A DNA stretch of 64,000 bases from the NCBI RefSeq assembly GCF_002355395.1, contig NZ_AP017315.1, positions 1,550,001 to 1,614,000 on the forward strand, given 5' to 3'. The stretch comes from Microcella alkaliphila (GTDB lineage: Bacteria; Actinomycetota; Actinomycetes; Actinomycetales; Microbacteriaceae). Positions within the stretch are counted from its first letter, which is position 1; each line of letters begins with the position of its first letter. A program made the translations under genes and the position numbers. Positions 1 to 64,000 of this stretch are shown one piece after another. The notes below the pieces were generated by a model that was not told the origin of the DNA, did no database searches, and saw only the letters and a list, made by a program, of their open reading frames with translations.

Positions 1-720
1 CCGCTCACCGAGCAGCCCCGGTTATCGGGTCGCGAAGCTGCGGCTCTCATCGCGGGGTTGCAGACCATCATGGCGCTGCCCGACTACGCCGAGCGCGACG
101 ACCTCTGGGCGCTGCGCGAGAAGCTCGCGCGCGGCTCGGCCTCCGGCGTTGCTCCCGTCGCTGTCGCACCGGGCGACTCCAGCGAGACGCTGCAGGAGGT
201 GCGGCGTGCTCAGTCCGCGGGTCTCCGGCTCGCGCTCGACTACGTGAGCGGCGACGGTGACCGCGAGGAACGTCTCGTCGATCCCATCCGTCTCGACTCG
301 ATCGACGGGGTCTGGTACTTGCGCGCCTGGTGCCTGACGCGCGGTGCCGAGCGAACGTTCCGGGTCGACCGGATCGCGAACGTTCGATCCGCGGGCACGG
401 CAGATGAGCATCCCGCGTCGACGGCGGACCCGGCGAGCCTGTTCAGTGGCGGGGCGGCGGGCGCCGTGCGTGTCGAGTTCGAACTGCACGAGGCGGCACT
501 TCCGCTGGTCGCCGACTACCTACCCGACGACGTGCGCCCGGTCGACGGTGACCCAGGCCGCGTACGCGCCACGGTGGAGCTCTCGAACGTCACGAAGGTG
601 GGGCGACTTGCGGCCCGGCTCGTCGGCGCTGGGCACATCGTCACGCCGGAGGCGGCGACGGAAGCCCGACACTGGGCCGAACGCGCCATTGCCGCACAGA
701 ATCGCCGGTTAGACTCGTGA
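1..720 (+). CDS. pafC: PafC-like WYL-domain transcriptional regulator, 5' end outside the window
   Basis: The frame is open from base 1 to a stop at 718-720, so the gene starts upstream and only the last 239 residues are seen. The visible part has a WYL domain, with the literal GVWYLRAWC strand followed by TFRVDRIANV, and then a C-terminal WCX-like region. In the family PafB and PafC form a DNA-damage-responsive regulator, and the WYL domain is thought to bind a ligand such as single-stranded DNA. Its position directly before tatA, tatC and a HelY helicase is the usual actinobacterial pafBC-tatAC order, which supports PafC over other WYL proteins. The N-terminal HTH cannot be checked here. 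Confidence 0.85.
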   Translation, partial: PLTEQPRLSGREAAALIAGLQTIMALPDYAERDDLWALREKLARGSASGVAPVAVAPGDSSETLQEVRRAQSAGLRLALDYVSGDGDREERLVDPIRLDSIDGVWYLRAWCLTRGAERTFRVDRIANVRSAGTADEHPASTADPASLFSGGAAGAVRVEFELHEAALPLVADYLPDDVRPVDGDPGRVRATVELSNVTKVGRLAARLVGAGHIVTPEAATEARHWAERAIAAQNRRLDS

Positions 721-757
721 CCACCTCGCACCCCCGCACACGAAGGACGTGAGCTGA

Positions 758-982
758 ATGCCCCAACTCTCCGGCTGGACCGGCCTCATTCTGCTGTTGG
801 TCATCCTGCTCCTCTTCGCCGCTCCGAAGCTTCCGCAGCTCGCCAAGAGCCTGGGCCAGTCCATGACGATCTTCAAGAAGGAAGTGAAGGCCGGCAAGGA
901 CGCCGAGGCGGCAGAGCGCGATCAGACCGCCGAGAGCACCGACGCGGCGACCGACGGTCCCGACTCCGCCACCAGCAAGTAG
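758..982 (+). CDS. tatA: Sec-independent protein translocase subunit TatA
   Basis: This 74-residue protein forms the membrane pore element of the twin-arginine export system. It has the TatA plan: one N-terminal membrane helix (about residues 7-21), the hinge APKLPQLAKSLGQ, an amphipathic helix and an acidic, disordered tail. The Phe-Gly usually found at the hinge appears as Phe-Ala (LLLFAAPKLP), a mild deviation. A good ribosome site (AAGGA) lies about 8 nt before the ATG. tatC follows after 4 nt, so the two are surely co-transcribed. Confidence 0.95.
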   Translation: MPQLSGWTGLILLLVILLLFAAPKLPQLAKSLGQSMTIFKKEVKAGKDAEAAERDQTAESTDAATDGPDSATSK

Positions 983-986
983 GGCG

Positions 987-1796
987 GTGAGCGACCGCCC
1001 GACGCGGTCCCGGAATCCCGAGGGCCGCATGACCCTCGGCCAGCACTTGGTCGAACTGCGCAAGCGCATCACGATCGCCGGTGTGGCGATCATCATCGCC
1101 GCGATTGGTGGCTGGTGGCTTGTCGACCCGATCTGGGCAGCGCTCAGCGAGCCGGTTCTGCGCATCGCGGAAGAGCAAGACCGGGATGCTTCACTCACGT
1201 ACGTCACGGTCGGCGAGGCGTTCGACACCCACCTCATCATTATGTTCTTGGTCGGAATCGTGGTGGCATCACCGGTGTGGCTCTACCAGCTCTGGGCCTT
1301 CATCGTGCCTGCGCTGCACAAGAACGAGAAGGGTTACGCCGTCGGATTCCTGGTCGCCGGCGCACCACTGTTCATCAGCGGCTGCGTCGCCGCATGGCTG
1401 GTGTTTCCGAACATCGTCACCCTGCTCACCGGGTTCGCCTTTAGTGACTCCGCGACACTTCTCCAAGCGCGCATCTATCTCGACTTCGCGGTGAAGTTCA
1501 TCCTCGCCATCGGGGTCGGATTCGTGCTCCCGCTCCTGCTGGTGCTGCTCAACTTCGCCCGCGTCGTCAGCGCCCAGGCGATGTTGAAGGCGTGGCGCTG
1601 GGCGATACTCGCGATCGCCACCTTCACGGCGCTCGCGACGCCCGCCGCTGACGTGCTCTCGATGGTGCTGTTGGCGATTCCGCTCGTCGGCCTGTACTTC
1701 GCCGCGTGCGCGGTGGCTGCCTTCAACGACCGTCGCATTGCCCGCAAGGAGGCGACGCTGGCCGACGAGTACGGACTAGCGTCTTCTGATGACTGA
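987..1796 (+). CDS. tatC: Sec-independent protein translocase subunit TatC
   Basis: This polytopic membrane protein of 269 residues recognises twin-arginine signal peptides and works with TatA. Family features are the N-terminal MTLGQHLVELRKRI segment, the extracellular loop with SPVWLYQLWAFIVPALHKNEK, and about six membrane helices. The GTG start at 987 lies 4 nt after the tatA stop. The 3' end overlaps the helicase start by 8 nt, so translation is probably coupled. No separate tatB is seen here; actinobacteria often encode it elsewhere. Confidence 0.96.
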   Translation: MSDRPTRSRNPEGRMTLGQHLVELRKRITIAGVAIIIAAIGGWWLVDPIWAALSEPVLRIAEEQDRDASLTYVTVGEAFDTHLIIMFLVGIVVASPVWLYQLWAFIVPALHKNEKGYAVGFLVAGAPLFISGCVAAWLVFPNIVTLLTGFAFSDSATLLQARIYLDFAVKFILAIGVGFVLPLLLVLLNFARVVSAQAMLKAWRWAILAIATFTALATPAADVLSMVLLAIPLVGLYFAACAVAAFNDRRIARKEATLADEYGLASSDD

Positions 1797-4224
1797 CGTC
1801 AGGTCACCGGCCGAGCGATACGAAGAGGCCCGAGCGTTACGCCAGCTGCCGCGACTGCGGGCCTTCCGTGACCAGCTGACGTTCGATCTCGATCCCTTCC
1901 AGGCGGCCGCCTGTCGCACGCTGGAAGAGGGCCGCAGCGTGCTGGTTGCGGCACCCACGGGCGCCGGCAAGACGATTGTCGCGGAATTCGCCGTCTTCCT
2001 CGCGATGTTCGACGCGCGCGCGAAGATCTTCTACACCGCGCCGATGAAGGCGTTGAGCAACCAGAAGTACACCGAACTCGTGGCCCAATACGGGGCCAGC
2101 GAGGTGGGGTTGCTGACCGGCGACACAAACATCAACGCGACCGCCCGCATCGTCGTCATGACGACCGAGGTGCTGCGCAACATGCTCTACGCCGACTCCG
2201 ACCTGCTCACCGACCTCGCCTACGTCGTGATGGACGAGGTGCACTACCTCGCCGACCGCTTCCGCGGCGCCGTGTGGGAAGAGGTGATCATCCACCTACC
2301 CGAGTCGGTACGTCTCATCTCGCTGTCGGCCACGGTGTCGAACGCGGAGGAGTTCGGCGACTGGCTGCAGGCCGTGCGGGGAGACACGGACGTCATCGTC
2401 TCGGAGGTGCGCCCGGTGCCGCTCGAGCAGCACGTCATCGTGCGCTCAAAGATGGTCGACCTGTTCGACTCGTCCGGCCGCGCGGCCACCAATCGGGTGA
2501 ATCCCGAGCTCGTGCAGTTGGCCAGGGCGGGTGGCTATTCGCAGCAGGGAGGCGGGCGCGGGCGCAAGCACCCCAGCCGCTGGCAGGCACACCGTGGCCG
2601 TGACGAGGGCCGCATGTCGCGCGCCGAGATCGTGCAGCTGCTCGACGGCAAGAATCTCCTTCCCGCGATCTTCTTCATCTTCAGCCGCATGGGCTGCGAT
2701 CAGGCCGTTCGGCAGGTGCTGCGCTCGGGCGTGCGCCTGACCGACGCCCACGAGCGGGAAGAAATTCGCCAGATCGTCGAAGAGCGCTGCCGCACACTGC
2801 GCGATGACGACCTCGCCGTGCTCGGCTACTGGGAGTGGCTCGACGGCCTACAGCGGGGGGTCGCCGCCCACCATGCCGGCCTGCTCCCCGCCTTCAAGGA
2901 GGTCGTCGAAGAGCTCTTCCAGAAGAAGCTGTTGAAGGCAGTTTTCGCCACCGAGACACTCGCGCTCGGCATCAACATGCCCGCCCGCACCGTCGTGCTC
3001 GAGAAGCTCGAGAAGTTCAACGGCGAGGCGCGCGTGCCGATCACGCCGGGGGAGTACACCCAGCTCACCGGCCGGGCTGGCCGCCGCGGCATCGACGTCG
3101 AGGGGCACTCGGTCATTCAGTGGGCCTCGGGGCTCGACCCGCAGGCCGTCGCCTCGCTCGCCTCCCGGCGCACCTATCCGCTGAATTCCTCGTTCCGCCC
3201 GACCTACAATATGGCCGTGAACCTCATCGAGCAATTTGGCCGCCCGCGCACGCGCGAGATTCTCGAAAGCTCGTTCGCGCAGTTCCAGGCAGACCGCGCC
3301 GTCGTCGACCTCGCGCGCACGGTCCGCAAGCACGACGAGGCGCTCGACGGCTACGCCCGCGCCATGGAGTGCCACCTCGGCGACTTCCGCCAGTACTCGT
3401 CGCTCCGCCGTGAACTGAGCGATCTGGAGCGTCAGCGGTCGTCGGATGCGCGTGGCGCGCGTGCCGAGCGTGACCGTCGACAGAAACAGATCGAGGGCGT
3501 CAGAACGCGGATGCGCAAGCATCCGTGTGATGGCTGCGCCGATCGGGAGGCCCACTCGCGCTGGGCGGAGCGTTACTGGCGCCTGAAACACGAACGCGAC
3601 AAGGTGAGCCGCCAGATTCAGGGGCGCACGGGGGCCGTTGCGCAGGTGTTCGATCGGGTCACCGACGTGCTGGGCGAACTCGGCTACCTCGTCGATGACG
3701 ACCACGGCAGGCTCGGCCTGTCGGCCCACGGTCGCGCGCTTCGGCGCATCTACGGTGAACGCGACCTGCTCGTCGCCGAGGCACTGCGTCGCGACCTCTG
3801 GCGCGACCTCGATGCCGCGGGGCTCGCCGCCATGGCGTGCGCGATCGTGTTCGAAGCGCGACGCGACGACGGACAGGCCCCCGAGTATGCGCTCCCGCGC
3901 GGGGCCTTCCGTCCCGCACTCGAGCGCACACAAGAGCTCTGGGCTCGACTCGACGATCTGGAACGCGAGCACCGCCTGCCCGGCACGGACCCTCTCGCAA
4001 CATCGCTGGCTCTGCCCATGCAGAAGTGGGCACAGGGTACCGCGCTCGACGTGGTGTTGCGCGACGCCGACCTCGCCGCGGGGGACTTCGTACGCTGGTG
4101 CAAGCAGACCATCGACCTCCTCGACCAGATCTCGCTCGTTGCCGACGGGAAAGTCGGTCGCACAGCCCGTACAGCCCTCGACTCCGTGCGACGCGGAATC
4201 GTCGCCTACAGTTCCGTTGCCTGA
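1789..4224 (+). CDS. helY: Ski2-like DEAD/DEAH-box RNA helicase HelY
   Basis: This 811-residue superfamily 2 helicase is of the Ski2/Mtr4 type. Visible motifs are the Walker A loop AAPTGAGKT (residues 54-62), the Walker B DEVH box (149-152), the SAT motif (LISLSATVSN) and the motif VI region QLTGRAGRRGID. A C-terminal DSHCT-like helical part follows, including CDGCADREAH. In mycobacteria the homologue sits in the same place downstream of pafBC-tatAC. The substrate is not known with certainty; RNA unwinding or turnover is inferred from the family. The start overlaps the tatC stop. Confidence 0.93.
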   Translation: MTDVRSPAERYEEARALRQLPRLRAFRDQLTFDLDPFQAAACRTLEEGRSVLVAAPTGAGKTIVAEFAVFLAMFDARAKIFYTAPMKALSNQKYTELVAQYGASEVGLLTGDTNINATARIVVMTTEVLRNMLYADSDLLTDLAYVVMDEVHYLADRFRGAVWEEVIIHLPESVRLISLSATVSNAEEFGDWLQAVRGDTDVIVSEVRPVPLEQHVIVRSKMVDLFDSSGRAATNRVNPELVQLARAGGYSQQGGGRGRKHPSRWQAHRGRDEGRMSRAEIVQLLDGKNLLPAIFFIFSRMGCDQAVRQVLRSGVRLTDAHEREEIRQIVEERCRTLRDDDLAVLGYWEWLDGLQRGVAAHHAGLLPAFKEVVEELFQKKLLKAVFATETLALGINMPARTVVLEKLEKFNGEARVPITPGEYTQLTGRAGRRGIDVEGHSVIQWASGLDPQAVASLASRRTYPLNSSFRPTYNMAVNLIEQFGRPRTREILESSFAQFQADRAVVDLARTVRKHDEALDGYARAMECHLGDFRQYSSLRRELSDLERQRSSDARGARAERDRRQKQIEGVRTRMRKHPCDGCADREAHSRWAERYWRLKHERDKVSRQIQGRTGAVAQVFDRVTDVLGELGYLVDDDHGRLGLSAHGRALRRIYGERDLLVAEALRRDLWRDLDAAGLAAMACAIVFEARRDDGQAPEYALPRGAFRPALERTQELWARLDDLEREHRLPGTDPLATSLALPMQKWAQGTALDVVLRDADLAAGDFVRWCKQTIDLLDQISLVADGKVGRTARTALDSVRRGIVAYSSVA

Positions 4225-5761
4225 TCTGAACCCGACGACCCGCCCGGGGCCGCGCATCGGCGTCGCCCTGCTCGCCGCCGTGCTCGGTGGCTGGCTCATG
4301 AGCCTCGCCTACCCCGACCCGGGCTGGTGGCCGATGCTGCTACCCGGGCTCGGACTCGTCCTATGGGCCCTCCGCGGCCGAACAGTGGGCGGGGGCCTGA
4401 TCATCGGCGCGGTCAGCGGATTCGCCTACTACGGTGCTCTCATCGATTGGCTCACCGCCTACCTCGGTCCCGTGCCGTGGCTCGCCCTCACGCTCGCCCA
4501 GGTGTTCTTCACCGCTCTCGGCGGCGCGCTCATTGCGCTCGCCTGGCGCTGGGTCCCGCGCGCGTGGCCCGGCACCGCGGGCCGCCTGGTGCTGACACCG
4601 CTCGTAGTCGGCGGCGCTTGGATGGTCCGCGAGGCCGTCTCCAGCGTGTTCCCCTTCGGCGGCTTCGCCTGGGGGAGGCTCGCCCACAGTCAGGCGGAAG
4701 GCCCGCTGTCGCCCCTCGTTGCGTGGACGGGCTTTTCCGCGCTCAGCTTCCTGATCGCGGCGCTCGTGGCGATGACGGTTGCCGCGCTCGTCGAGGCACG
4801 CCGGTCGCGAGCAGAGCGGGCATCCGTGCCTGCTGCGTTCGCCGTTCTCCTCCTGGTGTGGCCGGCGTTCCCCGTCACGATCATCGGCACCACGACGATC
4901 GCGGCTGTGCAGGGCAACTCCAACTCAGGACTCTTCGCCGACTACGAGCGAGGCGAAATCCTGCAGGCACACTACGACGCCACCCGCCCGCTCTTTGGGC
5001 GGGAGGGCATCGACATGCTCGTGTGGCCAGAAAACGCCAGTGATCTCGACCCACTGCGGAGCGAATACGCCGCCGGGGTCATGGACATCGTGTCCGAGCA
5101 GGTGAACGCACCACTACTCGTCGGCACGATCACGGTTGCCGGCGACAAGACCTTCAACAGCCAGCTGATGTGGCGCACCGGCGAAGGCGCGGTCGACCAA
5201 TACGACAAGATTCGCCCGGTGCCGTTTGCGGAGTACCTGCCAGCGCGCGAGTTCTTCTACCCGCTCGCCCCCGACCTCTTCGACCTCGTGCCGCGCGACT
5301 TCGCCTTCGGCCAGCGCGACACGGTCTTCGACATCGATGGCGTCATCGCCGGCATCGCCATCTGTTTCGATATCGTCGCTGACGACCTCTTTCTGCAGAT
5401 GATCGACGAGGGGGCCGAGGTCATCATCTCGCCGACCAACAATGCCGACTTCGGCGTCACCGACCAGAGCGTGCAGCAGCTCGCCATCGCGCGCCTCCGC
5501 GCGGTCGAGGCGGGGCGCGCACTGGTGAACGCATCCACGGTTGGGGCGAGCGCGATCATCGCGCCGGACGGGTCGACCATCGTCGATCTCCCGCTGTTCG
5601 AGCCGGGAACGATGGTTGCTGAGGTGCCGTTGAGCAACACGACGACCCCCGCACACGCGCTCGGCCGCACACTCGAGTGGCTCGTGATCCTCTTCACGGT
5701 GGTGACCATCACGAGCGCGGCCGTGCTGGCCCGCCCCCGGCATGGAGCCGCGACCGCATGA
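4217..5761 (+). CDS. lnt: Apolipoprotein N-acyltransferase
   Basis: This enzyme transfers an acyl chain to the N-terminal cysteine of diacylglyceryl lipoproteins at the outer face of the membrane. About six to seven membrane helices precede a carbon-nitrogen hydrolase domain. The catalytic Glu-Lys-Cys triad can be placed in VWPENAS, YDKIRPVPF and AICFDIV, and a C-terminal helix follows. The start is uncertain: a TTG at 4217 overlaps the helY stop and gives 514 residues, and no ATG occurs before the first helix. In mycobacteria this domain is fused to Ppm1; here the two are separate but overlapping genes. Confidence 0.9.
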   Translation: MPDLNPTTRPGPRIGVALLAAVLGGWLMSLAYPDPGWWPMLLPGLGLVLWALRGRTVGGGLIIGAVSGFAYYGALIDWLTAYLGPVPWLALTLAQVFFTALGGALIALAWRWVPRAWPGTAGRLVLTPLVVGGAWMVREAVSSVFPFGGFAWGRLAHSQAEGPLSPLVAWTGFSALSFLIAALVAMTVAALVEARRSRAERASVPAAFAVLLLVWPAFPVTIIGTTTIAAVQGNSNSGLFADYERGEILQAHYDATRPLFGREGIDMLVWPENASDLDPLRSEYAAGVMDIVSEQVNAPLLVGTITVAGDKTFNSQLMWRTGEGAVDQYDKIRPVPFAEYLPAREFFYPLAPDLFDLVPRDFAFGQRDTVFDIDGVIAGIAICFDIVADDLFLQMIDEGAEVIISPTNNADFGVTDQSVQQLAIARLRAVEAGRALVNASTVGASAIIAPDGSTIVDLPLFEPGTMVAEVPLSNTTTPAHALGRTLEWLVILFTVVTITSAAVLARPRHGAATA

Positions 5762-6522
5762 CGCCACCCGCCGCCTCGGGGGCCGACTGCCTGATTGTCG
5801 TGCCCACGTACAACGAGGCCGACAGCCTGCGCTCGATCATCGCGCGCATCCGCGTCGCCGTCCCCGACGCCGACATCCTCATCGTCGACGACGCCTCACC
5901 CGACGGAACGGGAGCCATCGCCGACGAACTCGCCGTAGCCGACCGGCGCGTCGATGTCCTACACCGTGCGGCCAAAGACGGCCTCGGAAGCGCCTACCTC
6001 GCCGGTTTCGCGGTGGCGGCCGACCGGGGTTACGCCCGTGTCGTGGAGATCGACGCCGATGGCTCACATGATCCCGCCGAACTTCCCGCCATGCTCACCC
6101 TCGCACACACGAGCGGTGCCGACCTCGTCATCGGCTCACGATGGGTCCCGGGCGGCTCGGTGGTGAACTGGCCATGGTTCCGACGGGCGATCTCGCGGGC
6201 GGGCAACAGCTACGCACGGCGGATGCTCGGGTCCCGGATCAAGGACATCACGGCCGGTTTCCGGGTCTACCGCGTGGCCGCGCTCTCTGGCATCGACCGT
6301 GCGCACGTATCCAGCCAGGGGTACTGCTTCCAAGTGGAGCTCGCCTGGCGCGTCGAGCAGTCCGGGGGCGTGGTGCGCGAGCATCCGATCGCGTTCGTCG
6401 AACGTGCGAGTGGCCGGTCGAAGATGCACGCGGGAATCGTCGCTGAAGCGCTCGGCCGCGTGACGGCCTGGGGCATCGCCTCCCGAGGCGGACGGCGCCG
6501 CCTCACGGGGTGGGACATCTAG
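5758..6522 (+). CDS. ppm1: Polyprenol monophosphomannose synthase (glycosyltransferase family 2)
   Basis: This 254-residue enzyme moves mannose from GDP-mannose to polyprenyl phosphate, giving the lipid donor for lipoglycans and glycoproteins. The GT-A fold is recognisable from VVPTYNEADSL, ILIVDDASPDGTG, EIDADGSHDP and the GSRWVPGG and AGFRVYR blocks typical of dolichol-phosphate mannose synthases. There is no membrane domain; in mycobacteria the Lnt part supplies it. The ATG at 5758 overlaps the lnt stop in an ATGA junction, so the two halves of mycobacterial Ppm1 are encoded here as coupled neighbours. Confidence 0.92.
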   Translation: MTPPAASGADCLIVVPTYNEADSLRSIIARIRVAVPDADILIVDDASPDGTGAIADELAVADRRVDVLHRAAKDGLGSAYLAGFAVAADRGYARVVEIDADGSHDPAELPAMLTLAHTSGADLVIGSRWVPGGSVVNWPWFRRAISRAGNSYARRMLGSRIKDITAGFRVYRVAALSGIDRAHVSSQGYCFQVELAWRVEQSGGVVREHPIAFVERASGRSKMHAGIVAEALGRVTAWGIASRGGRRRLTGWDI

Positions 6523-6530
6523 CGTCGGCG

Positions 6531-6899
6531 TTACGCGCCGATCTTTTCGCCGCCGCCACGGCGCGCGCGTAGCAACTCGAGACGCTCTTGGAGCAGCTCC
6601 TCGAGCTCGTCGCGGGTGCGGCGCTCGAGCAGCATGTCCCAGTGGGTGCGCGCGGCCTTCTGCTCGCCCTCGTCACTTTCGATGGGCGTGCCATCGGGGG
6701 TGAGCAGGCGGCCCTCTTTGCCGGACTTCGGCGACTCCCACAGGTCAGGGAGCTCGGCGTCGGCGGCAAAGATCACCTCGAATTCTTCGCCATCGGCCGT
6801 GCGGAAACGAGCGCGCTGACGATCGGCAAACTCGACGCCGTCCTCGCTCTGCACGCTCTGCGAGCCGAGTCGCATGCCGCGAAGGGTTCGATCAGCCAT
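6531..6899 (-). CDS. rbpA: RNA polymerase-binding protein RbpA
   Basis: This 122-residue actinobacterial transcription factor binds RNA polymerase and the principal sigma factor and stabilises the open complex. The N-terminus MADRTLRGMRLGSQS, the core barrel region with DAELPDLWESPKSGKEGRL and the sigma-interacting tail RTHWDMLLERRT are family signatures. An AGGAGG ribosome site lies just before the ATG. A SigR/SigH-like promoter is visible upstream (see 6961-6986), as known for rbpA in Streptomyces. Its position beside ppm1 matches the mycobacterial order. Confidence 0.97.
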   Translation of the reverse strand: MADRTLRGMRLGSQSVQSEDGVEFADRQRARFRTADGEEFEVIFAADAELPDLWESPKSGKEGRLLTPDGTPIESDEGEQKAARTHWDMLLERRTRDELEELLQERLELLRARRGGGEKIGA

Positions 6900-6960
6900 C
6901 GTGCACCTCCTGTCACCGTCCGGAACGATTCCATGTAAAGGTATAGGCCCGGCAGATGAG

Positions 6961-6986
6961 AACCGACGACGAAGGCGCTGTGTTCC
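6961..6986 (-). promoter_or_regulatory. Candidate SigR/SigH-type promoter of rbpA
   Basis: On the minus strand GGAAC (6982-6986) is followed by exactly 18 nt and then GTT (6961-6963). This fits the GGAAT-N18-GTT consensus of the disulphide- and heat-stress sigma factors SigR (Streptomyces) and SigH (Mycobacterium). It lies about 62 nt before the rbpA start. A second, housekeeping-like element (TATACC) sits between it and the gene, so two promoters are possible. Confidence 0.55.
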
Positions 6987-7029
6987 CAGAACTTTGACAG
7001 TCCCGGCGCGGCCGTCGCCGACGAGGGCG

Positions 7030-7791
7030 TCAGGCGCGGCTCGCCACGACAGCGAGCGCGAGATCGGCGCGGTCGGTCACGATTCCGTCAACGCCGAGGT
7101 CAAGGAGCCGCTCCATGTCGGACGGCTCATTGACGGTCCACACGTGCACCTCGACGCCTGCGGCGTGGAAGGCGGCGATGCGCGCGGGAGTCACCGTCGT
7201 GAGCCCGAGGGCGCGCTCGGGGATCTGCACGGCGTGCAGGCCGCGCAGGGCCCGGCGCACCAGGGGAGTGGCCCGGAGGACTGTGGCGGCGAGTGCCATC
7301 GCAAAACGGGGCCCGGATGCACTGGTCGCCACCGTGGGAAGCAGCCGTAGCGCGGCCGCGCGGCGCCGCTCGCTGAAGCTCGTCACCAGCACACGCTGTT
7401 CAGCCGAGGTTGCGCGAATGGCGGCGACGGCCGGTTCGATGGAGCCGGGTGACTTGAGGTCGATGTTGAAGAATGCGTCGGGGAAGGCATCCAGCGCTTC
7501 GGCGAGTGTCGGCACGTGCTGCCCGGCGCCGAGGTCGAGCCGGGCCAGCTCCGTCGCGGTGAGGCCATCCACGCGCACGTCGACGCCACCGACCCGGCTG
7601 AGGTCGTCATCGTGCGCGACGATCGCGTGCCCGTCGCTACTCGCGTGCACATCGGTCTCGATGTGGTCGGCACCGGCCTCGAGCGCGTGCTGAAACGCGA
7701 GCAGCGTGTTTTCTGGAGCGGAAACGGCGAGGCCGCGGTGCGCCAGCACACGCGGCCTCGCCGGAGCGAAGTAGGGCAGTTCGCTCGCCAC
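7030..7791 (-). CDS. Glycerophosphodiester phosphodiesterase
   Basis: This 253-residue GDPD-family enzyme would release glycerol 3-phosphate from deacylated phospholipids. The active-site His in AHRGLAVSAPENT, the metal-binding pair in HIETDVH, and the HDDDLSR loop are present, as is the late KSPGS strand (FNIDLKS). There is no signal peptide, so it is probably cytoplasmic. A 6-nt gap separates it from the SPFH gene upstream, so it is likely the third gene of the nfeD-SPFH operon. Confidence 0.9.
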   Translation of the reverse strand: MASELPYFAPARPRVLAHRGLAVSAPENTLLAFQHALEAGADHIETDVHASSDGHAIVAHDDDLSRVGGVDVRVDGLTATELARLDLGAGQHVPTLAEALDAFPDAFFNIDLKSPGSIEPAVAAIRATSAEQRVLVTSFSERRRAAALRLLPTVATSASGPRFAMALAATVLRATPLVRRALRGLHAVQIPERALGLTTVTPARIAAFHAAGVEVHVWTVNEPSDMERLLDLGVDGIVTDRADLALAVVASRA

Positions 7792-7797
7792 AGGGCG

Positions 7798-8724
7798 CTA
7801 CGCGCTCGGGGGAGTGCGGTGCTCACCCTTGGGCGAGAAGAAGCCCTGCCCGATTCCCTTCAGCGCCTCGGTCAGCTCGCTCGGGATGATCCACATCTTG
7901 TTCGAGTCGCCTTCGGCAAGCTTCGGAAGTGTCTGCAGGTACTGGTACGCCAGCAGCTTCGGGTCGGGGTCGCCCTTGTGGATTGCGTCGAAGACCGTCT
8001 GGATGGCCTCGGCTTCGGCCTGGGCCCGCAGCACCTGGGCCTTCGCGTCACCCTCGGCCTTCAGGATCTCGGCCTGTCGGCGACCTTCTGCCTCCAGAAT
8101 CTGCGACTGCTTCGTACCCTCGGCCGTGAGGATCGCCGCGCGGCGGTCCCGCTCGGCGCGCATCTGCTTCTCCATTGAGTCCTGAATCGACACGGGCGGG
8201 TCGATCGCCTTCAGCTCGACACGGTTGACGCGAATGCCCCACTTGCCGGTCGCCTCGTCGAGCACGACGCGGAGCTGACCGTTGATGTTGTCGCGGCTCG
8301 TGAGCGCCTCTTCGAGGTTCAGGCCACCGACGACGTTACGCAGGGTCGTCGTGGTCAGTTGCTCGACCGCGGCGAGGTAGTTCGCGATCTCGTAGGTCGC
8401 GGCACGGGCATCCGTCACCTGGAAGTAGACGACCGTGTCGATCGAAACGACGAGGTTGTCCTCCGTGATGACGGGCTGAGGGGGGAACGACACGACCTGC
8501 TCGCGCATGTCGACCAGAGGTCGCATGCGGTCGATGAACGGCACCAGGATGTTCAGACCCGGCTGCAGTGTCTTGTGGTAGCGGCCGAGGCGTTCAACGA
8601 CACCGGCGTAGGCCTGGGGAACAATGCGAATCGCGCGGACGATCACCACGATCACGAAGATCGCGAGAACGACGAGCAGGGCGATGACGAACAGCTGCCC
8701 GATGAATTCGGATGGGCCGATCAT
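7798..8724 (-). CDS. SPFH/stomatin-family membrane protein (QmcA-like)
   Basis: The protein has 308 residues with one N-terminal membrane helix (about residues 8-28). An SPFH/Band 7 domain follows (AGVVERLGRYHKTLQPGLN onward), then a charged coiled coil with repeated AEG/EAEG motifs and a glycine-rich tail. Members oligomerise at membranes and are usually paired with an NfeD protein, as here: its ATG overlaps the nfeD stop (ATGA). A role in membrane microdomain organisation or protease regulation is inferred from the family only. Confidence 0.92.
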   Translation of the reverse strand: MIGPSEFIGQLFVIALLVVLAIFVIVVIVRAIRIVPQAYAGVVERLGRYHKTLQPGLNILVPFIDRMRPLVDMREQVVSFPPQPVITEDNLVVSIDTVVYFQVTDARAATYEIANYLAAVEQLTTTTLRNVVGGLNLEEALTSRDNINGQLRVVLDEATGKWGIRVNRVELKAIDPPVSIQDSMEKQMRAERDRRAAILTAEGTKQSQILEAEGRRQAEILKAEGDAKAQVLRAQAEAEAIQTVFDAIHKGDPDPKLLAYQYLQTLPKLAEGDSNKMWIIPSELTEALKGIGQGFFSPKGEHRTPPSA

Positions 8725-9200
8725 TCGGTCTCAGTCCTTTCTTCTGGCGCAACCTCCACGGTCGCCCCGTCGACGCGGGTGACGACGAGTCGTGCGCCCT
8801 CCGCGATGGTCGTGTGTTCGTGATCGGGCGCACGTCGCGCCGACCACGTTTCTCCGTTTGCCAGCCGAGCGAAGCCGCCGCCGTCCGTGATGTCGCTGGT
8901 TGCCCGTGCGCGCATCCCGTACAGGGCGTCAATGTTGCTCTTGGTGGGGTCGCCGCCCGACTTCAGGCGTTTGAGCAGTAGCGGGCGGATGGTGAACAGC
9001 AGGCTGCCCGCGATCACCGCGGCGAGCACGATCTGCGCCCACCAGGGCAACCCGAGCAGGTCGGCGCCGAGCCCACCGATCAGCGAACCGGCCGCGATCA
9101 TGAGGAAGGTGAATTCCAGGGTCAGCAACTCGATGATCACGCAGATCAGCACGAAGACGAGCCACATGATCCACAGGTACTGGGTGAGGTCCAGCAGCAT
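8721..9200 (-). CDS. NfeD-family membrane protein
   Basis: This short NfeD protein of 159 residues lacks the N-terminal protease domain. It has three to four membrane helices (IMWLVFVLICVIIELL, FLMIAAGSLIGGLGADLLG, IVLAAVIAGSLLF) and a C-terminal OB-fold domain beginning around GMRARATSDIT. The ATG at 9198-9200 was chosen because the protein then begins just before the first helix; the frame stays open upstream but with unlikely sequence. It is encoded before, and overlaps, its SPFH partner. Confidence 0.9.
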   Translation of the reverse strand: MLLDLTQYLWIMWLVFVLICVIIELLTLEFTFLMIAAGSLIGGLGADLLGLPWWAQIVLAAVIAGSLLFTIRPLLLKRLKSGGDPTKSNIDALYGMRARATSDITDGGGFARLANGETWSARRAPDHEHTTIAEGARLVVTRVDGATVEVAPEERTETE

Positions 9201-9288
9201 CGTGGCGCCCCTTCGTCGCGTGCTGTCAAACGGTGCTTTTGGCACGCTATCAGCACACACCGACGCGCAGCCGAACATCAGCACCCGG

Positions 9289-9294
9289 TACGCT
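9289..9294 (+). promoter_or_regulatory. Candidate -10 element (TACGCT) of a leaderless SDR transcript
   Basis: TACGCT lies 8 nt before the GTG start of the SDR gene, which has no ribosome site. It belongs to a set of TA-N3-T hexamers 6-8 nt from start codons in this window. Confidence 0.4.
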
Positions 9295-9302
9295 CGGAAC
9301 CC

Positions 9303-10076
9303 GTGAACAGTCCACTTCCCGCTGGCGCACTCGCCGGCAAGACCGCCCTCGTCACGGGATCCTCGCGCGGCATCGGCGCAGACACCGTCCGCTACTTCGC
9401 GGCGGCGGGCGCCAACGTCGTCATCAACTACCGCTCGAAGGCGCCGCGCGCCGACAAGCTCGTCGCGGAGCTGGCCGAGCAGGGAACCGCGGCGATCGCC
9501 GTCGGAGCCGACCTCACCGATCCGGAGTCCGTCGCCGCGATGATGGACACGATCCGCGATCGCTTCGGCTCGCTCGACGTCCTCGTGCTGAACGCCTCCG
9601 GTGGGATGGAGTCGAACATGGGCGAGGACTACGCTCTGCGCCTCAACCGCGATGCGCAGGTGAACGTGCTCGAGCAGGGAACCGCGCTGATGGGCGAGGG
9701 CGGCCGCGTCGTGTTCGTCACGAGCCACCAGGCACACTTCATCCGCACCGTTCCGACCATGCCGGAATACGAGGCGGTCGCGCTCTCGAAGCGTGCGGGC
9801 GAGGATGCTCTGCGCGAGCGCATCGCGGACCTCGCGGAGCGAGGGATCGGCTTCACCGTCGTGTCCGGCGACATGATCGAAGGCACCATCACCGCGACGC
9901 TGCTGGAACGCGCGCGTCCCGGCGCCATCGAGACGCGGAAGGAAGCGGCCGGCAAGCTCTACAACGTCTCAGAGTTCGCCGCGGAAGTCGCGCTCGCCGC
10001 CGTCGAACCCGTACCGGCGGACAACACGCGCCTCGTGGGCGACGTCAGCTACTTCACCGAGTACGCAGGCGAATAG
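9303..10076 (+). CDS. Short-chain dehydrogenase/reductase family oxidoreductase
   Basis: This 257-residue Rossmann-fold oxidoreductase has the cofactor loop VTGSSRGIGADT and a downstream NASGG strand. The usual YxxxK catalytic pair is not seen. Instead there is EYEAVALSKRAGEDAL, with Tyr and Lys seven residues apart, as in an atypical SDR subgroup. The substrate cannot be told. The GTG start follows a TACGCT -10-like hexamer by 8 nt and no ribosome site is present. The Nudix gene begins 3 nt after its stop, so the two probably form an operon. Confidence 0.85.
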   Translation: MNSPLPAGALAGKTALVTGSSRGIGADTVRYFAAAGANVVINYRSKAPRADKLVAELAEQGTAAIAVGADLTDPESVAAMMDTIRDRFGSLDVLVLNASGGMESNMGEDYALRLNRDAQVNVLEQGTALMGEGGRVVFVTSHQAHFIRTVPTMPEYEAVALSKRAGEDALRERIADLAERGIGFTVVSGDMIEGTITATLLERARPGAIETRKEAAGKLYNVSEFAAEVALAAVEPVPADNTRLVGDVSYFTEYAGE

Positions 10077-10078
10077 TC

Positions 10079-10540
10079 ATGGGGCCGACGCCCGGCCTGC
10101 GACGCACCTCCCGCATCCTCGTGGTCGCATCCGATGGAGCCGCGCTGCTGTTCTTCACCGCGGCTCCCGACTCGTCGCGCTTCGCGCGGTGGATCACGCC
10201 GGGCGGCGGGGTCGACCCCGGAGAAACGCACGCTCAGGCCGCGGTGCGCGAGCTGTTCGAGGAGACGGGGCTGGAAGTCGACAACGTGGGCGCGAGCATC
10301 CACTCGTTCGATTTCGATGTGCGCTGGGACGAAGCCGATCACGATCGGGGTCACGCCGTGTACTACGTTCTTCGCGTCGCGGAACGTTTCGAACCGTCGA
10401 ATGCGAACTGGACGCCCGACGAGCACGTCGACGTGACCGCGCACCGCTGGGCGACAGCGGACGACCTTGAGTCGGGTACCGAGCCGTTCGAGCCCGCGCA
10501 CCTCCCCGACCTGATTCGGCTGGCGGCGAGGTCCGTCTGA
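10079..10540 (+). CDS. Nudix hydrolase
   Basis: This 153-residue protein has a complete Nudix box from GGGVDPGE through RELFEETGLEV (residues about 41-64), the Mg-binding loop that cleaves nucleoside-diphosphate-linked substrates. The N-terminal strand RTSRILVVASDG and the C-terminal RWATADDLESG fit the domain limits. The substrate cannot be predicted from sequence. It starts 3 nt after the SDR stop and ends 4 nt from the convergent terC gene. Confidence 0.9.
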   Translation: MGPTPGLRRTSRILVVASDGAALLFFTAAPDSSRFARWITPGGGVDPGETHAQAAVRELFEETGLEVDNVGASIHSFDFDVRWDEADHDRGHAVYYVLRVAERFEPSNANWTPDEHVDVTAHRWATADDLESGTEPFEPAHLPDLIRLAARSV

Positions 10541-10544
10541 CGCG

Positions 10545-11564
10545 TCAGGAACGCGTCAACTCTTTGCGACCGAACACTGCCTCGGCGCTCGCCAGCTCGT
10601 CGTCGGTGGCTTCGCGGAACGGCGGAGCCTGGTCGACCCCAGGCGCGTGGCGACCCTGGCCACGCGTCTTCACGATGCTCGCCACGATCGCAGTGGTCAG
10701 GATCAGAGCGATGACGGCCAGTGATATGGCGGTCGGCACGTGCAGCACGTCGATCAGGGCAAGCTTTGCACCCACCCACAGCAGGACGACCGCGAGCCCG
10801 ATCTTCAAGTACACAAAACGGTGAATGAGGTCGGCAAGCAGGAAGTACAGCGCTCGCAGCCCGAGGATGGCGAACGCATTGGCGGTGAATACAATGAACG
10901 CCTCCTGGCTCACGCCAAAGATCGCGGGAATCGAGTCGACAGCGAAAATGATGTCGCTCACCTCGACGAGCACGAGCACGGCGAGCAGGGGAGTGGCGTA
11001 GACGACGCCCGCGCGACGGATCACAAATTTCTGCCCGTAATACGCGTCGGTCATGGGGGTCACGCGCTGGAACCACCGCATCACCTTCGAGTTGGCGACG
11101 TCGATGTGGTCGTTACGCTTCACGATCATCGTGATGGCCGTGTAGATGAGGAAGGCCGCGAAGATGTACAGCACCCAACCGAATTGGCTGATGAGCACGG
11201 CGCCCACGCCGATGAAGATCCCGCGGAATACGAGGGCGCCCAACACGCCCAAGAACAGTACGCGGTGCTGATACTGCCGCGGCACCCCGAAGAAGGTGAA
11301 GATGATCGCCCAGACGAAGACGTTGTCGACCGAGAGCGACTTCTCGATGAGGTACCCGGCGTAGTACTGCTGGCCGAACTCGGCGCCCCACACCGCCCAC
11401 ACGATGCCGCCGAAGATGACGCCGACGACGATATAGAAGAGGCTCCAGAGAGCGGCCTCGCGCACGCCGATGACGTGCGCCTTTCGGTGCGCGAACAGAT
11501 CGATCGCGAGCAAAGCGATGATGGCGCCGATGACGGCGAACCAGACCCAGAGAGCGACGTCCAT
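10545..11564 (-). CDS. TerC-family membrane transporter (probable Mn2+ exporter)
   Basis: This integral membrane protein of 339 residues has about nine helices. The two acidic family motifs are in the membrane: SVDNVFVWAIIF and EVSDIIFAVDSIPA. TerC/Alx proteins export manganese, and this assignment is strengthened by the yybP-ykoY riboswitch directly upstream. The ATG at 11562-11564 has an AGGAG ribosome site, and that site can be sequestered in a hairpin of the leader. The C-terminal tail (after RGQGRHAPG) is soluble and acidic. Confidence 0.92.
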   Translation of the reverse strand: MDVALWVWFAVIGAIIALLAIDLFAHRKAHVIGVREAALWSLFYIVVGVIFGGIVWAVWGAEFGQQYYAGYLIEKSLSVDNVFVWAIIFTFFGVPRQYQHRVLFLGVLGALVFRGIFIGVGAVLISQFGWVLYIFAAFLIYTAITMIVKRNDHIDVANSKVMRWFQRVTPMTDAYYGQKFVIRRAGVVYATPLLAVLVLVEVSDIIFAVDSIPAIFGVSQEAFIVFTANAFAILGLRALYFLLADLIHRFVYLKIGLAVVLLWVGAKLALIDVLHVPTAISLAVIALILTTAIVASIVKTRGQGRHAPGVDQAPPFREATDDELASAEAVFGRKELTRS

Positions 11565-11605
11565 GGTGCAGTTCTCCTGACCACCCGACACGCGGGTGAT
11601 GATCA
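11565..11605 (-). promoter_or_regulatory. Ribosome-site sequestering hairpin (riboswitch expression platform)
   Basis: On the minus strand CTCCTGA pairs with TCAGGAG (7 bp) and CACCCG with CGGGTG (6 bp) around the loop CGTGT. The 3' arm contains the AGGAG ribosome site of terC. The 5' arm (CCTCC) is also the 3' strand of the aptamer P1 helix, so aptamer folding and ribosome-site occlusion exclude each other. Confidence 0.6.
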
Positions 11606-11702
11606 GGAGGTCTCTCCCAACCGGCGAACCGGTCCGTGGCCCCGGGTTCGATTGCGAACCGTGGTGACGAGGCGACGTCGAGTGCGGGGATACTCCCCTC
11701 CG
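11606..11702 (-). ncRNA. yybP-ykoY manganese riboswitch
   Basis: Read on the minus strand the leader has the conserved GGGGAGTA after a GGAGG strand. Then come the CGTCACCACGG-like segment (here CTCGTCACCACGG), a CCCGGGG stretch, the ACCGGTTCGCCGGT hairpin, and GAGAGACCTCC closing P1 (GGAGG with CCTCC). This order matches yybP-ykoY elements, known Mn2+ sensors that turn on TerC/Alx-type exporters. A weak promoter (TTGGCA near 11734-11739, TCTAGT at 11709-11714, spacing 19) may drive it. Confidence 0.85.
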
Positions 11703-11783
11703 CGCGCAACTAGAGCACACCGCGGGGCTCCTGTGCCAATCGGCACGCGGGTACTTTTCAGCGTCACGCGCTGAAATCGCGAC

Positions 11784-12080
11784 ATGGATGCGCCGGGAAG
11801 CTACGACACGGAACTCGCCGTGGCGAGCATCCCGCCGTTTTTCGACTCGCCGGTGTCTGGCCTCTTGATCGTGGTGTTCGCGTCCGGGCTGTGGGCGCTC
11901 ACCCCGCTGCACGCCCATCGACAGTGGATGCGCGACTCGACGCTCATGGCGTGGGTCGCCATCGTCATCATCGCTGGGCCCATCGGCGCACTCAGGTGGT
12001 TTGCGTGGGGGAGGCCGGCGGTTCGCCGCTACGGCGTGTCGGGGGAGAAAGGTCTGGTCACGGGCAACGACTACCCCTAG
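11784..12080 (+). CDS. Small membrane protein with PLDc_N-like motif
   Basis: The predicted 98-residue protein has two membrane helices (GLLIVVFASGLWALTPLH and WVAIVIIAGPIGALRWFAW) and ends the second one with GPIGALRWFAWGRP. That resembles the short PLDc_N domain (inner-membrane GP-GAL-WF-GRP pattern). It is divergent from terC, and its start lies about 80 nt from the riboswitch, so the two promoters share this gap. The gene downstream has its own -10 element. It may well be real, but I rely on composition and the motif only. Confidence 0.55.
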   Translation: MDAPGSYDTELAVASIPPFFDSPVSGLLIVVFASGLWALTPLHAHRQWMRDSTLMAWVAIVIIAGPIGALRWFAWGRPAVRRYGVSGEKGLVTGNDYP

Positions 12081-12083
12081 AGT
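12078..12083 (+). promoter_or_regulatory. Candidate -10 element (TAGAGT) of a leaderless lipoprotein gene
   Basis: TAGAGT ends 6 nt before the ATG at 12090, overlapping the stop codon of the preceding gene. There is no ribosome site, which suggests that transcription begins at or next to the start codon. Confidence 0.45.
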
Positions 12084-12089
12084 CGGGGC

Positions 12090-12866
12090 ATGCTCACACT
12101 TTTTCTGCGTTCTGCTCAGCATCGACGCGTCGCTGTCGCATCCACTGTCGCTGCGGCAGCGCTCGTCATGGCGGCATGCGCAGGGGGAGTGGACACCGCC
12201 GAGTCCGACCCGACGGGCGAGGCGCCGATCCTCGAAATCATCGACGCGACGCCGTCCGTGCTGACCGGCGTGGGGCCGACGCTCGAAAAGCCGATCATGC
12301 TCGACATTCCCGAAGGATCAAACTCGTTCCGCATCGAGTTCGACTGCGAAGGCCCCGGCGCGTTCGCCATTGAGTTCGGCACCATGCTGGAGGCCACCGC
12401 GGGTTCGCACCGCGGCGAGTGCTCCTCCACCAGCGAATTCGTCTGGCCTATTACCGAGTCGTTCCGCTCGGCCCTGCGCATCTTCGTCCATGACGAGGCA
12501 TCGTGGACGCTGACGCCGGCGTTCTCGCCGATGCCGTTCCTGACCGACGCGTCGATCGGTGCGGACTGCGCTGCGTTCGTTCCCATCGTGAGCGCCCTGT
12601 CGAATGCGGATCACGGCTACCGCTACTACAACGCCGTAGATGAAGACGAGTGGAGCGAGCGCATCGCGCTCGCCACGGCCGACCTCGACGCCCTCGCCGC
12701 CTCCGCGGAATCCGAACTGAAGGACGTGTTTGCCGGCGTGCGGGCAACACTCGGGGGAGACGTCGGGATGGCACTCGATAGCGCGTACGACGCGGTCACC
12801 ACCATCCACACGGCGTGCAGTCGCAACCACACGGCGGTCTACTACATGGCGGAGTTTGGCGGATGA
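12090..12866 (+). CDS. Putative lipoprotein of unknown function
   Basis: I do not recognise this 258-residue protein. The N-terminus has a basic start, a hydrophobic stretch and a lipobox-like VMAAC with the cysteine at residue 30, so export and lipidation are likely (lnt is encoded in this window). The mature part is acidic and has cysteines near residues 110, 116, 156 and 248 that could form disulphides. A -10-like TAGAGT is 6 nt from the ATG. The next gene overlaps its stop by ATGA, and a further one overlaps that by GTGA, so three genes are translationally coupled. Confidence 0.75.
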   Translation: MLTLFLRSAQHRRVAVASTVAAAALVMAACAGGVDTAESDPTGEAPILEIIDATPSVLTGVGPTLEKPIMLDIPEGSNSFRIEFDCEGPGAFAIEFGTMLEATAGSHRGECSSTSEFVWPITESFRSALRIFVHDEASWTLTPAFSPMPFLTDASIGADCAAFVPIVSALSNADHGYRYYNAVDEDEWSERIALATADLDALAASAESELKDVFAGVRATLGGDVGMALDSAYDAVTTIHTACSRNHTAVYYMAEFGG

Positions 12867-13150
12867 GCGTGACCGAGTTCCCGCCGCCCGTTGCGGGTGC
12901 GGAGTTGGTGCTCCCGCCGCTTTACGACGCCGTCTGGTCGATGGCCGTCCTCATCGTGGTCATACCGCTCGTCTGCGCGATTGTGTCCATTTCCCGGCAC
13001 CGCGACGGACTCACGAGCCTGGCCCTCGTCGGCTGGTTGCTCCTGGTCGTCTTTCTACAGGTCATCGGACCGCTGCTGTGGTTCCTGATTGGCCGTCCGC
13101 ACACGCGAGATCGCTTACTGGTTTCGACAGACGCGAGTGTGCGGCGGTGA
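12863..13150 (+). CDS. Small membrane protein with PLDc_N-like motif (second copy)
   Basis: The 95-residue protein has two membrane helices (SMAVLIVVIPLVCAIVSI and LVGWLLLVVFLQVIGPLLWFL). The second closes with IGPLLWFLIGRP, similar to the small membrane protein at 11784-12080. It overlaps the lipoprotein gene before it (ATGA) and the acetyltransferase after it (GTGA). Function is unknown. The pattern resembles the phospholipase D N-terminal membrane domain that often stands alone in actinobacteria. Confidence 0.7.
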   Translation: MSVTEFPPPVAGAELVLPPLYDAVWSMAVLIVVIPLVCAIVSISRHRDGLTSLALVGWLLLVVFLQVIGPLLWFLIGRPHTRDRLLVSTDASVRR

Positions 13151-13527
13151 CGTACGAGGTCCGCACCGCCACTGCTGGTGACGCCACGGTTCCGACGCAG
13201 CGCATCGCCGTGGCGGAACGCGACGCCGAGATCATCGGCTTCGCATCGTCCGGGCCACCGCTCGATGAGTCCGATCGGGCGACCGGAGCCGGGCGCCAGC
13301 TGTACACCCTGTACGTGCTCGCTGAGCACCACGGAACCGGCATCGGCCAGCAATTGCTGGATGCTGTGGTCACCGACGAGGATGACACGGTTCGGTGGGT
13401 GGCAAAGCGCAACCCGCGCGCTCAGGCGTTCTACCGCCGCAACGGATTCCGATTCGACGGAACGGTCAAGCCCGACGACCGGGTGCCGACGTTTCTCGAG
13501 GCCCGAATGGTGCGCATCGCCGAGTAG
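13147..13527 (+). CDS. GNAT-family N-acetyltransferase
   Basis: This compact 126-residue protein has the acetyl-CoA-binding motif A in YVLAEHHGTGIGQQLLDAV and the late GNAT strand PRAQAFYRRNGFRFDG. The GTG start at 13147 overlaps the preceding stop. The N-terminal strands that normally open the GNAT fold are short, so this is a small member of the family. The acceptor is unknown. Its stop lies 5 nt from the candidate dif site. Confidence 0.85.
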   Translation: MTYEVRTATAGDATVPTQRIAVAERDAEIIGFASSGPPLDESDRATGAGRQLYTLYVLAEHHGTGIGQQLLDAVVTDEDDTVRWVAKRNPRAQAFYRRNGFRFDGTVKPDDRVPTFLEARMVRIAE

Positions 13528-13532
13528 GACCA

Positions 13533-13560
13533 ATATCCGATAATCTGCATTATGTCAGAT
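13533..13560. other. Candidate chromosome dimer resolution site dif
   Basis: A 28-bp site has the 11-6-11 dif layout: XerC arm ATATCCGATAA, spacer TCTGCA, XerD arm TTATGTCAGAT. The XerD arm shares TTATGT and a terminal AT with the E. coli dif arm, and the central CGATAAT...CATTATGTCA agrees with the actinobacterial dif pattern as I remember it. It is in a noncoding gap between an acetyltransferase and a decayed gene. If right, the replication terminus is here. Confidence 0.7.
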
Positions 13561-13615
13561 CAAGAGCGATTCGACCCCGGTAGTGACGTTCGCGCCGCTC
13601 CCCGCGCCGCTGCAC

Positions 13616-13771
13616 TCAGTCCGCGAGTCCGAGCAGCGGCCGGACCTCGACGCGGCGATTGCATGCGCGCGATGCGGCGACCGCCACGTGTCGTGCCGCG
13701 TCGATGGCCGCCCCTTCGTCGGAGGTGGCCGAGCCGCTGACGGTATCGATGACGCCTAGAAAGAAGTGCAC
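13616..13771 (-). pseudogene. YciI-family protein remnant with internal deletion
   Basis: A 51-residue frame begins GTG-HFFLGVIDTVSGSATSDE, which is the N-terminus typical of YCII-domain proteins (about 95-130 residues). It runs directly into SRACNRRVEVRPLL, which resembles the C-terminus of the same family. The middle of the domain, with the conserved His-Asp region, is missing without a frameshift. I read this as an in-frame internal deletion that leaves a nonfunctional remnant. It lies 55 bp from the candidate dif site. Confidence 0.55.
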
Positions 13772-13820
13772 GGCACCGAGCCTAGATCGGCCCGGGTTCC
13801 CCGTGCGCGTCGACGGCATT

Positions 13821-13848
13821 GTGCACCTAAAGTGCAGTATAGTGCACT
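13821..13848 (+). promoter_or_regulatory. Candidate operator: three phased AGTGCA half-sites, with -10 element TATAGT
   Basis: GTGCA recurs at 13821, 13832 and 13842, so on one face of the helix. The last two form the palindrome AGTGCAGTATAGTGCACT (13831-13848). Within it TATAGT (13838-13843) is a good -10 box 6 nt before the ATG at 13850. The regulator encoded next, or a relative, would cover the promoter if it bound here, so autorepression is likely. Confidence 0.6.
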
Positions 13849-13849
13849 C

Positions 13850-14431
13850 ATGGACACGTCGGCCAGCGCCCCCGATGAACTCGCCGCCGCGATCGGTGCC
13901 CGCGTGCGCGATGCACGCATCCGTCGGTCGCTCACGCTCGATCAGCTCGCTGCGTCTGCGGACGTGTCGCGGCGGATGCTCGTCAACGTCGAGCAGGGAT
14001 CCGCCAATCCCAGCGTCGCCACCCTGTTGCGGCTTGCGCAGGCTCTCGGTCTCGGTCTTCCCGAACTCGTCGAGCCGCCGCGCGCTGGCGACGTGGCGGT
14101 CTCCCCGGCGGGATCAGCTCCGGTGCTGTGGCGCGGTGACGCCGGTGGTACCGCATCCCTGCTTGCCAGCGCGAAGACCCCCGACGTGCTCGAGCTCTGG
14201 ACCTGGACCATGCACCCCGGAGAGACGCGAGACAGCGACGCTCACCCCACGGGCGCGCGCGAGCTGGTGCACGTTATCGCCGGCACGCTCGAGTTGATCG
14301 TTGACGGCGACCGACACAGGCTCGGCGCGGGGGCCGCGGCGAGCTTTCCGGGAGATCGGCCCCACAGTTACCGACCCGCCGACGGCGAACCCGTCACGTT
14401 CATCCTCACCGTCTTCGAGCCGGCCCCGTGA
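13850..14431 (+). CDS. XRE-family regulator with C-terminal cupin domain
   Basis: The protein has 193 residues. The N-terminal HTH_3 domain (about 10-66) includes RSLTLDQLAASADVSRRMLVNVEQG with the expected recognition helix. The C-terminal cupin barrel (about 110-190) includes MHPGETRDSDAH and GDRPHSYRPADG, probably a small-ligand sensor. The start at 13850 follows a palindromic operator and -10 box by 1-6 nt, so the transcript is probably leaderless and autoregulated. The EamA exporter downstream overlaps by GTGA; the pair is likely a substrate-induced efflux unit. Confidence 0.9.
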   Translation: MDTSASAPDELAAAIGARVRDARIRRSLTLDQLAASADVSRRMLVNVEQGSANPSVATLLRLAQALGLGLPELVEPPRAGDVAVSPAGSAPVLWRGDAGGTASLLASAKTPDVLELWTWTMHPGETRDSDAHPTGARELVHVIAGTLELIVDGDRHRLGAGAAASFPGDRPHSYRPADGEPVTFILTVFEPAP

Positions 14432-15324
14432 GCGTGCTCGAACGGGGAGCGGCCCGCGCGACCGCCGCCACTCCCCCGTGGACGCTCGCCGTCGCGGCGA
14501 TGCTCATGATCCAACTCGGCTCGGCCCTGTCGGCGGCCCTGCTCATTCCCGAGCTGGGGGCCGGCGGCACCGCCTGGCTCCGCCTGACGCTCGGCGCGAT
14601 CATCCTCGTCGCGATCGCCCGGCCGCCCCTGCGATCGATCCGCCGCAGCGACGTGCTGCCGCTCCTTGGGCTGGGGGTAGCGACCGGCCTCATGACGGTG
14701 TTCTTCCTTGCCGCTCTCGCGCGCATCCCCCTCGGCATCGCCGTCGCGATCGAATTTCTCGGTCCTCTCGCCGTCGCCGCGCTGCGCCGACCGAGCGGTC
14801 GAGCGCTGGCGTGGCCGCTGCTCGCCCTCGCGGGCGTCGTGCTCATGACCGAGCCGTGGCGCGACACCGTCGACCCGATCGGGGTGCTGTTTGCGGCCCT
14901 TGCCGGCACCGGCTGGGGCATCTACATCGTGCTCACGCAGAAGGTGGGCGACCGATTCAGCGGCATTCGCGCTCTCTCGATCACGATCCCGATTGCCGCG
15001 CTCACGGCCGCGCTCATCGGCGTGCCCCAGGCGGTCGGCTCGCTGCGGCTGGAGCACCTCATCATCGGAGCTGGGCTGGCGCTTCTCGTGCCCGTCGTGC
15101 CTTTCGCCCTCGAGATGGTCGCTCTTCGCCGCATGACGGCCACCGCGTTCGGCACCCTCATGGCCGTCGAGCCCGCGATCGGCCTCGTCATCGGGATGCT
15201 CGTGCTGCTGCAGGTACCGGGGCTCGCGCAGATCGCGGGGATCGCCCTCGTCGTCATCGCGGGGGCGGCCGCTCAGCGAGGCGGACGCCGCTCGGCACCC
15301 CCGCTGGCCGCTCAGCCGACGTGA
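14428..15324 (+). CDS. EamA/DMT-family transporter
   Basis: This 298-residue protein has ten predicted membrane helices in two EamA repeats (WTLAVAAMLMIQLGSALSAAL... and GWGIYIVLTQKVGDRFSGI...). The LRLTLGAIILVAIARPP and EMVALRRMTATAFGTLMAVEPAIG segments are typical of RhtA-like amino-acid or metabolite exporters. The GTG start overlaps the regulator stop (GTGA), so expression is tied to the XRE-cupin gene. The 3' end overlaps the convergent thiD/tenA gene by 13 nt. The substrate is unknown. Confidence 0.9.
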   Translation: MSVLERGAARATAATPPWTLAVAAMLMIQLGSALSAALLIPELGAGGTAWLRLTLGAIILVAIARPPLRSIRRSDVLPLLGLGVATGLMTVFFLAALARIPLGIAVAIEFLGPLAVAALRRPSGRALAWPLLALAGVVLMTEPWRDTVDPIGVLFAALAGTGWGIYIVLTQKVGDRFSGIRALSITIPIAALTAALIGVPQAVGSLRLEHLIIGAGLALLVPVVPFALEMVALRRMTATAFGTLMAVEPAIGLVIGMLVLLQVPGLAQIAGIALVVIAGAAAQRGGRRSAPPLAAQPT

Positions 15325-16817
15325 CCGGGGTCAGTCGCGGTGTACGCAGAGGACACCTCGGTCCCGCGCCAGGCTTCGTCGAAGAAGTCCCTCTCCCAGA
15401 TCAGCGAGACGTCGTGGGCGCGCTCCATTGACCGACGCTGCTCGTGACTCGCTGTAGCGGCGATGCGGGATGCGACCGACTCCGCGAGCGCGCTCGTGCG
15501 CAAGAACTGGGGGTCACCGTACGCATCGAGCCACTCGGCGTACGGGTGGCCCGCCCTCTCGATCGGCGCGAAGCGACGGCCCAGGTCCGCGTACACCGTA
15601 AAGCACGGCAGCACCGCCGCGACCGTTTCGGCATAGTCGCCCCGGGCCGCCGTGCGTTCCAGGTGGTCGAGGTAGCCCACCGTCACCGGAGCGGGCATCC
15701 CGACGTCCTCGCCCACGATGCGGCGGTGCAGGCGCTCGACCTCGAGGTCCGCGCCCTCGGCCGAAGCCGCCCAGAACTCTCGATCATCCGTCGTAGGTGC
15801 GAGCTCGGCGAGGCGACGCAGCACGCGCCCGTAACCCGCCAGGTAGTGGGCGTCCTGACGGAGGTATTCCGCCATGTGCCCGCGGCATAGGGAGCCGTCG
15901 GCCAATCCGCGGACGAACGAGACAGCGAGAATGTCGGCCCGTACGGCGGCACCGCGATCCCACGCGCTGCGTGCCCACGACCCGTTCTCGCGGTCAGCAG
16001 AGGTGCGCGGGTCGAGCGCGTGCAGGTGATCGATCGGCCCGTTGCCCGAGCCTACGGCGAGCCCCTCCCCCGCGCGGATCGCGGCGGTGAGCCACGCTTT
16101 CACCTGAACGAGTCCGTCCTCCCAGGTGGCGCCGTCCGCCCGCACTGTTGCCAGAGCGGCCGAGAGCGAGCAACCCGTGCCATGGGTGTTGCGGCTCTCC
16201 ACCCGCTCCCCCGGCACCTCGTACACGTCGTCGCTGTCGACGAGTGCATCGGGCGCGCTCGGACCGGCGAGGTGGCCGCCCTTCACGACGACCCGCGCGC
16301 CGGTTTGCCTCGACAGTCGCCGTCCCTGATCGAGGGCGTCCGACCACGAGGCAGCGCGAGGGGCGCCGACGAGGGCCGCGAGCTCATCGAGGTTGGGCGT
16401 GATGAGGTGCGCCGCACGTGCCAGCTCGAGCACCGCCCGCTCGGCGGCAGCGTCCAGCAGTCGGTGCCCGCTCGTCGAGATCATGACCGGGTCGAGGACC
16501 ACGACGGCGGGGCGGGTGCGCCGCACCCACTCGGCGACGACCTCCACGATGGGAGCGGAGAAGAGCATCCCGATCTTGACCGCATCGACCGCAATGTCGT
16601 CGGAGACCGCACGGAGTTGATCCGCCACGAACTCGGCCGGCGGAGCGTGGACGCCGTCGACGGCGCGCGTGTTCTGTGCCGTGAGCGCTGTGATGGCGGC
16701 CATGCCGTAGCCGCCGAATGCCGCGATCGACTTCAAGTCGGCCTGGATGCCCGCCCCGCCGCTCGGATCGGATCCGGCGATCGCGAGGACGCGAGGACGC
16801 GACGGCCGGGCGCTCAT
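15312..16817 (-). CDS. thiD: Bifunctional HMP/HMP-phosphate kinase ThiD fused to TenA
   Basis: This 501-residue fusion belongs to thiamine synthesis. Residues 1 to about 265 are the ThiD ribokinase-like domain (VLAIAGSDPSGGAGIQADLKS, LDPVMISTSGHRLL, GTGCSLSAALA). Residues from about 280 are a TenA domain (FVRGLADGSLCRGHMAEYLRQDAHYLAGYGR), which salvages aminopyrimidine breakdown products. It is the last gene of the thiM-thiE-thiD operon; its ATG overlaps the thiE stop (ATGA). The operon is headed by a TPP riboswitch. Confidence 0.95.
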   Translation of the reverse strand: MSARPSRPRVLAIAGSDPSGGAGIQADLKSIAAFGGYGMAAITALTAQNTRAVDGVHAPPAEFVADQLRAVSDDIAVDAVKIGMLFSAPIVEVVAEWVRRTRPAVVVLDPVMISTSGHRLLDAAAERAVLELARAAHLITPNLDELAALVGAPRAASWSDALDQGRRLSRQTGARVVVKGGHLAGPSAPDALVDSDDVYEVPGERVESRNTHGTGCSLSAALATVRADGATWEDGLVQVKAWLTAAIRAGEGLAVGSGNGPIDHLHALDPRTSADRENGSWARSAWDRGAAVRADILAVSFVRGLADGSLCRGHMAEYLRQDAHYLAGYGRVLRRLAELAPTTDDREFWAASAEGADLEVERLHRRIVGEDVGMPAPVTVGYLDHLERTAARGDYAETVAAVLPCFTVYADLGRRFAPIERAGHPYAEWLDAYGDPQFLRTSALAESVASRIAATASHEQRRSMERAHDVSLIWERDFFDEAWRGTEVSSAYTATDPGHVG

Positions 16818-17461
16818 CGGCGTGCCGCCTCGCGGAAGGCGCGGGCGGCCGCGCGTGGATCGCTCGCACCGGCGATGGCCGACACGACCGCGACCCCCGC
16901 GGCGCCTGCCGCGCGGAGGCCGGCCACGTCGTCGGGTCGGACGCCGCCGATCGCGACGCACGGGATGCTCGTGCGGGCAACCAGTGCGGCAAAGCCGTCG
17001 ATGCCAAGCGGCGCGGGATGATCGGGCTTCGTCGCGGTCGGCCTGATCACGCCGACGCCGAGATAGTCAACGGTGCCCGGTCGCAACGCTTCGGCGGTGG
17101 CGAAGTGATCCACCGTGTTCGCGGTGAGTCCGATGACGCTTTCTGCTCCGAGCAGGCGGCGCGCCACCTCGACCGGCAGATCCGATTGGCCGAGGTGCAC
17201 GCCGTCGACCCGCGCTCCGCGGTCCCTCGCGGCGAGCACCACGTCGACCCGGTCGTCGACGAGCACGGCAGCGCGGCCAGCGACCGTGTCTGAAACGCGC
17301 ACGGTCCGCTCGATCAACTCGCGCGCGCTCGCGGTCTTCTCGCGCACCTGGACGATCGTCACTCCCCCGTCGACCGCGGCGTCGACGATCGCGCACAGAG
17401 TGTCCGTGGGAAGCCCCTCGGCCGTGACGAGATGCAGGGACAGATCAGTCGACGCCGTCAC
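16814..17461 (-). CDS. thiE: Thiamine-phosphate synthase
   Basis: This 215-residue TIM-barrel enzyme joins the pyrimidine and thiazole moieties to thiamine phosphate. Signatures are [42 protein letters not shown] and the late [14 protein letters not shown] phosphate loop. The GTG start at 17459-17461 overlaps the thiM stop. It probably depends on translational coupling. Confidence 0.96.
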
Positions 17462-18267
17462 GACGCGATGCCCTCGCTGACGCGCGCGCTGAGCGCGGAG
17501 TCGCGCGGCGTGAGAGCGTCCAGCTCGTCGAGGAAAGCCGGAGAGAAACTGCCCGGCCCGACTCCGCGCGCTTCCGCGCGCTCCGACGCGACGGCGTAGA
17601 CCGCCGACGCGGCCACCGCCGCGGAGAACGGATCGGTAACGGCGAGAAAAGCCGCCATGACGGCGCCGAGCGAGCATCCGCCGCCCGTGATTCGCGTCAG
17701 GAGTGCGCTACCCCCGGATACGCGAGCTGCGCGTCGCCCGTCGGTGATCAGGTCGCGCTCGCCGGACACGGCGACGACCGCGCCCGTCTCTTCCGCGAGT
17801 CGTGTGGCCGCGTCCAGCGCATCGTCGGGGCTGTCGGTGCTGTCGACGCCGCGCCCTCCCGACCCCGCGCCCGCCAGCGCGATGATCTCAGAGGGGTTCC
17901 CCCGGATGATCGCGGGACGGTGCGCGAGCAGTTCGGCGGCGAGAGCGGTGCGTATGGGCAGGGCCCCCACGGCGACAGGGTCGAGCACCCAGCGGGCGTT
18001 CTCGACGACGGTCTCCCTCGCCGCGTCGCGCTGTTCGGCGGTGGGCGTCCCGAGATTCACGAGCACTCCGCCCGAAATGCGGGCGAAGACGCCCGCCTCA
18101 CCCGGTATGTCGCACATCGCGGGCGAGGCTCCGATCGCGAGCAGCGCGTTAGCAGTCATGTTGGTCACCACCGCGTTCGTGATGCACTGCGTGAGCGGCT
18201 GCGAGGAGCGCAGCAGGGCGAGGGCATTCTCCGGATCAACGAGGACGGCGGATTGGTGCGCAGACAT
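17458..18267 (-). CDS. thiM: Hydroxyethylthiazole kinase
   Basis: This 269-residue ribokinase-fold enzyme phosphorylates the salvaged thiazole alcohol. Family features are [21 protein letters not shown], the substrate site [23 protein letters not shown] and the catalytic [13 protein letters not shown] region. The ATG at 18265-18267 lies 7 nt downstream of the TPP riboswitch and is the first gene it controls. Start sites further upstream would lie inside the aptamer. Confidence 0.95.
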
Positions 18268-18273
18268 AACGAC

Positions 18274-18350
18274 ATTCCCTTCGCTAGTACGAGCTAGATC
18301 AGGTTCAACGGGTGTGATCTCAGCCCGCGCGGCGGGCACCCCGTGTCAAC
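18274..18350 (-). ncRNA. TPP riboswitch (THI element)
   Basis: On the minus strand the conserved pieces occur in order: ACGGGGTGCCC, GGGCTGAGATCACACCC, the TTGAACCTGATCTAG core and a closing CGAAGGGAA. The last segment is also the likely ribosome site for thiM, so thiamine pyrophosphate binding should block translation initiation. Confidence 0.95.
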
Positions 18351-18394
18351 GGCGCCGACAATAGCACAGGGCGTGTGAGAGGAGCGGTGCCGGA

Positions 18395-19576
18395 CTAGCC
18401 GAGCCCGATCTCCAGGTCCTCCCACAGGTCGTCGATGCCTTCGAGCCCGACGGAGAGGCGAACGATGCCGGCACCGGGTCGCGCCTCGGGCGCGACGGGC
18501 CGGTGCGTAAGCGAGGCCGGGTGCTGAATCAGCGAATCGACGCCGCCCAGCGACACGGCGTGCGTGAACCAGCGACGGCCACGCGTGAGCTTCTGTGCGG
18601 CGGCGTAACCACCGACGAGGTCGACACTGAGCATCGCGCCCGGCCCCCGCAGTTGGCGGCCGAGGAGACCCTCCGGATCGCCACCGTCGACCGTCGGATA
18701 GAAGACACGAGCGACGGCGGGATGCTCGACGAGCCTCGCGGCGAGCTGCGCGGCGGTCGCCTGTTGCGCGCGAACCCGCAGGGGCAGCGTCGGCAGGCCG
18801 CGATGGAGCAGGTACGCGGCCATCGGGTGCAAGATTCCTCCGGTGATCGCGCGCACGGGGCGAATCGCGGTTGCCCACTCGGCGCTGACCGCGAGCGCTC
18901 CGCCGACGACGTCGCCGTGGCCGCCGAGGTATTTGGTCGCGCTGTGCAGCACGAGGGCGGCCCCCAACGCTGCGGGGTTTTGCAGCACGGGTGTGGCGAA
19001 CGTGTTATCGACGAGGACGGGGCGCTCCCCTGCCGCGTCCACGACGGCCGCGATGTCGACGAGCTCGAGCGTGGGGTTCGCGGGCGTCTCCATGACGACC
19101 AGGCAGGTGTCGGGTCGAAGGGACCCGGCCACCTCGTGAGGTGAGCAGAAGGTGGTCTCGATCCCGAGCATCCCCGAGGCCAGCAGGTGATCGGTGCCGC
19201 CGTAGAGCGGGCGCACCGCGACGACGTGCCGGCCCGCACCGCGACTCGCCGCCGCGGTGACGGCTGCCGAGAATGCCGCCATACCGGAGGCGAAGGCTAC
19301 CGACTCGTCGGTTCCTTCCAGTTCGGCGAGCGCGCTCTCGAAGCGGGCCACGGTGGGGTTCCAGAGCCGCGCGTAGACAGAGCCGCCCTCGGTGGGGTGC
19401 CCGCCCGTGGCCATCGACTCGTACGACTCTCCCCCGGTGTCGATATCGGGGAGGGGATTGGTCGATGACAGGTCGAGCGGCGGAGCGTGCACGCCAAGCC
19501 CCGTGAGATCGGCGCGGCCGGCGTGAACAGCCACGGTGTCGAGAGAGGCGGGGGCGACGGCGGTGTCGAGCGGCAT
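18395..19576 (-). CDS. Cys/Met metabolism PLP-dependent enzyme (cystathionine gamma-synthase/lyase type)
   Basis: This 393-residue fold-type I PLP enzyme has the cofactor lysine in HSATKYLGGHGDVVGG. Other family blocks are YARLWNPTVARFE, ESVAFASGMAAFSA and the C-terminal VSLGGVDSLIQHPASLTH. Synthase and lyase cannot be separated safely by eye. The ATG at 19574-19576 was chosen because it starts just before the DTVAVHAGR motif. It is transcribed divergently from an Lrp/AsnC gene, its probable regulator. Confidence 0.88.
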   Translation of the reverse strand: MPLDTAVAPASLDTVAVHAGRADLTGLGVHAPPLDLSSTNPLPDIDTGGESYESMATGGHPTEGGSVYARLWNPTVARFESALAELEGTDESVAFASGMAAFSAAVTAAASRGAGRHVVAVRPLYGGTDHLLASGMLGIETTFCSPHEVAGSLRPDTCLVVMETPANPTLELVDIAAVVDAAGERPVLVDNTFATPVLQNPAALGAALVLHSATKYLGGHGDVVGGALAVSAEWATAIRPVRAITGGILHPMAAYLLHRGLPTLPLRVRAQQATAAQLAARLVEHPAVARVFYPTVDGGDPEGLLGRQLRGPGAMLSVDLVGGYAAAQKLTRGRRWFTHAVSLGGVDSLIQHPASLTHRPVAPEARPGAGIVRLSVGLEGIDDLWEDLEIGLG

Positions 19577-19613
19577 GAAGAGAGTCTGGGCGAAGGCGCG
19601 GCAGCCATCAATG

Positions 19614-19625
19614 TTGTTCGAATAA
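19614..19625. promoter_or_regulatory. Candidate Lrp-type operator between divergent genes
   Basis: TTGTTCGAATAA is a near-palindrome (TT-n-TTCGAA-n-AA) in the 59-bp gap between the PLP enzyme and the Lrp gene. Its place between the two divergent starts suits a regulator of both. Confidence 0.35.
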
Positions 19626-19635
19626 TCCGCGAGCG

Positions 19636-20169
19636 GTGGAGAAATTGCCGCTGAACCTGCAGGCTGGAGTGGTGGCTGACGTCTCCGACCCGCAGAATCC
19701 GCGCACCCCGCTCGACGCGGTCGATCGCGCACTGCTCGCCGCTCTCGATCAGAACGCACGGCTTACCAACGCGGCGCTCGCACAGGCGGCGGGGATCGCT
19801 GAGTCAACATGCACACAGCGGATGCGCGCCCTGCGAGATCGCGGCGTCATCCGAGCATTCCGCGCGGACATCGACCCTGCCGCCGTCGGTCGCCCCATGC
19901 AGGCCGTGATCAAGGTGCGGCTCGGCAGCCACGACCGGGACGGCGTCCTCGCCTTTCACGCGCGCTTGCGGCGAATCCCGGGTGTCATCCGCATCTTCCA
20001 CGTTGCGGGCGCCGACGACTACCTGCTGCACGTCGCCGTTGCTGACGCGAGTACACTGCGCGACCTCGTGCTGGAGCACATCACACAGCACCCGGGCGTC
20101 GTCCACACCGAGACGCAACTGGTCTTCGACGTTATGGACGGCCCCGGAGTCGTGACTGCACGGGCCTAA
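19636..20169 (+). CDS. Lrp/AsnC-family transcriptional regulator
   Basis: The protein has an N-terminal winged HTH (LDAVDRALLAALDQNARLTNAALAQAAGIAESTCTQRMRAL in pieces) and a C-terminal RAM/ACT-like ligand domain (VIKVRLGSHDRDGV, HVAGADDYLLHVAVAD). From GTG 19636 it has 177 residues. GTG codons at 19669 and 19672 would give a more usual length of about 165, and no clear ribosome site decides. It probably senses an amino acid and controls the divergent PLP enzyme. Confidence 0.88.
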   Translation: MEKLPLNLQAGVVADVSDPQNPRTPLDAVDRALLAALDQNARLTNAALAQAAGIAESTCTQRMRALRDRGVIRAFRADIDPAAVGRPMQAVIKVRLGSHDRDGVLAFHARLRRIPGVIRIFHVAGADDYLLHVAVADASTLRDLVLEHITQHPGVVHTETQLVFDVMDGPGVVTARA

Positions 20170-20182
20170 CCGCGACCTCGCG

Positions 20183-21238
20183 TCAACGCTGTGTTGCGGC
20201 GGCCCACTCGGCGAGCTTCGCCTGCGCCGCGCCTGAGTCGATCGCTTCGGTGGCGACGGCAAGCTGCTCCGCGAGCCGCTCAGTGATGGGTCGCGTGATC
20301 TGGGACGGGTCCTGCGCGAGCCCGAACGATACGAGGCCAGCAGCGGCGTTCAGCAACACGATGTCGCGCACGGCGCCCTCCTCGCCGGCAAGCACCCGGC
20401 GGGCGATGTCGGCATTGTGGGCCGGCTCTCCACCGAGCACCGCCTCAACGGGGTGGTAGCTCAAGCCCAGCTCGCGCGGGTCGATGTCGTGCTCGGTCAC
20501 CGACCCCCTCGACACTTCCCACATGTGCGAGTGGCCGCTCACGCTGAGTTTGTCGATCCCGTCGTCGCCGCGATACACGAGCGCCGTGGCTCCGCGCGTG
20601 CGGAAGACCCCGACCATCAGCGGCACGCGGTCGAGATGGGCCACCCCCACGGCGGACGCTTCCGGGCGGGCCGGGTTCACCAGCGGCCCCAGGATGTTGA
20701 AGACGGTCGACACGCCCATCTCTCGCCGCGCCGGGCCCGCATGGCGGAACCCTGGGTGGAAAACCTGAGCGTTGAGGTACGTCACGCCCACTTCGCGATG
20801 CACGTCGGCGACTTCGTCCGGATCGAGCGCGAGGTTGATGCCCAGCTCGCCGAGGACGTCAGACGCGCCCGACTTCGAGCTTGCTCCGCGATTGCCATGC
20901 TTGGCGACCGGCACTCCCGTCGCCGCGACGACGATGGACGCAATGGACGACACGTTGACGACGGCCCCGTACGGGTCTCCCCCGGTGCCGACGATGTCGA
21001 GCACCATGGGATCGATCGCGACGGGATGCGCGTGGCTGAGCGCCGCATCCCGGAACCCGACGATCTCGCCCACCGTCTCACCCTTGACGCGCAACGCGAC
21101 GAGGAATGCCGCCAACTGCGCGTCGGTCGTCTCCCCCGCCATGACCTGTTCCATGGCCCACGTGGCCTCGGCGATCGACAGATCCTGCCCCTCGATGAGT
21201 CGTGTGAGGACGGCCGGCCAGGTCAGGGTCACAGACAT
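20183..21238 (-). CDS. trpD: Anthranilate phosphoribosyltransferase
   Basis: This 351-residue enzyme makes phosphoribosyl anthranilate in tryptophan synthesis. PRPP and anthranilate sites are visible: [36 protein letters not shown] and the metal-binding GDDGIDKLS. It stands alone away from other trp genes, beside ctaE-qcrCAB as in mycobacteria. Its start faces the ctaE promoter. Confidence 0.95.
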
Positions 21239-21304
21239 GTGACGATGCTAGTGAAAACCTGCAAAGTCGCGTGGCGAGCGCAAAGAACCTCCAGAAACAT
21301 CGGT

Positions 21305-21310
21305 CATAAT
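21305..21310 (+). promoter_or_regulatory. Candidate -10 element (CATAAT) of ctaE
   Basis: CATAAT ends 6 nt before the GTG at 21317, which would make that codon the 5' end of a leaderless transcript. The in-frame GTG at 21311 touches the hexamer and would then not be transcribed. Confidence 0.45.
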
Positions 21311-21316
21311 GTGACG

Positions 21317-21946
21317 GTGACCAGTACCCCACTCGCCGCATCGCTCAGCGCCCCCACGATCAACAGACCCAACGTCGTCGCCGTCGGAACGATCGTGTGG
21401 CTTGGCAGCGAAGTGATGTTCTTCGCCGGACTGTTCGCCATCTACTTCACGCTGCGGTCGACCTCACCTGAGTTGTGGGCGATGGGCACCGAGAAGTTCG
21501 ACGTCACCTTCGCGGCGGTGAACACGACGATCCTCGTGCTGTCGTCGGTGGCCTGCCAGTTCGGGGTGTTCGCGGCCGAGCGCCTGCAGCCGCGACGCAA
21601 GAGCTGGAAGATCACCGAGTGGGGCATGATCGAGTGGTTCTTCGTGACCTACGCGATGGGCGCGATCTTCGTCGTCGGCCAGATCTACGAGTACTCGCTC
21701 CTCACGAGCAAGTTTGTGTGGCTGAACTCTGATGCATTTGGCTCGGCCTTCTATCTGACCACCGGCTTCCACGGCCTGCACGTGGTTGGTGGGCTCATCG
21801 CCTTCCTCCTCGTGATCGGCCGCGCCTATGCCGTCAAGAACTTCACCCACCGGGACGCCACCAGCGCCATCGTCGTGTCGTACTACTGGCACTTCGTCGA
21901 TGTCGTCTGGATCGGCCTGTTCCTCGTCATCTACGTCCTCCAGTAA
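21317..21946 (+). CDS. ctaE: Cytochrome c oxidase subunit III
   Basis: This 209-residue, five-helix subunit of the aa3 oxidase lacks the first two helices of the long form, as usual in actinobacteria. Signatures are [30 protein letters not shown] and [17 protein letters not shown] 21317 is preferred over GTG 21311 because of the -10 box at 21305-21310. With QcrCAB downstream it belongs to the cytochrome bc1-aa3 supercomplex. Confidence 0.93.
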
Positions 21947-22004
21947 GTAGCCCGATCAGCTCGTAACGCGACAGCAGACACCGAGAATCGAGACGCACCG
22001 CACC

Positions 22005-22805
22005 ATGGCAATCACCTCACCCGCTTCCCCCCGACGCACCGGCCGTCGCCACCCGCTGGCGACCGCGGCCCTGTTGATCGTCGGCCTCCTCGCGACGGGC
22101 GGCGCCTACGCGCTCGCCACGAGCACGGCAACGGCCGAGACGCCGGCACACACGGCCGAGATGGTCGAGGAGGGCGGCAAGCTTTTCGCGGCGAACTGCG
22201 CCAGCTGCCACGGCATCCTCGCTGACGGCACGGCAGCTGGCCCCTCGCTCATCGGTGTGGGCGCCCTCGCGGTCGACTTCCAGGTGGGCACCGGCCGCAT
22301 GCCGATGGCCGCCTCGGGCCCGCAGGCCGAGGTCAAGCCCGTGCAGTTCAGCCAGGAGCAGATCGACGCGATGGGCGCCTGGGTTGCTGAGCTGGCACCC
22401 GGACCCGCCATCCCCGCCGAGCGCTACTTCGCGGGTGACGGCGACGTCGCGAACGGCGCCGAGCTGTTCCGCATCAACTGCGCCATGTGCCACAACGTCG
22501 CCGGCGCGGGAGGCGCGCTGACCGAGGGCAAGTACGCCCCGGGACTTGCGAACATCGACCCGATTCACGTCTACGGCGCCATGGTGACCGGGCCGCAGAA
22601 CATGCCGGTCTTCAGCGACATGAACCTCACCCCCGAAGAGAAGAACGACATCATCTCGTACCTCCGCTACATCGACGAAAACCCGTCGGTCGGTGGCTTT
22701 GACCTCGGCTCGCTCGGCCCCGTTTCGGAGGGTCTCTTCATCTGGATCTTCGGCCTCGGCGGCCTCGTCGCCGTGACCGTCTGGCTCACCGCGAAGTCGA
22801 ACTGA
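22005..22805 (+). CDS. qcrC: Diheme cytochrome c subunit of the bc1 complex
   Basis: This 266-residue actinobacterial QcrC has an N-terminal membrane helix (about 19-38), two c-type heme motifs (CASCH at 65-69 and CAMCH at 159-163) and a C-terminal helix (about 243-262). The two heme domains replace both cytochrome c1 and soluble cytochrome c, passing electrons to the aa3 oxidase. It follows ctaE by 58 nt and is the first of the qcrC-qcrA-qcrB run. Confidence 0.96.
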   Translation: MAITSPASPRRTGRRHPLATAALLIVGLLATGGAYALATSTATAETPAHTAEMVEEGGKLFAANCASCHGILADGTAAGPSLIGVGALAVDFQVGTGRMPMAASGPQAEVKPVQFSQEQIDAMGAWVAELAPGPAIPAERYFAGDGDVANGAELFRINCAMCHNVAGAGGALTEGKYAPGLANIDPIHVYGAMVTGPQNMPVFSDMNLTPEEKNDIISYLRYIDENPSVGGFDLGSLGPVSEGLFIWIFGLGGLVAVTVWLTAKSN

Positions 22806-22834
22806 CGGATGCGCGCGATTAGGAAGGATCGATA

Positions 22835-23917
22835 ATGGCCGACATCCACGACGACCGCGACGAGGCAGTAGCCCCGTCGACCGAGGTCGCCACGGTGGAC
22901 GACCACAGTGCTGCGGCTCCCGCGACCGCAGTTGTGCGCGCAGACCGTATTCCGAACCCCGGCTTCCCGCCGCACCGCCCGCGCGTCACCGACCTCGACC
23001 CCAAGAAGGAGAAGCAGGCAGAGCGCACCATCAGCGCCCTCTTCCTGCTCTCGATCGTGGGCAGCGTGCTGGCTGTGGTTGCGTACTTCGCGTTCCCGAT
23101 CGACCAGGCCAACCCCGGCTCGGTACGTCTCAACAACCTGTTCCTCGGGCTCGGCATCACCCTCGCCCTTCTCGGCGTCGGTATCGGCGCCGTGCACTGG
23201 TCGAAGGCCCTCATGCACAGCCATGAAGAGGTCGAGATGCGCCACCCAACGCGCGGCTCGGACGAGTCGCGCACAAAGGCCGTCGAGATCTTCAGCCAAG
23301 CCAACAAGGAGTCAGGCTTCACCCGCCGCCGCCTTGTGCGCAACACGCTCATCGGTGCCGTCGCCGTGATGCCGATTCCGGCCGTCGTCATGTTCCGCGA
23401 CCTTGCCGGCGACGACGACCCGGTCGCGTTGCTGAAGCAGACCATGTGGGACGAGGGTGTGCGGCTCTGCCGCGACCCCTCCGGCACCCCGATCCGCGCC
23501 GCAGACGTCACCATCGGCTCGGCGTTCCACGTCATCCCCGAGGGACTCGCGGAACTCGAATACCACCGCATCGAGGAGAAGGCCAAGGCGGCCGTGCTGT
23601 TGATGCGCCTCCCCGTCGACGAGCTCAATGAAGACCCCGCGAAGGCCGACTGGTCGTACGACGGCATCGTCGCCTACTCAAAGATCTGCACGCACGTGGG
23701 TTGCCCCGTCGCGTTGTATGAACAGCAGACGCACCACCTGCTGTGCCCCTGCCACCAGTCCCAGTTTGACGTCGCGAACCACGCCGAGGTCATCTTCGGA
23801 CCGGCGGCACGTCCTCTTCCCCAGCTCCCGATCACTGTGGACGATGAAGGATTCCTTGTCGCGCGTAGCGACTTCCCCGAACCTGTGGGTCCGAGCTTCT
23901 GGGAGATTGCGCGATGA
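22835..23917 (+). CDS. qcrA: Rieske iron-sulphur subunit of the bc1 complex
   Basis: This 360-residue protein has three membrane helices (LFLLSIVGSVLAVVAYFAF, LFLGLGITLALLGVGIGAV and a third near VAVMPIPAVVMF), more than in canonical Rieske proteins but normal in actinobacteria. The 2Fe-2S cluster ligands are C285/H287 in CTHVGC and C304/H307 in CPCH; C290 and C306 would form the disulphide. The region before the third helix carries an Arg-Arg pair (FTRRRLVRN) that suits Tat export of the folded cluster domain. The 3' end overlaps qcrB by 4 nt. Confidence 0.96.
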   Translation: MADIHDDRDEAVAPSTEVATVDDHSAAAPATAVVRADRIPNPGFPPHRPRVTDLDPKKEKQAERTISALFLLSIVGSVLAVVAYFAFPIDQANPGSVRLNNLFLGLGITLALLGVGIGAVHWSKALMHSHEEVEMRHPTRGSDESRTKAVEIFSQANKESGFTRRRLVRNTLIGAVAVMPIPAVVMFRDLAGDDDPVALLKQTMWDEGVRLCRDPSGTPIRAADVTIGSAFHVIPEGLAELEYHRIEEKAKAAVLLMRLPVDELNEDPAKADWSYDGIVAYSKICTHVGCPVALYEQQTHHLLCPCHQSQFDVANHAEVIFGPAARPLPQLPITVDDEGFLVARSDFPEPVGPSFWEIAR

Positions 23918-25539
23918 CCACGACCACTACCCCGCCGAGCGCTGGCACGACGACGCAGGTCCCGCCGAGCACCGGCATGCGGTTCACCGGATGGGCCGCG
24001 AACTACATTGACGAACGCACGAGCGCGTCGACCGCGGTCAAAACTCTGGGGCGCAAGATCTTCCCCGACCACTGGTCGTTCATGCTCGGTGAGGTCGCGC
24101 TCTACAGCTTCATCGTCATCCTGATCAGCGGAACGTTCCTGACGTTCTTCTTCGATCCGTCGATGACCGAGGTCGAGTACAGCGGGTCGTACGTGCCGCT
24201 GCAGGGCATTCCGATGTCGGTCGCCTACCACTCGGCTCTCGACATCTCGTTCGAGATTCGCGGCGGCCTCCTGATGCGTCAGGTGCACCACTGGGCGGCG
24301 CTGCTGTTCGTCGCCGCGATCGCGCTGCACATGCTGCGCGTGTTCTTCACCGGTGCGTTCCGCAAGCCCCGTGAGCTCAACTGGGTCATCGGCTTCCTGC
24401 TCTTCGTGATGGCGATGGCGCTGGGCTTCACCGGCTACTCGCTGCCCGACGACATGCTCTCGGGCAACGGCTTGCGCATCATCGACGGCATGATCAAGGC
24501 GGTTCCGCTCGTCGGAGTCTGGATCTCGTACCTCCTGTTTGGCGACGAGTTCCCCGGCACGCAGATCATCCAGCGCCTGTACATCCTGCACATCATGTTG
24601 CTCCCCGCGATCACCATCGCGCTGATCGGGGTGCACATGCTGCTGTTGATCGTCAACAAGCACACGCAGTTCGCAGCCCCCGGCCGCACCAACGACAATG
24701 TCGTGGGTGCCCCGGTCATGCCGACGTTCGCTGCGAAGGCCGGTGGATTCTTCTTCATCGTCTTCGGCACCATCGTCCTGATTGCCTCGCTGTTCACGAT
24801 CAACCCGATCTGGAACTACGGTCCGTACGACCCCTCCCCCGTGACAGCGGGTACCCAGCCCGACTGGTACATCGGCTTCGCCGACGGTGCCCTCCGTCTG
24901 ATGCCGCCGAACCTCGACTGGGTGATTTTCGGCTACACACTGCCGATGGGCGTTCTCATTCCCACCGTCGTGCTGGTCGTATTCCTCGCAGCGATTGCGG
25001 CGTACCCGTTCTTCGAGGCGTGGATCACGGGCGACAAGCGCGAGCACCACATCGCCGAGCGCCCCCGCAACGCCCCGGTTCGCACCGGAATCGGCGCCGC
25101 GGCGGTCGTCTTCTACTGCGGTATGTGGGCGGCGGCAAGCTCCGACCTCATCGCGACGCACTTCCGCGTCACACTCGAGGGCGTCATCCACACGCTGCAG
25201 TTCATCACCGTGGTGGGGCCGTTCATCGCCTACTGGATCACCAAGCGTGTATGCCTGGCGCTCCAGCGCAAGGACCGCGAGATGGCGCTGCACGGTTTCG
25301 AGACCGGCCGCATCGTCCGCCTCCCCGGAGGCGAGTACATCGAGGTGCACGAGCAGCTCGACGACTACGAGCGCTGGAAGCTGGTGGCGCACGACGAGTA
25401 CCAGCCGCTGATGATCCGCCCCGACGACAACGGCCGCATCACGGTGCGCCAGCGCGTCCGTGCAGGCCTCTCCCGCTGGTTCTTCGAAGACCGCGTCGCA
25501 CCCGTCACGCAGAGCGAGATCGAGGCGGAGAAGCACTAA
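23914..25539 (+). CDS. qcrB: Cytochrome b subunit of the bc1 complex
   Basis: This 541-residue protein has eight or more membrane helices carrying the two b hemes, with histidine-bearing helices in LLMRQVHHWAALLFVAAIALHMLRV and IALIGVHMLLLIVNKHTQF (in parts). The Qo-site PEW motif of mitochondria is replaced by a TQPDWYIGF segment. The long cytoplasmic C-terminus (from about 430) is characteristic of actinobacterial QcrB. Its ATG overlaps qcrA (ATGA). A strong terminator follows. Confidence 0.96.
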   Translation: MTTTTTPPSAGTTTQVPPSTGMRFTGWAANYIDERTSASTAVKTLGRKIFPDHWSFMLGEVALYSFIVILISGTFLTFFFDPSMTEVEYSGSYVPLQGIPMSVAYHSALDISFEIRGGLLMRQVHHWAALLFVAAIALHMLRVFFTGAFRKPRELNWVIGFLLFVMAMALGFTGYSLPDDMLSGNGLRIIDGMIKAVPLVGVWISYLLFGDEFPGTQIIQRLYILHIMLLPAITIALIGVHMLLLIVNKHTQFAAPGRTNDNVVGAPVMPTFAAKAGGFFFIVFGTIVLIASLFTINPIWNYGPYDPSPVTAGTQPDWYIGFADGALRLMPPNLDWVIFGYTLPMGVLIPTVVLVVFLAAIAAYPFFEAWITGDKREHHIAERPRNAPVRTGIGAAAVVFYCGMWAAASSDLIATHFRVTLEGVIHTLQFITVVGPFIAYWITKRVCLALQRKDREMALHGFETGRIVRLPGGEYIEVHEQLDDYERWKLVAHDEYQPLMIRPDDNGRITVRQRVRAGLSRWFFEDRVAPVTQSEIEAEKH

Positions 25540-25550
25540 TCTCCGCAGAC

Positions 25551-25592
25551 GACAGCGGCCCCGGTTCCACGCTCGGAACCGGGGCCGCTGTC
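25551..25592. terminator. Strong intrinsic terminator after qcrB
   Basis: A perfect 18-bp stem runs from GACAGCGGCCCCGGTTCC (25551-25568) over a 6-nt loop to its complement (25575-25592). It lies 11 nt after the qcrB stop and between convergent genes, so it probably stops transcription from both sides. The T-tract is weak, as often in high-GC genomes. Confidence 0.85.
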
Positions 25593-25619
25593 GTTGTGCC
25601 GAGGCGACGCCGAACGCAG

Positions 25620-26021
25620 CTACTTGACGAGCAAAACCGTTCCTGCGGCGCGGTCGTGTAGCCCCCGGTGGTTCACATCGAAGAACACAGCGGGCAGCAC
25701 AAGCACGAGCAGGGCAGTGCGCAGCACCGGGCGCCACAGTCCGACGCGGCCACCCGCCATTGGCACCACGTGCATCCCCAGAATCAGGTGACCGGGGCTG
25801 CCGCCCAGAAGTGCGGTCGAAACGATGTGCAGACCGGCGAAGACGGCCAGGGTGGCGAGCGGCTCGTAGGAGAAGAACGCGGCCGAAATGATGACGCTAA
25901 AGCCCCAATCGATCGCGATGCCCCCGATGCGGCGCCCCAGGCGGGCGACCGAGCGGGATCCGGACTCGGGGAGGCCGATGCGTTGCCCCGGCCAGTCGGG
26001 AAGTTCACTATCGGGGGTCAC
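25620..26021 (-). CDS. RDD-family membrane protein
   Basis: This 133-residue protein has the RDD layout: SVARLGRRIGGIAIDWGF before the first helix, then SYEPLATLAVFAGLHIVSTALLGGSPGHLILGMHV, and a last helix in RTALLVLVLPAVFFD. The GTG at 26019-26021 is the most plausible start, because upstream the frame loses its protein-like character. In mycobacteria an RDD protein sits at the same place next to glnA and lipA. Function is unknown. Confidence 0.85.
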   Translation of the reverse strand: MTPDSELPDWPGQRIGLPESGSRSVARLGRRIGGIAIDWGFSVIISAAFFSYEPLATLAVFAGLHIVSTALLGGSPGHLILGMHVVPMAGGRVGLWRPVLRTALLVLVLPAVFFDVNHRGLHDRAAGTVLLVK

Positions 26022-26090
26022 ACGCCCAGTGTAGAAGCACCGGGGTGGGCGAATTCGGGGCGCGCGCAGAGCCTTTCCGGCTTCGCGGCG

Positions 26091-26096
26091 TACACT
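26091..26096 (+). promoter_or_regulatory. Candidate -10 element (TACACT) of leaderless lipB
   Basis: TACACT is 7 nt upstream of the GTG start of lipB and there is no ribosome site between them, so the lipB-lipA message probably begins at the GTG. Confidence 0.45.
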
Positions 26097-26103
26097 CGGT
26101 CCC

Positions 26104-26787
26104 GTGATCGACTTTGTCGACACGGGGCTAAGCGCCAACTCCGTGCCGTACTTGTCGGGTCTCGAACAGCAGCGTGCCCTGCACGCTGCTGTCGTCGAGG
26201 GCCGGGCGCCTGATTCTGTGATGCTGCTCGAGCACGAGAGCGTCTACACCGCCGGCAAACGCACCGCGCCGCACGAGCGACCGACGGACGGCACGCCCGT
26301 CGTCGACGTCGACCGCGGCGGCAAGATCACGTGGCACGGCCCGGGCCAACTCGTCGGGTACCCCATCCTGCGCCTCGCCGAACCGATCGACGTCGTCGGC
26401 TATGTTCGCCGCCTCGAAGGGATGCTCATCGCCGTCCTCGATGACGTGGGCGTCACGGGCGCCGAACGCGTCCCCGGACGCAGCGGCGTCTGGATGCGCG
26501 GCACGGACAAGATCGCGGCCATCGGCATCCGCGTCGCCTCGGGCGTCACCATGCACGGCTTCGCGCTGAACTGCTCGAACAGCTTCGAGGCCTACGACCG
26601 CATCATCGCGTGTGGCCTCAGCGACGCCGGTGTCACCTCCGTTAGTCGCGAGCTCGGCCGAACCGTGACCCCCGCCGAGGCGGCCGTCGCGGTGCGCGCC
26701 CGCTTTGAGGAGCACGTCTACGCGCACGTCGCGAGTTCCGCATCCACCCCTGAATCACATCCCACACCCTCTGGAGTTCTCGCATGA
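26104..26787 (+). CDS. lipB: Octanoyl-[acyl carrier protein]:protein N-octanoyltransferase
   Basis: This 227-residue enzyme moves octanoate from ACP to lipoyl domains. The conserved blocks are [37 protein letters not shown] (with the catalytic lysine) and [15 protein letters not shown] (with the catalytic cysteine). The GTG start follows a -10-like TACACT by 7 nt. The gene overlaps lipA (ATGA), so both steps of lipoate assembly are made together. Confidence 0.96.
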
Positions 26788-27773
26788 CCGCACCCGTCGA
26801 CGGCCGCAAGATGCTGCGCCTGGAGGTGCGCAATGCGCAGACTCCGATCGAGAAGAAGCCGGAGTGGATCAAGACGCGGGCCAAGATGGGCCCCGAATTC
26901 AGCGCGTTGCGCTCCCTCGTCGGCGACAAGCAGCTGCACACTGTCTGCCAGGAGGCCGGCTGCCCCAACATCTACGAGTGCTGGGAAGACCGCGAGGCCA
27001 CATTCCTCATCGGGGGAAGCCAGTGCACCCGGCGGTGCGACTTCTGTCAGATCGATACCGGGAAGCCGGCCGACTACGACACGGATGAGCCACGTCGCGT
27101 CGCCGAGAGCGTGCGCGAAATGAACCTGCGTTACGCCACGGTGACCGGCGTCGCGCGTGACGACCTCCCCGACGAGGGGGCGTGGCTGCACGCCGAGACT
27201 GTGCGGCAGATCCACGAGCTGAACCCGGGCACGGGCGTCGAAATTCTGGCGACCGACTTCAGCGGAAATCCCGAGCTGCTGCGCGTTGTCTTCGAATCGC
27301 GCCCCGAGGTCTTCGCCCACAACGTCGAGACGGTTCCGCGCATCTTCAAGCGCATTCGGCCGGCGTTCCGCTACGACCGCTCGCTAGACGTCATCACCCA
27401 GGCGCGCGACTTCGGGCTGATCACCAAGTCGAATCTCATCCTCGGGATGGGCGAGACGCGGGAGGAAGTCAGTCAGGCGCTGCGCGACCTCCACGACGCC
27501 GGCACAGACATTGTCACGATCACGCAGTACCTCCGCCCCACACCGCGGCATCACCCCATCGATCGCTGGGTGAAGCCGGAAGAATTCGTCGAGATCAAGG
27601 CGGAGGCCGAAGAGATTGGCTTCCTCGGTGTCCTCGCTGGCCCGCTCGTGCGCTCGAGCTACCGGGCCGGCCGGCTGTGGGCGCAGTCGATGGTCGCGAA
27701 GGGTCGCCCCATCCCCGACCACCTTCGTCAGCTGGCCGACAGTGCTGCCGGGTTTGCGCAGGCGGTCAGCTAG
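26784..27773 (+). CDS. lipA: Lipoyl synthase
   Basis: This 329-residue radical-SAM enzyme inserts the two sulphur atoms into octanoyl groups. Both 4Fe-4S clusters are visible: the auxiliary [12 protein letters not shown] motif (CX4CX5C) and the radical-[11 protein letters not shown] motif (CX3CX2C). The C-terminal RSSYRAGRL supplies the auxiliary-cluster serine. The start overlaps lipB. A GlnR box for glnA begins just after its stop. Confidence 0.97.
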
Positions 27774-27778
27774 CCCGC

Positions 27779-27816
27779 GTAACATCGCCGAAACATTGGG
27801 GACACTGTGGGGAAAT
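27779..27816 (+). promoter_or_regulatory. GlnR box with four half-sites upstream of glnA
   Basis: GTAAC (27779-27783), GAAAC (27790-27794), GACAC (27801-27805) and GAAAT (27812-27816) are each separated by exactly 6 nt. This is the gTnAC-N6-GAAAC pattern described for the actinobacterial nitrogen regulator GlnR, in a double copy. It lies 72 nt before the glnA start. Confidence 0.75.
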
Positions 27817-27888
27817 CCCACCCGTCTACGGTGAAACACGGTCGCAGTTGCGCCCGCCTACCCGGATCTAGCTCAGGAGACCATACGC

Positions 27889-29313
27889 ATGTTCCGTGAC
27901 TCGTCCGAGGTGCTGAAGTTCATCAAGGAGACGGACGTCAAGTTCCTTGACATCCGCTTCACCGATCTGCCCGGTGTGCAGCAGCACTTCAACATTCCCG
28001 CCTCCACCGTCGACGAAGACTTCTTCACCGTCGGCCAACTGTTCGACGGTTCCTCCATCCGTGGCTTCCAGTCGATCCACGAGTCGGACCTCCAGCTCAT
28101 CCCCGACGTCTCGACCGCCTACGTCGACCCGTTCCGCACCGAGCGCACGCTCGTGATGGTCTTCGACATCTATAACCCGCGCAACGGCGAGATCTACACG
28201 CGTGACCCGCGCCAGGTCGCCAAGAAGGCCGAGAAGTACCTCGCCTCGACCGGCATCGCCGACACCGCCTTCTTCGCCCCCGAGGCCGAGTTCTACGTCT
28301 TCGACGATGTGCGCTACGAGGTCAGCCAGGGCAAGAGCTTCTACCAGGTCGACTCGGACGAAGCGGCGTGGAACACCGGTCGCGAGGAGGCCGGCGGAAA
28401 CCTGGCCAACAAGACCCCGTTCAAGGGCGGGTACTTCCCCGTCTCCCCCGTCGACAAGCAGGCTGACCTGCGTGACGACATCGTCATGAAGCTCACCGAG
28501 GTGGGCCTGGAAGTTGAGCGCTCCCACCACGAGGTGGGTACCGCCGGCCAGGCCGAGATTAACTACAAGTTCTCCACGATGGTTCACTCGGCCGACGACA
28601 TCTTGAAGTTCAAGTACGTTGTCAAGAACACCGCTCTCGAGTGGGGCAAGGTCGCGACCTTCATGCCGAAGCCGCTGTTCGGCGACAACGGTTCGGGCAT
28701 GCACGTGCACCAGTCGCTCTGGAACGACGGCAAGCCGCTGTTCTACGACGAGGCAGGCTATGGGGGCCTCAGCGACATCGCCCGCTGGTACATCGGCGGC
28801 CTGCTAAAGCACGCACCCGCTGTACTCGCGTTCACGAACCCGTCGCTGAACTCGTATCACCGTCTCGTGAAGGGCTTCGAAGCCCCCGTCAACCTGGTCT
28901 ACTCGGCGGGTAACCGCTCGGCGGCCATCCGCATCCCCATCACGGGCACGAACCCGAAGGCGAAGCGCATCGAGTTCCGCGCGCCCGACGCCTCGGGTAA
29001 CCCCTACCTGGCCTTCGCGGCGCAGATGATGGCGGGTCTCGACGGAATCCTGAACAAGATCGAGCCGCACGAGCCGGTCGACAAGGATCTCTACGAACTC
29101 CCCCCGGAGGAGGCCAAGGGCATCCCGCAGGTTCCCGGTTCGCTCGAAGAGGCGCTCGTCGCTCTCGAAAACGACCACGAGTTCCTGCTCGCCGGTGGCG
29201 TCTTCACGAAGGATCTCATCGAGACCTGGATCGACTACAAGCGCGAGAAGGAGATCCTCCCCGCCGCGCAGCGGCCGCACCCGTTCGAGTACGAGCTGTA
29301 CTTCTCGGTTTAA
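27889..29313 (+). CDS. glnA: Glutamine synthetase type I (GlnE-regulated)
   Basis: This 474-residue dodecameric enzyme makes glutamine from glutamate and ammonia. The beta-Grasp N-terminus ([19 protein letters not shown]), [21 protein letters not shown], the ATP site [16 protein letters not shown] and NRSAAIRIP are typical. Tyr402 in [11 protein letters not shown] is the adenylylation site, and glnE is encoded next to it on the other strand. Upstream is a GlnR box; an AGGAGA ribosome site precedes the ATG. Confidence 0.98.
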
Positions 29314-29334
29314 GCGCGACACAGTACGCCCGGG

Positions 29335-29362
29335 GGCCTCGTTCCAGCAGTGGAGCGGGGCC
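29335..29362. terminator. Bidirectional terminator between glnA and glnE
   Basis: GGCCTCGTTCCA (29335-29346) pairs with TGGAGCGGGGCC (29351-29362) over a 4-nt loop, 12 bp with two G-U pairs. It lies between the convergent glnA and glnE stops. Confidence 0.7.
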
Positions 29363-29379
29363 TTCGCGGCGTTTACGCC

Positions 29380-32316
29380 CTACGTGGCGTAGAAGCCTTT
29401 TTCAAACACCTGACGGGCCAGGCGTGTCGTGCGCAAGTAGTCCTCTTCGAGGCGCGCCGCCGACTTAGGCGGGTAGGCGAGCAGGCGGGCAATCGCATCG
29501 AGCTGCCGGCGGTCGGCGGGCAACACGTCCGTTGTGCGGCCCGTCCACAGCATTGCCGCCGAACGCACGCGAGATGCGATCAACCAGGCCGCACGCAATC
29601 GTTCGGCGTCGCGGGACGGAAGGAGTCCCGCGTCGGCGGCAGCGGCGAGGGCCCCCAATGTCGACGGAGTTCGCAGCGCGGGCTCCTCGTGGGCGTGGCG
29701 CAACTGCAGCAGTTGCACGAACCACTCGACATCGCTCAGTGATCCCCGCCCGAGCTTCAGATGCCGGGCGGGGTCGGCGGCCTGCGGCAAGCGCTCCGAT
29801 TCGACTCGAGCCTTGATGCGCCGCACTTCCCGCGCCTCAGCCTCGCCGAACGTCGATGGATACCGAACGGCGTCCGCCAGTTCCATGAAGTCGGCCGACA
29901 GCGCGTCGTCCCCCGCCGCGGGTCGGGCACGCAACAGCGCCTGCGCCTCCCACGTCAGCGACCATCGTTCGTAGTAGGCACGGTAGGAATCCAGCGACCG
30001 CACGATCGGGCCGTTGCGTCCCTCGGGCCGAAGCCCCGCATCCAATTCGAAGGGCAAACGAAGGTCCTCGGTGAGCTGCCCCAGACGCGTGACGATGCGC
30101 TGGGCAACGGTCGCGGCGCGGTCGCCGGCGCCCGCGTCACGGAAGACGTAGATGACATCGGCGTCGGATCCGAATCCGAGTTCTGCGCCACCGTAACGGC
30201 CCATCGCGATGATGGCGAACTCCACCCCGTCGCCGTACGTATGCGCGAGCGCGAGGGCACCCGTGAGGTAGGCGGTCGTGATGTCGCTGAGAGCGACGCC
30301 CAACTGCTGAACGTCGATGACGTCGACCATGGCGGCGAGTGCGACGCGCAGCGTCTCTCGGCGGCGAGCGACTCGAAGCGCCTTCGCCGCCGCATCGTCG
30401 TCGCCCGCGTGCCGGGCAACCGTCGCACGGACCTCGTCGAGCAGCGCGCCGAGCGGGCGCGGGCGAAGTTCGTCATCGTCTTCGAGCCACGCGGCCCCGT
30501 CGGGGATGCGCTCGAACAGAGTCCCGACGAAGTGCGAGGCGGCGAGCACGGTCGACAGGCGCTGTGCGGCTCCGGATGAGTCACGCAGCATGCGCAGGAA
30601 CCAGTAGGTCTCGCCGAGCGCGTCGCTCAGGCGCCGGAACGACAGCAGACCGTGGTCGGGGTCGGCGCCGTCCGCCAGCCACTGCAGAATCACGGGCAAG
30701 AGCGTGCGCTGGATGGCAGCACGGCGCGACACCCCGCCGGTGAGGGCGGCGATGTGCTGCAGAGCGCGTTCGGGATCGACGAAGCCGATGGCCGCGAGGC
30801 GCGCTTCCGCCTGGTCGGATGTGAGCGCCAGCTGCTCGTCGGGAAGCTTCGCAACCGCCGACAGTAGCGGCCGATAGAACAGCTTTTCGTGCAGCGATCG
30901 CACGGCGAGTTTCGTGCGCTGCCACTGCGACAGCAGTTCTTCGGCCGAGGATGCGAGGCCGGTCGCGCGCGCGATGACGCGCTGTCTGTCGGCGTCGCGC
31001 GGCATGAGGTGGGTGCGGCTGAGCCGGTCGAGCTGTAGGCGGTGTTCGATCACCCGCAGGAGGCGGTAGTCACCCGAGAATTCGGCGGCCTCGGCACGGC
31101 CGATGTAGCCGCACTCCGCGAGGGCCGCGAGGGCCCCCAGGCTGTCGCGTTGCCGAACGCGGTCGTCGTGATTGCCATGCACGAGTTGCAGCAACTGAAC
31201 GGTGAATTCGATGTCGCGAAGCCCTCCGGGGCCGAGCTTCACCTGCACGTCCACCTCGTCGGCCGGGATGTGTGCCGTGACGCGTTCGCGCATCCCCTGC
31301 ACCTGTTCGACGAAGCCGTCGCGCTGCGAACTCTCCCAGACGAGTGGCTGCGTGATGGCGAGGAACCCCTCCCCCACGTCCGGGTCCCCGGCGATGGGCC
31401 GCGCCTTCAGCAGAGCTTGAAACTCCCAGTTCTTCGCCCAGCGTTCGTAGTACGCGCGGTGGGAGTCGAGGCTGCGCACGAGGGCGCCGTCTTTGCCTTC
31501 CGGGCGCAGGTTCGCGTCCACCTCCCAGAGCGGCGGTTCAATTCCCGGCTCCTGGATGCTGCGGGCCGCCATCGAGGCCAATCGCGTTCCGATCTCTACC
31601 GCCCGCCCGGTTTCGATCCCATCGCCCGCCTCGACGGCGTAGATGACGTCCACGTCGCTCAGGTAGTTCAGTTCGGCAGCGCCGCACTTGCCCATGCCGA
31701 TGATCGCCAGTCGCGTCGCTGCCACCTGGACGTCAGGAAAGCCGCATTCGCGGCGCGCGATGTCGAGGCCGGCATCGAGACTTGCGCCTGCGAGGTCGGC
31801 CAGCGCACGGCCCACCGCGGGCATCGCGGTGAGGGGGTCGTCGTGGTCGAGATCCCAGGCGGCCAATTGCAGCAGGTGTCGTCGGTAACGCACCCGTAGC
31901 GCGAGCCGCGCGTCCTCGCCCGTGAGCCTCGCCACAGCCTCCACGATGTCGCGGCGGTAGACCTCGGTATCCCGGGGCTCGCCGAGCGGCTCTCGAAGCG
32001 CCGCGAGCTCGTTCGGCCGCCGCAGGAGGAACTGGCCGAGGCCTTCGCTTGCGCCGAGAACGCGAATGATGCGGCGCATCCATGACGCGTCTTCCAATGC
32101 GGGCGCGAGCGCGTCGGGATGACGATCGAGCAGTGCGTGCAGACCCCTGAGGGCCCGATCGGGGTCGGCGGCGAGCGCGAAGAGATCGAGGTGCTCGGTG
32201 ATGCCGCCCGCACCCGGCGTCGCATCGAGCGCGTCGATCGTCGACTTCGCGGCGCCGAGATCGTCGAAACCGAGTCGGGCGAGCAGCGTCAGCGTCGACG
32301 CCGGACGGGAATTCAT
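29380..32316 (-). CDS. glnE: Bifunctional glutamine synthetase adenylyltransferase/deadenylase
   Basis: This 978-residue protein adds AMP to, and removes it from, the regulatory tyrosine of GlnA. It has two nucleotidyltransferase domains: an N-terminal one with GKCGAAELNYLSDVDV (about residue 220) and a C-terminal one with GRYGGAELGFGSDADV (about 710). Each is followed by a GlnD_UR_UTase helical domain with LGPGGLRDIEFTVQLLQL or KLGRGSLSDVEWFVQLLQL. The length matches the family. The ATG at 32314-32316 opens 23 nt downstream of the glnA2 stop. Confidence 0.96.
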   Translation of the reverse strand: MNSRPASTLTLLARLGFDDLGAAKSTIDALDATPGAGGITEHLDLFALAADPDRALRGLHALLDRHPDALAPALEDASWMRRIIRVLGASEGLGQFLLRRPNELAALREPLGEPRDTEVYRRDIVEAVARLTGEDARLALRVRYRRHLLQLAAWDLDHDDPLTAMPAVGRALADLAGASLDAGLDIARRECGFPDVQVAATRLAIIGMGKCGAAELNYLSDVDVIYAVEAGDGIETGRAVEIGTRLASMAARSIQEPGIEPPLWEVDANLRPEGKDGALVRSLDSHRAYYERWAKNWEFQALLKARPIAGDPDVGEGFLAITQPLVWESSQRDGFVEQVQGMRERVTAHIPADEVDVQVKLGPGGLRDIEFTVQLLQLVHGNHDDRVRQRDSLGALAALAECGYIGRAEAAEFSGDYRLLRVIEHRLQLDRLSRTHLMPRDADRQRVIARATGLASSAEELLSQWQRTKLAVRSLHEKLFYRPLLSAVAKLPDEQLALTSDQAEARLAAIGFVDPERALQHIAALTGGVSRRAAIQRTLLPVILQWLADGADPDHGLLSFRRLSDALGETYWFLRMLRDSSGAAQRLSTVLAASHFVGTLFERIPDGAAWLEDDDELRPRPLGALLDEVRATVARHAGDDDAAAKALRVARRRETLRVALAAMVDVIDVQQLGVALSDITTAYLTGALALAHTYGDGVEFAIIAMGRYGGAELGFGSDADVIYVFRDAGAGDRAATVAQRIVTRLGQLTEDLRLPFELDAGLRPEGRNGPIVRSLDSYRAYYERWSLTWEAQALLRARPAAGDDALSADFMELADAVRYPSTFGEAEAREVRRIKARVESERLPQAADPARHLKLGRGSLSDVEWFVQLLQLRHAHEEPALRTPSTLGALAAAADAGLLPSRDAERLRAAWLIASRVRSAAMLWTGRTTDVLPADRRQLDAIARLLAYPPKSAARLEEDYLRTTRLARQVFEKGFYAT

Positions 32317-32339
32317 GCGGGTGGCCTGGCCTCCGAGCG

Positions 32340-33677
32340 CTACAGGATCTCGAGGTTGCTCGAGAGCTCGTACGGGGTCACCTGGGCGCGGTACTCGCGC
32401 CACTCGCGACGCTTGTTCAGCAGCACGTAGTTGAACACCTGCTCGCCCAGGGTCTCGGCGACGAGCTCGCTGTCCTCCATGAGGCCGAGGGCCCGGTCGA
32501 GGCTGGCGGGCAGACCCTTGTAGCCGAGGGCGCGACGCTCAGACTCGCTGAGCGCCCACACCGTGTCTTCCGCCTCGGGCGGAAGTTCGTAGCCGTTTTC
32601 GATGCCTTTAAGGCCGGCGGCAAGCAGGAGCGAGTAGGCCAGGTAGGGGTTCGCAGCCGAGTCGAGACCGCGGTATTCGACCCGCGCACTCTGGCCCTTG
32701 CCGGGCTTGTACAGAGGCACACGGACGAGGGCGGATCGGTTGTTGTGGCCCCAGGTGACGTAGCTGGGAGCCTCGTCGCCGCTCCAGATCCGCTTGTACG
32801 AGTTCACGAACTGGTTCGTGACCGCCGTGATCTCGGGCGCGTGGTGCAGCAGCCCCGCAACGAATTGGCGGCCGATCTGCGACAGCTGGTATTGCCCGCC
32901 CGGGTCGAAGAACGCGTTCGTGTCACCCTCGAACAGCGACATGTGGGTGTGCATGCCGCTTCCGGGGTGCTTCTCGAGCGGCTTGGGCATGAAGGTGGCG
33001 TACACGCCCTGCTCGATCGCCACCTCCTTCACGACGGTGCGGAACGTCTGGATGTTGTCGGCCGTCGTCAGCGCATCGGCGTAGCGCAGGTCGATCTCGT
33101 TTTGACCGGGACCCGCCTCATGGTGGCTGAACTCGACCGAGATGCCGAGGTCTTCCAGCATGCGCACCGCGCGGCGACGGAAATCGTGCGCCGAGCCGCC
33201 GGGAACGTTGTCGAAGTACCCCGCCGAGTCGACCGGCTGCGGGCCCTCCGGGCCGAACTTTGAGCTCTTCAGCAGGTAGAACTCGATCTCTGGGTGTGTG
33301 TAGAACGTGAAGCCCGCGTCAGCGGCCTTGGCGAGCGTGCGCTTCAGCACCTGGCGAGGGTCGGCTGCGGCCGGCTGGCCGTCGGGCGTCGTGATGTCGC
33401 AGAACATTCGCGCGGTGGGGTCGACGTCACCGCGCCACGGCAGGATCTGAAACGTGGTGGGGTCGGGGTGCGCCAGCACGTCGGCTTCGTAGGCGCGGGT
33501 GAAGCCCTCGATCGACGAGCCGTCGATTCCGAGCCCCTCGGCGAATGCGCCCTCCACCTCGGCGGGGGCGATCGCCACCATCTTCAGGGTGCCCACCACG
33601 TCGGTGAACCACAGCCGCACGAACTTGACGCCGCGCTCTTCGATGGTGCGCAGAACGAAGTCCCTCTGCTTGTCCAT
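32340..33677 (-). CDS. glnA2: Glutamine synthetase GlnA2 type
   Basis: This is a second type I glutamine synthetase of 445 residues. It keeps the catalytic blocks (LGIDGSSIEGF, FYTHPEIEFYLLKSS, FMPKPLEKHPGSGMHTHMS, NNRSALVRVP). It lacks the insertion and tyrosine used for adenylylation (ENGYELPPEAEDTVW instead), so GlnE should not modify it. The mycobacterial glnA1-glnE-glnA2 order is preserved. The ATG at 33675-33677 has a GGAAGGG ribosome site; in-frame codons upstream are less likely. Confidence 0.95.
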   Translation of the reverse strand: MDKQRDFVLRTIEERGVKFVRLWFTDVVGTLKMVAIAPAEVEGAFAEGLGIDGSSIEGFTRAYEADVLAHPDPTTFQILPWRGDVDPTARMFCDITTPDGQPAAADPRQVLKRTLAKAADAGFTFYTHPEIEFYLLKSSKFGPEGPQPVDSAGYFDNVPGGSAHDFRRRAVRMLEDLGISVEFSHHEAGPGQNEIDLRYADALTTADNIQTFRTVVKEVAIEQGVYATFMPKPLEKHPGSGMHTHMSLFEGDTNAFFDPGGQYQLSQIGRQFVAGLLHHAPEITAVTNQFVNSYKRIWSGDEAPSYVTWGHNNRSALVRVPLYKPGKGQSARVEYRGLDSAANPYLAYSLLLAAGLKGIENGYELPPEAEDTVWALSESERRALGYKGLPASLDRALGLMEDSELVAETLGEQVFNYVLLNKRREWREYRAQVTPYELSSNLEIL

Positions 33678-33770
33678 GCTGCCCTTCCGTCGGGCCCCCT
33701 GACGGGCCGCCACTACTACCGGGTGTGAGCCGTGATCGCGCCTCTCGGCGGCCTGTCACGGGCCCGCCAT

Positions 33771-33776
33771 TAGGCT
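33771..33776 (+). promoter_or_regulatory. Candidate -10 element (TAGGCT) of leaderless nadE
   Basis: TAGGCT lies 7 nt before the nadE ATG and no ribosome site is present. panB has the same hexamer 6 nt from its start. Confidence 0.45.
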
Positions 33777-33783
33777 ACTGCGT

Positions 33784-35517
33784 ATGCCTCGACTGCGCGT
33801 CGCCCTCGCCCAGACGAACCCGGTTGTCGGCGACCTGTCGGGCAACGCCCGTCAGGTTCTCGACGCCGCGCACGCCGCGCACGATGCGGGCGCCGACCTG
33901 CTCGTCACCGGCGAGATGGCCCTGTCCGGGTACCCCATTGAAGACCTTGCGTCCCGGCCGTCGTTTCTCGCCGCGTCTCGCCGGGCCGTCGACGCGCTGG
34001 CGCGCGAACTGGATGCACGCGGGCTCGGCCCGCTCGCTGTCATCGTCGGTCACCCCGACGGTCCGTTCGAGCCGCGCGCCATCGGAAGCTCGAACGCCCC
34101 GACGGCGATCGCCCAGAACTGTGCCAGCGTCCTCCAGCACGGCCGCGTCGTGGCGCGCTACGCCAAGCACCACCTGCCGAACTACTCCGTGTTCGACGAA
34201 TACCGCGTGTTCATTCCCGGCGACGAGCTGCTCGTCATCCGCATCGGCGGGGTCGACGCCGCCGTCATCGTCTGCGAAGACCTGTGGCGCGACGGCGGCC
34301 CCGTGGGGCGGGTCCTCGAGTCGGACGCGGGGCTTCTGCTCGTGCTGAACGCGTCCCCCTTCGAACGCGACAAAGACGAGGTTCGGTTGCCGCTCGTCAC
34401 GCGGCGAGCCACCGAAACCGACACGGTGGTCGCGTACGTGAACATCGTCGGGGGGCAAGACGATCTCGTGTTCGACGGTGACAGCGTCGTGGTTGACGGC
34501 AGCGGCACGATCCTCGCCCGCGCGCCGCAGTTCGACGAGCACCTCCTGATCGTTGACGTGGACGCCGAGGCAGCCGGCGACCACCCGGCCCCGGCGGGCG
34601 TGCACCGAGTCGAACTGGCGGCGAACGACCGCCCTGACCGCTCCCCCGCCCCGACAGACATCACCGTGCTCCCCGACGATCGCGAGCAGGTGTGGAACGC
34701 GCTCGTGACGGGCCTGCGCGACTACGTCGAGAAGAACCGCTTCCGCTCCGTCGTGCTCGGGCTGTCGGGCGGGATCGACTCGGCGGTCTGTGGGGCGATT
34801 GCCGTCGACGCGCTCGGCCCCGAGCGTGTGCACGGCGTGTCTATGCCGAGCAAGTATTCGAGCGACCACTCGCGCAGCGACGCGGACCTGCTCGCCGCAG
34901 CCACGGGCATCCACTATTCGGTCGAGCCGATCGCCGACCTCGTGCATCCGGTCGAGACCCAGTTGGCGCTCGACGGGGTGGCGGCGGAGAACCTGCAGGC
35001 GCGCATCCGCGGGATCATCCTGATGGGGCTGTCGAACATGCACGGCCACCTGGTGCTGACGACCGGCAACAAGACCGAGCTCGCGGTGGGCTACTCGACC
35101 ATCTACGGAGACTCGGTGGGCGGTTTCGCCCCCATCAAGGACGTGCCCAAGCTGCTCGTGTGGGAACTCGCGCGCTGGCGCAACGAGCACGCCAGGGCGC
35201 GCGGCGAAACACCGCCAATCCCCGTCGGGTCCATCGAGAAGCCGCCGAGCGCCGAGCTGCGGCCCGAGCAGACCGACCAAGACTCGCTGCCGCCGTACGA
35301 ACTACTCGACGCGATCCTCGAGCACTACATCTCCGAACTGCTCGGAAAGGACGACATCGTCGCCCTCGGCTACGACCGTGAAACGGTGGAGTTCGTCACC
35401 GGTCTCGTCGACCGGGCAGAGTGGAAGCGCCGCCAAGGGGCGATCGGGCCGAAGATCTCGGCGATTGCGTTCGGCCGCGACCGGCGCCTGCCGATTACCT
35501 ACAGGCCGACCGACTGA
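33784..35517 (+). CDS. nadE: Glutamine-dependent NAD+ synthetase
   Basis: This 577-residue protein has an N-terminal nitrilase-like glutaminase domain (Glu in TGEMALSGYP, Lys in KHHLPNYSVFDEYR, Cys in VIVCEDLW) and a C-terminal ATP-pyrophosphatase domain (PP-loop LGLSGGIDSAV near residue 325, TTGNKTELAVGYST). It converts nicotinic acid adenine dinucleotide to NAD+. It is somewhat shorter than mycobacterial NadE (about 680). The transcript is probably leaderless. Confidence 0.96.
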   Translation: MPRLRVALAQTNPVVGDLSGNARQVLDAAHAAHDAGADLLVTGEMALSGYPIEDLASRPSFLAASRRAVDALARELDARGLGPLAVIVGHPDGPFEPRAIGSSNAPTAIAQNCASVLQHGRVVARYAKHHLPNYSVFDEYRVFIPGDELLVIRIGGVDAAVIVCEDLWRDGGPVGRVLESDAGLLLVLNASPFERDKDEVRLPLVTRRATETDTVVAYVNIVGGQDDLVFDGDSVVVDGSGTILARAPQFDEHLLIVDVDAEAAGDHPAPAGVHRVELAANDRPDRSPAPTDITVLPDDREQVWNALVTGLRDYVEKNRFRSVVLGLSGGIDSAVCGAIAVDALGPERVHGVSMPSKYSSDHSRSDADLLAAATGIHYSVEPIADLVHPVETQLALDGVAAENLQARIRGIILMGLSNMHGHLVLTTGNKTELAVGYSTIYGDSVGGFAPIKDVPKLLVWELARWRNEHARARGETPPIPVGSIEKPPSAELRPEQTDQDSLPPYELLDAILEHYISELLGKDDIVALGYDRETVEFVTGLVDRAEWKRRQGAIGPKISAIAFGRDRRLPITYRPTD

Positions 35518-35534
35518 TCGGACGCGGCCGCGAG

Positions 35535-35540
35535 TAGGCT
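35535..35540 (+). promoter_or_regulatory. Candidate -10 element (TAGGCT) of leaderless panB
   Basis: TAGGCT ends 6 nt before the panB ATG, with no ribosome site in between. Confidence 0.45.
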
Positions 35541-35546
35541 CGCTGC

Positions 35547-36392
35547 ATGGCCGAAGCACCGAAGCGCGTCCGCACCCGCCACTTCGCTCGTGCGAAGGAG
35601 GAGGGCATCACCATCACCGGGCTCACGTCATACGACGTGCTCACCGCCCAGATTTTCGACGAGGCGGGCATCGACTTCCTCCTCGTCGGCGACTCCGCCG
35701 GCAACACCGTGCTCGGCTACGACACGACACTCCCCGTCACCATTGACGACCTGATTCCCCTCACCCGCGGCGTCGTGCGCGGGGTCAAGCGTGCGCTCGT
35801 CGTGGCCGACATGCCGTTCGGCTCGTACGAGACGGGGCCCGACGAGGCCCTCCACACCGCGTTCCGGTTCATGAAGGAAACGGGCGCGCACGCGGTGAAG
35901 CTCGAGGGCGGGGTGCGCTCCGCTGAGCAGATTCGCCGCATCGTGTCGGCAGGGATCCCCGTCATGGGGCACGTCGGCTTCACCCCGCAGTCCGAGCACG
36001 GGCTGGGCGGCCACGTCATTCAGGGCCGCGGGACCGCAGCCGACCAACTGCTCGCGGACGCGAAGGCCGTCGAACAGGCCGGGGCGTTCGCGGTCGTGCT
36101 CGAGATGGTGCCTGCGGAGGCGGCGGCGCGCGTGACGGCCGAGCTGGGCATCCCGACCATCAGCGTCGGCGCCGGACCGCACTGTGACGGTCAGCTCGTC
36201 GTCTGGACCGACTGGGCGGGGCTCACGAGTGGCCGCATCCCGAAGTTCGTGAAGCAGTACGCGAACCTGCGCGAGATCCTCTTCGACGCGGCGACGGCGT
36301 TCAAGGCCGACGTCGAGTCGGGGGCCTACCCCGACGCGGAGCACAGCTACAGCGACGAGACCGCCGATAAGGCGCACCGCGAGCGCGAATAG
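35547..36392 (+). CDS. panB: 3-methyl-2-oxobutanoate hydroxymethyltransferase
   Basis: This 281-residue TIM-barrel enzyme makes ketopantoate, the first step toward pantothenate and CoA. Family sequence is visible throughout: [50 protein letters not shown] and [16 protein letters not shown]. Its metal site uses acidic residues in LVGDS and MP-adjacent strands. No panC or panD is nearby. The transcript seems leaderless. Confidence 0.97.
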
Positions 36393-36412
36393 GCCACGCT
36401 AGGCGCGCGAAC

Positions 36413-36580
36413 TCAGTCGTCCTCGCGCTCGTCGGCCTCCCACTCGTCGGCGCGCTGCTGCAGCTTCTGCGGGGCTCGCTCTGCTTCCTCGCGGCTGTCG
36501 AACGGGCCGTAGCGGTCACTGCCGAGTGACTTCGGACCCTCCTCGACCTCACCGGTTCGATGGTTGTACCACCAGGCCAT
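36413..36580 (-). CDS. Small conserved hypothetical protein (55 residues)
   Basis: This short minus-strand gene starts [18 protein letters not shown] and has [12 protein letters not shown] in the middle and a very acidic end. The N-terminal [12 protein letters not shown] and the [14 protein letters not shown] helix look like a small fold seen beside map genes in related actinobacteria, resembling a SPOR- or GYF-like module. The composition and absence of frameshifts support a real gene. It is divergent from map; the two starts are 60 nt apart. Function unknown. Confidence 0.75.
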
Positions 36581-36626
36581 CGCGCGCCTCCCCCGTCGAC
36601 CGGCCGGGGCGTCTCCCCGCGCTCGG

Positions 36627-36632
36627 TAGACT
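36627..36632 (+). promoter_or_regulatory. Candidate -10 element (TAGACT) of leaderless map
   Basis: TAGACT lies 7 nt before the map ATG at 36640, and no ribosome site is seen. Confidence 0.45.
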
Positions 36633-36639
36633 CGAGCCT

Positions 36640-37506
36640 ATGCCCCGCGACGATTCTGGCCGCCTGATTCCGGGGCGCATCTCCCCCCTTCGCCCCGTCC
36701 CCGCAGCTATCGCACGGCCGCCGTACGTCGGGAAGGCCGCGCCCCCCGAGCACGTGGGCGGCGACGTCTACGACGCCGAGACGGTCGAGCGCATCCGAGC
36801 CGCCGGCCGCATCGCCGCCGGGGCCGTCGAGGCGGTGGGCGCCGCCATCCGTCCTGGTGTGACGACCGACGAACTGGATCGCATCGCCCACGAGTTCGTC
36901 ACCGCCCACGGCGCCTATCCGTCGACCCTCGGCTATCGCGGCTTTCCGAAGTCGTGCTGCACGAGCCTCAACGAGGTCATCTGCCACGGAATCCCCGACG
37001 ACACCGTCATCGCCGAGGGCGACATCGTGAACATCGACATCACCGCCTACAAAGACGGCGTGCACGGCGACCTCAACAAGACCTTCCTCGCGGGCGAGGT
37101 CGCCGACGAGGCGCGGATGCTCGTGGAACGCACCGAGGAGGCCCTGCGTCGCGGCATCAAGGCCGTCGCCCCCGGCCGCCCCATCAACGTGATCGGCCGA
37201 GCCATCGAGGCGTACGCGAAGCGCTTTGGCTACGGCGTTGTTCGTGACTTCACGGGGCACGGGGTGGGCACGTCGTTTCACACCGGCCTCGTGATCCCGC
37301 ACTACGACGCCGCCCCGCTCTACGACCAGCCGATTCAGGAGGGCATGGTGTTCACGATCGAACCCATGCTGACGCTTGGTACGCACGAGTGGGACATGTG
37401 GACAGACGACTGGACGGTCACCACGAAAGACAAGAAGTACTCGGCGCAATTCGAACACACGCTCGTGGTGACCGAACGCGGGGCCGAGATCCTGACGCTG
37501 CCGTAG
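36640..37506 (+). CDS. map: Methionine aminopeptidase type I
   Basis: This 288-residue enzyme removes the initiator methionine. The five metal ligands can be placed: two Asp in [20 protein letters not shown], His in [12 protein letters not shown], Glu in FTIEPML and Glu in FEHTLVV. A 40-residue N-terminal extension with a PP-rich linker is typical of actinobacterial MapB forms. The start at 36640 is set by the -10 box just upstream; the frame is open further up but overlaps the divergent small gene. Confidence 0.96.
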
Positions 37507-37545
37507 GCGCGCATCCCGAGTCTTCGACGAGAGGCGACAACCAGC

Positions 37546-38292
37546 ATGACGCAGGCGATCGGCATCGACATTGGCGGCACCGGCATCAAGGGGGCACTCG
37601 TCGACCTCGACTCGGGCGAGCTCGTGAGCGAGCGCGTCAAGCGCGCAACCCCGGAGGGTGGTCGCCCCACCGACGTCATTGCGACTGTCGCTGAGATCGC
37701 CGAGGAACTCGGCGCAGCATCGCTCGACGCGGTCGGGGTGTGCTTCCCCGCGATCGTGCTCGGCGGACGGACAATGTCGGCCGCGAACGTCTCGGACGAT
37801 TGGATCGGCCTCGACGCTGACCAGTTGTTCGCCGATGCGCTCGGCCGCGAAATCCACTTCGTCAACGATGCGGATGCGGCCGGATACGCTGAAGCGCGAT
37901 ATGGCGCGGCCGCCGGCCGCGCAGGGCTCACCATCGTGACAACGCTCGGCACCGGCATCGGCTCAGCATTCATTCACGACGGCGTGTTGCTGCCCAACAC
38001 TGAATTGGGACACCTCGAACTCGACGGCGCCGGCGTGGAAACCTGGGCGGCGAACTCTGTCCGCGAACGTGACGAGCTGAGCTTTGAGGAGTGGGCGGCG
38101 CGCCTCCAGCGCTTCTACTCTCACGTCGAGTTCCTCTTCTCCCCCGACCTGTTCGTCGTCGGAGGTGGGGTGTCGAAGCATCACGAGGAGTTCCTTCCGC
38201 TGCTTCGGCTGCGAACTCCGATCGTCCCGGCGGGCCTGCGCAACAACGCCGGGCTGATGGGAGCAGCAGCACTCGCACAGCGCCACGTCTAG
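37546..38292 (+). CDS. ppgK: Polyphosphate glucokinase (ROK family)
   Basis: This 248-residue glucokinase uses polyphosphate or ATP. The N-terminal phosphate loop GIDIGGTGIKGALVDL, FVNDADAAGYAEARYG and TLGTGIGSAFIHDG identify it; ELGHLELDG is the PpgK version of the ROK metal region. PpgK is mostly found in actinobacteria. An AGAGGCGAC segment near 37530 may be its weak ribosome site. Confidence 0.93.
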   Translation: MTQAIGIDIGGTGIKGALVDLDSGELVSERVKRATPEGGRPTDVIATVAEIAEELGAASLDAVGVCFPAIVLGGRTMSAANVSDDWIGLDADQLFADALGREIHFVNDADAAGYAEARYGAAAGRAGLTIVTTLGTGIGSAFIHDGVLLPNTELGHLELDGAGVETWAANSVRERDELSFEEWAARLQRFYSHVEFLFSPDLFVVGGGVSKHHEEFLPLLRLRTPIVPAGLRNNAGLMGAAALAQRHV

Positions 38293-38308
38293 CGAGGCGT
38301 GAATGCAG

Positions 38309-38407
38309 CTACGCCAGCACGTAGTTGACGGCGACGTACCAGATGAAGACGCCCGCGATCACGAGCGCGGACAGTACGGAAACGGCCATGATGAGTCGCT
38401 GCGTCAT
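38309..38407 (-). CDS. Predicted 32-residue single-helix membrane protein
   Basis: This frame begins MTQRLIMAVSVLSALVIAG and ends VNYVLA. One hydrophobic helix spans about residues 5-25, with a basic start (N-in). A ribosome site (AAAGGA) lies 6 nt before the ATG, which argues for translation. It lies between ppgK (convergent) and the desaturase (same strand, upstream of it by 52 nt). Function unknown; proteins this small are usually missed by gene finders. Confidence 0.6.
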   Translation of the reverse strand: MTQRLIMAVSVLSALVIAGVFIWYVAVNYVLA

Positions 38408-38459
38408 TGCAATCCTTTCGACGAGATACCTCGTGTCCAGTATGGCGGAACGACCCTGA

Positions 38460-39554
38460 TCAGGTGGTCCGGAAGCGGTTCACCAGCGGGCAGTCAAACG
38501 GATCGCGCGCGTTCAGCCCCACCTCGTTGAGGTAGCGGATGACGATGCGGTACGACTCAACGACCCCGGCCTCGGTGTACGGAATCTGCAGCTGCTGCGC
38601 GTACTCCCTCGTGATTTCGCGGGCGCGGGCGAGCGCGGGGCGAGGCATGTTCGGGAACAGGTGGTGCTCGACCTGGTGGTTGAGGCCGCCGAAGAGCGTC
38701 GTCGCCCACCACCCGCCGCGGATATTGCGCGAGGTGATGATCTGGCGGCTCAGGAAGTCGAGCGGGCTGTCGGCCGGCAGGATCGGCATGCCCTTGTGGT
38801 TCGGGGCAAAACTTGCCCCCATGTATACGCCGAACACGGCCAGCTGCACGCCAAGGAAGGCGAAGGCCATGCCGAGGGGCAGCGCCCAGAAAATCACGGC
38901 GACATACAGCGACAGGCGCAGCACGATGAGCCCGAGCTCGATGGCGCGGCCTTCGACCGGGCCGCGCTGCAACAGATGGCGCAGCCCCTGGACGTGCAGG
39001 TTCAGGCCCTCCAGCATGAGCAGCGGGAAGAACAGGTAGCCCTGCTTGCGGCTGATCGCCGCCAGGAATCCGGTGTGCTTCGCAGCGTCCTCCGCCGTGA
39101 AAACGATCGTGTCCGGTTCGATGTCCGGGTCGGCGCCGAGCTGATTGGGCTTCGCGTGGTGACGCGAGTGTTTGTGCATCCACCAGTGGTAGCTGATGCC
39201 GACCACGCCGGCGGCGAGAATGCGTCCGACCCGGTCATTCGCCTTCCCGGATGCCCAGATCTGGCGGTGGGCGGCTTCGTGCGTCACGAACGCGATCTGA
39301 GTGAGGATGATGCCGAGCGCGCCCGCGATGAGCAGCTGGAACCAGCTGTCGCCGAGCAGGATGAACCCGGTGATCGCCCCGCCCAGCGCAACAGCGAGGC
39401 CGGCGAATACCGCGTAGTAGAAGCCGGTGCGGCGACGCAGCAACCCCGCGTCGCGCACCGTGCGCATCAGCGCGGCGTAGGTGCTCGTGGGGTGAACGTA
39501 GTCGGCGGGCCGAGGGCTCGTCGTGCGGATGGGACCGAGAGAAGATGCAGACAT
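38460..39554 (-). CDS. Membrane fatty acid desaturase
   Basis: This 364-residue integral membrane diiron desaturase has three histidine boxes: HEAAH (92-96), HKHSRHH (127-133) and the late NHQVEHH. Four membrane helices separate them. The QVEHH form of the last box is that of acyl-lipid desaturases of the delta-6/linoleoyl type. Electron donor and regioselectivity cannot be deduced. The gene follows rnpB on the same strand after 140 bp. Confidence 0.93.
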   Translation of the reverse strand: MSASSLGPIRTTSPRPADYVHPTSTYAALMRTVRDAGLLRRRTGFYYAVFAGLAVALGGAITGFILLGDSWFQLLIAGALGIILTQIAFVTHEAAHRQIWASGKANDRVGRILAAGVVGISYHWWMHKHSRHHAKPNQLGADPDIEPDTIVFTAEDAAKHTGFLAAISRKQGYLFFPLLMLEGLNLHVQGLRHLLQRGPVEGRAIELGLIVLRLSLYVAVIFWALPLGMAFAFLGVQLAVFGVYMGASFAPNHKGMPILPADSPLDFLSRQIITSRNIRGGWWATTLFGGLNHQVEHHLFPNMPRPALARAREITREYAQQLQIPYTEAGVVESYRIVIRYLNEVGLNARDPFDCPLVNRFRTT

Positions 39555-39694
39555 GCGACTTTCAGGGGGTCACGGTGCGACTTCCCAGCCGTCATGGCGA
39601 TCGAGCAGGTGCCCGGTAGATGCTTCGACGCTACGCGGCACGCCATGCCCCTACGGGTATATGGCAGGTCAGCCCGGCGTGTCGCGGTCGGGGC
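39555..39694 (-). other. Leader region between rnpB and the desaturase
   Basis: This 140-bp noncoding gap should contain the desaturase promoter and the end of rnpB processing. I see no convincing coding frame, riboswitch or terminator in it. Confidence 0.5.
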
Positions 39695-40081
39695 AAGCGG
39701 GCCGACCGATACGCCGGGTTCTGTCCCCGGGTTTCCCCGGGTGACGGCCATCTCTCTCGGGGTGGCGTTACCGACACCCTCTAGCGATCTACCCGGCACC
39801 TCGGCGAGCAGCGTCACCGGTGCCTGTCTGATCTAGCTCCGGGCGAGGTTTACCTAGCGACCCCGGTCGCCCGGGGCCCTGGTGGTCTCTTACACCACCG
39901 TTTCACCCTTACCCCGGGCACGAAGCCCGTGGCGGTCTGCTTTCTGTTGCACTTTCTCGCGGATTGCTCCGGGTGGGTGTTACCCACCGCCCTGCTCTAC
40001 GGAGCCCGGACGTTCCTCGGCGGTGCCGTTCCCCGATTGCTCGGGGCGCGCATCCGACGCGACCGTCTAGCCGACCCGCTT
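39695..40081 (-). ncRNA. rnpB: RNase P RNA, class A
   Basis: This is the catalytic RNA of tRNA 5' processing. On the minus strand the universal pieces appear in order: GAGGAACGTCCGGGCTCC, AGAGCAGGGCGGTGGGTAAC, AAAGTGCAACAGAAAGCAGA, GGGTAAGGGTGAAACGGTG, GTGTAAGAGACCACCAG, and ACAGAACCCGGCGTATCGG near the 3' end. The P1 helix AAGCGGG (40075-40081) with CCCGCTT (39695-39701) sets both ends, giving about 387 nt. Confidence 0.97.
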
Positions 40082-40127
40082 GCGTATCCAGGCTAGCGCC
40101 TGGCGGGCGGGATGCGCGGGGCGGCGG

Positions 40128-40550
40128 CTATCGACGGAACGATGCCCGCGCGTCCATCGCCTGGTTTGCGCAGGCGTCGGCGCGCGTGTTCTTCTCGCGC
40201 GGGATCCATTCGAAGCGCACCGGGGTGCCGGTGAGTACCTCGCGCGCCTCCGCGGCGAGCTCAGCCATGGCGGGGTGTTTGATCTTCCAGCGGCCCGTCA
40301 TCTGCTCGACGACAAGCTTCGAGTCGAGACGCACGGTGAGCTCGGCGGTGGGGTCGAGGGCGATGGCGGTGCGGACGCCCTCGATCATTCCCCGATACTC
40401 GGCGACGTTGTTGCTGGCGGTACCGACCCACACGCCCAGCTCGGCGAGCACCTCACCGGTCTGCGGGTCAATGACCACCGCTCCCCCGGCGGCGGGCCCG
40501 GGGTTACCGCGCGAGCCGCCGTCGGCCTCGACGACGAGCTCGCGGGTCAC
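40128..40550 (-). CDS. RNase H-fold protein (RNase HI-like)
   Basis: This 140-residue stand-alone RNase H domain has the acidic catalytic set: Asp in VVEADGGSRGNPGPAAGG, Glu in NVAEYRGMIEG, Asp in VRLDSKLVVEQM and Asp in NTRADACANQAMD. In mycobacteria the homologue is fused to an alpha-ribazole phosphatase (cobC-like) domain; here the C-terminal half is absent. Its start overlaps the upstream coiled-coil gene by 4 nt. It is expected to cleave RNA in RNA-DNA hybrids. Confidence 0.9.
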   Translation of the reverse strand: MTRELVVEADGGSRGNPGPAAGGAVVIDPQTGEVLAELGVWVGTASNNVAEYRGMIEGVRTAIALDPTAELTVRLDSKLVVEQMTGRWKIKHPAMAELAAEAREVLTGTPVRFEWIPREKNTRADACANQAMDARASFRR

Positions 40551-41287
40551 AGGCCCGACTCCGCCGTGCGGACGAGGATCGCGTTCGAGTCGGGGCAGAG
40601 GATGACGGCGTCAGGCGCCGCGGCACGGACGCTCGCGAGGTCGTTACCCGTCAGCTCGACGCCGCTCGCACTGGACACGCGGGCGCGTAGGTGCGAGGCG
40701 CCGACGCCGTAGCGTTCGCGCTGCTTTTCGTACAGGGCGAGCAGATCGGTCGGGATGCGGCTAGCGACGTCGGCGCGGTCAGCCGTCTGGTTGTCGCGTT
40801 CGCGGGCAAGACCCCTGAGCGCCTCGTCGCGCGCCTCGGTAGCCGCCGCGACCGCCGACTCGTGAGCCTCGAGCGTCGAGCGCGCATCGGCGACCTCGGC
40901 CTCGATCGTCTCGACCTTCTCCATGATGGCCAGTTCAATCTCTTCCAGGTCCGACAAGCGCGTCTTCAGGGAGGCAACCTCGTGCTCGAGACCCGCAATG
41001 TCTTTCACCGACGAGCTCTGCTGTACGAGCCCCTCGTCGCGCGCGATACGCTTCTCGACAAGCGCCACGTCCGACTCGACCCGCGAGAGTTCGAGACGAG
41101 CATCCTCGAGCGCATTTTCGCGCTCGGCGAGGCTTTCGCGCACGGAAGCATTGAGCGCCGTGAGTTCGTCCAGGCGAGCCTGCTCGGGCAGGGTGCGGGA
41201 GCGATGCGCGATGCGCTGCAGGTCGGTATCGATGCGCTGCAGGTCGAGCAGCAGCGCCTGGGCCTCGGGCGGAGCGGTGAGAGCCAT
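40547..41287 (-). CDS. Coiled-coil protein of the C4-type zinc-ribbon family, zinc site degenerate
   Basis: This 246-residue protein is mostly a long antiparallel coiled coil (residues about 10-180) with a short C-terminal domain. Family members end in a four-cysteine ribbon. Here that region reads VSSASGVELTGND and VILCPDSNAILVRT, so only one cysteine remains and zinc binding is unlikely. The neighbours (RNase H domain and Nif3) are the usual ones in actinobacteria. The role of the family is unclear. Confidence 0.88.
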   Translation of the reverse strand: MALTAPPEAQALLLDLQRIDTDLQRIAHRSRTLPEQARLDELTALNASVRESLAERENALEDARLELSRVESDVALVEKRIARDEGLVQQSSSVKDIAGLEHEVASLKTRLSDLEEIELAIMEKVETIEAEVADARSTLEAHESAVAAATEARDEALRGLARERDNQTADRADVASRIPTDLLALYEKQRERYGVGASHLRARVSSASGVELTGNDLASVRAAAPDAVILCPDSNAILVRTAESGL

Positions 41288-41311
41288 GCGGGTGTGCGGG
41301 CCTTCCTGGGG

Positions 41312-42154
41312 TTAGGGGTGGTCAGACGGGGACGGTGCCGCACGGTGGACGACGCCCGTCCACGGGTCGGTGGACAGGCGGCTGACGGTGACCGTCACGT
41401 GGGGAAAGTCGGCGCGGAGCTCGTCGGCGACCGCGTCGAGCCAGAGCGACTCGCTCGCCCAGTGAGCGGTGTCGATGAGTGCTGGTCCGCCGGCGACCGC
41501 GGCCGTCTCGAGCGCCTCGCTCGCGGGATGGTGGCGCAGGTCGGAGGTGATGTACACGTCGGCGGCGCGCACGGCCGGGTCAGAAAGCAGCGAGTCGCCC
41601 GCCCCGCCACACACTGCGACGCGTGACACCGAGCGCTCGGGGTCGCCAGCGAAGCGAACTCCCCCGACGGTGGGCGGCAGCACGTCGGCGACTCGCTGCG
41701 CAAGCGCGCCAAGCGTGAGCGGCGGGTCGAGCTCGCCAACGCGGCCAAGACCGCGTCCGGGCGCCCCCGGCACGATCGGAACGGCATCGACCAGGCCGAT
41801 CGCGCCGGCGAGCCGCGCGCTCGTGCCCGTCTCGACAACGTCAGCGTTCGTGTGGGCGGCGTACAACGCGCATCCTGATCGGATGAGGCGTGCGATCAGC
41901 GCGCCTTTGGCCGTCGATTCCGCGACGGACGTCACGCCGCGCAAGAGCAGCGGGTGGTGGACGAGAAGCAGCTGCGCCCCGAGCGCGACCGCCTCGTCGA
42001 TCGTCGCGGCGACCGCGTCGACGGCGAGGTGGATGCTCGTGACCGGCTCCTCAGGATCGCCGACGACAAGCCCGGGCGCGTCCCACTCTTCGGCACCGTC
42101 GAGCGGGAAGCGCCGCTCGAGGACGGCGCACACATCGCGGAGAGTCACGGGCAT
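41312..42154 (-). CDS. Nif3-like dinuclear metal centre protein
   Basis: This 280-residue member of the YbgI/Nif3 family forms a toroidal hexamer with a dimetal site. Metal-binding signatures are LLLVHHPLLLRG (HH pair), YAAHTNADVV and ALIDTAHWASE (His and Glu). It has been linked to GTP cyclohydrolase-like chemistry but the activity is not settled. The ATG at 42152-42154 begins at the conserved MPVTLRDVCAVLE start. It heads a three-gene minus-strand run. Confidence 0.93.
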   Translation of the reverse strand: MPVTLRDVCAVLERRFPLDGAEEWDAPGLVVGDPEEPVTSIHLAVDAVAATIDEAVALGAQLLLVHHPLLLRGVTSVAESTAKGALIARLIRSGCALYAAHTNADVVETGTSARLAGAIGLVDAVPIVPGAPGRGLGRVGELDPPLTLGALAQRVADVLPPTVGGVRFAGDPERSVSRVAVCGGAGDSLLSDPAVRAADVYITSDLRHHPASEALETAAVAGGPALIDTAHWASESLWLDAVADELRADFPHVTVTVSRLSTDPWTGVVHRAAPSPSDHP

Positions 42155-42198
42155 GCCCGCCAGTCTAGGAGCAGGGCCCCCGCGCGCGAGACGGTCGC

Positions 42199-44850
42199 TC
42201 ACGCGGTCGCGCTGGCCTCGGCATCGTGCAGACGGCGCAGCCCGGGGAGGCTGATGGCCGCGACGAGCGCGCCGAGAAGGAGAGCCAGAATGACGCCCGC
42301 ATCCGAATTGACCCATGCGCTGTCGGTGGGCAGTGGCACAAGGGGCCATAGGTAGCCGGTCCAGGCGAGCCACGACGTCGACGCCGTCACGAAGCCCAGA
42401 CCGAGGGCCGCGGTGACGGCGAACCCGGCGAGCGGTACCCACCGAACAGCCGGGTAGACACCACCCGGCTGCAGGAGCGAGGGGGCGTACACGCGCCGAC
42501 GGCGCAGCAGAGTCTCCGTGCCGACGATGCCCGCCCAGGCCGCGACGGGCACCGCCAATACAACGAGGGCGTCACGCAGGAGGCCCGCGACTCCCCCACC
42601 GGCGAGGATGAGAGCCACCAGGGCAGCCGCAGCAACCACGGCGGCGATCAGCACGCCCAGCCAGCGCGGGGCCGGTGCGCCCAGCGTGAGGACGGCGAAA
42701 CCCCCGGAATACAGGCTGAACGCAGCGCCCGCGATGAGGCTCAACGCGACGGCGAGGGCCAGGGGCACGGGGTACCAGAGGGGCAGCAGCCGCGCGAGCG
42801 TGTCGACGGGATTGGCGACGAGTCCCTCCAGCACCAGAGGGTTCGATGCGGAGAGCACCGCGCCCCAGCCGATCAGCAGGAATGCCGGGACCGCGACCCC
42901 AAGGCTGGTCCACAGTGCGGCGGCCGTTCCGGAGGCCCCGGGCGCCTGGTAGCGGACCAGGTCGCCTCCGCTGCTCACCCACGCGAGCCCGATGGCGCTG
43001 AGAATCAAGACGGATCCGCCGACGAGCAGCGCCCAGGATCCGTCGGGGATCGACAGGGCGTTGCCGAGATCGACGAGCGGCGCGGTGAGCACGATGAGCC
43101 CGACGACGAGGATTCCCGCGAGCGGGGCGATGATGGCCCCGAGTCGGGCGATGAGCCCGAAACCCACGAGAGCGGCGGCGGCGGCGATGAGGAAGCCCAC
43201 CGCGGCAACGATGACGGTCATCGTGGGACGGCCCAGCCCGCCGTCCAGTTGCGCCTCGACGAGAACCTCGGCGACACCGATGCCGAGCAGGTACAGCAGG
43301 GCGGTTGCCCACAGCACGCGCACGAGGACGGCGACTGCGGCAGGAATCGCGTTGCCGACGGTACCGAATGTGGCGCGCGCGACGACGATCGTCGGCTGCC
43401 CGCTCCACCGCCCCGTGCGGGTGATGACTCCGAGCAGGAACGACGACAGTGCGACACCGCCGAGGGCGGCGAGCACCGCCTGGCGCAAGCTCGCGCCGTC
43501 GGCGATGAGGAGCGCCCCGAGGGCCACCGTCACGACCGAGGCGTTGACCGCGAACCAGAGCCAGAAGAGCCGTACGGCGCGGCCGGCCCGCAGCGCCGCC
43601 GGGGTCGGCTCGAGCGCGCTCTGCTCGAGCGCGAAGGCGCGGTGGCCACGAGCGGGCGTGTCGGCGGTGGTCGGGAGGGGCGGATGGGCGGTTGCGGGTG
43701 GTGTCCCGGCGGGCCGCAGCTGAGGCGTCGCGGGAGCGAGTGCAGCTGCCGGGGCGGCTGCAGGAACGGGAGCCGGTGCGGATGGCGGCGTCTCGGGGGC
43801 AGCTTCGGGGCTGGGCGGCGCACTGTCGGCCTGCCTGTCGGGCCGTGACTCCTCGGCGAACGCGGACGTTTCCGCCGGGGCGGAGGGCGACGTCGGTGTG
43901 AGTGTGAACGGCGAGAGCGCGGGCGGGTCGGGGGTCGCCGGCGTTCCCTCCGTCGCCGCCGCGAGCAGAGCATCCCAGTTCGATGTCTGTGCGAGGGGGT
44001 CGCTCGGGGAGTCGGCGATGTCGGGTTCCACGAGCGGTGGCGGAGTGGACTCGTCGAGTTCGGCGAGTTCCTCCGGCGGGGTCGCTACCGTGCGCTGGGC
44101 CATGTTGGGCGGGGGTGCATCCGCAAGGACCGACGACAGCTCGCCCGCCGTCAACGTCGCGGGGTCCACGACGGGAGGAACAACTTGACCGGGAGCCGTC
44201 GGCGCGCTGTCTGCCGACTGTACGTCGCTGGGCGCGGGCGCGAGCGGCGGCGCGACTGTGGGTGCAGGTACGGGGTCCGCAGCCTCCGGCGGCGAGGAAG
44301 CGGACGGATTCTGTGCGTGCGCGGCCGGCGGCACGACGTCGATCACGCCGGTGTACGCCGAGCGCACCGAGGCGACAATCTCGTCGGCGCTGTCGACGCC
44401 GAGGCGGCGTACCTGCTCCTCCCACGCGTCGAGTTGCCGCAGCTCCTGCTCGCGCAGGGTGAGCTGCTCCTGGAACAGGTTGATGAGCGCACCCGTGTTG
44501 CCCCCGGCGAGATCGGGGTCAAGCACGGCGACGAGGTCGGCGTCAGTGAGGGAGGCGCGCGGCGGCGGCGGCGGGATCGATGGGCTGGGCGGAGCTGCCT
44601 CGGGTGCGCTCAACCCTGCCAGCGGGTTCTCGGGAGGGGTGACGGGTGTGTTCGGCGCGGAGGCCGCCGGAGCGGGCGGCTCGGGCTGACGCTTCACCGG
44701 CACCCAGGCGCGATACTCCGCAGCGATCGCATCGGCAATCGGGTCATCGTCAGGGCTCTGCGCCTGCGGAGGCGTGTAGGTCGAACGACGCGGGCCCGGT
44801 GGCGTCACGGAGTCAGCGTCGTCGGGGGCGGACGCGGGACTGTCGACCAT
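42199..44850 (-). CDS. NCS1-type permease with a long proline-rich N-terminal domain
   Basis: This 883-residue protein has two very different halves. From about residue 415 there are some twelve membrane helices (RAVRLFWLWFAVNASVV, SGQPTIVVARATFGTVGNAIPA, GGDLVRYQAPGASG), characteristic of NCS1 cytosine/purine permeases such as CodB. Residues 1 to about 410 are hydrophilic and rich in Pro, Ala and Ser, with one predicted helix (NLFQEQLTLREQELRQLDAW). Family members are normally about 420-500 residues with almost no N-terminal extension. Substrate unknown. The frame is intact throughout. Confidence 0.85.
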   Translation of the reverse strand: MVDSPASAPDDADSVTPPGPRRSTYTPPQAQSPDDDPIADAIAAEYRAWVPVKRQPEPPAPAASAPNTPVTPPENPLAGLSAPEAAPPSPSIPPPPPRASLTDADLVAVLDPDLAGGNTGALINLFQEQLTLREQELRQLDAWEEQVRRLGVDSADEIVASVRSAYTGVIDVVPPAAHAQNPSASSPPEAADPVPAPTVAPPLAPAPSDVQSADSAPTAPGQVVPPVVDPATLTAGELSSVLADAPPPNMAQRTVATPPEELAELDESTPPPLVEPDIADSPSDPLAQTSNWDALLAAATEGTPATPDPPALSPFTLTPTSPSAPAETSAFAEESRPDRQADSAPPSPEAAPETPPSAPAPVPAAAPAAALAPATPQLRPAGTPPATAHPPLPTTADTPARGHRAFALEQSALEPTPAALRAGRAVRLFWLWFAVNASVVTVALGALLIADGASLRQAVLAALGGVALSSFLLGVITRTGRWSGQPTIVVARATFGTVGNAIPAAVAVLVRVLWATALLYLLGIGVAEVLVEAQLDGGLGRPTMTVIVAAVGFLIAAAAALVGFGLIARLGAIIAPLAGILVVGLIVLTAPLVDLGNALSIPDGSWALLVGGSVLILSAIGLAWVSSGGDLVRYQAPGASGTAAALWTSLGVAVPAFLLIGWGAVLSASNPLVLEGLVANPVDTLARLLPLWYPVPLALAVALSLIAGAAFSLYSGGFAVLTLGAPAPRWLGVLIAAVVAAAALVALILAGGGVAGLLRDALVVLAVPVAAWAGIVGTETLLRRRRVYAPSLLQPGGVYPAVRWVPLAGFAVTAALGLGFVTASTSWLAWTGYLWPLVPLPTDSAWVNSDAGVILALLLGALVAAISLPGLRRLHDAEASATA

Positions 44851-44860
44851 GGCCCCGATG

Positions 44861-45760
44861 TTAGGTGCGCGGGGGCCGCAACCGGGGGCGACGGGCCGGA
44901 GAAAGCAGGGTTACGCCGATGAGGATGACCCCGAGGCCACACCAGCCGAGCAGGTCGAGGCGCTCCCCCACGACCGCGACCGCGAGGAGAGTCGCCATGA
45001 GGGGCTCGAGCAGCGTGATCACGGTCACGACGGAACTGCGCAGGCGACGCAACCCGATACCGAAGAGGACGTACGCGAGAAACATCGGACCGAGCGCGAG
45101 GTAAACGATGATCGACACGTTTCCGAGGGACTGCACAAGCGGGGCACCGGTGAAGACGAGCACCACGGTGAGCGGGATCGCGCCCAGCCCAAAGACGGCA
45201 CCCATCGTCGCTCGGCTGCTGTGGCCGCGCGCGATCACCTCGGCGGAGGTGAACGTGTAGAGGGCGTACGCGGCCCCCGCGAGCAGTCCGAGCCCGACTC
45301 CGGCCGGAACGTCGTCAGGGTTCACGGGTGAGTCGCCGCCGTGCCCACCGGCCGCGAGCATGACGACGCCGCTGATCGAGATCGCGGCCGCGAGCATCCA
45401 TCGGCGCGTCAGCGGTCGTCGCGTGACGCGCCACTCCAACAGGGCAGCAAACAGCGGCCCCGAGCCGAGGGAGACGACGTTTCCGATCGCGACACCCGCG
45501 AGCGACATCGAGCTGTAAAACGCGAGCGGATAGACGACGACGCCGATCGCGCCGACGAGCAGCCAGCGGCGGGCGCGCGGGTCGGCGATCGCCCGAGAGG
45601 CGGGCCGAGCGGCGATGGCGAAGAGCAACGCACCGCCGATCGCCATGGTCGCCGAGCCGGTCGCGAGCGGGCTGACGTCGCTCGAGAGGAACGTCGCGGC
45701 CGTGCCGGTGGTGCCCCACAGCGCCGAGGCGAGAACGACGGCCCAAACGGCAAGAATCAC
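44861..45760 (-). CDS. EamA/DMT-family transporter (second)
   Basis: This 299-residue protein has ten membrane helices in two EamA repeats; typical blocks are ASALWGTTGTAATFL, AFYSSMSLAGVAIGNVVSLGSGP, and VVTVITLLEPLMATLLAVAVVGE. The GTG at 45758-45760, with GGAG 6-9 nt before it, is chosen because the frame upstream reads through unlikely sequence. It is probably a metabolite exporter. It ends 10 nt downstream of the permease start, so they may be co-transcribed. Confidence 0.85.
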   Translation of the reverse strand: MILAVWAVVLASALWGTTGTAATFLSSDVSPLATGSATMAIGGALLFAIAARPASRAIADPRARRWLLVGAIGVVVYPLAFYSSMSLAGVAIGNVVSLGSGPLFAALLEWRVTRRPLTRRWMLAAAISISGVVMLAAGGHGGDSPVNPDDVPAGVGLGLLAGAAYALYTFTSAEVIARGHSSRATMGAVFGLGAIPLTVVLVFTGAPLVQSLGNVSIIVYLALGPMFLAYVLFGIGLRRLRSSVVTVITLLEPLMATLLAVAVVGERLDLLGWCGLGVILIGVTLLSPARRPRLRPPRT

Positions 45761-45892
45761 GGCGGCTCCGAGGGGTGACGGCTCGTGGTCGACACGAGGG
45801 TCGTGCCATCGTATCCGCGCAGGCAACGGTGCGAGACTGAGCGCTGAGCGGGCATGGCCCGCATCCGGACACCCCAATGACGAGGAGCGCGC

Positions 45893-46270
45893 ATGAGCGA
45901 GACCGACCTGATCCGTCAGTGGAACACGACCCGGTGGCACATCATCGTGTCGCAGATTGCGCCCACGCTGCTTCTCGCCTTCACCGTCTGGATGCTCGTG
46001 GACGGGCTCGCCGAGACGACGCTCGCCGTCCGCGTGGCCGCCACGGGCATCCTGCTCGCCTCGGGGATCCTCGGGGCCGCCGCACAGTACGCGGCGGCGA
46101 CCGAGGGGGCGGCGGTCGTTCAGGGATTGCGCGCGGTCGATGCGCTCAGCCCGCTCGCCACGCGCATCATCGCGATGGGCTGGGGCGTGAACGTGGTGCG
46201 GTTCGTGACGCCGACCGTGTTCGTCGTCGTGTTCGTCGCCCTCGTGCTCGCGCTCTTCGCCGGCCTCTAG
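45893..46270 (+). CDS. Predicted membrane protein of unknown function
   Basis: This 125-residue protein has four helices: IIVSQIAPTLLLAFTVWMLVDG, TLAVRVAATGILLASGILGAAAQ, a short one around ATRIIAMGWGVN, and VRFVTPTVFVVVFVALVLALF. An AGGAG ribosome site stands 8 nt before the ATG. I do not recognise a family. It lies between divergent EamA and convergent nuclease-like genes. Confidence 0.75.
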   Translation: MSETDLIRQWNTTRWHIIVSQIAPTLLLAFTVWMLVDGLAETTLAVRVAATGILLASGILGAAAQYAAATEGAAVVQGLRAVDALSPLATRIIAMGWGVNVVRFVTPTVFVVVFVALVLALFAGL

Positions 46271-46277
46271 GTCGACG

Positions 46278-47150
46278 TCAGCCGGTGTTCGCGTGACGCC
46301 GATACGCATCGACGATGAGCGCACCCCGCAGCTCGGCGAGCCGGTCAATGAGGGCCTCGACGGCCTGAGCGGAAACGCCCGCGACGACCAGGTCATGGGC
46401 GCCGAGTGGACGCAACGGTTTCTGGCGCAGGCGCACGACCTCCCAGCCCGCCGCCCGCAGGAGCGCATCTTTGCGGCGGTCGGAGCGCTCGCGGCGGCCG
46501 ATGTGTTCGTCGCCCGCGCGGCCGACGGTGTCGTACTCGATCGCAACCGCGAGCTCGGGGATGATCACGTCGGGCCATACCTCGCGTTTGCCGTGGAAGG
46601 TCTGGGCAGTGGTGATTGCCGTCGCCGAGAGGTCGCAGTCGAGCCGCTCGGCGATGAGCCCGCGGAGCCTCTCCTGTGCGGCGGAGGTTGCGGCCGAGGC
46701 GCGGGCCGAGACGAACGCGGTGCCGGGCCGCGGCGGCGTCGCGTCGGGCAGGGGGCGCTGGCGCACCGGGTCTGCGGGAGGGCGTCGTCTGATCGCCGCG
46801 GGCTCGGTCATCGGCGGACGCGGGTAACGAGAGGCCCCAGCCGGCGCGGCCGAGGGGGTCGCGCAGACCGGACACCAGTCGCCGCGGGCGCGACGCGCGC
46901 CGGGGCGCGCGCGCTGTTCGGCCGGGGTCGCGACGAAGTCGTGGCCGATCGTGCACACCCACACGAGGTAGACATCAGCAGCCGGCGGAATCTGCGACAG
47001 CAGCAACTCGGCGTTTCGCTCGGGGCGGTACTGGCCGACGAGCGGCACGTACGGCGCCCACGCGTCGCGGAAGCGGCCCACCGGGTAGGGCTCAGCGAGC
47101 CCGGTCGCCCACTGGCGTCGGGCCCACCAGTCGTGGACGGGTCGCGGCAC
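46278..47150 (-). CDS. Treble-clef zinc-ribbon protein with VSR/DUF559-like nuclease domain
   Basis: This 290-residue protein has two parts. The N-terminal 125 residues contain a treble-clef zinc finger with CTIGHDFVATPAEQ and later CPVC, preceded by HDWWARRQWATGL. The C-terminal half resembles small PD-(D/E)XK nucleases: VWPDVIIPELAVAIEYD supplies Asp and Glu, then ERSDRRKDALLRAAGWEVVRLR as in very-short-patch-repair and DUF559 enzymes. DNA cleavage is inferred. The GTG at 47148-47150 starts the conserved PRPVHDWW segment. It is the last host gene before the prophage. Confidence 0.75.
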   Translation of the reverse strand: MPRPVHDWWARRQWATGLAEPYPVGRFRDAWAPYVPLVGQYRPERNAELLLSQIPPAADVYLVWVCTIGHDFVATPAEQRARPGARRARGDWCPVCATPSAAPAGASRYPRPPMTEPAAIRRRPPADPVRQRPLPDATPPRPGTAFVSARASAATSAAQERLRGLIAERLDCDLSATAITTAQTFHGKREVWPDVIIPELAVAIEYDTVGRAGDEHIGRRERSDRRKDALLRAAGWEVVRLRQKPLRPLGAHDLVVAGVSAQAVEALIDRLAELRGALIVDAYRRHANTG

Positions 47151-47206
47151 ACCGCGAGCGTACGAGCGACATCCGACACGGTTGTGTGATGCCGCGTTCC
47201 GGGTAG

Positions 47207-47248
47207 TGGGCCCTGAGGGATTCGAACCCCCGACATCCACGGTGAAAG
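47207..47248 (-). other. 3' half of a tRNA-Glu-like gene (candidate attL)
   Basis: On the minus strand a loop CTTTCAC (anticodon TTC) and its 3' stem strand CGTGG are followed by the variable loop ATGTC. Next come a T-arm of 5-bp stem and TTCGAAT loop, and the acceptor strand AGGGCCC with discriminator A. The 5' half is missing: no D-arm or GGGCCCT acceptor strand lies upstream, and the anticodon stem pairs only with wobbles. The 3' end faces the host, so this is the displaced host 3' segment; the complete tRNA should be at the far end of the prophage. Confidence 0.65.
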
Positions 47249-47294
47249 CACGGCAATTGGCCGAAGTTCTCCCGTTCGTGCGGAGGGCCGGATA

Positions 47295-47519
47295 GTGGCG
47301 ACGATCATCGAGGTGGACGAGAACACCTTCATAGCGGGTGACCCGCCCGCTGAACCTCCTGTCGGTCAGCACTGGTGCACGTGGTGCGGCGGCGACGGGT
47401 TGGAGAATGACTGGGACGATGCGCTGACAATCTGCGGCGGATGCTCCGGCGCGTGCACCGAGAAATGCTTCGGGTGTGATGAGCACCCCTTCATCGGTCC
47501 TACTCGACGGCCTGAGTAA
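47295..47519 (+). CDS. Small cysteine-rich protein next to the integrase
   Basis: The predicted 74-residue protein starts with GTG. Its eight cysteines in CTWCGGDG and CGGCSGACTEKCFGC resemble DnaJ-type or rubredoxin-like zinc knuckles. It overlaps the integrase frame by about 40 nt if that begins at 47479. It could be an excisionase-like or regulatory factor, but nothing proves a function. Coding status rests on the regular CxxC spacing. Confidence 0.5.
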   Translation: MATIIEVDENTFIAGDPPAEPPVGQHWCTWCGGDGLENDWDDALTICGGCSGACTEKCFGCDEHPFIGPTRRPE

Positions 47520-48441
47520 CGTCATGTCCCAGTTCGGGGCTCTAGCGCGCGCCCGCGAAAGATGGTCACTTGATCTGATGGACGGTGACCTACTTCAGCA
47601 ATTCGCCGCCGTCCAACGCGCGCAAGGGCTGGCGGCGAACACAATACGCAATCGACACTCCATCATTCGCGGCCTCATTCGCGCCACCGGAAAGCAACTG
47701 CCCGACATCACGGTCACTGACCTGCGGCTCCGGTTAGGACGCGACGGCATCAGCGCTGGCACGAGACGAACAGAGCGCGCCGCGTTCGCGGCCGTGTTCG
47801 CCCACCTCGTAGAGGAAGGACTGCGCGACGATGACCCCACCCTGCGGCTCGCGAAGGTGCGCGCGCCGCGAGGAACACCGCGCCCATTCACCAGGGAGCA
47901 GATTGACCTAATGCTGAGGTCGGGCGCGTACCGGCGCACGCGTGCGATGATTCTGCTGGGCTACTTTCAGGGGTTCCGGGTCGCGTCGATCGCGGCAACG
48001 CACGGCGCTGATGTTGACTTCACCAGCGGCACGATCCGCACCGTCGCGAAGGGTTCGAAGGCGCTGGTGTTCCCGCTGCACCCTGTCGTTCGTACCCTGG
48101 CGGCCACAATGCCGGCGGACGGGTGGTGGTTTCCCGCCAGAGGTGGACGCGAAGGGCATGTGCGGCCAGGGTCGGTGACGGATGCGGTGCGAGATGCGAA
48201 AGTTCGGGCGGGCATCACCGATCCTCGACTGACGGCGCACTCTCTGCGACACTCTTTCGGTACCGATCTTGTCGACGCAGGTGTTGACATTCGTGTCATT
48301 GCCGAGCTGATGGGACACGAGTCGGTCGCGACGACTCAGATATACACGCAGGTAAGCGCCGACAGGAGACGTGAGGGCATCCACGCTCTCGAGGGAGTCC
48401 CCCTGCCGCAACGGTCTGGGCGATCGCAGATCGCCGCATAG
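47479..48441 (+). CDS. Tyrosine recombinase (phage integrase)
   Basis: This 320-residue integrase has an N-terminal SAM-like core-binding domain (about 40-130) and a catalytic domain with the expected residues: Arg in GFRVASI, Lys in AKGSKAL, HSLRHSFGT, and the final His/Tyr in LMGHESVATTQIYTQV. A later ATG at 47524 would avoid overlap with the cysteine-rich gene and is also possible. Position next to the tRNA fragment fits a role in integration. It converges on the phage late operon. Confidence 0.92.
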   Translation: MSTPSSVLLDGLSNVMSQFGALARARERWSLDLMDGDLLQQFAAVQRAQGLAANTIRNRHSIIRGLIRATGKQLPDITVTDLRLRLGRDGISAGTRRTERAAFAAVFAHLVEEGLRDDDPTLRLAKVRAPRGTPRPFTREQIDLMLRSGAYRRTRAMILLGYFQGFRVASIAATHGADVDFTSGTIRTVAKGSKALVFPLHPVVRTLAATMPADGWWFPARGGREGHVRPGSVTDAVRDAKVRAGITDPRLTAHSLRHSFGTDLVDAGVDIRVIAELMGHESVATTQIYTQVSADRRREGIHALEGVPLPQRSGRSQIAA

Positions 48442-48447
48442 TGCACG

Positions 48448-48476
48448 AAAGGCCCCGCACCCAAAGCGGGGCCTTT
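48448..48476. terminator. Intrinsic terminator after the integrase
   Basis: AAAGGCCCCGC (48448-48458) and GCGGGGCCTTT (48466-48476) form a perfect 11-bp stem with a 7-nt loop and A/T flanks on both sides. It lies 6 nt after the integrase stop and works in principle on both strands. Confidence 0.9.
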
Positions 48477-48625
48477 CGGCGAGCGGCGTTCCGGTAACCG
48501 GCCTGCTGCAAGCCCCACCAGTCCCGGAGGACGGTGAGGAGTTATGCGCTCATCCTACCGCCCGCCAACGACAAAAGACCCCTTGCATCACCGTTGGCGA
48601 CACGGTCCAGTAGCAACGCAGAAGA
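48477..48625. other. Spacer between the convergent integrase and late-operon terminators
   Basis: This 149-bp stretch holds no convincing gene. It has an 8-bp inverted repeat CGCCAACG (48563-48570) / CGTTGGCG (48592-48599) of unknown meaning. Confidence 0.45.
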
Positions 48626-48673
48626 GCCCCCGAGCATCCCGGACCTGTGAAGGTCAACGGGATGCCCGGGGGC
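48626..48673 (-). terminator. Terminator of the phage late operon
   Basis: A 16-bp stem (48626-48641 with 48658-48673, one mismatch) encloses a second 5-bp stem GACCT/AGGTC capped by the GNRA-type tetraloop GTGA. On the minus strand it is followed by CTCTTCT. It lies 15 nt after the last small late gene. Confidence 0.8.
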
Positions 48674-48687
48674 AATCAGCAACAGCG

Positions 48688-48768
48688 TTACTGGCAGGCT
48701 TCGCAGTGCAGCGCGTCCATGGGGTCTTCGGGGACGACGTACTCGTCGTCAGGGTCAGGGCGGGTCAC
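48688..48768 (-). CDS. 26-residue phage protein at the end of the lysis cassette
   Basis: This short frame starts with GTG, overlapping the holin-like stop by GTGA. It encodes an acidic peptide containing DDEYVVPEDPMDAL and ending HCEACQ. The junction style equals that of the other genes in this operon, and a terminator follows, so it is probably translated. Function unknown; the CEAC pair near the end could bind metal. Confidence 0.55.
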   Translation of the reverse strand: MTRPDPDDEYVVPEDPMDALHCEACQ

Positions 48769-49118
48769 TGCTGCAGGCGGCGGTGGGTGTCCTGGTCCGG
48801 CACGTCGGAGATGCTTACGCCCGGCGAGTATGTGCCGGCATCTTTCGGCGCAGCGCCCAGGCCGACTCGCGTCAGGAGGTCGTTCACCTTCTCGAGTGCC
48901 ATGATGCGGGTGATGGCGGCGGCCAGCGCGGCGATCACTCCCGACGCGGCGGCGATGAAGCCGAGCACGGGCGAGCCGGGTGCGACCTCCGCGACGAACT
49001 CCTGGACGACAGGCGCGATCGCGACGAGAGCGAGCAGCACAGCCAGGAACGTCTGTGCTGCGGTGCGGAGTGTGGCGCGCCAGGGCCTGGCGACCTGCGT
49101 GGGCGTGGTGGTGGTCAT
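48765..49118 (-). CDS. Holin-like phage membrane protein
   Basis: This 117-residue protein has two membrane helices (AAQTFLAVLLALVAIAPVVQEF and SPVLGFIAAASGVIAALAAAITRIMAL) and a polar C-terminal tail. This arrangement and the position in the lysis region fit holins of actinophages, which make the membrane lesions that release or activate endolysin. It overlaps the preceding gene by ATGA. Confidence 0.75.
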   Translation of the reverse strand: MTTTTPTQVARPWRATLRTAAQTFLAVLLALVAIAPVVQEFVAEVAPGSPVLGFIAAASGVIAALAAAITRIMALEKVNDLLTRVGLGAAPKDAGTYSPGVSISDVPDQDTHRRLQQ

Positions 49119-49486
49119 GAGTCGTTCTCCTCTGATTCCTTGATGATGCGCCGCACTTCGGAGGCGGGCATGGTCTTTTCGATGACGGGATAGTCGGGTG
49201 GGGTGATGCCGGCTTCGATCAGTTGCCGGCGGAGCTCGGACGCGTGCTCTTCCATGCGTCGACGTTTAGCGGCCTCGACGTCGCGTTCCTGCCAGGCGAT
49301 CTGCTCACGCTTCAGCGCCTGATCACGCTGCTGAACGATGTCGATCTTGCGGTTCTTCTCACGGGCGGAGAGGCCGTCGCGGAGCTTCAAGAAGACGTCG
49401 ACGAGGTCTCGGAAGAACACTCCGAGTCCGCCAGCTCCGATGGCTGCGACGATCAGGGCTACTGGGCTGACGTTCTCCCATTCCAC
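49115..49486 (-). CDS. Phage membrane-anchored coiled-coil protein (lysis accessory)
   Basis: This 123-residue protein has one N-terminal membrane helix (VALIVAAIGAGGLGVFF) followed by a charged coiled coil of about 60 residues. The layout resembles i-spanins, but actinobacteria have no typical outer membrane. It is more likely a holin partner or lysis regulator. It is tightly linked to the holin-like gene. Confidence 0.65.
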   Translation of the reverse strand: MEWENVSPVALIVAAIGAGGLGVFFRDLVDVFLKLRDGLSAREKNRKIDIVQQRDQALKREQIAWQERDVEAAKRRRMEEHASELRRQLIEAGITPPDYPVIEKTMPASEVRRIIKESEENDS

Positions 49487-49499
49487 GCTTCCTGTCCCC

Positions 49500-49991
49500 T
49501 CAGCGGTGTCGTCCGACTGTGTCGGTGGTGCGCCGCTTTAGGGCGGCAGCGAGGCGGTCAGTGAATGACTTCTCTCCGGGTTCGGTGGTGAAGATCTGCA
49601 GCTCGATGTAGCGACGCAACAGGGTGAGCGTTGCGATGACGACGAGGGCTTCTGCGACCAGGGCGGTCGGTGTCATGAAGGCTATGTTCGCCAGCACGAC
49701 GGCGTAGATCAGCGCGCCTGCGATACCTGCGCCCGTCCCGGGCACTTCGATCGCCCACACTCGCGTGAGGCGGCCAATGAAGCCGAGAAGCCCGCCGATG
49801 ATCAGCAGCAGCGCCCACAGCCCGATGACCCACTCCCACCCTTCGAGGAGCGCAAGGACCGAGTCGGGGGTGAACTTCACGGCGAAGAACCCGCCGGCGA
49901 GTACCGCCGCATAGGTGATGATGTCGATCACGCGGATCATCGCCTCTTTGATGCGGCGGCTGTCGTTGATCCGGGGATCTGTTACGACCAT
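49500..49991 (-). CDS. Phage membrane protein in the lysis cassette
   Basis: This 163-residue protein has four predicted helices (IDIITYAAVLAGGFFAV, WVIGLWALLLIIGGLLGFIG, GAGIAGALIYAVVLANIAFM, TALVAEALVVIATLTLL) and a basic end. The ATG at 49989-49991 follows the endolysin stop by 7 nt. It may be a second holin or an antiholin. No family recognised. Confidence 0.7.
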   Translation of the reverse strand: MVVTDPRINDSRRIKEAMIRVIDIITYAAVLAGGFFAVKFTPDSVLALLEGWEWVIGLWALLLIIGGLLGFIGRLTRVWAIEVPGTGAGIAGALIYAVVLANIAFMTPTALVAEALVVIATLTLLRRYIELQIFTTEPGEKSFTDRLAAALKRRTTDTVGRHR

Positions 49992-49998
49992 CGGCCGG

Positions 49999-50817
49999 TC
50001 ACCGGAATACGCGGCCGAAGGCGTCGCGGATCGCCTCAACCACAGCGCGGACCGTGTTGAGCGTGCTGCGGTCAGAGTCGGTGAATCCACCTGACGACGT
50101 CGTCGCCGCCGGCAGGCCGCGCTGGTATGCCTGGTGGACGATGCGTGCCGACTTCTGCATCTCGACGTAGACGCTGCGCGGCTCCTTCTGCTCATCCCCG
50201 AAGCCGCCAGGGTAATAGAGGCGGGCGAGGTCACGGGCCGTGTTCTGGTTCGTGATGACGATGTAGCCGCGCTCGAGGTCGGAGGGGCCGCGCAGTGACG
50301 GGTCGAAAAGGGACCACTCGAGCGTGGATTCGCCCACGCGGCGGATGAGCTTCGGCATGTCGTCCTCCTCAGGACTCGTGGTGGTGGTGACCGTCAGAGA
50401 TCCGACGTACTCGATGTGCCACGGCTCACCAACCCGGTCGCCGGTCGCGAGCGACCAGCCCAGACCCGGGCCGAGGTCGCGGACGGCGCGAAGCGCGGCC
50501 GCGGTGTAGCCGTACATGTCGATCGCGCGACCCCAGCCGTGGTTGGAGGTGCCGGGGGTGGCGGCCATCGGGAACGGGAGGGTGTTCCAGTAGTGCTGCT
50601 GGAGAGCGAGGTCTCGGTATCCCTCGGCGACGCCCATGCGCACGCCAGTGCGGGTCTGTACGGCGTCGCGAAGGCGGAACCATGCGGCGGCGGCCGCGGG
50701 GTGCGCGTACTGCTCTTTGCCGAACTGGATGCCGCCCGGCAGTGCGCCCCGGCCGATGGGGGTGAGCGCGCTCGTGGGGATGCGGCCGTTTTGGTGGCCG
50801 CCCCAGGCGAGACTCAT
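49999..50817 (-). CDS. Endolysin with M15 (VanY-like) peptidase domain
   Basis: The 272-residue protein has an N-terminal D-Ala-D-Ala carboxypeptidase-like zinc domain. Ligands are H93 and D100 in GTSNHGWGRAID, and H134 in EPWHIEYVG; EGYRDLALQQHYW is the preceding substrate helix. The C-terminal part (about 155-272) is not recognised and may bind the cell wall. It would cut peptidoglycan cross-links at lysis. It overlaps the fibre gene upstream by 1 nt. Confidence 0.9.
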   Translation of the reverse strand: MSLAWGGHQNGRIPTSALTPIGRGALPGGIQFGKEQYAHPAAAAAWFRLRDAVQTRTGVRMGVAEGYRDLALQQHYWNTLPFPMAATPGTSNHGWGRAIDMYGYTAAALRAVRDLGPGLGWSLATGDRVGEPWHIEYVGSLTVTTTTSPEEDDMPKLIRRVGESTLEWSLFDPSLRGPSDLERGYIVITNQNTARDLARLYYPGGFGDEQKEPRSVYVEMQKSARIVHQAYQRGLPAATTSSGGFTDSDRSTLNTVRAVVEAIRDAFGRVFR

Positions 50818-52139
50818 CAGCGCTCCTCAAGCGCCGCCAGCCGCTGTTCAAGGGCGGTGAGGCGGTCGTTGAGGGCGCGGGCGGCGATGATCGCGGCGAT
50901 GCCGAGCAGCTCGTAGTGGATGCCGTCGGGGCGACCCTTGTCGTCGTACCAGATGAACTCCCACAGGCCTGCGTCGTGGAGGTCCTCGGCGATCAAGCCG
51001 ATGTAGGTGGGCGGGTGGTCCTGCTCGTCCTTCCACTTCGTGCTGCGCGTCTCGTAGTACTTGGCCTCGAGCGAGAGGATCGCCTGCGGGTCGGTTTCTG
51101 CGCGGCGGATGGCCTTCTTGTAACGCTTCGAGGAGGAGGAGTAGCCGAGGGCGCCGTTCGTCGACATCCAGACGGCGCGGCGGGTGACCGCGCCGAGGTC
51201 GTTGTTGTAGGCGCCGTTGAAGATGCCGTTGCCGGTCGCGCCGATGCTGCCGCTGACGGTGCCGCCGCCGACGTCGTCGCCGAGGTTGAGGAACGGGATG
51301 CGAGCCTTCGCGAAGGTGCCTGAGGTGATGTTGCCGGCGGCGTGCGTGTGAGCTGCCGGCGGGAACGTCGACGGTCGGCTCGTGATCGAGTCCCACGGGT
51401 GCGTGTGAGCTGCCGGCGGGAACGTCGACGGTCGGCTCGTGATCGAGTCCCACGGGTGCGTGTGAGCTGCCGGCGGGAACGTCGACGGCTTGCCAGTGAT
51501 CGCAGCCCACGTGAGCTCCGGCGTGAGGGGACCGTAGGTGGTCCCGTTCCAGCCTTCCCAGACTCCGCTCTCGGTGTTGAAGCCGAACACGCCGACCGCG
51601 CCGGCGGGACGGTTCGAGTTGCCCCAGATCCCGACCTGCCGGCCGATAAAGCGGCGCACGTCGGTGACGTCGGCCGGGTTGATCGTCACGGCTGAGCCGG
51701 CGACGCGGACGATGCCAAGTGGGATCTCGTAGATGCCGCCACCAGACTGCGGCGTGGGGGCCTCGCCCGCGCCCGGGACGCCTTCGACGACCTCGAGCGT
51801 GACCGCGCGTGTCGATAGAGTGTGGCGGGCGACGACGAGGTCGAACCGCAGCGTGCCGGACGTGGCGGTGATGGCGAGTTGTTCCTGCGCGTCGACGACG
51901 AACGCCTGCCCGCGGATCGCGCCGAAGGCGGGATCTCCGCTGTCGATGTTCACGCGGACGAACATGCCGCCGACGTCGCCCGTGACTCGCAGAGCGTTGT
52001 CGAGAGGCGTGCCGGCGACGCCGTCGATGATGTACGAGAACAGCTGCCCGTACTGCTCGGCGGTCGTCTGGCCCGTTCCCGGGACCGGCTGGCCGTTCTC
52101 GTCGAAGTCGGGCGGCGTTGGCCAGTTCGTGATCCCCAT
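50817..52139 (-). CDS. Phage tail fibre with C-terminal endosialidase-type chaperone (peptidase S74)
   Basis: This 440-residue fibre protein has an N-terminal virion-attachment part and repeats with the core SRPSTFPPAAHTHPWDSIT (residues about 215-265). The C-terminal intramolecular chaperone begins near SSKRYKKAIRRAETDP and continues LIAEDLHDAGLWEFIWY to a trimeric coiled coil, LTALEQRLAALEER. S74 domains cleave themselves off after helping the fibre trimerise. The HTH-rich repeats may bind metal along the fibre axis. Confidence 0.88.
   Translation of the reverse strand: MGITNWPTPPDFDENGQPVPGTGQTTAEQYGQLFSYIIDGVAGTPLDNALRVTGDVGGMFVRVNIDSGDPAFGAIRGQAFVVDAQEQLAITATSGTLRFDLVVARHTLSTRAVTLEVVEGVPGAGEAPTPQSGGGIYEIPLGIVRVAGSAVTINPADVTDVRRFIGRQVGIWGNSNRPAGAVGVFGFNTESGVWEGWNGTTYGPLTPELTWAAITGKPSTFPPAAHTHPWDSITSRPSTFPPAAHTHPWDSITSRPSTFPPAAHTHAAGNITSGTFAKARIPFLNLGDDVGGGTVSGSIGATGNGIFNGAYNNDLGAVTRRAVWMSTNGALGYSSSSKRYKKAIRRAETDPQAILSLEAKYYETRSTKWKDEQDHPPTYIGLIAEDLHDAGLWEFIWYDDKGRPDGIHYELLGIAAIIAARALNDRLTALEQRLAALEER
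51344..51513 (-). repeat. Tandem 57-bp repeats inside the tail fibre gene
   Basis: Copies start at 51344, 51401 and 51458, a constant period of 57 bp (19 codons). The first two are almost identical and the third is diverged. The unit encodes a PPAAHTH-containing segment, so copy number would set the length of one fibre shaft section. Confidence 0.85.
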
Positions 52140-52204
52140 CGGTACTCCTTAGATGCAGAAGCCCCGCGCGTGGCGGGGCTCAGAGGTGGGTGGTCGGCTT
52201 GCGG

Positions 52205-52447
52205 CTACTGGTCGTCGCGCACGTACGCGATGAGGTCGCAAATCGCCGTGAGGTGCTGCATCGGGATGCGCAACGTCATGTCGCCGTCGATCGTCGACAC
52301 GCGCACGAGCAAGTCACCGCCGTCGATTCGGGCAGACAGCTCACCATCGGTGAACTCGGTGTGCCGGTACGTCGTCTGCGGAATCTCGATGACGTGGTGT
52401 TCACGCTCGATCGCACCGGCCGGGACACTGTTGCTGCTGGCAATCAC
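52205..52447 (-). CDS. 80-residue phage protein of unknown function
   Basis: This gene begins with GTG (52445-52447), with an AGGAG ribosome site 5 nt upstream. The protein has a conserved-looking core of alternating strands (ELSARIDGGDLLVRVSTIDGDMTLRIPMQHL). It lies between the two fibre genes and directly beside the opposite-strand fibre cassette; its ribosome site is just outside the inverted repeat. Not recognised; a fibre accessory or chaperone is possible. Confidence 0.7.
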   Translation of the reverse strand: MIASSNSVPAGAIEREHHVIEIPQTTYRHTEFTDGELSARIDGGDLLVRVSTIDGDMTLRIPMQHLTAICDLIAYVRDDQ

Positions 52448-52476
52448 TGGGGCTCCTGATATTCGATCGAACAGAA

Positions 52477-52498
52477 TTGCGGCTATCGGCACGAAAAC
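52477..52498 (+). repeat. Inverted repeat arm, left (fibre cassette)
   Basis: TTGCGGCTATCGGC (52477-52490), then one mismatch and CGAAAAC (52492-52498). The same 14 + 7 bases recur in inverse orientation at 53025-53046; weaker similarity continues inward for about 30 bp. Confidence 0.8.
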
Positions 52499-52736
52499 CG
52501 GCGCGAAGACGCACACGCTGACTGAAGGTCAACTGCCGTCGCACCGCCACGAAGGGATATTCGTCGACGCTGTACAGCTTCGATGGGAGGTGCAGGGTCA
52601 ATCAGGCTCCAACATGGCGATCCTGCGCCCCGGGACAGCGACGAACCCGGTCAGGACTGGCTTTGCTGGAGGCGGGCAGCCGCACAGCATCGTCCAGCCG
52701 AGCTTCGTGTGCCGGTACGTGATCCGGGCCGCCTAA
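52477..52736 (+). other. Headless, opposite-strand alternative C-terminus for the tail fibre
   Basis: Read on the + strand, this encodes AAIGTKTGAKTHTLTEGQLPS and, further on, HSIVQPSFVCRYVIRAA before a stop at 52734-52736. It parallels the end of the minus-strand fibre (AAIGAKTGAKTHSLTESEMPA ... NNVQPSFVCRYVIRAA), while the middle differs completely. It has no start codon, ribosome site or N-terminal part of its own. The two stops overlap tail to tail. It can be expressed only if the segment inverts. Confidence 0.75.
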
Positions 52737-54445
52737 GCAGCGCGGATGACATAGCGGCAGACAAACGACGGCTGCACATTGTTGTGCGCCGCGCCGTTGC
52801 CTTGATTCTGCGCAACCAGATTCGAGGGGCCGCTTGAGTCGAAGGCGGCGACCTGGTGAGTAAAGCGTCCACCGGTGCCGCCCATCACAGCCGACAAGCC
52901 ATTGTTGCTTGGTCCTGCGGTGGCAGAAGACGGCTGCGCAGTGACAACCAGACTTAGTGTGCCCGTGACGTTGTGCGCGTGCGCCGGCATCTCCGACTCG
53001 GTCAGCGAATGCGTCTTGGCACCCGTTTTCGCGCCGATAGCCGCAAATATGTCTGAACCGCCCTGATTCACGTACACCCGTTCCCGAGTGTCCGGCACAG
53101 CGAACGTCGTCAGACCGTTCCCACCGTGGAAGTTCGGGATGCCGTAGACGTTTGCGTAGTGCGCGGCGAGCGCCGGGTAGTCGGCAATGTTGTAGACGGT
53201 GCCATCGGGGAGCAGGAAGCCGGCGGGTACGGCGCTCGTGGACCATTCGCCGGGCAGGTGGGCACCCACGGGGATGGTCGTTGCTGCGGCGACGGCGGCC
53301 GCGCTGAGCTCGAGCTGCCGGATCCGCTTGTCTTGCTGCTCCACCTTGCGCGCCATTCGGGCTGTGAAGTTGAACCCGGTCGGCTCTCCGACGCGAGCGC
53401 GGACGAAGTCACCGTCGGGGCCGACGTAACGCGCGACCTGCGTGACGATCGCCGCGGTGGGCTGGCCGTCGACGATCACGGTGACGAGATCTCCGAGACC
53501 CCAGTCGACGCCGTACGCCATCGACGGTGCGTCTGCGGGGACGACATCGATGCTGGTCTCTTCGCCATTCTCGGCGAGCGTCTCGAGGCCGGCCTGCTCG
53601 AGCTCGTCTTCCTCGTCGGTGTCGCGGCGGTCCTGAAAGAGTTCCCAGCGCATGCCCCACTCTTCAGCCTGCTGCAGCGAGGCATCGGTGGTGATAACCT
53701 TGATCGTGCGGTCTGCGCCGGAACCTTTGCCGCCGACGAATAGGTGGGTGGCGTTCGGGCCCTGGTAGCCCCAGCTTGCCTTGTCGATCATTTCGTTCGC
53801 GATCGACATCTTGATCTCGTCGCGACGGTCGGTCGGTTCGTAGACATCGAAGCGGAGCATCGGCTGGCCGTCGATCTCGGTTTGAGCGACGCGGAACCCG
53901 AGGCCGCTATTGGTGCCGATGCGCTGCAGGATCTCGAGCAGCGACTGGAAGCGTGCCGACTCAGGCAAGACGTCGCCTCGGCCGAGGTCGGGTGCGACGT
54001 CGAGCCAGGGATAGCTGCGCTCGGGCGTCGCGAGGTCGCCAGCGTTGGCCCGGACGAACTCTTTCATGATCGTCTCGGCGGGACCGTTCCGACGGTCGCG
54101 GTCCTGCGTCTGCGCGTTGGGCGCGTTCGCGGGGTCGGGCAGGGCGGATGTCGCGGCGAGGATGACAGCGTCGTCGACGCCGCTGATGACCCAGGTGCCC
54201 TTCGGGTCGGCCGGGTCGGTGGACAGGATCGCGCGCCGCGTGCGGCCAGAGAACACTTGGCTGCCGTCGCGGATGATGATGCCGGAACCTTTGCCGCGCA
54301 GCACGGGGAGGAGCGGGTGCTCTGCGGGTAGTTTCAGCTCCCACGCGCCGACGTCGCGGAAGGTCTCGACGAACATGATGTCGAGCTGGTCGCGGTCGAT
54401 TTGCCCTTCCCGCTCGAACTCCGCGTTGCGCACTTCGACGATCAT
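52733..54445 (-). CDS. Phage tail hub/fibre protein: Gp37-like N-terminus with tail-collar C-terminus
   Basis: This 570-residue protein has an N-terminal region like the siphovirus ReqiPepy6 Gp37/tail-associated family (MIVEVRNAEFEREGQID, GTWVISGVDDAVILAA, up to about 370). A coiled-coil linker (ARKVEQQDKRIRQLELSA) follows, then a phage tail-collar domain (PAGFLLPDGTVYNIADYPAL) and a tip with PAHAHNVTG and QPSFVCRYVIRAA. The tip probably contacts the host receptor. The last 100 residues are in a segment bounded by inverted repeats. The start overlaps the Dit-like gene (ATGA). Confidence 0.85.
   Translation of the reverse strand: MIVEVRNAEFEREGQIDRDQLDIMFVETFRDVGAWELKLPAEHPLLPVLRGKGSGIIIRDGSQVFSGRTRRAILSTDPADPKGTWVISGVDDAVILAATSALPDPANAPNAQTQDRDRRNGPAETIMKEFVRANAGDLATPERSYPWLDVAPDLGRGDVLPESARFQSLLEILQRIGTNSGLGFRVAQTEIDGQPMLRFDVYEPTDRRDEIKMSIANEMIDKASWGYQGPNATHLFVGGKGSGADRTIKVITTDASLQQAEEWGMRWELFQDRRDTDEEDELEQAGLETLAENGEETSIDVVPADAPSMAYGVDWGLGDLVTVIVDGQPTAAIVTQVARYVGPDGDFVRARVGEPTGFNFTARMARKVEQQDKRIRQLELSAAAVAAATTIPVGAHLPGEWSTSAVPAGFLLPDGTVYNIADYPALAAHYANVYGIPNFHGGNGLTTFAVPDTRERVYVNQGGSDIFAAIGAKTGAKTHSLTESEMPAHAHNVTGTLSLVVTAQPSSATAGPSNNGLSAVMGGTGGRFTHQVAAFDSSGPSNLVAQNQGNGAAHNNVQPSFVCRYVIRAA
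53025..53046 (-). repeat. Inverted repeat arm, right (fibre cassette)
   Basis: On the minus strand this is TTGCGGCTATCGGC (53046 to 53033), one mismatch, then CGAAAAC. It lies within the fibre coding frame, and the codon phase is the same as in the left arm (tt-gcg-gct-atc-ggc). Confidence 0.8.
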
Positions 54446-55296
54446 CGGTACACGATCTCTCTCCGCTCGGGGTAGAGGCACACCACCTTCGTCTCACTCG
54501 TCGCGCCGACGACGTCGATGGTGATGCTCGAGGTGCCGGCTGGCACGTAGGGGAAGACGGCGGTGGTGTTGGTGAGCCCGTACCGGTTGGTGCCGTTCTG
54601 GTCGACGACGCTCCAGTGCCGGTTCTCCTTCCGGATCCGGATGACTTCGCCGGCGGCGATCGCGCCGAGGGTGAAGCCGATGCCGGCGATGTCGATCGAC
54701 ACGCTCTCCGCGGGGCCGGTGATGATCCACTGTGCCGGCGACTCGACGTCGCCCGGGTTCGTGAGCTCACCCTGACCGAACGCACCCGACGGGGACACCG
54801 TCATCAGCGACAACCAGGGCAGCAGTCCGGGCGATGGTGGAGCCTGCTCGACGACGAACTCGCGCAGCGCGGTGGAGGTCCAGAAGGGGTCCTCGCACTT
54901 GAACGTCACGGGCATCTCGGCCCAGTCTGTGGGCGAGTCCGTGTAGGCGCCGCTGCCGCCGGAGTCGTAGACAGCGGGAATCGAGAACTGGTCCCCGTTG
55001 GGATAGTCGACGACGATGCGGAACGGTTCGCGCACGACGCGCGCCCAAGCGCGCAACCGGTTCTCGATCTGCTGCGGGCTCGAGCCGAAGACGCCCATCG
55101 GCAGTCGCAGCGATCGGATGGTGCGCCGCTGCCCCCGCAGCTGCGCACCGTCCCCGGCGCCCTCGAAGAACTGGTTGACGACGGGCGCCAGCCCCCACCC
55201 GGACGCGCCGGGCATACGGAGGTAGTTCAGGGCGTCGTATCGCAGCACGATCGTGCCCCGGCTGGGCGCGACGAGTCGAACCGAGGCGTTCACCAT
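54442..55296 (-). CDS. Phage distal tail protein (Dit-like)
   Basis: This 284-residue protein has the siphovirus tail-family plan: an N-terminal ring domain with LRLPMGVFGSSPQQIENRLRAWARVV and PFRIVVDYPNGDQFSIPAVYDSGG, and a C-terminal beta domain (EVIRIRKENRHWSVVDQNG). It would cap the tail tube and attach the hub. It lies between tape measure and hub genes, as expected, and overlaps both. Confidence 0.85.
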   Translation of the reverse strand: MVNASVRLVAPSRGTIVLRYDALNYLRMPGASGWGLAPVVNQFFEGAGDGAQLRGQRRTIRSLRLPMGVFGSSPQQIENRLRAWARVVREPFRIVVDYPNGDQFSIPAVYDSGGSGAYTDSPTDWAEMPVTFKCEDPFWTSTALREFVVEQAPPSPGLLPWLSLMTVSPSGAFGQGELTNPGDVESPAQWIITGPAESVSIDIAGIGFTLGAIAAGEVIRIRKENRHWSVVDQNGTNRYGLTNTTAVFPYVPAGTSSITIDVVGATSETKVVCLYPERREIVYR

Positions 55297-57302
55297 TCGG
55301 CCCCTCTCGCTTGGTCGGAGAACTCCGCGAGCGCCTGACTAACGGTCTGCCCGAGAGGCGCGTTGTTGATGAAGGTGACTCCCCCGCCGGCGCCCCGATC
55401 GATGTCGGGGTCGACGACAGCGCCGGCGGGGAGGGTCAGCAGCTCGGGTCCTTTCTCGCCGACGATGACGGACCCACTGCGGAGGATGGTGCCTCCGGTG
55501 GCGAGCATCGGCAGGTTGGGAATGTTGAACCCGAGGGTCTGGCCGCCGAGTCCGGGCACCCAGTCGGGGATGTCGATCTTCAGGCCGTTGATGGCACCGA
55601 TGACGCCATTCACGAGGGAGATGATGGCGTTCAGGGGCGATTTCACGAATGCGACGGCGTTCTCGAAAGTTTCGCGCACGAAATTTCCGATGCCCGTCCA
55701 TGCAGATTGCCATCCGCTGACGAAGGATTGTATGGCGTTGTCGAAGAATGAAACGATCCCTCGCCACGCGTCGACGAAGGCGGTCTTGATAGCGTCCCAG
55801 TTCTTGATGATCTGACCGAGGAGGGTCCAGTTCAGGAAGAGGTCGACGAGCCACTGCAGCGCGCCGCTGAACCAGTCGACGAGGCCAGTCCAGACGTCTT
55901 CGGCCCAGCTCGCGATGCCGGACCAGAGGTCGCCCCACCACCGGCCGAGGGCGTTGAATCCGTCGCTCAGCCAGCCGACAAATCCGTTCCACACGTCCGA
56001 GATCCAGGCGGTGACGTCCTCCCAGTTCATAGCGAGGAGAACGATCGCCGCGATCAGAGCGACGATCGCGAGGACGATCCACGTGATGGGTGAGGCGAGC
56101 AGCGCGGCGGTCTGAGCCCAGATAGCCGAGGTCCAGGCGATCATCGCGGCGACGAGGGTCACGCCGATGACGGCGGCGACCGCCCCAATGACCCAGATAT
56201 TTTCACCGAGCCATGAGCCAAACGCCTGCAGATGGGGCATGATGTCGGCGAGCGCGCTGCCGAGGCCGTCGAAGATCGCGGTCGCGAGCGGCTCGATCGC
56301 GACCTGTGCCTGATTCGACACCATCTGCCAGCGGTCGCCGAACTTGAGGGTTTCCTCGCCCACTCCGAGGATGGTGTCTTCGGAGACGCCGGCGGCCGCG
56401 GTGAGATTGTCGAGGCTGAGTATGCCGCTGTCGATGGCCGCGACGAACTGAGATGCGCCTCGGGTGCCGAAGATCTCGCCAGCGAGGTTGTATGCGGCGG
56501 CGCGATCGCCGGACTCGATGAATCCGTCCATCTCGCCCACGACGCGCTGGAAGGTCTCAGCTGGTGCCTCACCTTCCTTTGCGAGATTAGTGAGTGAGCG
56601 GGTGAGAGCCGACGCCATCTGCCCGGAGTTGAGGCCAGCCTTGTCGAGCGTCCCCATGAGGGCGATCGACTCTTCGAAGCTGAAGCCGAGCTCCTTCAAG
56701 GCCGGGGCCGATTTCTGCACACCGGATGCGAGCTCGTTCATGCTCACGCCGGTCGCCTGCGAGGCTCGGAAGAGGGCGTCCATGCCGCCGACGATCTGCT
56801 CGCCCTCGATCCCGAATGCGCGGAACGCGGCGGACGTCGTGTTGATGTCGACGTCCTGCTTGAGGATGCGGCCAGCCTCGAGGTACTGAGCGGCGACCGT
56901 CTCCATCGTCTCGCCGGACAAGCCGAGGCGAGTGTTCAGGTCAGCGACGGTCTGCGATGCGGCCTCGAAGCTCGTCGGCACGTTCTGCGCGACGTTTTTC
57001 GCGTTGTCGACGAGGCCCTGCAGCGCCTCCCCGGATGCTCCGGTGCCGGCGCGGATCGTGTTCTTGAGATCCGCCATAGTCTCGCCGACCTTGTAGAGGC
57101 CGGCGAACCCTGCGACGACGCCGGCGGCCGCGGCAACGACGCCGGCCTTGAGGCCCATGGAAAGCCGGTTACCGGCGAGAGTGCCCTGCTTGCCGGCGAC
57201 CCCGACGATGGGGAGCATGTCCTTCGTCACCTGGTCGGTGATGCCGTCGGAAGAGTAGGTCAGGCGGACCCATGCGGTTGCGAGTTCGGCACCGGTCGAC
57301 AT
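55290..57302 (-). CDS. Phage tail tape measure protein
   Basis: This 670-residue tape measure has an N-terminal region of the TP901/PhageMin_Tail type (IRAGTGASGEALQGLVDNAKNVAQNVPTS in parts; AGLNSGQMASALTRSLTNLAKEG). It has several hydrophobic helices (VIGAVAAVIGVTLVAAMIAW, ITWIVLAIVALIAAIVLLA) and Trp-rich repeats (VWNGFVGWLSDGFNALGRWW). At about 0.15 nm per residue the tail would be near 100 nm. It is shorter than many actinophage tape measures. Confidence 0.93.
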   Translation of the reverse strand: MSTGAELATAWVRLTYSSDGITDQVTKDMLPIVGVAGKQGTLAGNRLSMGLKAGVVAAAAGVVAGFAGLYKVGETMADLKNTIRAGTGASGEALQGLVDNAKNVAQNVPTSFEAASQTVADLNTRLGLSGETMETVAAQYLEAGRILKQDVDINTTSAAFRAFGIEGEQIVGGMDALFRASQATGVSMNELASGVQKSAPALKELGFSFEESIALMGTLDKAGLNSGQMASALTRSLTNLAKEGEAPAETFQRVVGEMDGFIESGDRAAAYNLAGEIFGTRGASQFVAAIDSGILSLDNLTAAAGVSEDTILGVGEETLKFGDRWQMVSNQAQVAIEPLATAIFDGLGSALADIMPHLQAFGSWLGENIWVIGAVAAVIGVTLVAAMIAWTSAIWAQTAALLASPITWIVLAIVALIAAIVLLAMNWEDVTAWISDVWNGFVGWLSDGFNALGRWWGDLWSGIASWAEDVWTGLVDWFSGALQWLVDLFLNWTLLGQIIKNWDAIKTAFVDAWRGIVSFFDNAIQSFVSGWQSAWTGIGNFVRETFENAVAFVKSPLNAIISLVNGVIGAINGLKIDIPDWVPGLGGQTLGFNIPNLPMLATGGTILRSGSVIVGEKGPELLTLPAGAVVDPDIDRGAGGGVTFINNAPLGQTVSQALAEFSDQARGAEW

Positions 57303-57308
57303 GCTCGC

Positions 57309-57985
57309 CTACTTCCGCTTCTTGGACTCCCACCAGTCGTCGAACTGGGAGATCGGGATCGCGTCACGCCCAAGTGACGTGGTCTTCTTCCGCTGCCAGG
57401 GCCGCACAAGCGGCTTAGGCTTTGGCGCTGTGCGCTTCCTGGCGCGCTGCCAGTTGCCGAGCTGCAGGACGTCGAAGATGAGGGCGAGCAGTTGGTCAGT
57501 GATGGACCATCGTTCGCCGTACACCGCGTGCGCGAGCGCGGTCTCGGGCATCGTCTGCCACCGTCGGACGAGCACGTAAAGGTCCCGCCAGGACAGCCGC
57601 TCGGTGCCCAGATCGTCGAGGTGGTAGCCGCGTTCGAGTAGGTCGTACTCGATGGCCTCCCCGTGCTCGCTTAGGAGTCGGTGGAGGCCTCGGATTCCCC
57701 CACGGTCAACCCGGAGTCCGCCTGCCAGTCCTTGGTGAGTGCTTGCAGCTGCTCGGAGTCGAGTGTTCGAATCGCGTCAAGTGCGGCCTTGTCGCCGCCT
57801 TCGAACATGGCGAGCACGTCGGCGATGCTGAGGTTCTTCTGACCGCCGTCAAACTTCTCGATGATCCCGACGGGAAGGAACTTCGCCTTGGGGATGCGGT
57901 AGACCTTCTTCCCGCCGGGGAGGGTGAACTCGTACTGGTTCTGACGGATCGAGCGCTTCGACTCAGGCACGGCGAACGGAGCCAT
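57309..57985 (-). CDS. Tail assembly chaperone, long product by -1 frameshift
   Basis: The short chaperone frame (57671-57985) can slip back by one base at the GGGGGAA run (57695-57701). Translation then continues as GIRGLHRLLSEHGEAIEYD through WRDLYVLVRRWQTMPETALAHAVYG to a stop at 57309-57311, 225 residues in all. The downstream frame is open from the slip site on and would otherwise lack a good start. This G/GT-type arrangement just before the tape measure gene is nearly universal in siphoviruses. Confidence 0.75.
57671..57985 (-). CDS. Tail assembly chaperone, short product
   Basis: This 104-residue acidic protein (QYEFTLPGGKKVYRIPKAKFLP, then ADVLAMFEGGDKAALDAIRTLDSEQLQALTKDW in parts) is the usual upstream chaperone that coats the tape measure during tail assembly. 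It ends with GESEASTDS only 8 codons beyond the slippery run. The ATG has AAGG 8-11 nt upstream. Confidence 0.8.
   Translation of the reverse strand: MAPFAVPESKRSIRQNQYEFTLPGGKKVYRIPKAKFLPVGIIEKFDGGQKNLSIADVLAMFEGGDKAALDAIRTLDSEQLQALTKDWQADSGLTVGESEASTDS
57695..57701 (-). other. Programmed -1 frameshift site (GGGGGAA)
   Basis: On the minus strand the zero-frame codons are GTG-GGG-GAA. A tRNA-Gly on GGG can re-pair one base back and enter the frame that codes the rest of the chaperone. Confidence 0.65.
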
Positions 57986-58020
57986 GGGGAACCTTTCTTC
58001 GGTGATGGGAACCGGTGTGG

Positions 58021-58057
58021 CACCGGGCGGGGCGGGTTCCCGTCGCCCCGCCCGGTG
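58021..58057 (-). terminator. Strong hairpin after the major tail protein gene
   Basis: CACCGGGCGGGGCG (58021-58034) pairs perfectly with CGCCCCGCCCGGTG (58044-58057) over a 9-nt loop. It begins 15 nt after the major tail protein stop. No T-tract follows, so it may be a partial terminator or an mRNA-stabilising stem. Confidence 0.65.
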
Positions 58058-58072
58058 GTCGGGTTAGTCGCC

Positions 58073-58672
58073 CTAGGGGCCTTCCGGTGCGGGCGCGGAG
58101 AAGATGCCGTCGTCCGTGTAGAGGTAGATGTTCTGCCCGTGGGCGTCCGGGTAGGTGGCGAGGGTGACGGGGAGGGTGATGGGGCCGCTCTGCACGAGCG
58201 GGATATCGCCACGGGAGACGACCTGACCGTGCGGGACGAAGACGACGACGCGGCGGTCGCCGTCCTTGACCTTGAAGTACCAGGCCTTGTTCGGCAGGTA
58301 GTTCTTGCCGAGGCTGCCGCGCATTTGCGTGCCGTGCAATTCGGTCGCGGCGGTGACCTGCACCTGCTCCTCGCCGAAGTAGTTGCGGGCGGCTTCGGCG
58401 CTGAGCTCGAGGTGGGTCCACGAGATCTCGCCGGTGAACTCGGTGAGGATGCGGCGGATCTCGGCGCCCGCCCAGTCCTTGATGGACGAGGTCGAGTCGG
58501 ACGGGGTGATGGTGACGCCGTCCTCATTGACGTAGCCCGAGTCGTTCAGCCCGGTGAAGCTGAAGTCGTCGATCGTCTGCGGGATGGTGTCGGTCTCGGG
58601 GCCGGTGAGGATCGCCCCTGTGGTCGCCTGGTCGGGCGCGCCGACGAAGACGTTCTTGCTGTTGACTGCCAT
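58073..58672 (-). CDS. Phage major tail (tube) protein
   Basis: This 199-residue protein begins AVNSKNVFVGAPDQATTGAI. It has the tube-protein profile: AEIRRILTEFTGEISWTHLELSAEAARNYF in parts, then a series of beta strands and a hydrophilic end. Position (between tail terminator and chaperones) and size fit. A separate ribosome site and an hairpin after it suggest high expression. Confidence 0.85.
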   Translation of the reverse strand: MAVNSKNVFVGAPDQATTGAILTGPETDTIPQTIDDFSFTGLNDSGYVNEDGVTITPSDSTSSIKDWAGAEIRRILTEFTGEISWTHLELSAEAARNYFGEEQVQVTAATELHGTQMRGSLGKNYLPNKAWYFKVKDGDRRVVVFVPHGQVVSRGDIPLVQSGPITLPVTLATYPDAHGQNIYLYTDDGIFSAPAPEGP

Positions 58673-58733
58673 GTTCGCCCTCCAGAGGCATGACGGAGCG
58701 GCGCCGGCTTTCGACGCTGCGGTGGGTGGGAAC

Positions 58734-59159
58734 TCAGCTCGTCGACCGTCGGAGGTCGATCGAGACGGTTGCGGTGAACCGGTAGCGGTCCGGGATGCCC
58801 GGGAAGGGCAGGTTGGCGGGAAGGCCGAACACGGCGAGCCCGTAGCATGCGGTCGCGCCGATCTGCTTCTCGCGGGCGGCCTGTTGGAGGTATGCGACTC
58901 CGTATGCGCAGATCCGCTCGGCTTCGCTCTCCGTGGTGCTCCAGCCCTCGATGGTGACCGTGAAGCGGTCGGTGACGAGGTCTCGGCCGGATCCGCCGGC
59001 AGCCAGGACGCGGCCCCACCGCTCGGGTCGAGGCTGATCGTCTCGGCCGGGGATCCTCGTGGCCCACGTGACGTCGAGGTGAGGGTTGCTGGCGAAGCGA
59101 CTGTCGAGCTCGGCGGCGACGTCGACCTCCACGTCGGCGGGGACGAGCAACTCAGCCAC
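58734..59159 (-). CDS. Phage tail terminator protein
   Basis: The 141-residue protein (LLVPADVEVDVAAELDSRFA, then VTDRFTVTIEGWSTTESEAERIC) matches siphovirus tail-completion proteins, which cap the tail and join it to the head. It lies directly upstream of the major tail protein and overlaps the neck gene by 8 nt. Confidence 0.8.
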   Translation of the reverse strand: MAELLVPADVEVDVAAELDSRFASNPHLDVTWATRIPGRDDQPRPERWGRVLAAGGSGRDLVTDRFTVTIEGWSTTESEAERICAYGVAYLQQAAREKQIGATACYGLAVFGLPANLPFPGIPDRYRFTATVSIDLRRSTS

Positions 59160-59424
59160 GGCCGGCGTCCAGCGCGCGTATGAGGGCGTTGTCCGTGGCG
59201 GCCGCGCGGCGGCCTTCCATCGTCGCCGTGGCGACGTAGCCCATCACGCGGCCGAGACGGCTGGAGCCGCCCTTCACCTCGACGCGGGCCTCAAAGTCGG
59301 GCTCTCCGCCGGCGGCTGCGGCAATTGCCCGGGTCCGGCGCTCCATGTCGGCCTGCAGGGGTGCCGACTGCAGCAGCTGACGGATCCCATCGGAGTTCAG
59401 GCTGATTCGGGTCTGCTTGCTCAT
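59152..59424 (-). CDS. Phage neck protein (HK97 gp10-like)
   Basis: The protein has 90 residues from the ATG at 59422-59424, which overlaps the stopper stop codon; an upstream in-frame start is less likely. The helical N-terminus (DGIRQLLQSAPLQADMERRTRAIAAAAGG) and the two beta strands after it resemble gp10-type neck proteins. It lies between head stopper and tail terminator. Confidence 0.75.
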   Translation of the reverse strand: MSKQTRISLNSDGIRQLLQSAPLQADMERRTRAIAAAAGGEPDFEARVEVKGGSSRLGRVMGYVATATMEGRRAAATDNALIRALDAGRG

Positions 59425-59759
59425 CAGCCCTCCCAAGCGCTCAGTCGGACGATCTGGTGTGTGGTGGCATCTGTCACGCCGGGCTGCACCACTGGCCTGC
59501 CCTCAACGCGGTACTTCTCGCCGCGGAGGGTGATGCGGTCGCGTGCGCGGATGTCGGCCGACACGGGGCCGCGGATGACGTAGTCGACTCGAGTGCCTTC
59601 GCGGTTGGCGAGGTCCTCTGCGGTCCCGCCGGCGTCGATCGCCCAGCCTTCGTAGTCAGCGATTTGGGGGTTCGACCAGTCGTCTTTCTTGTTGCCGCGC
59701 CCGTCGTCGACGCGGGCGGGACGCTCGCGTGTGATGTTGTGCCGGCGGATGGCGCTCAT
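59424..59759 (-). CDS. Phage head-tail stopper (head closure) protein
   Basis: This 111-residue beta-rich protein (ITRERPARVDDGRGNKKDDW, VSADIRARDRITLRGEKYRVEG) resembles the SPP1 gp16/HK97 head-closure family, which seals the filled head before tail joining. It overlaps both neighbours (ATGA upstream, TGATG downstream). Confidence 0.78.
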   Translation of the reverse strand: MSAIRRHNITRERPARVDDGRGNKKDDWSNPQIADYEGWAIDAGGTAEDLANREGTRVDYVIRGPVSADIRARDRITLRGEKYRVEGRPVVQPGVTDATTHQIVRLSAWEG

Positions 59760-60301
59760 GGGAGCCTGCCGAGTCGGTAGTCGGCGAGCTGTGCGAGCTC
59801 GTCAGCGAGAAGGACGGTGCCAGCTGCAGAGTAGGTCACGGCGACCGCACCTGCCTGCTCTCGGAGGATGCCGAGCGGGGATCCGAGGGCGCGGGCGGCG
59901 ACCTGGAGGCAGAGCTCGGTGAGGTCCTCGGGGACGCTCTCGTAGCCGTGCACAATCTTGGCCGTGACGGAGCGGCGGCCGGTAATCCAGCCGGTGTAGC
60001 CGAGCTCGCCGTCCTCGGACCAGTCGAGTTGCGACACGTCGATGGGGTGGCCGCCGGTGGAGAGTTCGACGACGTCGACGAGGTGCGCTGTCGGCAGCCA
60101 CAGGGTGCTGCCGCGGCGTGCCGGCAGGACGAGGGTCTGCTCGCGCTGTGGGGCGATGTGCCAGCGGCAGTGCCGCTGGATTCGCCGGGTGACGGCGAGG
60201 AGCGCGTCGTTCAGGTGGGGGCGGGTGGCGGGGATGGCTCCTTCGGTGCGGGCCTCCATCTGCTCGGCAGTGGCGAACGCTTCCGGTGTCTGCTCGGGCA
60301 T
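59756..60301 (-). CDS. Phage head-tail adaptor (connector) protein
   Basis: This 181-residue, mostly helical protein (AFATAEQMEARTEGAIPATRPHLNDALLAVTRRIQRHCRWHIAP in parts) has the gp6/gp15-like adaptor layout and a beta insertion (LWLPTAHLVDVVELSTGG). It would form a ring beneath the portal. It is encoded between capsid and stopper genes. Confidence 0.8.
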   Translation of the reverse strand: MPEQTPEAFATAEQMEARTEGAIPATRPHLNDALLAVTRRIQRHCRWHIAPQREQTLVLPARRGSTLWLPTAHLVDVVELSTGGHPIDVSQLDWSEDGELGYTGWITGRRSVTAKIVHGYESVPEDLTELCLQVAARALGSPLGILREQAGAVAVTYSAAGTVLLADELAQLADYRLGRLP

Positions 60302-60317
60302 CCCCGCCCCCTCTCCC

Positions 60318-60515
60318 CTACTTGTCGGCGGCGGGCGCCGCCGACTTGTTGCTGGCCGGCTTGGCGGCCTTGTTCTGCGGCTGTCGCGCCTTCTTGGTCA
60401 CGTGCTTGCCGAGAAGTCCCTGCTTCTTCGCGTCCTCGTCGGACAGCAGGAGCGTGGTGCGGCGCGGGGCGCCGCGCCCGGGGATCTCAACCTCGTACGG
60501 CTTGAGATCGCTCAT
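60318..60515 (-). CDS. Small phage protein (65 residues) after the capsid gene
   Basis: The protein starts MSDLKPYEVEIPGRGAP and ends with a Lys/Ala-rich tail. A good ribosome site (AAAGGAG) precedes the ATG at 60513-60515. The frame is also open upstream, where a GTG near 60617 would add a CRICKAPHASC knuckle. That longer form would cover an inverted repeat and has no clear ribosome site, so I prefer the short form. Similar small basic-tailed proteins sit here in other HK97-type prophages; role unknown. Confidence 0.7.
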   Translation of the reverse strand: MSDLKPYEVEIPGRGAPRRTTLLLSDEDAKKQGLLGKHVTKKARQPQNKAAKPASNKSAAPAADK

Positions 60516-60549
60516 CGCGGTCTCCTTTCTCTCGTCGACCCGGAGGTCG

Positions 60550-60629
60550 ACGGGGACCACCGTGCTCTCGGGCCCGCAGCTCGCGTGTGGCGCTTTGCAG
60601 ATCCGGCAGGCAGGCACGGTGGTCCCCGT
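60550..60629. repeat. Perfect 16-bp inverted repeat after the capsid gene
   Basis: ACGGGGACCACCGTGC (60550-60565) and its complement (60614-60629) flank 48 nt. The outer arm starts 5 nt after the capsid stop. As RNA it would form a long stable stem and could limit read-through or protect the capsid message. Confidence 0.75.
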
Positions 60630-60633
60630 TCGG

Positions 60634-61947
60634 TTAGGAGGTGAGGGTGACCGACACGAACGCCTTCGGCCGGGTGACGCCGAACGCGACGCGCTCCTCA
60701 CCGAGGATGGCGACGAGGTTGCGGATGAAGAAGTCCGCGTGCGAGTCGGTGACGCTGATCGACGCCTCCTCGCGATCCCACAGGACCGCCTTCGTGAAGT
60801 CGCCGACGAGGCCGGTGCCGGCAGCGATCGCCTCCGACTCGACGATCGGCATGCCCCACACGGTGCGGATGCCGGCCGCGGCGAACGGGCCGGGCCCGTA
60901 GAACTGGCCGTTGCCGCTTGTGGGGATGGCGAGGTCGAGCCGCTCGGCGTCCTCCGGGTTGAGGAGGATGCCGTTGGGGACGACGCGGCCGACGGTGCGG
61001 ACCTTCGTCTTCGCCTTGCGGATCGTCTGAAAAAGGTCCGTCGACCAGCTCTGCGTCTGGATGCCGGACGTCTGGAGGATGCCGCGCAGGTTCTCGCCGG
61101 AGCCGTCGCCGTTGAGGATCTGCGTCTCTTCCTCCTCCGCCAGGTCGGCGCGGAGCTCATCGTCGATGAGGCCGCGCAGCTGTGCGGCGTCGGAGAGGGC
61201 GCGCTTGGTGGCGGGCACCCACTCGGCGATCGTCTTGACGGTCTCGGTGACCTTCTCGAACGCGATCGTGCCCTCGGGCTTGTAGCCGCCGCCGGTGGCG
61301 TTGATGAGCGCGCCGCCGCCCGTTTCCGGTGCCGTCGGTGCCGCGGCGGTGGTGGCCTCGGCAACCGGGGCGGCAGCGGTGAGCTGCGTGGTCTGGCGGA
61401 CGTACTCGACCGTGTCCGACTCGGTCTGGCGGACCGAGATCAGGTCGCGCAGCGTGAGCTCGCGACGGCCGAGCGCCTCGTAGTCATCCTGGTAGTCCGT
61501 GCGGACCCAGGCGCCACCCGAGGTGTCCGAGCCGCCCGTGACGAGCGCCTTGACGCCGAACGGGGACGACTGGACGCGGCTCTTTTCGTTGATGCGGCCG
61601 TCGTTGGTGGCGACGCCCTTCAGCATCGACTTGTACTGCTCGGAGTCGACGAACAGCTGGCCGAGGCTCTTGCCGCGGGTGGGACGCACGAACTCGCCGG
61701 CCTTCTGGCGGGCGGCGGGGTCGTTCATCTCGAGGCCGAGCTCGAAGCCGATGGACTTGAGTGACGCGATGACCTCGTCGCTCGCCTTGCCGGCCTCGAA
61801 CTCCTTCTTGGCCGCCTCGTACTCCTTGAGGTGCTTCTGCGCCTCGAGGGTCTCGTCAGCGGTGAGGTCGCGGCCTTCGTTCTCAGCCTTGACCGCGATG
61901 TCGCGGGCCGCCTTCAGAGCAGCCTGCATTCTTTCCTTGGCGCCCAT
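60634..61947 (-). CDS. Phage major capsid protein, HK97 fold
   Basis: The protein has 437 residues. The N-terminal 110 or so (RMQAALKAARDIAVKAENEGRD, then KEYEAAKKEFEAGKA) are a coiled-coil delta/scaffold domain that the protease should remove. The HK97 fold follows (DLISVRQTESDTVEYVRQT, EWVPATKRALSDAAQLRGLID, GNGQFYGPGPFAAAGIRTVWGMPIVESEA, then a final FGVTRPKAFVSVTLT). It is the main shell protein. An inverted repeat follows its stop. Confidence 0.95.
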   Translation of the reverse strand: MGAKERMQAALKAARDIAVKAENEGRDLTADETLEAQKHLKEYEAAKKEFEAGKASDEVIASLKSIGFELGLEMNDPAARQKAGEFVRPTRGKSLGQLFVDSEQYKSMLKGVATNDGRINEKSRVQSSPFGVKALVTGGSDTSGGAWVRTDYQDDYEALGRRELTLRDLISVRQTESDTVEYVRQTTQLTAAAPVAEATTAAAPTAPETGGGALINATGGGYKPEGTIAFEKVTETVKTIAEWVPATKRALSDAAQLRGLIDDELRADLAEEEETQILNGDGSGENLRGILQTSGIQTQSWSTDLFQTIRKAKTKVRTVGRVVPNGILLNPEDAERLDLAIPTSGNGQFYGPGPFAAAGIRTVWGMPIVESEAIAAGTGLVGDFTKAVLWDREEASISVTDSHADFFIRNLVAILGEERVAFGVTRPKAFVSVTLTS

Positions 61948-61964
61948 TGAGGACTCCTTTCGGA

Positions 61965-62771
61965 CTAGATGTGGTCGATCTCGGCGGTTGCCAGATCGAT
62001 CTGCAGACGCGCCAGAGCGGACGGTCCGCGAGTGGGTTCCTCGGCCTTGGCCCCGTGGGACTCCTCGGCCTTGACCGGCTCGCTACCGCTGGCCTTGCTG
62101 TCGTCGTCGGTGTCGAGGGTCTGCAGGACGCGGTCGATCGCGTCGCGCGCGTCGCGCAGTTCGCCCTCGTTCTTGGCCGAGAGGACCCGGCCAGACTTGA
62201 CCTCGCCGGCGATGCGCGCGGCGACGTGGCCGGCGTGCTTCACCGCGAGGAGTTCGGTTTCCTGGTTGGCGCCGATGGGGGTCGGGCCGACCTCGTAGAG
62301 CTTCAGCTTTCGCAGCTCCCAGACCTGCCCGTCGTCCTCCTCGGTCTTGACGATCGCGTAGTCGATGAGGTCGTACGCGAAGGAGAACTGGGTGACGCGG
62401 CGGCCCTTCATAAGCCGGTGCACCTGTCGGGCCTTTGAGCCCTCGAGGTCGAGCTGGCCGCGCACCCACAGGCCGCCGAGATCCTTCAGGTCGGGCGGAA
62501 GTAGGTCGTTGCCGGGCTCGAGCTCTTTTAGCTCGAGGGCGTGCCCGATGTTGTAGTCGGGGTCGTCCATCCGGTGGGACCAGTAGATCGGCACCGGGTT
62601 GCCCGACGCCTGCCACTCGTCGAGGGTGTCCTTGAAGGCGCCGGGCAGGATCCGGTCACCGTAGCTGTCGACGTTCCCGAACACGGCGACGATCGCTTCG
62701 AAGATGCCGTCGTCGAGCTCGGTGCTCTCCTCGATCGACTTGACGCGGGCGGTGAAGGACTTCGTGAACAT
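61965..62771 (-). CDS. Phage prohead protease
   Basis: This 268-residue HK97-family serine protease has H66 in IYWSHRMDD and S130 in TQFSFAYD as the likely catalytic pair; SYGDRILPGAF is the conserved N-terminal segment. The C-terminal 60 residues are acidic and disordered, perhaps a capsid-binding or self-cleaved tail. The ATG at 62769-62771 has an AGGAG ribosome site. It stands between portal and capsid, as normal. Confidence 0.93.
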   Translation of the reverse strand: MFTKSFTARVKSIEESTELDDGIFEAIVAVFGNVDSYGDRILPGAFKDTLDEWQASGNPVPIYWSHRMDDPDYNIGHALELKELEPGNDLLPPDLKDLGGLWVRGQLDLEGSKARQVHRLMKGRRVTQFSFAYDLIDYAIVKTEEDDGQVWELRKLKLYEVGPTPIGANQETELLAVKHAGHVAARIAGEVKSGRVLSAKNEGELRDARDAIDRVLQTLDTDDDSKASGSEPVKAEESHGAKAEEPTRGPSALARLQIDLATAEIDHI

Positions 62772-62779
62772 GCGAGCTC

Positions 62780-64000
62780 CTACTCGAGGGTGATGACGAC
62801 GTCGCACTCGCAGCCGGCGATGTCTTCGACGTCGAGTGCGGCGGAATCGCCCGGCCATCGGGCGCCGTTGCTGAAGGTGGAATCGAGAGGAACCGTCTCG
62901 CCGTTCATGGCGGCGTGACTCGAGCGGGGGTTGCTGGAGGTGGTGACCCACGTCTTGACCGCGCCGCGCGTGCCGCGCAGCTGCTCGACGGCTTCGACCG
63001 TGGCCCAGCCGGCAAGCGCGGTCGCGATGGTGGTGCCGGCCTGCTGCGCTCGTGCTGTCTTCGCAACCTCGAAGACCTGCGCGGCCTGCTCGAGCGGCTC
63101 TTCGGCTTCGTCGAGCGCCGTTTCGAGCTGGATGCGGGTGACTGCGTTGATGCTGCGTGCGTTCGACCGTGCGACGGTCGCCTGGTAGGCGAGCGTGCGG
63201 TCGACGTCGTAGTCATCGGGGTCGAGCCCGATCGATGCTGCTGTGCGCCGTGCGACGGCGACCGTCATCATCGCTGACAGGGCGTATAGGTCTGCAGCGA
63301 GCTCGTTCTCCCACCGCTCTTCGTCCCACCACGGTGCGGACGATTTGGCGCCGAGCTGCGATCGGACTTCTTGCTCTTGCCGGGCGAAGAAGTCCGATAG
63401 CTTGCGCTGCATCTGCGCGACGTGCGACTGCTGCGGTCGCGCCTTCACCCTCACCGGGCCGAGCGCCTTGGATCCGGGGATCCGCCACGACAGCTGACCA
63501 TCCGGCGCACTGTCGGTGGGTGACGCTTGACCGCCGATGAGGACGTTCAGCGGGGTGACGAGCTCGTCGCCGCCGGCGACCGCGGGGAGGTTTGCGCGTG
63601 CACGCGCCTCGTTACGGGTCATGTACGGCGCGCCGACCGAGGTCTGCAGCTGCGCCGCCTGCTCCTCGAAGGAGCCGCGCAGCTTCTCGGCGAGGTTGAA
63701 CTCGATGTACACGCCGTCGACGTCGTCGAACTCGGGCAGCAACTGCAGCTCGAGCTCTTGCTGGATCTCCTCGAGCATCGGGCCGAGGGTGTCCTGGTAG
63801 AGCATCTTGTGCTGCTCTTCGATGTTCGAGAACGTGGCCTTGTCGAGCAGGCCGACCATGGGCGGAGGGATGTGGTATGCGGCCGCGACCTCCTCGCGGG
63901 TGAGCTTCCGCGCCTCGACGTACTGCAGGTCAGCCGCGGTCTGCGAGGCCGGCACGAACTGCATGCCGTCCTCGAGCACGGGAGTGCCGCCCGCCTCGGT
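62780..64000 (-). CDS. Phage portal protein fused to a MuF-like domain (5' part outside the window)
   Basis: The frame is open to the window edge, so the N-terminus is missing and 406 residues are visible. The first part is a portal: VEARKLTREEVAAAYHIPPPMVG, NIEEQHKMLYQDTLGPMLEEIQQELE and YIEFNLAEKLRGSFEEQAAQL in pieces. After a proline-poor linker (about visible residue 180) comes a helical head-morphogenesis domain ending in the MuF signature: NPRSSHAAMNGETVPLDS, then FSNGARWPGD and a CEC pair. Portal and MuF are usually separate genes, though fusions are known. Confidence 0.85.
   Translation of the reverse strand, partial: TEAGGTPVLEDGMQFVPASQTAADLQYVEARKLTREEVAAAYHIPPPMVGLLDKATFSNIEEQHKMLYQDTLGPMLEEIQQELELQLLPEFDDVDGVYIEFNLAEKLRGSFEEQAAQLQTSVGAPYMTRNEARARANLPAVAGGDELVTPLNVLIGGQASPTDSAPDGQLSWRIPGSKALGPVRVKARPQQSHVAQMQRKLSDFFARQEQEVRSQLGAKSSAPWWDEERWENELAADLYALSAMMTVAVARRTAASIGLDPDDYDVDRTLAYQATVARSNARSINAVTRIQLETALDEAEEPLEQAAQVFEVAKTARAQQAGTTIATALAGWATVEAVEQLRGTRGAVKTWVTTSSNPRSSHAAMNGETVPLDSTFSNGARWPGDSAALDVEDIAGCECDVVITLE

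Follow-up and report, generated by a model that had tools for sequence, protein, structure and literature searches.

Two alternative tail fibre tips between dif-like sites in a Microcella alkaliphila prophage: a predicted inversion cassette probably worked by host XerC/XerD

The 64,000-nucleotide stretch of the Microcella alkaliphila chromosome analyzed here (the window) carries, within a prophage, a cassette in which two alternative ends of one tail fibre lie tail to tail inside inverted repeats and in the same codon phase (Table 1). This arrangement raises the question of whether the fibre can exchange its tip in frame by inversion and, if so, which recombinase would carry out the exchange. 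Our reading is that the cassette is probably an in-frame, two-state tail-tip inverter worked by the XerC/XerD pair of the host.

Table 1. Positions of the features discussed, numbered within the window unless another locus is named.
Feature	Position	Strand	Description
Predicted invertible segment	52477..53046	.	570 bp, from left to right 6-bp centre; basis: inverted repeat and dif-like sites
Tail fibre gene, 582 aa	52733..54481	-	Sipho_Gp37 (residues 15-366), Collar (413-469); C-terminal end is tip A
Tip A, currently fused to fibre body	52733..53040	-	last ~100 residues of the fibre
Tip B, silent	52483..52736	+	convergent with tip A, stop codons overlapping
Small downstream gene, about 80 aa	52205..52450	-	ribosome site and start outside the arms; gene at the same place in G009
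Left dif-like site, 11-6-11	52466..52493	-	CGTGCCGATAG CCGCAA TTCTGTTCGAT; 6.7 bits, rank 3 in 100 kb
Right dif-like site, 11-6-11	53030..53057	+	CGCGCCGATAG CCGCAA ATATGTCTGAA; 14.1 bits, second to chromosomal dif in 100 kb
Chromosomal dif	13533..13560	+	ATATCCGATAA TCTGCA TTATGTCAGAT
attL	47205..47247	.	attR at 83833-83875, past the window end, in tRNA-Val
Phage integrase, 321 aa, arm-less tyrosine recombinase	47476..48441	+	just inside attL; the prophage's sole PF00589 match; alternative candidate for the recombinase
Five-tip array of G152	L094 9093-11395 (G152:C1, about 484.1-486.4 kb)		one tip expressed, three in tandem, one inverted; centre TGGTGA throughout

A preliminary description of the locus had proposed a second tip on the opposite strand, with the same start and end as the expressed tip and a different centre, and both reading frames bear this out: tips A and B have in common the start AAIG(A/T)KTGAKTH(S/T)LTE and the last 14 residues (VQPSFVCRYVIRAA), are unlike in their centres and overlap at their stop codons, with the frame of tip B open to 52736 (+). 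The inverted-repeat arms that it described, with 14 identical bases, one mismatch and 7 more identical bases (TTGCGGCTATCGGC(A/G)CGAAAAC), were recovered as well; an inverted match of 22 nt with one mismatch was not equalled when the 3-kb region was shuffled 300 times (maximum 21, mean 13.6), and complementarity between the arms amounts to 77% across 74 nt. Codon phase is indeed equal in both arms (GCG GCT ATC GGC), and the coordinates place the fibre body and the ribosome site of the small downstream gene outside of them, as had been claimed. Decay of the plus-strand tip, named at the time as a sign against switching, was not seen, since the tip B frame is the sole stop-free frame of six over 258 bases and its codon-position composition is coding-like; PHROG gave four matches for the tip B ORF (52449-52736), the best to a tail protein (E 1.2e-9), and Pfam gave none. 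The claim that tip B lacks its own start codon is correct for the beginning of the tip, the first in-frame starts inside the cassette (GTG 52590 and ATG 52614) both lying well into the centre, but not for the frame as a whole, which is open upstream as far as GTG 51822, antisense to other genes. The small downstream gene found no match in phages at E 1e-3 and neither a PHROG nor a Pfam match. In the neighboring gene (50817-52139), encoding a 440-aa protein, a unit of about 57 bp (STFPPAAHTH) occurs three times in tandem at 51338-51510; the C-terminal part of this protein, which has no Pfam match, we take to resemble a fibre chaperone domain.

The same plan was found in two more prophages, the three together spanning two genera. 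In Microcella pacifica KN1116 (G009), a member of the same genus as the present host, a 36.4-kb prophage in tRNA-Met has a different fibre body and one tip pair of diverged sequence; the tips lie tail to tail with a stop overlap as in the window, a small gene sits at the same downstream place, and a stop (L006 977-979) immediately beyond the 28-bp site closes the frame of the silent tip, whose first in-frame start (L006 1085) lies well into the tip. Aurantimicrobium minutum (G152) carries in tRNA-His a prophage with a shufflon-like array of five tips and five dif-like sites, and ahead of each tip stands a repeat, about 17 bp long, that takes the dif form (ATAA, six bases, TTATGT) and is altered in some copies; here the sites occupy another place in the protein and have the opposite polarity, with the XerC-side half in the body and the XerD-side half in the tip. 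Among 420 fetched loci (2.52 Mb, many overlapping), convergent frames with a common C-terminus (at least 9 of 14 residues) occurred at 36 loci, all of them from these three prophages, which also account for the 3 of 82 IMG/VR loci with paired sites in one search (best 80 of 200 matches). A scan of the genome collection returned Microcella pacifica and one alphaproteobacterial MAG, the latter without the plan, and the loci fetched for part of the extra dif-like matches in 22 genomes held no tip cassette. A related fibre was present in 2 of 26 genomes of the genus, the fibre end was matched in 20 of 398 genomes of the family, and the tip profile in 13 of 396 of the order; part of these matches were taken up among the loci. 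Phage records gave 298 matches to the fibre end and 149 to tip B; among the matches listed (60 of the 298 and 40 of the 149), tip B stood at one place per record, so that none of them showed two tips at that sensitivity. The search of relatives for the opposite orientation, suggested in the preliminary description, found none: the IMG/VR and genome-collection copies had the same orientation and, along the stretches compared, 100% identity with the three prophages, and are thus presumably the same isolates (NZ_VIKT02000004.1 is 100% identical to G009 across the 14,471 bases compared).

What the preliminary description did not contain is that the arms are dif-like; its bounds, 52477 and 53046, coincide with the outer limits of two 6-bp centres. 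Each arm consists of two 11-bp halves around such a centre that match dif, the XerD-side halves being degenerate. In the left site, the XerC-side arm (52483-52493) lies inside the cassette, the centre at 52477-52482 and the XerD-side arm (52466-52476) outside; in the right site, the XerC-side arm (53030-53040) is likewise inside, the centre is at 53041-53046, and the XerD-side arm (53047-53057) belongs to the fibre body, outside the cassette. The dif pattern, with up to 1 mismatch, was found in 390 of 398 genomes of the family, the three hosts included, and a dif matrix was made from 27 distinct sequences out of 33 sites, with the three hosts' own dif in, the cassette sites out and the centre masked. 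On both strands of 100 kb of this genome (G000), the matrix ranked dif first with 41.2 bits, followed by the right and left arms (Table 1) and then a next match of 3.7 bits; in 60 kb of G009 the arms took ranks 1 and 3 with a chance match of 8.7 bits between them, and ranks 1, 2, 3, 5 and 9 in 37 kb of G152 went to the five sites of the array. Column-permuted matrices placed the sites as high in 2 of 1000 trials for G000 and in 0 of 1000 for both G009 and G152. Taken singly, the site scores are modest, as 20 shuffles of 100 kb contained 8 matches of at least 6.7 bits, none of them reaching 14.1, and the best single sites in 77 control loci reached 16.1 bits, with several at 12.6. Pairs were also scanned for, requiring inverted orientation, equal centres, 5 bits or more for each site and a spacing of 150-3000 bases. 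G000 and G009 have one such pair each; the remaining fetched loci, 1,648,496 bases that include some near-duplicates, have none, and neither do 40 shuffles of 100 kb. The centres agree within each prophage (CCGCAA/CCGCAA in G000, TGGCGA/TGGCGA in G009 and TGGTGA five times in G152), and all of them differ from the centres of the hosts' own dif (TCTGCA, TGCACA and TACACA, respectively).

Four features bear on how these results should be read: 1) the XerC-side half overlaps codons of the conserved AIG motif; 2) the arms are repeats of each other and hence do not constitute independent evidence; 3) the repeat itself partly accounts for the identity of the centres; and 4) the two Microcella cassettes are homologous. 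The most independent support for dif-likeness is the array of G152. Judged by their sequence, the cassette sites have the make-up of a Xer pair, and action of XerC/XerD upon them is what we would predict. Chromosomal dif is about 34 kb away from the prophage end and about 39 kb away from the cassette. In at least 6 genomes of genus g17 (G121, G182, G231, G343, G275 and G312), a second, imperfect dif-like site was seen about 51 bp from dif on the opposite strand. Two other loci, L328 (G051:C3) and L319 (G400:C1), have neighboring pairs of dif-like sites with different centres, which may be modules comparable to the Xer sites on plasmids of Acinetobacter.

With respect to the enzyme, the host genome is complete (2.70 Mb), and the prophage covers 36.7 kb, flanked by a 43-bp att repeat with one mismatch, the tRNA-Val at attR being intact. 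The preliminary description had seen no invertase in the window and had proposed inspecting the rest of the prophage; no dedicated invertase was found, but a tyrosine integrase is present (Table 1) and is the only recombinase match of the entire prophage. Similarly, the only PF00589 match in each of the three prophages is its integrase, which is short and arm-less in G000 and G009, and of another type, with 399 aa, in G152. A serine invertase was rejected, no PF00239 match having been obtained in the whole G000 genome; none was obtained in G152 either, and the one match in G009 lies outside the prophage. The att sites of the integrase were also considered as the origin of the arms and rejected, the sequences being dissimilar. 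All three hosts have XerC-like and XerD-like proteins by best NCBIfam model, with those of G000 falling short of the XerD and XerC equivalog cut-offs (322.7 vs. 329.6 and 309.1 vs. 335.15, respectively). The finding that G152 has dif-like sites despite an integrase of another type points to a common host enzyme, and a host enzyme pair common to all three, acting at dif-like sites, is the best fit. We surmise that XerC/XerD of the host would bind the dif-like sites at the ends of the 570-bp segment, that strand exchange between them would invert the segment because the 6-bp centres are identical, and that, with both sites in the same codon phase, the constant body would then be read into the other tip, leaving the old tip as the silent copy, tail to tail with it; recombination with dif would be prevented by the centre, which is CCGCAA here and TCTGCA in dif. 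We infer that inversion occurs, that XerC/XerD perform it and that the tips bind different receptors. Inversion by XerC/XerD is not a given, since inverted cer sites are described as failing to recombine, owing to accessory proteins (PMC5357621).

By its proximity, the arm-less integrase of the phage is a candidate for inverting the cassette besides integrating the phage, a dual role that we regard as unlikely. It is the only PF00589 or PF00239 match in the prophage, Pfam matches its catalytic domain only, and its best PDB sequence match is Gp33 (5vfz_A, 162.8 bits), which we take to be the Brujita integrase. The latter, going by the title of the 2016 paper of Lunt and Hatfull, is reportedly arm-less, directionless and promiscuous, and this speaks for a second role, as does the similar arm-less integrase in G009. 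In addition, the Bifidobacterium prophages with an orphan inversion of about 500 bp have a repressor gene at one att site and the integrase at the other, as described in PMC6109161, a layout that this prophage may share. Here, a plus-strand ORF (83498-83875, past the window end) terminates inside attR, which, with the integrase just inside attL, would give the circular phage the order ORF, attP, integrase, like that of the integration-dependent immunity systems described in the same source (PMC6109161); the arm-less integrase of Brujita-type integration-dependent immunity is also found in this prophage. Against a role of the integrase in inversion, it is dif that the arms resemble and not the four att regions of G000 and G009, whose scores with the dif matrix range from -15.7 to -27.1 bits, and the dif-like sites of G152 accompany the 399-aa integrase.

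We consider it quite improbable that the cassette is a frozen relic, or an ordinary mosaic exchange in which general recombination moves tip modules and the inverted copy no longer flips. Neither inverted molecules nor independent isolates were seen among the database copies, which counts against host Xer inversion, and the missing second orientation is what a relic would leave. Relatives also exchange tips between different bodies. Three protein searches listed 10, 32 and 120 proteins, of which 33, mostly top-ranked, were compared (P0001-P0004, P0011-P0033 and P0043-P0048), and 32 of the 33 could be divided at the cassette site. Bodies were at least 82% identical in 19 pairs, with tips at most 58% identical in 18 of them, exemplified by P0015/P0016 (body 146/147 residues identical, tip 35/79 aligned) and by P0001/P0003, which includes the window's own fibre (body 441/470, tip 32/86); the tip of P0003 differs from tip B. 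The nineteenth pair, P0044/P0045, is alike in body and tip, and P0012/P0022 represents the reverse case, with a tip 94% common and a body 63% common. These protein comparisons show exchange of tips at the cassette site in nature, which alone does not imply inversion, and general recombination and fast tip change could contribute to the tip differences. A relic, however, has no need of dif-like ends; nor does it sit well with silent tips that are open in three prophages and coding-like in the window, with a codon phase that has been kept, or with sites that are identical within each genome and different between genomes. Together, the plan of G009, the array of G152, the dif-like arms with identical centres and the near-identical bodies of relatives with other tips support the in-frame tip-swapping cassette that had been proposed at the outset. 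Finally, that the arms are recombined by a trans-acting invertase encoded elsewhere, of the sort suggested for the second Bifidobacterium inversion, seems very improbable, as the further tyrosine recombinases that could be invoked, at 1190389 in G000 and several in G009 (outside the prophage), have no counterpart in G152, which has the array yet just three PF00589 matches (XerC-like, XerD-like and the phage integrase) and no PF00239 match.

The earlier comparison with the Mu G segment stands for the plan and fails for the enzyme, this genome having no serine recombinase match; the Mu G segment is also larger, with its invertase adjoining. Like Mu G, P1 C and p15B Min as described in PMC6109161, the cassette has a constant fibre part, alternative ends on opposite strands and a layout for in-frame inversion, but those systems use a serine invertase, and the serine recombinase gene of Gin/Cin/Min has no PF00239 counterpart in this whole genome. 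With the Rin shufflon of Bifidobacterium and Eggerthella lenta prophages, for which tyrosine-type recombination has been inferred, the cassette has in common swappable C-terminal tips of a receptor-binding protein behind a constant part, bounded by repeated sites, and the five tips of G152 resemble it further (PMC6109161; PMC8778435). In contrast, Rin is described with its own recombinase gene adjoining the array and with asymmetric repeats of 11 bp or 8 bp (PMC6109161; PMC8778435), whereas here the sites are dif-like, no recombinase adjoins them, and the sole PF00589 match of the prophage adjoins attL. The cassette is therefore like Mu G and Rin in plan and is assigned to neither, the dedicated recombinase being missing. 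Along with Rin, the closest published case that we found is the second bifidophage inversion (Bb423phi2/689b-1; Mavrich et al. 2018, PMC6109161), the orphan event of about 500 bp mentioned above, which took place in an actinobacterial prophage integrated in a tRNA gene, with no adjoining recombinase in the account given there and with the recombinase left open. It differs in its 8-bp crossover (CAGGGTTA), by eye not dif-like, and in that inversion was seen between two strains, whereas database copies of the Microcella cassette are in one orientation (PMC6109161). In phiCh1/phiH1, two tail fibre genes, of which the silent one also has no start codon, are switched through inverted repeats by a tyrosine recombinase, but this is an archaeal virus with an XerD-type recombinase gene inside the invertible region (PMC6210493). 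The pXerC/D sites of Acinetobacter plasmids agree with the cassette in size (28 bp), in identical 6-bp centres and in opposite orientation, and such pairs invert DNA, which is attributed to XerC/XerD; they are plasmid modules and are not described as swapping protein tips in frame (PMC9947245). CTXphi, VGJphi and TLCphi likewise have a phage dif-like site and borrow host XerC/XerD, but for integration at dif rather than for switching of a virion protein (PMC5357621).

Among the matches listed in a search of the open-access literature, we found no report of Xer-driven tail-tip switching. We are inclined to the broader view that temperate actinobacterial phages outsource tail-tip switching to the dimer-resolution machinery of the host, by way of dif-like sites with private centres, in inversion cassettes and 'Xer shufflons' with no phage-coded invertase. 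If this is true, searches based on invertases would miss such switches, and paired dif-like sites with matching private centres would reveal them; orphan inversion loci such as those of Bifidobacterium prophages, with a crossover not dif-like in appearance, would be worth re-examining. It would also mean that phages diversify their receptor-binding tips without an invertase gene, by means of an enzyme pair common to most bacteria, and that phage tip switching is linked to a housekeeping system tied to cell division.
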